DNA of 33,331 nt, taken from NCBI RefSeq assembly GCF_002252665.1, contig NZ_NQKZ01000021.1:1-33331 (forward strand), read 5' to 3'. The notes below the pieces were generated by a model. The model did no database searches and was not told where the DNA came from. It saw only the letters and a list, made by a program, of their open reading frames with translations. Shown in pieces: positions 1-33,331 of this stretch; position 1 is the first letter of the stretch, and each line of letters starts with the position of its first letter. A program made the translations under genes and the position numbers. The DNA comes from Synechococcus sp. 8F6 (lineage in GTDB: Bacteria > Cyanobacteriota > Cyanobacteriia > PCC-6307 > Cyanobiaceae).

Positions 1-71
<71 letters not shown>

Positions 72-166
72 TGGAGGCGATTTGGGTTTGTGAAACAGAA
101 CGTTCAACAGGTCGCAAAGCCCTCAGAGATGAGCTTCCCGGGGAAGGCACACCAGGACCTTGGGCA

Positions 167-193
167 CGGGCACGTTCAAACCGTTAGTGCCCG
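167..193 (+). other. Inverted repeat upstream of bioF
   Basis: A 7-bp arm CGGGCAC (167-173) is matched by GTGCCCG (187-193) around a 13-nt loop, ending 25 nt before the proposed bioF start. No T-tract follows, so it does not look like an intrinsic terminator. It could be a leader hairpin or operator of the biotin operon, or chance in GC-rich DNA. Nothing else recognisable is seen in 72-218, and no convincing -10/-35 pair was found. Confidence 0.3.
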
Positions 194-218
194 CCCTGTC
201 CTAGGCGCGATCTAGCGT

Positions 219-1469
219 TTGGACACTGCGGTCGGATCATTGGGATCAAGGCCATTGGGATGGAGCGCATCAGAGAGCAGCGACCCGTCCGCCCACTGGC
301 GGCAGGAGCTGCAGCGCCAGCTCGCGGACCTTCCCGAGCAGCGCCGGCGCGCCCTGCGCAGCTTTGAACCCGCTGACGCCGCAGCCCTCCGAACCAGCGC
401 CGCAGCCCCCCTGCTCGATCTGGCCAGCAACGACTACCTCGGACTGAGCCGCCACCCCGCCCTGGTGGCCGCGGCCCAGGCCGCCGCCGCGGGGGAGGGC
501 GTGGGCGCCGGCGCCTCAAGGCTGGTGAGCGGCAGCCGGCCGGCCCATGCCGCACTGGAAGCGGCCCTGGCGCGTTGGCTGGGCCGCGAGCGGGCGCTGC
601 TGTTCCCCAGCGGCTTCCAGGCCAACCTGGCGGCCGTGGCCGCTCTGGTCGATCGCCACAGCCTGGTGCTGGCCGATCGGCTCATTCACCAGTCCCTGCT
701 CACGGGGGTGCGGGCCAGCGGCGCCGGGCTGCAGCGCTTTGCCCACAACAACCTGGCCGATCTGGATCGTCGGCTCCAGGCCGCCCGACGGGAACGCCCC
801 AACCAACGGCTGCTGGTGCTGAGCGAAAGCCTGTTCTCGATGGAGGGCTCCAGTCCAGATGTAGCGGCCCTGGCGGCCCTGTGCGCTGGCCACGGCGCCG
901 CGCTGCTGCTCGATGAAGCCCATGCCCTCGGGGTGCTCGGCCCCGGCGGACGGGGGCTGGGCTATGGCCTCAATGGGGAGGGGGGGCAGCCGGAGATCGC
1001 CCTGATCAGCGGCACCTTCGGCAAAGCCTTCGGCAGCGGCGGGGCGTTTCTGGCTGGCGACACCCTGGTGATGGAGTGGCTGCTGCAGTTCAGCGGACCC
1101 TTCCGCTACACCACCGCCCTGGCTCCGCCCCTGGCCGCCGGCGCCCTGGCCGCCCTGCACCAGATCCAGGCCGAGCCCCACGGCCCGGCGCTGCTGCAAC
1201 GAGCCGAGCGCTGGCGCACCGCCCTGGAGGCCGCGGGCTGGCCGCGTCCCCCCGGGGTGGGGCCGATCCTGCCGCTGCTGGTAGGCGACGACCGCGCCGC
1301 CCTGGCCCTGCAACACCGGCTGGAGGCCGCCGGACTGTTGAGCGTGGCGATCCGCCCGCCCACCGTGCCGGAGGGCACGGCGCGCTTGCGGTTGGTGCTG
1401 CGTCACGACCTGCCAGCCGGCACATTGGGGCGGTTGCTGGCCGCCCTGGGAGACCCACCATGCAGGTGA
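219..1469 (+). CDS. bioF: 8-amino-7-oxononanoate synthase (BioF)
   Basis: PLP-dependent enzyme of the alpha-oxoamine synthase family. It condenses pimeloyl-[ACP] with L-alanine to give 8-amino-7-oxononanoate, the first ring-assembly step of biotin synthesis, in the cytosol. Visible family motifs are LASNDYLGL near the N-terminus, a Gly/Ser-rich substrate segment (GAGASRLVSGSRPAH), LLLDEAHALGVLGPGGRG with the PLP-contacting Asp and His, and GTFGKAFGSGG holding the likely Schiff-base Lys269. The start is uncertain: an in-frame TAG at 213-215 limits it, and only TTG codons (219, 240, 255) precede the conserved region. TTG 219 gives 416 residues, somewhat longer than the usual 380-400. The stop region overlaps the next gene by 10 nt, making this the first gene of a tightly coupled operon. 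Confidence 0.93.
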   Translation: MDTAVGSLGSRPLGWSASESSDPSAHWRQELQRQLADLPEQRRRALRSFEPADAAALRTSAAAPLLDLASNDYLGLSRHPALVAAAQAAAAGEGVGAGASRLVSGSRPAHAALEAALARWLGRERALLFPSGFQANLAAVAALVDRHSLVLADRLIHQSLLTGVRASGAGLQRFAHNNLADLDRRLQAARRERPNQRLLVLSESLFSMEGSSPDVAALAALCAGHGAALLLDEAHALGVLGPGGRGLGYGLNGEGGQPEIALISGTFGKAFGSGGAFLAGDTLVMEWLLQFSGPFRYTTALAPPLAAGALAALHQIQAEPHGPALLQRAERWRTALEAAGWPRPPGVGPILPLLVGDDRAALALQHRLEAAGLLSVAIRPPTVPEGTARLRLVLRHDLPAGTLGRLLAALGDPPCR

Positions 1470-2143
1470 TCGCCATGCACGGCTGGGCCGGCGATGCCCA
1501 GGGCTGGGAACCGTTCCAGGCCGCCTGGCAGCAGCGCAGCTGGGGCTGGCAGTGCGGCGAACGGGGCTTCGGACAGCAGCCCCCCAAGGCTGTGGCCTGG
1601 CAGCAGGGAGCTGGGCCGCGGGTGCTGATCGCCCACTCGCTCGGCCCCCATCTGGTGCCGCCCGCCGTGCTGGAGCAAGCCGACGCGGTGGTGCTGCTAG
1701 CCAGCTTCGGCCGCTTCGTGCCCGAGGGTCCCGCCGGCCGCCGGCTGCGCGCCGCGGTGGCGGCCATGGCCGAGCAGCTGGCCTCCGCCCAGGCCGGCGC
1801 CATGCTGGAGAGCTTTTTGGAGCGGGCGGCAGCCCCCCAGCCGGTCAACCTGCTGCCGCCTGGCATCACCGCGGCCCCCCTGACCGAAGCCGGTCGGCAA
1901 CGGTTGGCGCAAGACCTGGCCCTGTTGGCCGCCACCGCCGGCCTGCCCCCGGCGTTTCCGGCCCGCGCCCGGGTGTTGATCGTGGAGGGGGGCGCCGATC
2001 AGATCGTGGTGCCCGAGGCGCGCGCGCTGCTGCGCGACGCCCTGCCTACCGCCGACCGGCTCAGCCTGGCCGGGGTGGGGCACTGCCTGCTGAGCCCGGC
2101 GTTGATGCCCCTGGTATGCAGATGGATCGAGGCTCTGGCATGA
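1460..2143 (+). CDS. bioK: Pimeloyl-ACP methyl ester carboxylesterase, BioK type (alpha/beta hydrolase)
   Basis: Small alpha/beta-hydrolase of 227 residues. By position between bioF and bioC, it is expected to cleave the methyl ester of pimeloyl-ACP methyl ester, ending the BioC-initiated pimelate pathway and releasing pimeloyl-ACP for BioF. The catalytic triad is readable: nucleophile Ser60 in IAHSLG, Asp180 in EGGADQIV, and His208 in GVGHCLLS. The N-terminal MHGWAGDAQGW supplies the oxyanion-hole HGW. In picocyanobacteria a distinct esterase called BioK replaces E. coli BioH, and the bioF-bioK-bioC order matches that known arrangement. The assignment to BioK rather than BioH or BioG rests on this context and on the taxon, not on an alignment. 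ATG 1460 overlaps the bioF stop, and the gene ends in an ATGA overlap with bioC. Confidence 0.78.
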   Translation: MQVIAMHGWAGDAQGWEPFQAAWQQRSWGWQCGERGFGQQPPKAVAWQQGAGPRVLIAHSLGPHLVPPAVLEQADAVVLLASFGRFVPEGPAGRRLRAAVAAMAEQLASAQAGAMLESFLERAAAPQPVNLLPPGITAAPLTEAGRQRLAQDLALLAATAGLPPAFPARARVLIVEGGADQIVVPEARALLRDALPTADRLSLAGVGHCLLSPALMPLVCRWIEALA

Positions 2144-2931
2144 ACCCAGCTGCCGCCCCCAATCCAACCTTCAGCCACCAGGTGAGTGCCCGCTTCGCGC
2201 GGCAGGCCCACCACTACACCCAGCAGGCCCGGCTGCAGCAGGGGGTGGCCTGGCGCCTGGCCCACCTCTGCCGAGCGCTGCCCCTGCCCGACGGTCCACG
2301 GGCCGACCTGGGCGCCGGCAGTGGACTGGTGGGGCAGGCCCTGCGCCACCAGGGCGACCACCAACCCCTGCTGCAGCTGGATCTCTGCCCCGCGCTGCTA
2401 AGCCACAACCCCCTGGCGGCCCCCAGCAACCAACTGGTGTGGGACCTCAACCAGCCCCTGCCCGAGCAGCTGCAGCACGCCGCCCTGCTCACCTCCAGCT
2501 TTGCCCTGCAGTGGCTCGACGATCCCGCCCGCCATCTGCGGCACTGGTGCGGCCAGTTGCAACCCGGTGGCTGGCTGGCAGTGGCCGTGCCCACGAGCGG
2601 CAGCTTCCCCCAGTGGCACCGCGCCGCCGCCGCTGCCGGCGTGCCCTGCACGGCCCTGGATCTGCCCAATGCCGAAGCGCTGCTGGCCGCCAGCGCCCAA
2701 GGGGGGCTGCGCCTGCGCCACTGCCACCGGCTGCAGTTCAGCCGCGGCTACGGCAGCAGCCTGGGCTTCCTGCAGCAGCTGAAAACCCTCGGAGCGGGCA
2801 CCAGCCGCTCGGGCCGCCTGAGCCCAGCCCAACTGCGCCGGCTGCTCGACTGCTGGCCCAGCGACGGCCAAGTCAGCTGGGAGGTGTTGCTGCTGCTGGG
2901 CCAACGCCCCAACCAAGCCCCCAGCCCATGA
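2140..2931 (+). CDS. bioC: Malonyl-ACP O-methyltransferase (BioC)
   Basis: SAM-dependent class I methyltransferase of 263 residues. BioC methylates the free carboxyl of malonyl-ACP so that fatty acid synthesis can elongate it to pimeloyl-ACP methyl ester. The glycine-rich SAM loop ADLGAGSGLVG lies at residues 55-65. The motif-IV-like LLTSSFALQWLDDP and the later LQPGGWLAVAVPTSGSF follow the BioC pattern, including the S-F-A-L-QW signature. The N-terminal FARQAHHYTQQARLQ is the usual BioC lead-in. ATG 2140 overlaps the bioK TGA (ATGA). Two in-frame upstream ATGs (2116, 2122) are possible but would overlap bioK further. The stop overlaps the bioD start, again as ATGA. Confidence is high because the motifs and the operon position agree. 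Confidence 0.92.
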   Translation: MNPAAAPNPTFSHQVSARFARQAHHYTQQARLQQGVAWRLAHLCRALPLPDGPRADLGAGSGLVGQALRHQGDHQPLLQLDLCPALLSHNPLAAPSNQLVWDLNQPLPEQLQHAALLTSSFALQWLDDPARHLRHWCGQLQPGGWLAVAVPTSGSFPQWHRAAAAAGVPCTALDLPNAEALLAASAQGGLRLRHCHRLQFSRGYGSSLGFLQQLKTLGAGTSRSGRLSPAQLRRLLDCWPSDGQVSWEVLLLLGQRPNQAPSP

Positions 2932-3584
2932 ACCACCGCCACCCCCAGCTGGTGATCTGCGGCACCGACACTGACGTGGGCAAAACGGTGGTGAGCGCCC
3001 TGGTGGTGCAGGGCCTGGGCGCTCACTACTGGAAGCCCGTACAGAGCGGCCTCGAGGGGGGCGGCGACAGCGGTCGGCTGCAGGCCCTGCTGCAGCTACC
3101 GGCCGAACGGCTGCTGCGGGAGGCCTACCGACTGCAGACGCCGGTGTCGCCCCATTGGGCCGCCGAGCAGGAGGGCCTCACGATCGACCCGGCCCGACTG
3201 GCCCTGCCGGTGGTGAATGCCCCGTTGGTGGTGGAGACCGCTGGCGGGCTGCTGGTGCCGCTGCGCCGCGACTGGCTGCAGATCGAGCAGCTGGCCGCCT
3301 GGGGGCTGCCGGTGCTGCTGGTGGCCCGCAGCGGCCTGGGCACCCTCAACCACACCCTGCTGTCGGTGGAAGCCCTGCGCCGCCGCGGCATTCCGCTTCT
3401 GGGCCTGGTGCTCAACGGGCCGCTCCACCCCGACAACCCCCGCACCCTGGCCGCCCTGGCCCAGACGCCCGTGCTGGCCCAGTTGCCACCGCTGGAGCCC
3501 CTCACCGCCGGGGAGCTGGCCCGCCAATGGCAGATCCAACGGCTGGGCGATACTTTCATCAAGGCTTTGGCCACCCACCGATAA
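2928..3584 (+). CDS. bioD: Dethiobiotin synthetase (BioD)
   Basis: ATP-dependent carboxylase of 218 residues that closes the ureido ring of 7,8-diaminopelargonate to give dethiobiotin. The modified P-loop GTDTDVGKT is at residues 12-20. The KPVQSG motif at 36-41 carries the carbamate-site lysine. ETAGGLLVPL and a LNGPLHPDNPRTL nucleotide-specificity region follow in the expected order. The start ATG 2928 overlaps the bioC stop. In many picocyanobacteria bioA follows bioD; here a small membrane protein follows instead, and neither bioA nor bioB is in the window. The diaminopelargonate step must therefore be encoded elsewhere, by BioA or by the cyanobacterial BioU. Confidence 0.95.
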   Translation: MNHRHPQLVICGTDTDVGKTVVSALVVQGLGAHYWKPVQSGLEGGGDSGRLQALLQLPAERLLREAYRLQTPVSPHWAAEQEGLTIDPARLALPVVNAPLVVETAGGLLVPLRRDWLQIEQLAAWGLPVLLVARSGLGTLNHTLLSVEALRRRGIPLLGLVLNGPLHPDNPRTLAALAQTPVLAQLPPLEPLTAGELARQWQIQRLGDTFIKALATHR

Positions 3585-3597
3585 GCATGCAACCCGG

Positions 3598-3753
3598 ATG
3601 ACCAAACAACACTGGCTGGTGAGTGGCGTGCTGGTGCTGTTGTGCGGTGGTGTGTTGGTGCTGTTCACCGACGTGGAGGATTCGCTGGTGCGCTGGGTCA
3701 ATTGCGGACCCGTGTCCACGGCCAGCGAGCGCCGCAGTGACATCTGCCGCTGA
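3598..3753 (+). CDS. Small single-pass membrane protein (51 aa), unknown function
   Basis: Not recognised as a named family. The 51-residue product has a short polar N-terminus (MTKQHW), one hydrophobic helix at about residues 7-23 (LVSGVLVLLCGGVLVLF), then a charged C-terminal part with Cys36 and Cys50 that could face the lumen or periplasm and form a disulfide. It starts 13 nt after the bioD stop on the same strand, so it is probably the last gene of the biotin operon transcript. The clear membrane segment and compact reading frame support coding. No link to biotin is shown by the sequence. Between its stop and the convergent DUF3143 gene (3754-3823) I see no convincing terminator. Confidence 0.6.
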   Translation: MTKQHWLVSGVLVLLCGGVLVLFTDVEDSLVRWVNCGPVSTASERRSDICR

Positions 3754-3823
3754 GCTCTGGCGCTGACCTCTATCACCGAGCCTGGGCCTGCCCCCTGAAC
3801 GGATCAGAGAAAGCGCTGGACCC

Positions 3824-4090
3824 CTAAGGACCGGCCAGGATCACCGCTTCGGCATCCGCCCGCGACAGGCCGTAGGGAAAGTGGCGCACCGACACTTCGC
3901 CGTCGCGGTGCCAGCTCACCTTGAGTTCCTCCACCTCCAGTTCCACCAGGGCGCTCCAATCGGGACGATGCAGGTCCCAGAGGCAGGAGTTGGCCCGCTG
4001 GCGCCGGGCACCCAGCTGCTCCAGCCAGAGCTCCAGGGCCGGGAGCGGATGGTGATACAGCGGGGTCTGGGGGCTGGGCAACTCGGTCAT
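3824..4090 (-). CDS. DUF3143 family protein
   Basis: An 88-residue soluble protein with the pattern I recognise as DUF3143: PLYHHPLPALELWLEQLGA near the N-terminus, a central SALVELEVEELKVSW strand pair, and the C-terminal FPYGLSRADAEAVILAGP. The family is essentially cyanobacterial and plastid-lineage, and its function is unknown. ATG 4090 overlaps the stop of the upstream J-domain gene (ATGA), so translation is probably coupled. The longer frame reaching 4249 lies inside the J-protein gene and has no family-like sequence, so I reject it. The tight pairing with a J-protein suggests a role in chaperone-linked folding or assembly, but this is inference only. Confidence 0.8.
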   Translation of the reverse strand: MTELPSPQTPLYHHPLPALELWLEQLGARRQRANSCLWDLHRPDWSALVELEVEELKVSWHRDGEVSVRHFPYGLSRADAEAVILAGP

Positions 4091-4599
4091 GGCGCCAACC
4101 CTGTCATGGCGCCGGTGGCATTGGCGGCCTGCGCCTGCGTCCACCAACTGGGCCACTGCACCAGCTCGGCACCGCGCATCCAGGCCACACCCACCCCAAG
4201 CACCAGGCTCAGCACCAGGGCAAACCCCAGCAGCAGCAGGGCTAACCACTCCCCGCCGGAGAGATCCCGACGCACCGAGGTCGGCCGAGGGACATCCCCC
4301 GCCAGCGACGGCGGGGATGGCGGCAACGGTGCTGGGGAGGGATGGAGCTGGGCGTCGTAACGCTGGCGCAACACAGGATCACTGAGCACCGCATAGGCCT
4401 GTTGCAGGCGCTGAAAGGCAGCGGCCGCTTCGCCTGCCGGCAAAACGGTGGTGTCGGGGTGATACCGCTTGCTCAACCCGCGGAAGGCCTGGCGCAGCTC
4501 CTGGCGCGAGGCCGTCTCCGGCACCTGCAGCAGCGCGTAGTGGCTGGGCCGGGAGCTGGATGGCGAGCTGGGTGGTGGGCTGGAAGAGGAGCTGGCCAA
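4087..4599 (-). CDS. Membrane-anchored J-domain (DnaJ-like) protein
   Basis: A 170-residue J-protein. After a Ser/Pro-rich N-terminus, the J domain spans about residues 19-85 with the HPD tripeptide at 47-49 (KRYHPDTT), which is the Hsp70-stimulating site, and the usual helix IV ending [11 protein letters not shown] Pro-rich linker follows, then one transmembrane helix at about 118-140, then a short tail. There is no Gly/Phe region or zinc finger, so this is a type III co-chaperone that would recruit DnaK to a membrane. The start is TTG 4599, with no ATG or GTG before the J domain, so the exact N-terminus is uncertain. It is divergent from rsmG with 95 nt between proposed starts and overlaps the DUF3143 gene at its end. 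Confidence 0.85.
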
Positions 4600-4694
4600 G
4601 GAGACGGCAGCGGCAAGGGAAGCGGGACTGCGAGATCCGGCGGGGAGATCCGTTCTGCGGGATCCTAGAGATCACAACCCCACTGCCAGGCTGG

Positions 4695-5471
4695 ATGGCC
4701 CCCACCCTCACCGGCAACGCCCTCTGGCAAGAACTCGGCTGGCAGCCCAGCTCCGGCCAGGAGCAGCTGCTGGCCGAGCTGCAGGAGCAGCTGCGCCAGT
4801 GGAACCGCAAGCTCAACCTGACCCGGCTGGTGGAAGGCGACGACTTCTGGATCGCCCAGGTGTTCGACAGCCTCTGGCCCCTGGTGCCCCTGCTGCAGAC
4901 GGAGGCCGCCCAGGCGCCCCTCCGGTTGATCGATGTGGGCACCGGCGGCGGCTTCCCCGGCCTGGCGGTGGCGATCGCCTTTCCCCAGGCCCAGCTGACC
5001 CTGGTGGATTCAGTGGGCCGCAAGGTGGAGGCCGTGCAGGCCATGGCCGACACCCTGGGGCTGGGCGAACGGGTGCAGCTGCGCTGCGAGCGGATTGAAC
5101 GCACAGGGCGGCAGAAGGCCTGCCGCGGCCAATTCGACTGGGCCCTGGCCCGGGCTGTGGCCAGTGCGCCGGTGGTGGCCGAATACCTGGTGCCACTGCT
5201 GCACCCCAACGGCCTGGCGCTGCTGTATCGCGGCCAGTGGTCGCCGGCGGATCAGCGCGAGCTCGACGCCGCCCTGGCCCCCCTGAAGGCCCGCACCGAC
5301 CAGTGCCTGAATCGGGAACTCCCCCACGGCCGGGGCATTCGCCACGCGCTGCTGGTGAAGCCCCTAGCCCCTTGTCCCCCCGCCTACCCCCGAGCGGTCG
5401 GAGTCCCGGCCAAGCAACCGCTGGGAGCCGCAGCCACAACGGCAGCCGTCACGAGCCCATCAGCCGGGTGA
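4695..5471 (+). CDS. rsmG: 16S rRNA (guanine527-N7)-methyltransferase RsmG
   Basis: A 258-residue SAM-dependent methyltransferase that makes m7G527 in the 530 loop of 16S rRNA. The signature is clear: [10 protein letters not shown] at about 36-45, a SAM-binding [20 protein letters not shown] at about 78-97, [11 protein letters not shown] at 104-114, and a later [11 protein letters not shown] segment. The family is often called GidB, and loss causes low-level streptomycin resistance in other bacteria. ATG 4695 was chosen because the domain begins right after it; the frame is open to 4560, but that extension is Arg-rich and unlike the family. The last 23 nt overlap the convergent aldo/keto reductase gene. 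Confidence 0.95.
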
Positions 5472-6663
5472 CGGTCTGGCCGCCCAGGCGGCTGCGCAGG
5501 CCCCGCAGGATCGCGGGGATCTGATCGACCCAAGGGCTGCGGGCGAGAGCGGCCCGCAGCTCCGCCTCGCTCACCGCGTCGTCGAGAAGGTCGGCATTGC
5601 GGCCGGGAAACCAGTGGCCGCCCTGGCCGAGCAACCCGTAGCGGGCCCGGGCAAAGCCCTCGAGATCCCAGGCCTCGAGGAGGTTGTGCAGCCAGAGCAA
5701 CACTTGCACGTTGATCTGCCCCGGCACCTCAGACCACTCCGGCAAGCCCTTCTCCCAGCTGGCCAGCCAGGCCGGATCAAGGGCGTCCCGGCGGGCCTGC
5801 TCCAGGCGCTCGAGCACCGGGGGCACCAGGGCACTGGCCTGGTCCAGCTGCGCCACTGCCTCGATGTGCAGGTCGAGATCTTCAGGACGGGCTGCTCCGA
5901 CGCTGAGAGTATGGACCGCCGGCACCCCTGCAGAACCCAATTCAGACAGGCAGAACAGATCGTTGAAGGTGATCGGGTGCAGCGGCGCGCACAGGGCGCT
6001 CAGGCGAGCGGAGGGCGTATGCAGATGGCCGCCCTTGTCGGTGGGGCTGATCACAAACACCCCCATGTCGTGGGCCTGGGCCAGCGCGATGGCAGGGCGG
6101 TTGTCCTGGCGGATGAAATACCAGTGGAGGTTGATGTAGTCGAAGGCGTCGCTGGCGATCGCCTCGCAGATCAGGGGCAGGGGAGCGTGGGTGGAGAAGC
6201 CCACATGGCCGATCCGGCCCTCGGCCTGCCAGCGCCGCAGCACCTCGCGGCAACCGGCGGGCCGCAGGCTCTGCTCGAGGTGCTCCGGTTGATTGAGGCC
6301 GTGGAGCGTCACCAGATCCACCCACGCCACCCCGAGGCGCTCAAAGCTGGTGCGCAGCTCGGCCTCAAAGGCCTCCGGCTCCGGGTGGGGCGGCACCTTG
6401 GTCTGCAGGATGCGCAGGGGATCGGGCACCTGGTCGAGCAGCCAGCCCAGCTGCCGCTCCGAAGTGCCGTAGTGACGGGCCGTCTCGATGTGGTGGAAGC
6501 CCGCCGGCACCGCCTTCTCCAGGATGGTGCGCAGGTTGGCCTGACTCGCCGCGGTGATCTGATCGGGCGGCAGGTCGGTCCAGCTCTGCTGAAAGCGCAT
6601 GCAGCCCAGGGAGAGCATCGGCATGGCCAGCTCGGTGCGGCCGAACCGCCGGGTGGGAAGCAT
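5449..6663 (-). CDS. Aldo/keto reductase (COG1453-like)
   Basis: A 404-residue oxidoreductase with a TIM-barrel aldo/keto reductase domain at about 1-250. The catalytic tetrad reads Glu60 (in HIETARHYG, Glu where classical AKRs have Asp), Tyr65, Lys89 (LQTKV) and His121 (VTLHG). The C-terminal 150 residues resemble the extra domain of the COG1453 branch ([28 protein letters not shown]). Members of that branch often carry a [4Fe-4S] cluster there, but this domain has no cysteine after Cys238. The substrate is unknown. The start shares one base with the upstream ferredoxin stop (TGATG), so the two are co-transcribed and probably coupled. That makes electron transfer between the proteins an attractive but unproven idea. 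Confidence 0.85.
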
Positions 6664-7073
6664 CAGGACGACTCCCGCCGCGGCAGGGTGCGCTTGGGAC
6701 GCGCTGGAGAGGGGACCCCCAGGGGCAGGATCTCCTGATCCGCCAGCTGTTGTTGCAGCCTAGGCAGCTGCTCGTAGGCCACCCAATGAATGCAATCGAC
6801 GGGACAGGTGTCGATAGCCTCCTGGATCAGCTCGGTGGTGTCACCGTCCTGGCGGATGGCGCGGGAGCGCCCCCAATCGGGCTCCACCACAAACGTATTG
6901 GTGGCCACATGGGCGCAGTAGCGACAGCCGATGCAGACCGCCTCATCGACCCACACCGCTTTCTGGCGCAGGGAGCCTCCGAGCAGAGGCTCCAGGCCGG
7001 TGCGCTGCGCCTCGGCCCCTGGGGGCATCACTGTGAAAGCCAGTGCTGGATCCACCCTGCCGGAGGAGCTCAC
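6663..7073 (-). CDS. [4Fe-4S] ferredoxin, cyanobacterial type
   Basis: Small electron carrier of up to 136 residues. The cluster ligands are Cys47, Cys50, Cys53 (CIGCRYC) and Cys90 (DTCPVDC), with a fifth cysteine at 94. The whole block CIGCRYCAHVATNTF...GRSRAIRQDGD...IDTCPVDCIHWV is typical of a cyanobacterial and plastid single-cluster ferredoxin family, in plants also found fused to J domains. The N-terminal extension of about 38 residues is not conserved-looking. The start is uncertain: GTG 7073 is the most upstream, and ATG 7028 would give 121 residues; neither has a clear Shine-Dalgarno. It lies 5 nt after ycf35 and overlaps the reductase gene, so it sits inside one minus-strand transcript. 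Confidence 0.9.
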   Translation of the reverse strand: MSSSGRVDPALAFTVMPPGAEAQRTGLEPLLGGSLRQKAVWVDEAVCIGCRYCAHVATNTFVVEPDWGRSRAIRQDGDTTELIQEAIDTCPVDCIHWVAYEQLPRLQQQLADQEILPLGVPSPARPKRTLPRRESS

Positions 7074-7078
7074 AACAG

Positions 7079-7468
7079 CTAGGCCCAGCGGGTCACCACC
7101 AGCTCAATAGTGCCGTCCTGTTGCTGGATCTGCTCACTCACCTGGAAGCCCTCCTCGGCGCTGGCCGCCAGGATGGTGCGCAGGGCATAGCGCTGGTTGA
7201 GCTGGGCGATGAAGCGCTCGACCGGCACCGGCTGCTTCCACAGATCCAGGTCTGTTACGAGCTCATAGCTCCCGGTTTCCGGGTCGAAACGAAACCCGAT
7301 GTCGGCGCCGTTGGGCTGGGCCACTGCCAGTTGGGCCTCCAGCGTCTGGCCGCGGTAGCCGCGCACCGGCAAGGCGCCCTCGCGAGGGTCGAGGCCCAGA
7401 TCCCGGAGCGCCTCCAGCAGGGCCTGGCGATCGCGGAGCTCGGTCTTGATCGTGCTGAAGTGCGACAT
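7079..7468 (-). CDS. ycf35: Ycf35 / DUF1257 family protein
   Basis: A 129-residue protein matching the DUF1257/Ycf35 family of cyanobacteria and red-lineage plastids. It begins MSHFSTIKTEL, contains RGYRGQTLEAQLAVAQPNGADIGFRF, then TDLDLWKQPVPVERFI, and ends with a predicted strand EGFQVSEQIQQQDGTIEL. It has no cysteine and no membrane segment, so it is probably soluble. The function is unknown; retention in plastid genomes suggests a role in photosynthetic metabolism. It is 21 nt downstream of the DUF2997 gene and 5 nt upstream of the ferredoxin, an association I know to be common among cyanobacteria. Confidence 0.9.
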   Translation of the reverse strand: MSHFSTIKTELRDRQALLEALRDLGLDPREGALPVRGYRGQTLEAQLAVAQPNGADIGFRFDPETGSYELVTDLDLWKQPVPVERFIAQLNQRYALRTILAASAEEGFQVSEQIQQQDGTIELVVTRWA

Positions 7469-7489
7469 CGGTTCAGGAGCAGCGACGGT

Positions 7490-7717
7490 TTACAGGGAAG
7501 TGGGATTGGCCAGGGATTGCCCCAGGGGCTGGACCTCGCCTTGAACCTGGTCGTGGGACTGGAAGGCCGCGGCCGTGCGCTCACGCTGTTGTACAGCCCC
7601 GAGCCGGGCCTCGATCCGCTCGGTGAGCTGCTCGCAACCCAACCCCCGCACCCCTTCCACCAACTCTTCAACGCGGCCATCGGGCCGGATCCGAAAACGG
7701 ATGGTGTACTGATCCAT
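7490..7717 (-). CDS. DUF2997 family protein
   Basis: A 75-residue soluble protein with the DUF2997 pattern: an N-terminal beta strand IRFRIRPDGRVEELVEGV, then GCEQLTERIEARLG, then a charged tail. The family is cyanobacterial, with unknown function, and is usually next to ycf35. It begins the block DUF2997-ycf35-ferredoxin-aldo/keto reductase on the minus strand. A TATAAA box sits just upstream (7734-7739), suggesting its own promoter. The upstream HEAT-repeat gene ends 90 nt away. The short length leaves little more to read. Confidence 0.85.
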   Translation of the reverse strand: MDQYTIRFRIRPDGRVEELVEGVRGLGCEQLTERIEARLGAVQQRERTAAAFQSHDQVQGEVQPLGQSLANPTSL

Positions 7718-7733
7718 CCCAGGCCTGGACAGG

Positions 7734-7739
7734 TTTATA
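7734..7739 (-). promoter_or_regulatory. Putative -10 box upstream of the DUF2997 gene
   Basis: On the minus strand this reads TATAAA, 16 nt before the DUF2997 ATG. It stands out in the otherwise GC-rich 90-nt gap (7718-7807). No good -35 hexamer lies 16-18 nt upstream, so the call is weak. If real, the transcript leader would be only about 10 nt long. Confidence 0.35.
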
Positions 7740-7807
7740 CATGTTAGCCGCGATTTCTGATGGCTGGGCGAGAGGCTGGGCCCGGGGACGCGTCAGCTTC
7801 GTCAGCG

Positions 7808-8656
7808 TCAGCTGAGCAGGCCCTCATCCACCAGCGTCTGCAGGCGTTCGAGCACCTCGGGTTGCTCCAGCTGCTCGAGGGCCAGCCGCGCCTCATCGCG
7901 CACGCTCGGCTCCGCGTCGTGAAGCATGGCGTGCAACAGCGATTCCACCACCACCTGCTGGCGGGGCTGCACCAGGTCGCCATAGAGGCGACCCAGGGCC
8001 CAGGCGCTGTTGCTGCGCACGGCCGGCTCGCTATCGATGCGCAAGCTCAGCAGCAACTGGGCCGCCGCCGGATCGGCCTTCGCCGCTCCGGTGGAGCCCG
8101 CCTCCGCCAGAGAGCTCGCAGCCCAGAGGCGCACGGCGGCGATATCCACCTGGAGCGAGCGGATCAGGGGATTGAGCACCGGCGCATCCGGGTAGTTGCC
8201 CAGGCTCCAGGCCACCGCCTTGCGCACATAGCCGTTGTCGTCGGAGCCCAGCAGGGCCAGCAGCGGCTCCACCGCCAGGGGGCTGGGGTTGCGGCCCAGG
8301 GCATACACCGCACTCATCCGCAGGATCGGGCAGCTCACCGCCAATAGGGGCAACAGCAGCGGCAGGGCCCGCGGATCGCGGTGCTCACAAAAGATGCGCA
8401 ACCCCTGCATGCACTGCTCGTGGGTGCTGCCGCCAGCCTCAGCGCGCAACAACACCAAACCCTGGTCGCATTCAGCGGCCACGTCGCTGGCCGTTGGATC
8501 GCTGGTCTCCAGGTCGTCGAGGGGATCGCCGAGCAGCTCCTCCGCCAATTCCTGGGCCAGCACCTCAGGGTCGAGGTGCAGCTGCTGGGGACTGTCGCCG
8601 AAGGGCCCTGACGGATGGTCAGGCTGGGGCTGATCGGGCTGCAGGGAAAGGCTCAC
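7808..8656 (-). CDS. HEAT-repeat protein (PBS-lyase-like repeats)
   Basis: A 282-residue all-helical repeat protein. After an acidic N-terminus (1-65), HEAT/PBS-lyase-type repeats run through the rest. Recognisable units include DPRALPLLLPLLA, LRMSAVYALGRNPSPLAVEPLLALL, VRKAVAWSLGNYPDAPVLNPLI, VRLWAASSLAEAG, VRSNSAWALGRLYGD and VRDEARLALEQLEQPEVLERL. Such repeats occur in phycobilin lyase subunits (CpcE/F) and NblB, and in general scaffold proteins. I cannot tell which role applies, and there is no phycobiliprotein gene nearby. The start is GTG 8656, 9 nt after the stop of a 41-residue membrane peptide, so those two are likely co-translated. Confidence 0.85.
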   Translation of the reverse strand: MSLSLQPDQPQPDHPSGPFGDSPQQLHLDPEVLAQELAEELLGDPLDDLETSDPTASDVAAECDQGLVLLRAEAGGSTHEQCMQGLRIFCEHRDPRALPLLLPLLAVSCPILRMSAVYALGRNPSPLAVEPLLALLGSDDNGYVRKAVAWSLGNYPDAPVLNPLIRSLQVDIAAVRLWAASSLAEAGSTGAAKADPAAAQLLLSLRIDSEPAVRSNSAWALGRLYGDLVQPRQQVVVESLLHAMLHDAEPSVRDEARLALEQLEQPEVLERLQTLVDEGLLS

Positions 8657-8665
8657 GACGGGGAC

Positions 8666-8791
8666 TCAGCCGATCGGGGCGGGGGCAGCCATGTCGCCGG
8701 GCAACCAGATCCGAGCACTCACGGCAAAGAGCGCCAATCCGAACAGCACCACGATGGCGGCCGGCAGCAGGGTGGAGCGAAAAAATTGCAC
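8666..8791 (-). CDS. Putative 41-aa single-pass membrane peptide
   Basis: Small GTG-started frame of 41 residues. It has a basic/aromatic N-terminus (MQFFRS), one hydrophobic helix at about residues 8-25 (LLPAAIVVLFGLALFAVS), then ARIWLPGDMAAPAPIG. The helix, positive-inside N-terminus and Pro-rich end look like a real small thylakoid or plasma-membrane subunit. Its stop is 9 nt before the HEAT-repeat gene, consistent with an operon. I cannot name a family. The start is inferred: GTG 8791 is the only standard start close to the helix, with only a weak purine stretch upstream. The 69-nt gap to the divergent transporter gene must hold both promoters, but I could not place them. Confidence 0.55.
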   Translation of the reverse strand: MQFFRSTLLPAAIVVLFGLALFAVSARIWLPGDMAAPAPIG

Positions 8792-8860
8792 AGCCTTGGG
8801 GGTGAGCGAGCGCCTGGACCCATCATCGCCCCTAGTGTTCGCCGAACTGCCCCCCGCTTG

Positions 8861-10129
8861 ATGGCCCCGTCCTCCGGCACCTGGCGGCGCCTCACCGCGG
8901 TGGCGGCCGAAGGGGTGGCCAGCGGCACGCCCTACATGGTGGGCACCAAGCTCCTGCAGGGCTGGCTCACCGCCTCCGGCGTGCCGCTCGGGCTGATCGG
9001 CCTGTTGGCCTACGCCGAACTGCCCTACACCTTGAAGATGTTTTGGGCGCCGGCCCTGGATCGCTGGCCGATCCCCTGGCCCGACCGGCGGCGGGGCTGG
9101 CTGCTGCTGCTGCAGCTGCTGCTGGTGCTGGTGATCGCTGCCATGGCCCTGCTGCGGCCCAGCCAGGATCCCGCCAGCCTGACGGCCATCGGCCTGATGG
9201 CCCTGCTGCTGGCCCTGGTGAGCGCCACCCAGGACATCGTGGTGGATGCGTACCGCACCGACCTGCTGCCCGAACGGGAGCGGGGTGGCGGCGCCGCCGC
9301 CACCAACCTCGGCTACCGCGGCGCCATGCTCGCCATCGGCGCCGGGGGCTTCATCCTGGCCGGCCGCAGCGGCTGGCCCCTGGCCTTCCTTGGCTCGGCG
9401 GTGCTGATGCTGCTGGTGGTGCCCTTCACCCTGACGGCCCCGAAACTGCCGCCGATCCAGCACCAGGTGTCCAGCCTGCGCCAGGCGGTGGCAGGGCCGG
9501 CCTGGGAGTTCCTGCACCGCACCGGCCCTGGCCGAGCCTTGATGTTGCTGGCCCTGGTGCTGCTCTACCGCTGGCCCGATGGCCTGCTCAACGTGATGGC
9601 CGTGCCCTTCCTGATCCAGCAGGGATTCCCGCCGGAGGTGGTGGGCTCGGTGCTGGCCGGCTGGGGCATCGGCGCCACCATCGTCGGCACGATCCTCGGC
9701 GGCATCCTGTTCGCCAGGTTGGGCATGAACCGATCGCTTTGGGTGTTTGCCCTGGTGGGGGCGGCGGGAAACTTGTCCTACTGGGGCCTGGCGAGCTTCA
9801 AGGGCGGCATGCCGGCCCTGCTGATGGCGGTGGGGCTGGAAAACCTGGGCGGCGGGCTGGTGGGCGCTGCGTTCGTGGCCCTGCTGATGAGCCTCTGCAA
9901 CCCCCGCTTCTCCGCCACCCAGTACGCCCTGCTCTCTGGGGTCTACGCCCTGAGCCGCTCGGTGCTCTCTGGCCAAGCTGGTTTTGTGGCCGAAGGTGTG
10001 GGCTGGAGCAGTTTCTTCCTGCTCACCGTGGCCTCCTCCCTGCCGGCCTTCCTGCTGATGGCCTGGCTCACCCCCTGGAACGGCGACGGGGCCAAGGGGG
10101 CCTTCGATCCCGCCAAAGACCCCACCTGA
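8861..10129 (+). CDS. AmpG-like MFS transporter
   Basis: A 422-residue polytopic membrane protein of the major facilitator superfamily, with roughly 12 hydrophobic helices. The N-terminal half has the AmpG-type pattern: SGTPYMVGTKLLQGWLTASG, then LPYTLKMFWAPALDRW with RRRGWLLLLQ in the first cytoplasmic loop, and SATQDIVVDAYRTDLL with the conserved intramembrane Asp. E. coli AmpG imports anhydromuropeptides for peptidoglycan recycling. The cyanobacterial substrate is not established, so I give only the family. ATG 8861 is the first good start. The stop TGA abuts the convergent rlmN stop with no spacer base (10129/10130). Confidence 0.85.
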   Translation: MAPSSGTWRRLTAVAAEGVASGTPYMVGTKLLQGWLTASGVPLGLIGLLAYAELPYTLKMFWAPALDRWPIPWPDRRRGWLLLLQLLLVLVIAAMALLRPSQDPASLTAIGLMALLLALVSATQDIVVDAYRTDLLPERERGGGAAATNLGYRGAMLAIGAGGFILAGRSGWPLAFLGSAVLMLLVVPFTLTAPKLPPIQHQVSSLRQAVAGPAWEFLHRTGPGRALMLLALVLLYRWPDGLLNVMAVPFLIQQGFPPEVVGSVLAGWGIGATIVGTILGGILFARLGMNRSLWVFALVGAAGNLSYWGLASFKGGMPALLMAVGLENLGGGLVGAAFVALLMSLCNPRFSATQYALLSGVYALSRSVLSGQAGFVAEGVGWSSFFLLTVASSLPAFLLMAWLTPWNGDGAKGAFDPAKDPT

Positions 10130-17488
<7,359 letters not shown>

Positions 17489-17568
17489 CGGCTTGGAGCT
17501 CGCGGAGATCGAGAGAGGAAGGAGTGGCACGGCAACGCCCAGAGGAGCGGTCCGCGATCAATCAGCGA

Positions 17569-20500
17569 TCAGTCGTCGTCATAGTCCGCGACGCCGAGGG
17601 ATTCGTAGGTGGGCCGGCTGGGGGTGCTGCGGCGGGGGTTGACGTCCTGCATCAGATCCACTTCTTCGCCGGCATCGGTGTACACGGCGATATCGAGACC
17701 AAGCGACTGCAGCTCGCGCATCAGCACCTTGAACGACTCGGGAGTGCCGGGGCGGGGAATCGGCTTGCCCTTGACGATGGCGTTGAGCGCCTCGTTGCGG
17801 CCCTGCATGTCGTCGGACTTGACGGTGAGCAGTTCCTGCAGGGTGTAGGCGGCGCCGTAGGCCTCGAGGGCCCACACCTCCATCTCACCCAGGCGCTGGC
17901 CGCCCTGCTGGGCCTTACCGCCCAGGGGCTGCTGGGTCACCAGCGAGTAGGGGCCGGTGGAGCGGGCGTGGATCTTGTCGTCCACCAGGTGCACCAGCTT
18001 AAGGATGTGGGCATAACCCACGGTCACCGGCTGGTCGAACGGTTCGCCGCTGCGGCCATCGATCAGCTGGATTTTGCCAGGGTTTTCCGGGTCGTAGACC
18101 CAATCCTTGCCAGGCAGCTTGGCCGCCTCTTCCAGGTAGGCCTGCACCGTCTGCTTGCTCTTCTCGGCACCGTGCATCTCGTCAAAGGGCACCACCTTGA
18201 CGCGGCAGTCGAGGTGCGATGAGGCCCAGCCCATCAGGCACTCGAACACCTGGCCCACGTTCATGCGGCTCGGCACACCCAGGGGGTTGAGCACGATGTC
18301 GATCGGGGTGCCATCGGGCAGGTAGGGCATGTCCTGCTGGGGCAGGATCCGGCTGATGATGCCCTTGTTGCCGTGGCGGCCGGCCATCTTGTCGCCCACC
18401 TGGATCTTGCGGCGCTGGGCCACATAGACCCGCACCACCATGTTCGCGCCCGGAGGCAGCTCGTCGCCCTGCTCGCGGGTGTAGATGCGCACGTCCACCA
18501 CGCGACCCCGCTCGGTGCTGGGAACCCGCAGGGAGTTGTCGCGCACATCGCGGGCTTTCTCACCGAAGATTGCGCGCAGCAGCTTCTCTTCGGGGGGCTG
18601 GTCGGATTCACCCTTGGGGGTCACCTTGCCCACCAGGATGTCGCCGCTTTCGACATAGGCGCCGATGCGGATGATGCCCATCTCGTCGAGATGACCCAGG
18701 CTCTCCTCGGCCACGTTCGGGATTTCCCGGGTGATTTCCTCGGGTCCAAGCTTGGTCTGACGGGCCTCGATCTCGTACTTCTCGATGTGCACCGAGGTGT
18801 AGAGGTCGTCGTGCACCAGCCGATCGCTGAGCAGGATGGCGTCCTCGTAGTTGTAGCCCTCCCAGGGCATGTAGGCGATCAGCACGTTCTGGCCAAGGGC
18901 GATCTCGCCGCCCTCGCAGGCCGAGCCATCCGCCAGCACCTGGCCGGCAATCACCGTGTCGCCCTGGCGGACGATCGGGCGCTGGTTCAGGCAGGTGTCC
19001 TGGTTGGAGCGCTGGTACTTCTGCAGGTGGTGCACATGGTCGGTGCCCTGGTCATCGCGGATGACGATGGCGGTGGCATCCACAAAGGTGACCGTGCCGT
19101 TGACCCGGGTGATCGGCACCATGCCGGAGTCGCGGGCGACCTGGGTTTCCAGGCCCGTGCCCACCAGGGGACGCTCGGGGCGGAGCAGGGGCACCGCCTG
19201 ACGTTGCATGTTGGAGCCCATCAGGGCCCGGTTGGCGTCGTCGTGCTCCAGGAAGGGGATCAGGGAGGTGGCCACCGAAATCACCTGCACCGGTGAAAGC
19301 TGCACGTAGTCCACCTGCTCGGGCGGCACCTTCTCAAAGTCCTGGCGATAGCGCACCGGCACCAGCTCGGCGGTGATTCGGCCGTCCGCGTCGGTCGGCA
19401 CGTCACCGGGGGCGACGCGGCACTCGTCCTCCAGGTCGGCGGAGAGGTAGATGGGATCGCCACTCTTGTGGACGATGCCGTTCTCCACCTTCCAGAACGG
19501 GGTTTCGATGAAGCCGTACTCATTCACCCGGGCGTGGGTGGCCAGCGAACCGATCAGACCGGCGTTCGGACCTTCCGGCGTTTCGATCGGGCAGATGCGG
19601 CCGTAATGGGAGGGGTGGATGTCGCGCACGGCAAAGCCGGCCCGCTCGCGGGTCAGACCGCCTGGGCCGAGGGCACTGATGCGGCGCTTGTGGGTGAGCT
19701 CCGCCAGGGGGTTGGTCTGATCCATGAACTGGCTCAGCTGGCTGGAGCCGAAGAACTCCTTGATCGCCGCCACCAGGGGCTTGGGGTTCACCAGCTGGGC
19801 GGGGGTAAGGCTCTCGGTCTCACCAACCGTCATCCGCTCCTTGATGATCCGCTCGAGGCGATTCAGGCCGACGCGCACCTGGTTCTGCAGCAGCTCGCCG
19901 ACGGAGCGGACGCGGCGATTGCCGAGGTGGTCGATGTCATCGAGGCAGGCACCGCCCACATCGAGCTCAAGGTTGATCAGGTAGTCGATCGTGCTCAGCA
20001 CGTCCTCAGGGGTGAGGGTGCGCACCGCATCGGGAATGGTGAGGCGCAGCTTTTTGTTGATCTTGTAGCGGCCCACCCGACCCAGGTCGTAGCGCTTGGG
20101 GTCGAAGAAGCGGCTGTGCAGCAGGGTCTGGCCGCCGCTGACGGAGGGGGGCTCACCGGGACGCAGCTTCTTGTAGAGCTCCAGCAGGGCCTGGTCTTCC
20201 GAGGAAATGCCCTCGTCGTTGGCCGCCTCGATCGACTTCTGGTAGTACTCGGGGTGCCGCAGCTTGTCGAGCACATCGTTGTCCGACAGACCAATGGCCC
20301 GCATCAGCACGTGGGCGTTGATCTTGCGGGTCTTGTCGACGCGAACGTGCAGCAGGTCGTTCTTGTCAGTCTCGAACTTCAGCCAGGCACCGCGATTGGG
20401 GATCAGGCTAGCGTTGAAGGTCTTGCGGCCGTTCTTGTCCTGCTCGTCCTTGAAGTAGACGCCGGGCGAGCGGACGATCTGGTTGACGATCACGCGCTCG

Positions 20501-20859
20501 GCGCCATTGATGATGAACGTGCCGCGTTCGGTCATCAGCGGCAGTTCGCCGATGAACACCTCCTGCTCCTTGATTTCGCCGGTCTCCTTGTTGACCAGGC
20601 GGCAGGTGACATACATCTGGGACGCGAAGGTCGCGTCACGGCGCTTGGCCTCTTCCACATCGTGGCGGGGGCGCTTCAGGCGGTACTCGCTACCGATGAA
20701 GTGCAGCTCAAGCTTGCCGGTGTAGTCGGTGATCGGCGAAAAGCTCTCGAGCTCTTCGATCAACCCCTTCTCCAGGAACCATTTGAAGCTGGCGCGCTGC
20801 ACCTCCACCAAATCGGGCAGGTAAGTAACGGTCTTAGCGACCTGGATCGCGCTGCTCAT
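17569..20859 (-). CDS. rpoB: DNA-directed RNA polymerase subunit beta (RpoB)
   Basis: A 1096-residue beta subunit forming the second pincer of RNA polymerase. The N-terminus is typical: [20 protein letters not shown]. The rifampicin-pocket region ([20 protein letters not shown] followed by [12 protein letters not shown]) is intact and looks wild-type. The late motifs [17 protein letters not shown] and [20 protein letters not shown] are both present. The C-terminal tail is acidic (ADYDDD). ATG 20859 was chosen over the longer frame to 20952, whose extra 31 residues run through a structured leader. A modest AGG lies 8 nt before the ATG. The leader contains a terminator-like hairpin and a 12-bp inverted repeat, suggesting regulation of the operon by RNA structure. 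Confidence 0.98.
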
Positions 20860-20920
20860 GCGGTGAACCTGCAGGAACGGGTGGGAAAGGACTGGCCGGT
20901 GGGGCACCCCATGGCGGGCG

Positions 20921-21024
20921 CTGCAGTCTTGACGGCCCGCAGCCGCCCACACAAACAGCCGCCCCCCGAGCGGGGAACGGCTGCCCGAGGGGGCTTGCTC
21001 AACGGGATTGCTTCAAGACTGCAG
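20921..21024 (-). repeat. 12-bp inverted repeat enclosing the rpoB leader hairpin
   Basis: CTGCAGTCTTGA at 20921-20932 and its exact reverse complement TCAAGACTGCAG at 21013-21024 are separated by 80 nt. Between the arms lies the terminator-like hairpin at 20956-20983. In the rpoB leader RNA the two arms could pair as a 12-bp base helix around the hairpin. A chance 12-bp match at this spacing is unlikely, although CTGCAG is itself palindromic, which makes half of the match cheaper. A regulatory RNA element is the likely reading, but structure and function are unproven. Confidence 0.6.
20946..20983 (-). terminator. Intrinsic-terminator-like hairpin between tatD and rpoB
   Basis: On the minus strand, a 12-bp stem (CAGCCGTTCCCC paired with GGGGGGCGGCTG, including two T·G wobbles) around a GCTC loop is followed directly by TTTGTGTG. 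It ends 96 nt before the rpoB ATG. It may terminate the tatD transcript or act as an attenuator in the rpoB leader. An upstream GCCCCC (minus strand, 20994 to 20989) can pair with the GGGGGC of the 3' arm, offering an alternative anti-terminator fold. Confidence 0.6.
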
Positions 21025-21067
21025 ACGTCGACAACAAGGAGCGCTTCCGCTTCCAGGCCAATGAAAT

Positions 21068-21080
21068 ATCATACATTATG
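21068..21080 (-). promoter_or_regulatory. Putative promoter for the rpoB operon at the tatD stop codon
   Basis: The minus strand carries CATAAT (21080-21075) and TATGAT (21073-21068), two -10-like hexamers in a GC-rich genome, overlapping the last codons and stop of tatD. No strong -35 is seen 16-18 nt upstream. If TATGAT is used, transcription would begin near 21061 and give a leader of about 200 nt before rpoB that contains both the 12-bp inverted repeat and the terminator-like hairpin. Confidence 0.4.
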
Positions 21081-21908
21081 AAGCGGCAGGCGGAACAGCT
21101 CGGCCGCATTGGAAGTGCTGGTATTGGCGACTTGCGTGAGGGTTTCCCCACGCAGCTCGGCCACCCGCGCCGCCACCGACGCCACGAACGCCGGCTCATT
21201 GCGTTTGCCCCGCCGGGGGACCGGCGCCAGAAAGGGGCAGTCGGTTTCCACCAGGTAGCGATCCGCGGGCACCTGCCGGGCACAGGCATGGGTGGCCTCC
21301 GCTTTGGGAAACGTGACGGTGCCGCTGAAGCTGATGTAAAAACCCAGCTCCAGAAACCCCTCCATTTCCTTGGGGTTGCCCCCCCAGCAATGCATCACGC
21401 CGCGGGGGCAAGCACCGCGCGCAGCCCGCTGGCGCAGCAGGGCCAACATCGGTTCGGCCGCATCGCGGCAGTGCACGATCACCGGCAGATCCAGCTCCAC
21501 CGCCAGATCCAGCTGGGGCTCCAGCATGGCGAGCTGCTGCTCGAGGTTGTGGTCACGAAACAGATCGAGGCCCAGCTCACCAATGGCCACCACGCGGGAA
21601 TCGGCCTGGGCGGCCTGGCGCAGCACGCCAGCGGTGTCGTCGCGCCAGTGCTCGGTATCGAGGGGATGGACTCCCACGGAATAGCGCAGCTCGGGAAAGC
21701 GATCGGCCAGGGCCCGGATCGCTGGAATCTCCGAAGGCTCCACGCAGGCATGAACCAGAGCCTGCACGCCGGCATCCCGCCAGCGCTGGGCCACCTCCTC
21801 GAGGTCCTCGTCGAAATTGCGGAACACGATGTGACAGTGGCTGTCGACCAGCGCCGCTGGAGTCACGGCTGTGGCTGGGCTCAGAGCTGTGGCTGGGCTC
21901 AGAGCCAT
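21069..21908 (-). CDS. tatD: TatD family metal-dependent hydrolase / deoxyribonuclease
   Basis: A 279-residue TIM-barrel metallohydrolase. Metal ligands are readable: His24 and His26 in DSHCH, the Glu of AIGELGLD, the His of VIVHCRDA, the His of GVMHCWGG and the Asp of LVETDCPFLAP. TatD enzymes are Mg-dependent 3'-5' exonucleases acting on single-stranded DNA or RNA and linked to oxidative damage repair and DNA turnover. ATG 21908 is chosen; a TTG at 21935 lies inside the rpsT terminator hairpin. Residues 2-13 (ALSPAT twice) come from an 18-bp tandem duplication at 21868-21903, so the N-terminal leader is of recent origin. The stop codon overlaps a likely rpoB promoter. Confidence 0.93.
   Translation of the reverse strand: MALSPATALSPATAVTPAALVDSHCHIVFRNFDEDLEEVAQRWRDAGVQALVHACVEPSEIPAIRALADRFPELRYSVGVHPLDTEHWRDDTAGVLRQAAQADSRVVAIGELGLDLFRDHNLEQQLAMLEPQLDLAVELDLPVIVHCRDAAEPMLALLRQRAARGACPRGVMHCWGGNPKEMEGFLELGFYISFSGTVTFPKAEATHACARQVPADRYLVETDCPFLAPVPRRGKRNEPAFVASVAARVAELRGETLTQVANTSTSNAAELFRLPLHNV
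21868..21903. repeat. 18-bp tandem duplication in the tatD N-terminus
   Basis: Two perfect copies of an 18-bp unit (GCTGTGGCTGGGCTCAGA on the plus strand) lie side by side. In tatD they encode the repeated hexapeptide ALSPAT near the N-terminus, before the first metal-binding histidines. The repeat keeps the frame. It is a candidate slippage site that varies between strains. Confidence 0.9.
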
Positions 21909-21956
21909 GGCACAACAAAATCCTGGGAATGGCAACCAGTGTGGCCATTCCCAGGA
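21909..21956 (-). terminator. Intrinsic terminator downstream of rpsT
   Basis: On the minus strand a perfect 13-bp stem (TCCTGGGAATGGC with GCCATTCCCAGGA, arms 21944-21956 and 21921-21933) with a 10-nt loop is followed at once by TTTTGTTGTG. This is a convincing rho-independent terminator for rpsT. The tatD ATG lies only 12 nt beyond the stem, so tatD expression depends on read-through, a processed transcript, or a promoter I could not find. Confidence 0.85.
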
Positions 21957-21960
21957 TCTG

Positions 21961-22000
21961 CTGCCTCGGTGGGCACCGGAGGCTCAAGGTGTCGAGGCAG
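21961..22000 (-). other. Second hairpin directly after the rpsT stop codon
   Basis: Arms CTGCCTCG (21961-21968) and CGAGGCAG (21993-22000) form a perfect 8-bp stem, with a smaller inner CACC/GGTG pairing inside. It begins 4 nt after the rpsT stop and precedes the terminator hairpin by 4 nt. It may protect the mRNA 3' end or slow RNA polymerase before termination. Confidence 0.55.
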
Positions 22001-22004
22001 GAGC

Positions 22005-23778
<1,774 letters not shown>

Positions 23779-23788
23779 GCGGGCTGGC

Positions 23789-24502
23789 CTAGCGCTTCAC
23801 CAGATCACGCACCCGCGGCTGGCCATCAACGATTTCACCCACCAGCACCTGGTCGGTGATGTTGACGAACAAGCCGTTCTCCAGCACTCCGGGCAGGTTG
23901 TTGATCGCCGCCTCCAGGCTGGCCGGATCGCTGATGCCACCGGCGAATTTCACATCCAGCACCAGGTTGCCCTGGTCGGTCACCACCGGCCCAGCCTTCT
24001 TCACGGCCATGCGCAGCTGGGCATCACCGCCCATGGCGGCGAGCTCAGCCTGCGCCTGCCGCCAGGCGCCGGGAAGCACCTCCACCGGCAACAGGAAGCC
24101 CAGGTTGAGCGTGTCGACAAGCTTGGTGGCATCCACCACCACCACAAAGCGCTCGGCGCGGCGGGCCACCAGTTTCTCCTGCACGTGGCAGGCGCCACCA
24201 CCCTTGATCAGCTGGAAGGAGGGATCCACCTCATCGGCCCCGTCGATGGCCAGATCGATGCGCTCGATCGCATTGAGGCTCTTGAGCGGAATGCCCAGCT
24301 CGGCGGCCAGCACCTCCCCCTGAAACGATGTGGTGACCCCCACCACATCGGTGAGTTCGCCGCTGTTGAGCTTCGCCCCGAGGGCCTGAATCATCAGGGC
24401 CGCGGTGGAGCCGGAGCCCAGGCCCACCACCATGCCGCTGCGGATCTGCTCGGTGGCAGCCGTTGCCACGGCCTGCTTCATCCGGTCCTGCAGGTCCGAC
24501 AT
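23789..24502 (-). CDS. rpiA: Ribose-5-phosphate isomerase A
   Basis: A 237-residue cytosolic enzyme interconverting ribose 5-phosphate and ribulose 5-phosphate, needed in both the Calvin cycle and the oxidative pentose phosphate pathway. The phosphate-binding [14 protein letters not shown] near residues 25-38, the catalytic-loop [11 protein letters not shown], and [15 protein letters not shown] are all present, along with the late [12 protein letters not shown] 24502 gives the usual length. It lies 37 nt downstream of the htrA-type gene on the same strand, so the two are probably co-transcribed. Confidence 0.96.
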
Positions 24503-24539
24503 CCAGTGCTCCTCTCTCGGGCCGCGACCGTAGCAGCGT

Positions 24540-25838
<1,299 letters not shown>

Positions 25839-25886
25839 TCAGGTAGGCCCATCCGCCTAAGTTGGCGTTTGATCGCACAGGCGGCC

Positions 25887-26186
25887 ATGGCAGCAATTCC
25901 CCCCGGCACCCGTCAGCGCTGCACGCTCTGCCAGGTGGAGATCCAGGGCATGGTCGGCGGCAACGACCTGGTGCACTTCAGCCAGGGCGCCCCGGGCACG
26001 CGCGCCAAGCTTTGGGCGAGGGTTTGCCAATACCTGCGCACCGACGAGCAGAAGGGCCAGTGCCTCAACCAGGACGCCGGCCAGCGCGGCACCGTGCAGC
26101 CCAGCGACTACTTCGCCGAAGCCCCGGTGATTGAGATGCCTCCCTTGGGCGGCATGGGGCCTGGGACGGACCATCCCCTAGGGTGA
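25887..26186 (+). CDS. Conserved-looking 99-aa protein with four cysteines
   Basis: No named family recognised, though the sequence looks like a conserved small cyanobacterial protein. It has Cys12 and Cys15 (RCTLC), then VEIQGMVGGNDLVHFSQGAPGTRAKLWARVC with His30 and Cys47, then Cys59 (KGQC), and an acidic/Pro-rich C-terminus. CxxC plus two further cysteines could bind zinc or an Fe-S cluster; this is inference. ATG 25887 is chosen because the conserved-looking part starts there, while the frame is open to 25833. It is divergent from htrA with a 132-nt gap. The following rimP leader begins directly after its stop. Confidence 0.7.
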   Translation: MAAIPPGTRQRCTLCQVEIQGMVGGNDLVHFSQGAPGTRAKLWARVCQYLRTDEQKGQCLNQDAGQRGTVQPSDYFAEAPVIEMPPLGGMGPGTDHPLG

Positions 26187-26322
26187 TGGCTTGCCCGGCG
26201 GGCAATCCCAATCGTCACGGTTCAGCTTTGCGCCCAAGGGCGCATGCAACAGACCGTGCAGATGGGCAGTTTTCCAGACTGCAAAAGCCGGCGGGCCTCC
26301 TGCCCCCAGCCCCACTGCAGCG
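26187..26322 (+). promoter_or_regulatory. Structured leader of the rimP-nusA-infB operon
   Basis: This 136-nt gap holds three successive inverted repeats: TTGCCC/GGGCAA at 26191-26205 with a 3-nt loop, TGCGCCC/GGGCGCA at 26229-26244, and GCAGT/ACTGC at 26266-26282. None is followed by a proper T-tract. They may be leader structures for the operon, whose homologue in E. coli is autoregulated. No clear promoter hexamers were found. Confidence 0.35.
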
Positions 26323-26796
26323 TTGCCCCACCCCCTCCTGCCCGATCTGGAGCGCCTGGCCCAAGCGGCTGTGGCGCAATTCGGCTTCGCGCTCAAGGGC
26401 GTGCATCTGTTCACCCACCGCATCCCCATGACGGTGCAGGTGCTGGTGCAACGCGCCGATGGCAGCGACATCAGCCTCGATGAGTGCGCCTCCCTGAGCG
26501 CGCCCCTCGGCGAGGCGATTGAAGCAGCCGAGCTCCTCGGCGACGCCTATGTTCTGGAGGTCAGCAGCCCTGGCGTCAGCGACGATCTGCACGACGACCG
26601 GGATTTCCGCAGCTTTCGCGGATTTCCAGTGGCCGTGCACTGCCGCGATAGCAAGGGCCTTGAAGTGCGGCGCGAAGGGCTCCTGCTAGGGCGCGATGCA
26701 ACAGATGTGCACCTCAACATCCGCGGCCGCACCCAGCGCATCCCGCGGGACTCGGTGATCAGCGTCTGCCTGGCCACCCCGACCCAGCCCACCTGA
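26323..26796 (+). CDS. rimP: Ribosome maturation factor RimP
   Basis: A 157-residue factor for 30S subunit maturation and the first gene of the conserved rimP-nusA-ylxR-infB operon. After LPHPLLPDLERLAQAAVAQ comes the family pattern LVQRADGSDISLDECASLS, then YVLEVSSPGVSDDLHDDRDF and a C-terminal SH3-like part (RREGLLLGRDATDVHLNI). The start is TTG 26323, inferred because the domain begins there. The frame stays open to a TTG at 26191, but that extension crosses the hairpin-rich leader and is unlike RimP. It ends 43 nt before nusA. Confidence 0.92.
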   Translation: MPHPLLPDLERLAQAAVAQFGFALKGVHLFTHRIPMTVQVLVQRADGSDISLDECASLSAPLGEAIEAAELLGDAYVLEVSSPGVSDDLHDDRDFRSFRGFPVAVHCRDSKGLEVRREGLLLGRDATDVHLNIRGRTQRIPRDSVISVCLATPTQPT

Positions 26797-26839
26797 TCCG
26801 CCTCTTCACCGCTCCCTGACCATTTCTCACCCCTGATCC

Positions 26840-28219
26840 ATGGCCCTGGTTTTGCTCCCCGGTCTGAACAACCTGATCGAGGACATCAGCGACGAGAAGA
26901 AATTGCCACCCGCCGTTGTGGAGGCCGCCCTGCGTGAAGCCCTGCTCAAGGGCTACGAGCGCTATCGCCGCACCCTGTATTTGGGAATCAGCGAAGACCC
27001 TTTTGAGGAGGACTACTTCTCCAACTTCGACGTCGGCCTCGACCTGGAAGAGGAGGGCTACCGGGTGCTGGCCTCGAAAATCATTGTCGAGGAGGTGGAG
27101 AGCGAAGACCACCAGATTTCCCTGGCCGAGGTGCAACAGGTCGCCGATGACGCCCAGATCGGCGACACCGTGGTGCTCGACGTCACCCCCGAAAAAGAAG
27201 AGTTCGGCCGCATGGCCGCCGCCACCACCAAGCAGGTGCTGGCCCAGAAGCTGCGTGACCAACAGCGCCGCATGATTCAGGAGGAATTCGCCGACCTCGA
27301 AGACCCCGTGCTCACGGCCCGGGTGATCCGCTTCGAGCGCCAGAGCGTGATCATGGCTGTGAGCAGTGGCTTGGGCCGGCCCGAGGTGGAGGCTGAGCTC
27401 CCCCGCCGCGACCAACTACCCAACGACAACTACCGCGCCAACGCCACCTTCAAGGTGTTCCTCAAGGAAGTGAGCGAGGTGGCCCGGCGAGGCCCCCAAC
27501 TGTTTGTGAGCCGCTCCAACGCCGGCCTGGTTGTGTACCTGTTTGAGAACGAGGTGCCCGAGATCCAGGAGGGCTCGGTACGGATCGTGGCTGTGGCGCG
27601 GGAAGCCAATCCCCCCTCCCGCTCAGTGGGGCCGCGCACCAAGGTGGCCGTGGATTCCGTGGAGCGCGAAGTCGACCCAGTGGGTGCCTGCATCGGCGCC
27701 CGCGGTTCCCGCATCCAGCAGGTGGTCAACGAGCTGCGCGGCGAGAAGATCGACGTGATCCGCTGGTCGCCCGACCCGGGCCAATACATCGCCAACTCCC
27801 TCAGCCCGGCGCGAGTGGAGATGGTGCGACTGGTGGACCCGGAAGGCCAGCACGCCCACGTGCTGGTGCCCCCTGACCAACTCAGCCTCGCCATCGGCCG
27901 CGAAGGGCAAAACGTGCGTCTGGCGGCCCGCCTCACGGGCTGGAAGATCGACATCAAGAACGCCAGCGAATACGACCAGTCCGCCGAAGATGCCGTGGTG
28001 TCTGAGCTGATCGCCCAGCGCCAGGAGGAGGAGGCTCTCCAGGCCGAAGCCGAAGCCCGTCTGGAGATCGAGCAGGCGGCCCGGGCCGAGGAAGACGCCC
28101 GCCTGCGGGAGCTCTACCCCCTGCCCGAAGACGAGGAGGACCTTGGCGAAGACGGCCAAGATTTTGCTGCCGAGGAGGCCGTCGCACAGGAGACCGTCGC
28201 AGAGGATGAGGCCCGGTGA
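26840..28219 (+). CDS. nusA: Transcription termination/antitermination protein NusA
   Basis: A 459-residue elongation factor that binds RNA polymerase and nascent RNA, modulating pausing, termination and antitermination. Order of domains: N-terminal polymerase-binding domain (about 1-130), S1 domain (about 135-205), KH1 with GARG at 286-289, KH2 with GREG at 353-356 (LAIGREGQNVRLAARLTGW), then an acidic coiled-coil-like tail from about 385. The E. coli-type acidic repeats are absent, as usual outside proteobacteria. ATG 26840 gives a typical start (LVLLPGLNNLIEDISDEKKL). The stop overlaps the ylxR GTG start (GTGA), implying coupling. Confidence 0.97.
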   Translation: MALVLLPGLNNLIEDISDEKKLPPAVVEAALREALLKGYERYRRTLYLGISEDPFEEDYFSNFDVGLDLEEEGYRVLASKIIVEEVESEDHQISLAEVQQVADDAQIGDTVVLDVTPEKEEFGRMAAATTKQVLAQKLRDQQRRMIQEEFADLEDPVLTARVIRFERQSVIMAVSSGLGRPEVEAELPRRDQLPNDNYRANATFKVFLKEVSEVARRGPQLFVSRSNAGLVVYLFENEVPEIQEGSVRIVAVAREANPPSRSVGPRTKVAVDSVEREVDPVGACIGARGSRIQQVVNELRGEKIDVIRWSPDPGQYIANSLSPARVEMVRLVDPEGQHAHVLVPPDQLSLAIGREGQNVRLAARLTGWKIDIKNASEYDQSAEDAVVSELIAQRQEEEALQAEAEARLEIEQAARAEEDARLRELYPLPEDEEDLGEDGQDFAAEEAVAQETVAEDEAR

Positions 28220-28494
28220 CGCCCCGGATCGTGCTTCGGCGCTGTGTGGCCTGTCGTGCGCTGCTGGATCGCCAGCAGCTCTGGCGGGTGATCCGGCTGG
28301 CCGAAGGAGGAATCGGATTGGACCAGGGCATGGGCCGCTCGGCTTACCTCTGCCCCAATCCGGTGTGCCTGGAAGAGGCCAGACGACGCAAGCGTCTGCA
28401 ACGGGCCCTGCGCTGTCAGGTTTCAGATTCCATCGTTGAAACCCTGCAAAAGCGCCTAACACCCGGCGCTGATCTCGCCTCTAAGGCAAGATGA
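28216..28494 (+). CDS. ylxR: YlxR family protein (RnpM-like)
   Basis: A 92-residue RNA-binding protein of the YlxR family, nearly always located between nusA and infB. Family features: RRCVACRALLDRQQLWRVIRL at the N-terminus and GRSAYLCPNPVCLEEA with the conserved G-R-x-A-Y, followed by a basic stretch (RRRKRLQRALR). In Bacillus the homologue acts on RNase P activity and is called RnpM; whether this holds in cyanobacteria is not known. Four cysteines (RRCVAC, LCPNPVC) might bind a metal. GTG 28216 overlaps the nusA stop. Confidence 0.93.
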   Translation: MTPRIVLRRCVACRALLDRQQLWRVIRLAEGGIGLDQGMGRSAYLCPNPVCLEEARRRKRLQRALRCQVSDSIVETLQKRLTPGADLASKAR

Positions 28495-28499
28495 ACATT

Positions 28500-28522
28500 G
28501 GCCGCAGAGTGTGCGTGCGGCC
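28500..28522 (+). other. Hairpin between ylxR and infB
   Basis: GGCCGCA (28500-28506) and TGCGGCC (28516-28522) form a perfect 7-bp stem with a 9-nt loop, 6 nt after the ylxR stop and 57 nt before infB. No T-tract follows, so I do not call it a terminator. It may be an RNA-processing site or control infB translation. Confidence 0.4.
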
Positions 28523-28579
28523 TGGTGTGCCCCTTGGCCCCGCTTGGCGGCCCCTGGGCCCCGATCCATGGAGACCTGA

Positions 28580-31500
28580 ATGACCAGCAGCGGCAAAGTC
28601 AGAATTTATGAGCTGTCCCGGCACATGGGCCTGGAGAACAAGGACGTGCTCGATGCCGCCGAGAAGTTGGGGGTTGCGGCCAAGAGCCACAGCAGCTCGA
28701 TCAGCGACGACGAAGCGTCCCGGATCCGCTCCCTGATCGAGGCGGGCAGCAACGGCAACCGGGCGGCTGCCGCTGCCCCCACCGCCCCGACGAAGGCGAT
28801 TCTCTCGGTCAAGAAGGCCGCCAATGATGCTGCCGAGGCGTCCAAGCCTGCCGCCGGCCCACGGCCAGCGACCCCAACCCAAACGGCCGCAGCACCGCCC
28901 ATGGCCGCGAAGCCAGCCATGCCCCCGGCCCGGCCCGTGGCGGCCAAGCCAGCCAACCAACCGCCTTCCTCAAGCAAACCGGCCGCTCCCAGCAAGCCTG
29001 CAGTGGTTAGCAAACCAACCGTGGTCAGCAAGCCTGCGGCGGCAAGCAAGCCCCCCGCACCCAGCAAGCCCGCAGCACCGGCCCGGCCTGCGGCGGCCGC
29101 ACCGAGCAAGCCGGTTGTGATTGCCTCCAAACCCGCTCGCCCCGGCACCCCACCCCCAGCCCGCCCAGCAGCGGCAGCTCCCACGCCAAGTCGGAAACCT
29201 GAGCTGCCCGTTCGACCTGCCCCCAGCAAGCCTCAACTCGTGGGATGTCCCACCAGCGCCCCCACCAGCGCCCCCGCCGGCGCTGGCAGCGGCACCAGCA
29301 GCCGCCCCGCCTCTCCGGCGGGCCGCCCGCCACTGAGCCAGCGGCCGGCACCACCCCAGCGGGCTGGAGCTCCGGCCCCTGTTCGCCCCGGCAAGCCAGG
29401 GGCACCAGGTCGTCCCGGCCCAACCCCTCTCGAGCTGGTCGGCAAACCGATTCGCCGCGATAGCGCCGCTCCCGGAGCCCCTGGGCGCCCCGCCGCCCCG
29501 GGCCGCCCAGGCATGCCCGCCGGCATGCGCAAGCCGATGGCCCCTGGCGAGCTGATGCAGCTCCAGAAGCCCTCCGGCCGACCCACTGCTCCACCGCCAC
29601 GGCGCCCCGGGGATCGAACCGAAGCCGGCGCACCGTCAAGCCCGGGCACGCCCGATCTGGTGCGCCCCAGCGCCACCCCACCGGCCGCACCGCGGCGGCC
29701 TGGCTTCCGGGCCCCCACGCCCGCTGGTGCAGCAGGACGCCCCCGCCGACCCGACTGGGACGACAGCGCCAAACTGGAGGCGCTGCGCAGCCGCACGCCG
29801 CAAAAGCAGCGCACCAAGGTGCACATCATCGGCGAAAACGATGATGCGCTCACCGCCGAAACCGGCGGCTACGCGGGCGAGCAGGAAGCCTTCGTGCTGC
29901 AGGCCAGCCTGGCCCGCCCCGCCAAGCCCCGCACCGCCTCCACCCCTGCCGCCAAGCCCATTGCGGCGATGCGGAAGCGCAAGAAGGAAACCACCCGTCA
30001 GCGGCAGCGCCGCCGCGCCATGGAATTGCGGGCCTCCCGCGAAGCCAAGGCCGTGCGGCCCGAGATGCTGATCGTGCCGGAGGGCAACCTCACGGTGCAG
30101 GAGCTGGCCGAGAAACTCGGCGTTGAGAGCTCCGAAATCATCAAGAGCCTCTTCTTCAAGGGGATCATCGCCACGGTCACCCAAAGCCTCGACCTCTCGA
30201 CGATCGAAGCGGTGGCCGAAGAATTCGGCGTGCCGGTGCTCGAGGACGACGTCGAGGAAGCCGCCGCCAAGACAGTGGAAATGATCGAGGAGAGTGACCG
30301 CGATTACCTGATCCGTCGCCCGCCTGTGGTCACCGTGATGGGCCACGTCGACCACGGCAAAACAAGCCTGCTCGACGCCATCCGCAAAACCCGTGTGGCC
30401 GCCGGCGAAGCCGGAGGCATCACCCAGCACATCGGTGCTTATCAGGTGGAGATCCCCCACGCGGGCGAGCAGCGCAAGATCACCTTCCTCGACACCCCTG
30501 GCCACGAGGCTTTCACCGCCATGCGGGCCCGCGGCACCAAGGTGACCGACGTGGCCGTGCTGGTGGTCGCCGCCGACGACGGCGTGCGTCCCCAGACCCT
30601 GGAGGCAATCAGCCACGCCCGGGCGGCCAAGGTGCCGATCGTGGTGGCGATCAACAAGATCGACAAGGAAGGCGCCTCCCCCGACCGTGTGAAGCAGGAG
30701 CTCTCGGCCCTTGAACTGGTGGCCGAAGACTGGGGCGGCGACACCGTGATGGTGCCGGTGAGCGCCATCAAGGGCGAGAACGTCGACAAGCTGCTGGAGA
30801 TGATCCTGCTGGTGACGGAGGTGGAAGACCTCCAGGCCAACCCGGATCGGATGGCCAGGGGCACCGTGATCGAGGCTCACCTCGACAAGGCCAAGGGACC
30901 AGTGGCCACGCTATTGGTGCAGAACGGCACCCTGAAGGCCGGCGACGTTCTGGCGGCCGGTCCGGTGCTCGGCAAGGTGCGCGCCATGGTGGACGACACC
31001 GGCAAGCGCGTGAAGGAAGCCGGCCCCTCCTATGCCGTCGAAGCCCTCGGCTTCAGCGAAGTGCCCACCGCCGGCGACGAGTTTGAGGTGTACCCCGACG
31101 AGAAGACCGCCCGCTCCGTGGTGGGCGATCGGGCCAACGAGGCCCGCGCCACCCGCCTGGCCCAACAGATGGCCTCCCGCCGGGTGTCCCTGGCTTCGAT
31201 GTCGGGCCAGGCCAGCGAAGGCGAGCTCAAGGAGCTCAACCTGATCCTCAAGGCCGATGTGCAGGGCTCCGTCGAGGCGATCCTCGGCTCCCTCGAGCAG
31301 CTGCCCCAAGGCGAAGTGCAGGTGCGGGTGCTGCTCTCGGCTCCGGGCGAAATCACCGAAACCGACGTCGACCTGGCCGCCGCCTCGGGCGCGGTGATCG
31401 TCGGCTTCAACACCTCGATGGCGCCAGGGGCCAAGCGAGCCGCCGATGCCACCGGCGTCGACGTACGCGACTACGACGTCATCTACAAGCTGCTGGAAGA

Positions 31501-31843
31501 CATCCAGATGGCCATGGAAGGCCTACTGGAACCGGAGCTGGTTGAGGAGTCCCTGGGCGAAGCCGAGGTCCGCGCCGTGTTCACGATCGGGCGCAGTGCG
31601 GTGGCCGGTTGCTATGTCACCACCGGCAAGCTGCAGCGCAACTGCAAGGTGCGGGTGTGGCGCGGCAAGGAGAAGGTGTTCGAGGGCGACCTCGACTCCC
31701 TGCGTCGCAACAAGGACGACGTCAAGGAAGTCGCCACTGGCTTCGAGTGTGGCATCGGCACCGATCGCTACACCGGCTGGCAGGAAGCGGATCGCGTCGA
31801 GGCCTACAAGCTGGTCACCCAGCGCCGCACCCTCAGCACCTGA
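28580..31843 (+). CDS. infB: Translation initiation factor IF-2
   Basis: A 1087-residue GTPase that positions initiator tRNA on the 30S subunit and promotes subunit joining. The N-terminal IF2_N helix domain (about 5-50) is followed by a low-complexity Pro/Ala/Lys/Arg linker (about 55-450), with repeated SKPA-type units then GAPGRPG-type units. After a basic stretch ([14 protein letters not shown]) comes a second IF2_N domain near 494-560. GTPase motifs: G1 GHVDHGKT at 588-595, G3 DTPGHE from 638, G4 NKID at 692-695, then SAIKG. The C-terminal domains are complete. ATG 28580 is preceded by GGAG at 6-nt spacing, one of the few good Shine-Dalgarno sequences in the window. Confidence 0.97.
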
Positions 31844-31848
31844 GCCCT

Positions 31849-32613
31849 GTGAACCCTCGCAGCGAGCCCCTGCTCTGGCTCCAGCTCGTGGCCCTCGGGG
31901 CCATTCCGCTGGAGCTGCTGGGGCTGCTGCTGGTGCTTGCTGGCGCGGATCCCGGCCCTTTGCCTGGCCTGGAGCGCCTGCTGGCCTGGGCCATCGGGGC
32001 CCTGGGGCCCGCCATCGTGCTCTGGCAGCGTCCTGCTGACGTTTGCTCACTGCTGCTGGTCCAGGTGCCCGTGAGAGCGCGCAGCGAAGCCCAGCGCAGC
32101 CTGGCTGCCCTGCAGAGTCCGCTGCCCGCAAAGGTGGCCCTAGTGCTGGCAGCGGCGGCCCTGCTGCCCCTGTTCTGGTGGATGGATCAGCACGCCGCCC
32201 TGGCCTCCCCCCTCTCGCCCCTAGCGGCCAGCCCCCGTTTTGTTGGGCTGCTGTTGGCCTGCCCTCTGCTGGCCCTGATGCTGTGGCAGTGGCAACAACT
32301 GAGCCAGGCGATCGGGCTGCTGAGCCGGAGCCCAGCTGCACTCGCCACCTGCGTGCCCCTCACCCCCGTGCAACTGGAATCCGAGCGGCTGTGCTTGGGG
32401 TTGCCGCTGCTGCTGCTGAGCCCCCTGCAAATCACCAATCCCACCCCGCCCCAGCCAACGCCCACCGCGTCGGAAGTGACACCTGAGCCTGAGCCGGAGC
32501 CTCCAGCGCCAACCTCCGCTCCTGAGCCGTTAGCTGGTGGCACGGTTGCGATCGAACCAGAGCAACCCACCGAAGAGGGCGAAAGCGCCGATCTGGATGA
32601 GGAGATCACCTGA
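31849..32613 (+). CDS. Multi-pass membrane protein with acidic low-complexity tail
   Basis: A 254-residue protein with about four to five hydrophobic helices: roughly 8-31, 41-60, 95-113, 128-148 and a short one near 185-195. The last 55 residues are a Pro/Glu/Ala-rich disordered tail ending in ESADLDEEIT. This matches what I recall as the cyanobacterial 'low-complexity tail membrane protein' family; the function is unknown. GTG 31849 is 5 nt after the infB stop, so it is co-transcribed with infB. Its last 84 nt overlap the 3' end of the convergent DUF3493 gene. The tail may be partly shaped by that overlap. Confidence 0.75.
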   Translation: MNPRSEPLLWLQLVALGAIPLELLGLLLVLAGADPGPLPGLERLLAWAIGALGPAIVLWQRPADVCSLLLVQVPVRARSEAQRSLAALQSPLPAKVALVLAAAALLPLFWWMDQHAALASPLSPLAASPRFVGLLLACPLLALMLWQWQQLSQAIGLLSRSPAALATCVPLTPVQLESERLCLGLPLLLLSPLQITNPTPPQPTPTASEVTPEPEPEPPAPTSAPEPLAGGTVAIEPEQPTEEGESADLDEEIT

Positions 32614-32784
32614 GGGCACGTCAGCCCCACTCGCTGATCGCATCGCCATCGTCGCCAACCCCACTGCCCCCGAGGCCGCTAGGGCAAGCCACACCGCACG
32701 GCGCAGCCCCCGCCACGGAGTGCGAGCCTCCAGCAACAGTCGCTCCCTCAATGCGGGATCAATCGATTCAGGCTTGGATCCCAT
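32530..32784 (-). CDS. DUF3493 family membrane protein
   Basis: An 84-residue protein with the DUF3493 pattern: LRERLLLEARTPWRGLRRAVWLALAA leading into a first helix (about 30-48), a short loop, then DLLIQIGAFALFGGLLWFDR as the second helix. Plant homologues of this family include a factor (LPA3) linked to photosystem II assembly; the cyanobacterial role is unknown. ATG 32784 gives MGSKPESID; a GTG at 32790 adds two residues. The stop is TAA, and 84 nt overlap the convergent membrane-protein gene. The start lies 50 nt from the tRNA gene on the other strand. Confidence 0.82.
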   Translation of the reverse strand: MGSKPESIDPALRERLLLEARTPWRGLRRAVWLALAASGAVGLATMAMRSASGADVPSGDLLIQIGAFALFGGLLWFDRNRATS

Positions 32785-32833
32785 CGTCACGCACCGCTTC
32801 AGGCTGACCGCTGAATGCTAATTTCAACAGAAT

Positions 32834-32905
<72 letters not shown>

Positions 32906-32944
32906 TGATCCACACCGAGAAAGTCGAGCAGTCGCAATCGAAAG

Positions 32945-32974
32945 AGCCCTCTGGCAGATGAAGCCAGGGCTTTT
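32945..32974 (+). terminator. Intrinsic terminator downstream of tRNA-Thr
   Basis: AGCCC...TGGC in the 5' arm pairs with GCCAGGGCT in the 3' arm, with a 2-nt TC bulge and a loop of about 8 nt, followed by TTTT. It begins 40 nt after the tRNA. The rest of the gap (32975-33114) contains no gene or RNA I recognise and is clearly AT-richer than the window as a whole. Confidence 0.7.
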
Positions 32975-33114
32975 GAGCAGAGGGCCCCAGCCAAGCTGCC
33001 TGCTTACCGAAATGCAACGCCAGGCGCAAGCTGGTCTGACTTCAGCTCATCAAAAGAAAAGCTTCTTCACCATTCAGAGTACGAAAAGCCAGCAGCACTC
33101 AGAATTTAAATCTT

Positions 33115-33331
33115 TCAAAAGCCGATAATGATCGCGTCAAAATCACTAGAAGCAAAGAGTACCCAAGAAAACTGATATCCATTCTCCTTGCTCACTAACC
33201 CCAAGAAAACAGCAGAAGGCCCGTCGACTTCCAGCTGCCCACTGTGCCGCGAGCTGTATCCCCGGCGCCGCAGCGCGGTGATCTGGCGGAAGGCCTGATC
33301 CCGATCCCCAGGTGGTGTATTCAAAGCCGCT
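33115..33331 (-). CDS. C-terminal part of an unrecognised protein, cut by window edge
   Basis: An open frame runs off the right edge and ends at TGA 33117-33115, giving about 71 visible C-terminal residues. The sequence (DRDQAFRQITALRRRGYSS, then GPSAVFLGLVSKENGYQFSW, ending FDAIIIGF) has a globular, alternating character and looks coding, but I recognise no family. The TTG at 33324 is not a credible start, because the frame is open beyond it. Codons near the 3' end are AT-rich (TTT, TCT, AGT, ATT), unlike the other genes here. Confidence 0.55.
   Translation of the reverse strand, partial: AALNTPPGDRDQAFRQITALRRRGYSSRHSGQLEVDGPSAVFLGLVSKENGYQFSWVLFASSDFDAIIIGF

Follow-up and report, generated by a model that had tools for sequence, protein, structure and literature searches.

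A predicted structured RNA leader of rpoB-rpoC1-rpoC2 in Synechococcus sp. 8F6 and its relatives, attenuator-like in anatomy

RNA polymerase synthesis limits growth, and how the level of rpoBC is set in cyanobacteria, which seemingly lack Rho, is a question made testable by the leader described here. In passages of PMC7843447, Rho is described as apparently absent in cyanobacteria, with termination thought to be intrinsic. Among described systems, cluster 245 in Table 1 of Axmann et al. 2005 (PMC1242208) bears the entry 'rpoBC operon leader, corresponds to E. coli attenuator'. The cluster consists of sequences from Prochlorococcus MIT 9313 and Synechococcus WH 8102 with an alignment length of 259, a Z of -3.7 and a Z rev of -4.53, and its authors chose not to study such elements experimentally. 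A leader of this kind was already predicted in outline by a computational screen in 2005, and this table entry contradicts the original prediction for this locus, which knew of no described cyanobacterial rpoB leader of this type; to call it undescribed is wrong. A further relative by name and table entry is the Lacto-rpoB RNA (RF01709), a conserved rpoB RNA of the Lactobacillales (Weinberg 2010, PMC2864571). No fuller description of a cyanobacterial rpoB leader is found among the full-text matches listed, judged by titles and the starts of abstracts and with most subscription journals outside the scope, and a word search returned no rpoB in the text of PMC5069720, PMC7368042, PMC2518516 or PMC2662882. 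Primary-transcriptome reads for rpoB of MED4 are presented in a figure of PMC5607370. The present work adds the architecture of the leader, support from covariation and an apparent restriction to one family.

The stretch of DNA analysed (the window) comprises 33,331 nucleotides of Synechococcus sp. 8F6, and the identities of its tatD, rpoB, rpoC1 and rpoC2 genes are confirmed by NCBIfam. The features of the predicted leader are collected in Table 1. Both -10-like boxes originally noted at the tatD stop are present on the minus strand: CATAAT at 21080-21075, and TATGAT, which holds the tatD stop codon TGA (21071-21069). TATGAT is the only conserved one of the two, CATAAT being replaced by CACAAT or CACACT in the other 14 loci of the genus. 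Of the 113 family loci entered, 106 score above 11 with a profile composed of TGTATGAT, five bases and ATTGGCCTGG, at 172 to 377 bases upstream of rpoB and often with substitutions; the exceptions are L036, L099, L104, L107, L108, L109 and L111. A simple consensus scan of the window leader region gave no sigma-70 promoter and no -35, so the claim of an rpoB promoter rests on conservation. The promoter-like box and initial sequence would place the 5' end of the predicted leader approximately 203 nt upstream of rpoB in the window, and the median leader length is 228 nt over 113 leaders, counted from the assumed start. The first ten transcribed bases are kept together with the -10 box across family loci L002-L119, and besides their pairing they possibly have a role at initiation or promoter escape. 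At the other end of the leader, the CCTGCAGGTT stretch adjoining the rpoB start, which includes the palindromic CCTGCAGG, does not vary among the 27 rows of the freshwater-type alignment. The rpoB frame is also open upstream to a GTG at 20952 (window 20860-20952, minus strand), a trap for automatic start calling within the leader. At gathering score, Rfam places no family on the leader and no ribosomal-protein leader model in the window, where the only match is a tRNA gene (32834-32905, plus strand; RF00005, 73 bits). Relaxing the threshold to E 10 on the leader gave weak unrelated matches only, and Lacto-rpoB RNA is not among the window matches at either threshold.

Table 1. Positions in the window of the genes and predicted leader elements at the tatD-rpoB junction
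Feature	Position	Strand	Basis or remark
tatD	21072..21935	minus	upstream gene; NCBIfam TIGR00010, 255.7 bits
-10 box TATGAT of the putative rpoB promoter	21068..21073	minus	conservation; TGTATGAT-N5-ATTGGCCTGG profile
Probable transcript start (~21062) and conserved initial sequence ATTGGCCTGG	21053..21062	minus	nt 1-7 form the P1 5' arm
P2 hairpin GGAAGCGGAAGCGCTCC	21038..21054	minus	model helix 2, 92.7% of cells paired
P3 5' arm CTGCAGTCTTGA	21013..21024	minus	sequence; exact inverted repeat
GCCCCC run	20989..20994	minus	in the conserved fold, GCCC of this run and GGGC form pairs below P4
P4, central GC-rich hairpin, terminator-like	20956..20983	minus	12 bp, -23.6 kcal/mol, d-score +19.9; model helix 9, 95.1% of cells paired
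TTTGTG tail, weak U-tract	20950..20955	minus	sequence 3' of P4
GGGC, 3' side of the GCCC/GGGC pairing that lengthens the P4 stem	20945..20948	minus	fold and conserved model
P3 3' arm TCAAGACTGCAG, exact complement of CTGCAGTCTTGA	20921..20932	minus	sequence
P1 3' arm GGCCAGT, pairing with transcript nt 1-7	20891..20897	minus	folds and comparison
CCTGCAGGTTCACCGC directly before the rpoB start	20860..20875	minus	AGGT is a weak Shine-Dalgarno
rpoB	17569..20859	minus	NCBIfam TIGR02013, 1670 bits; ATG at 20859

One rpoB search matched 15 of 16 genomes and the other 157 of 161, together 162 different genomes, and 118 family loci (L002-L119) were used. The promoter profile set consists of 113 of these, the start-codon pattern having missed L089, L093 and L112-L114; L089, L093, L099, L104, L107, L109 and L111 were anchored by a looser pattern. 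One plan recurs in the 118 upstream regions. The transcript 5' end pairs some 40 nt ahead of the start codon (P1), and within P1 are the small hairpin P2, the long stem P3, which includes the arms of the original prediction, and the central hairpin P4. In the freshwater-type leaders examined, this common plan is present in single-sequence folds. The 5' arm of P1 is AUUGGCC, P2 follows the pattern GGA-GCG-loop-CGC-UCC, and the GUCG of a UUGUU-GUCG stretch pairs with CGAC beside P1 (P3a), while P4 is lengthened by GCCC/GGGC pairing through its own U-rich tail. In the marine-type leaders P1, a P2 hairpin and P4 are retained, and further hairpins replace the single P3. At the sequence level, conservation is strong both in the junction stretch CTTGTTGTCGACG and in the initial sequence. 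Freshwater-type, marine-type, Prochlorococcus, Cyanobium and picocyanobacteria are inferred labels, the last being used for the family (Prochlorococcus and relatives).

Within the window, the two 12-bp arms are indeed exact complements and the GCCCCC run is where it had been reported. The GC-rich hairpin and its TTTGTG tail, given originally as 20951-20983, are both present, with the end of the tail one base off at 20950; the hairpin itself reads CAGCCGTTCCCC-GCTC-GGGGGGCGGCTG. The 12-base perfect inverted repeat is the longest in the 221-base region and was reached in none of 500 dinucleotide shuffles, and a repeat of at least 10 occurred in 20 of the 500. The fold of the 202-nt leader has an energy of -100 kcal/mol (z -2.91), with 2 of 200 shuffles as good. 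In its minimum-energy fold the CTGCAGTCTTGA and TCAAGACTGCAG arms pair around the GC-rich hairpin; since the P3 arms enclose P4, the two stems coexist and are not alternatives. A fold that contains P2 lies 0.8 kcal/mol above the minimum (-97.2 versus -98.0 kcal/mol), and enforcing P2 introduces an extra small hairpin between P3 and P1.

Several lines of evidence point to selection on the leader as RNA. Stability was computed for 86 of the 113 leaders, and 84 of the 86 fall below the mean of their own shuffles (mean z -2.28). The covariance model R1, built from seven relatives with the window left out, finds the window leader at 119 bits. Alignment A7 contains 34 full-length R1 matches, which are 34 of the 35 matches with E <=1e-6 (L008 was excluded by hand), and 27 of its 47 pairs are changed on both sides; in 200 tree simulations such pairs averaged 10.1 and never exceeded 17. 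A7 favours the model because weaker and partial matches and six opposite-strand matches were dropped. As it is also fitted to the model structure, the test was repeated on plain MAFFT alignments with each simulated set refolded. The marine-type set (22 rows) has 21 pairs changed on both sides compared with at most 14 in 100 simulations, and the freshwater-type set (27 rows, largely A7 sequences) has 19 compared with at most 10 in 100 simulations. Altogether, three tests find more covariation than tree-based simulations, on two sequence sets that range from overlapping to separate.

The best P1 partner starts 37-50 nt before the ATG in 48 of 80 dereplicated leaders, compared with 15.9% of shuffles; a binomial figure for this position is too optimistic because the leaders are related. 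Changes that preserve P1 pairs include UGGCCUGG/CCAGGCC, UGUCUUG/CAAGACA and UGGCCUGAU/AUCAGGCC. By energy alone P1 is modest, with 25 of 106 leaders at p <=0.05 and a p of 0.23 for the window. Pairing of the P3 arms recurs in relatives with compensatory changes, the same pair being C-G in L010 and A-U in L016, and double changes occur on A7 in model helices 3-6. The exact 12-bp match is peculiar to the window, whose 3' arm falls in an insertion in A7, and the helix 3-6 counts therefore support P3 in the relatives, not the exact 12-bp repeat. In per-sequence duplex tests, 13 of 25 leaders have p <=0.05 for P3 and 8 reach 0.01 (mean z -2.0), a count that uses values for L002 and L005 (p 0.547 and 0.500) in which the 3' region begins after the arm; L118 was too short. 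With its 3' side included, the P3 duplex of L002 gives z -3.39 and p 0.003 against shuffles, and that of L005 gives p 0.108. In the MAFFT-only fold of the freshwater-type set, the P3 5' arm has the ribosome-binding stretch as its partner instead of the P3 3' arm. This RNAalifold pairing with CCTGCAGG before the start codon was not adopted because CCTGCAGG is invariant in 27 of 27 rows and the arm varies (CCTGAAG, TCTTCAG, TCTGCAT) along with a changed P3 partner; it may form as an occasional alternative.

The terminator-like character of P4 was assessed with a d'Aubenton Carafa-type d-score (threshold 0), whose formula was made for E. coli and is not calibrated on the terminators of this genome. 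The score was run on 67 of the 113 leaders. It is above 0 in 20 of them, 18 at the central hairpin, compared with 1.2% of 804 shuffled leaders, and the other 47 fall below the terminator threshold. L097 and L116 score +26.5 and +30.5, and L098 and L101 score +11.0 and +4.6 with the tail UUUUUUGUUUUUUUC. The highest-scoring hairpin in the rplL-rpoB spacer of E. coli, taken here as the attenuator, reaches +28.1 by this formula. The tail UUUGUGUGGG of the window is weak and, unlike that of a classical terminator, is paired in the extended stem of the conserved fold; throughout the freshwater group the P4 tail is short and paired. A pattern scan of the window leader found one terminator-like site compared with 1.0 in shuffles, which is no excess. 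On this evidence the case that P4 serves as a leaky terminator or pause hairpin stands at about one half. As a separate observation, the AT-rich leaders L098, L100-L103 and L106 have a weaker or short central stem followed at a similar place by a long run of U (7-8 of 8 bases), and theirs are the clearest terminator-like tails of the set.

Within the genomes sampled, the long rpoB leader looks like a derived trait of the family, since loci outside it more often have a strong close promoter and a Shine-Dalgarno and R1 gives no match there at E 0.01. The outside sample consists of 34 rows of the class sample; L162 repeats L135, and L125, L150, L154 and L155 gave no start. A promoter with at least 9 of 12 consensus bases lies within 110 nt of the ATG in 17 of the 34 outside rows and in 2 of 118 family loci, and a Shine-Dalgarno-like string is present in 28 of 34 outside rows compared with 3 of 118 family loci. 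R1 has no match at E 0.01 in 38 outside loci, where its best E is 0.93. In the genome of the window R1 matches this locus only, and in 150 genomes of the order (E 0.001, strict filters) it gives one match in each of 27 and misses the rest. All 25 of these 27 matches that are comparable with rpoB loci lie just upstream of rpoB. Nine of the short outside leaders (L126, L128-L130, L132, L134, L135, L140 and L144) carry a string like GGGACTCGCGCTGGGCGTGACCC before GAGGAGACGC, which perhaps forms a small hairpin at the transcript start.

The leader is real, structured and conserved, and it is attenuator-like in anatomy. The best explanation, to which we give an even balance of belief, is that the tatD-rpoB gap encodes a 5' leader of about 203 nt on the rpoB-rpoC1-rpoC2 mRNA that would act as a leaky attenuator. 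Transcription would start near 21062, and P2 and then P4 would fold as RNA polymerase moves along the leader. P4 and its short U-rich tail would cause a fraction of polymerases to pause or terminate near 20950. Candidate determinants of how many read through are polymerase traffic, NusA/NusG, a ligand and a protein. Polymerases that read through would make the P3 and P1 partners, and the finished leader would close into one domain in which P1 ties the 5' end to the site before the start codon, a pairing that comparison supports, and leaves the ribosome-binding stretch open; P1 may also be protective. Since P3 and P1 would form only once P4 has been passed, they would be consequences of read-through and not an antiterminator.

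The leaky attenuator differs from the mechanism first proposed for this locus, in which the GCCCCC run takes up the 3' side of the hairpin to form an antiterminator that alternates with the terminator. The window is one of the leaders most open to such a switch, its antiterminator fold lying only 4.9 kcal/mol above the terminator fold, and in 35 of 42 leaders the P4-penalised fold has at least 5 bases of the P4 3' arm paired to sequence somewhere upstream. These points are outweighed by the comparison across the 42 leaders, where folds that break P4 are worse by a median of 9.8 kcal/mol and come within 5 kcal/mol in only 5, the window included. The GCCC instead pairs with GGGC beyond P4 (model helix 8), where 3 of 4 pairs are changed on both sides, and the arms are nested around the hairpin. 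Competition between GCCCCC and GGGGGG is conceivable in the window but is not conserved across leaders, and the terminator/anti-terminator switch was rejected as very improbable. Of the original interpretation, a structured leader that probably starts near 21062 and has a terminator-like hairpin upstream of rpoBC1C2 is supported, and the switch is not. That the conservation reflects only a promoter and mutational bias, with no function as RNA, is hardly credible; strong sequence conservation of the promoter and of the initial sequence is what this would predict, but both the covariation above tree simulations and the stability above shuffles speak for an RNA.

A role in processing or stability is a possible but doubtful alternative to the leaky attenuator. 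Here RNase III would cut the nested P3-P4 and P1 would shield the 5' end from decay, without regulated termination. The extended P4 stem of the window genus reaches 25 pairs with interruptions (L003) and stands on P3, P1 sequesters the transcript 5' end, and the title of Barry 1980 speaks of both attenuation and processing of E. coli rplJL-rpoBC RNA. The short stem of the AT-rich leaders (the 18-nt core of L098 has 7 pairs) with its U-rich tail is more in keeping with a terminator than with an RNase III site. It is unlikely that the leader is a sensor, whose P1-P2-P3 junction with its conserved UUGUU would bind a ligand or a protein, such as RNA polymerase, a Nus factor or a ribosomal protein, and in this way set read-through or translation. 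The conservation of CTTGTTGTCGACG and of the initial sequence would fit such a role, and in outline the three-way junction is similar to known cis-regulatory RNAs. The Rfam results argue against a sensor, as does the finding of no conserved alternative fold of P4, and the GTCG of the CTTGTTGTCGACG stretch is already accounted for by the CGAC pairing of P3a. A Nus boxA pattern gave a single match with one mismatch, on another contig, which is no more than in the reversed control. A wider conjecture, which we hold to be rather unlikely, is that a family-specific RNA domain replaced a short rpoB leader and Shine-Dalgarno in the picocyanobacterial ancestor and that the junction of this domain monitors what state the transcription machinery is in or how much of it is available. 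If that conjecture were true, the Rho-less, regulator-poor picocyanobacteria would have a dedicated RNA feedback on RNA polymerase synthesis. The covarying rpoB leader, present across the sampled genera of the family and not found in the cyanobacteria sampled outside it, offers a concrete control point in what are presumably picocyanobacteria and is a candidate Rfam family.

Compared with known systems, the present leader is like cluster 245 in being a predicted structured RNA upstream of rpoBC, the two being matched by gene and not by coordinates. The marine-type leaders of the family fold likewise and belong to the same gene as cluster 245, on the same gene-level match. Cluster 245 differs in that it consists of two sequences, with no structure or wider survey in the portion of PMC1242208 covered. 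The E. coli rpoBC attenuator is alike in having a terminator-like hairpin upstream of rpoB with a d-score in the same range. That attenuator is located in the rplL-rpoB spacer and has a UUUUU tail, whereas the present leader follows tatD and so does not lie between rplL and rpoB. The present leader further differs from the E. coli attenuator in its putative promoter of its own, its weaker tail and its domain closed by P1.
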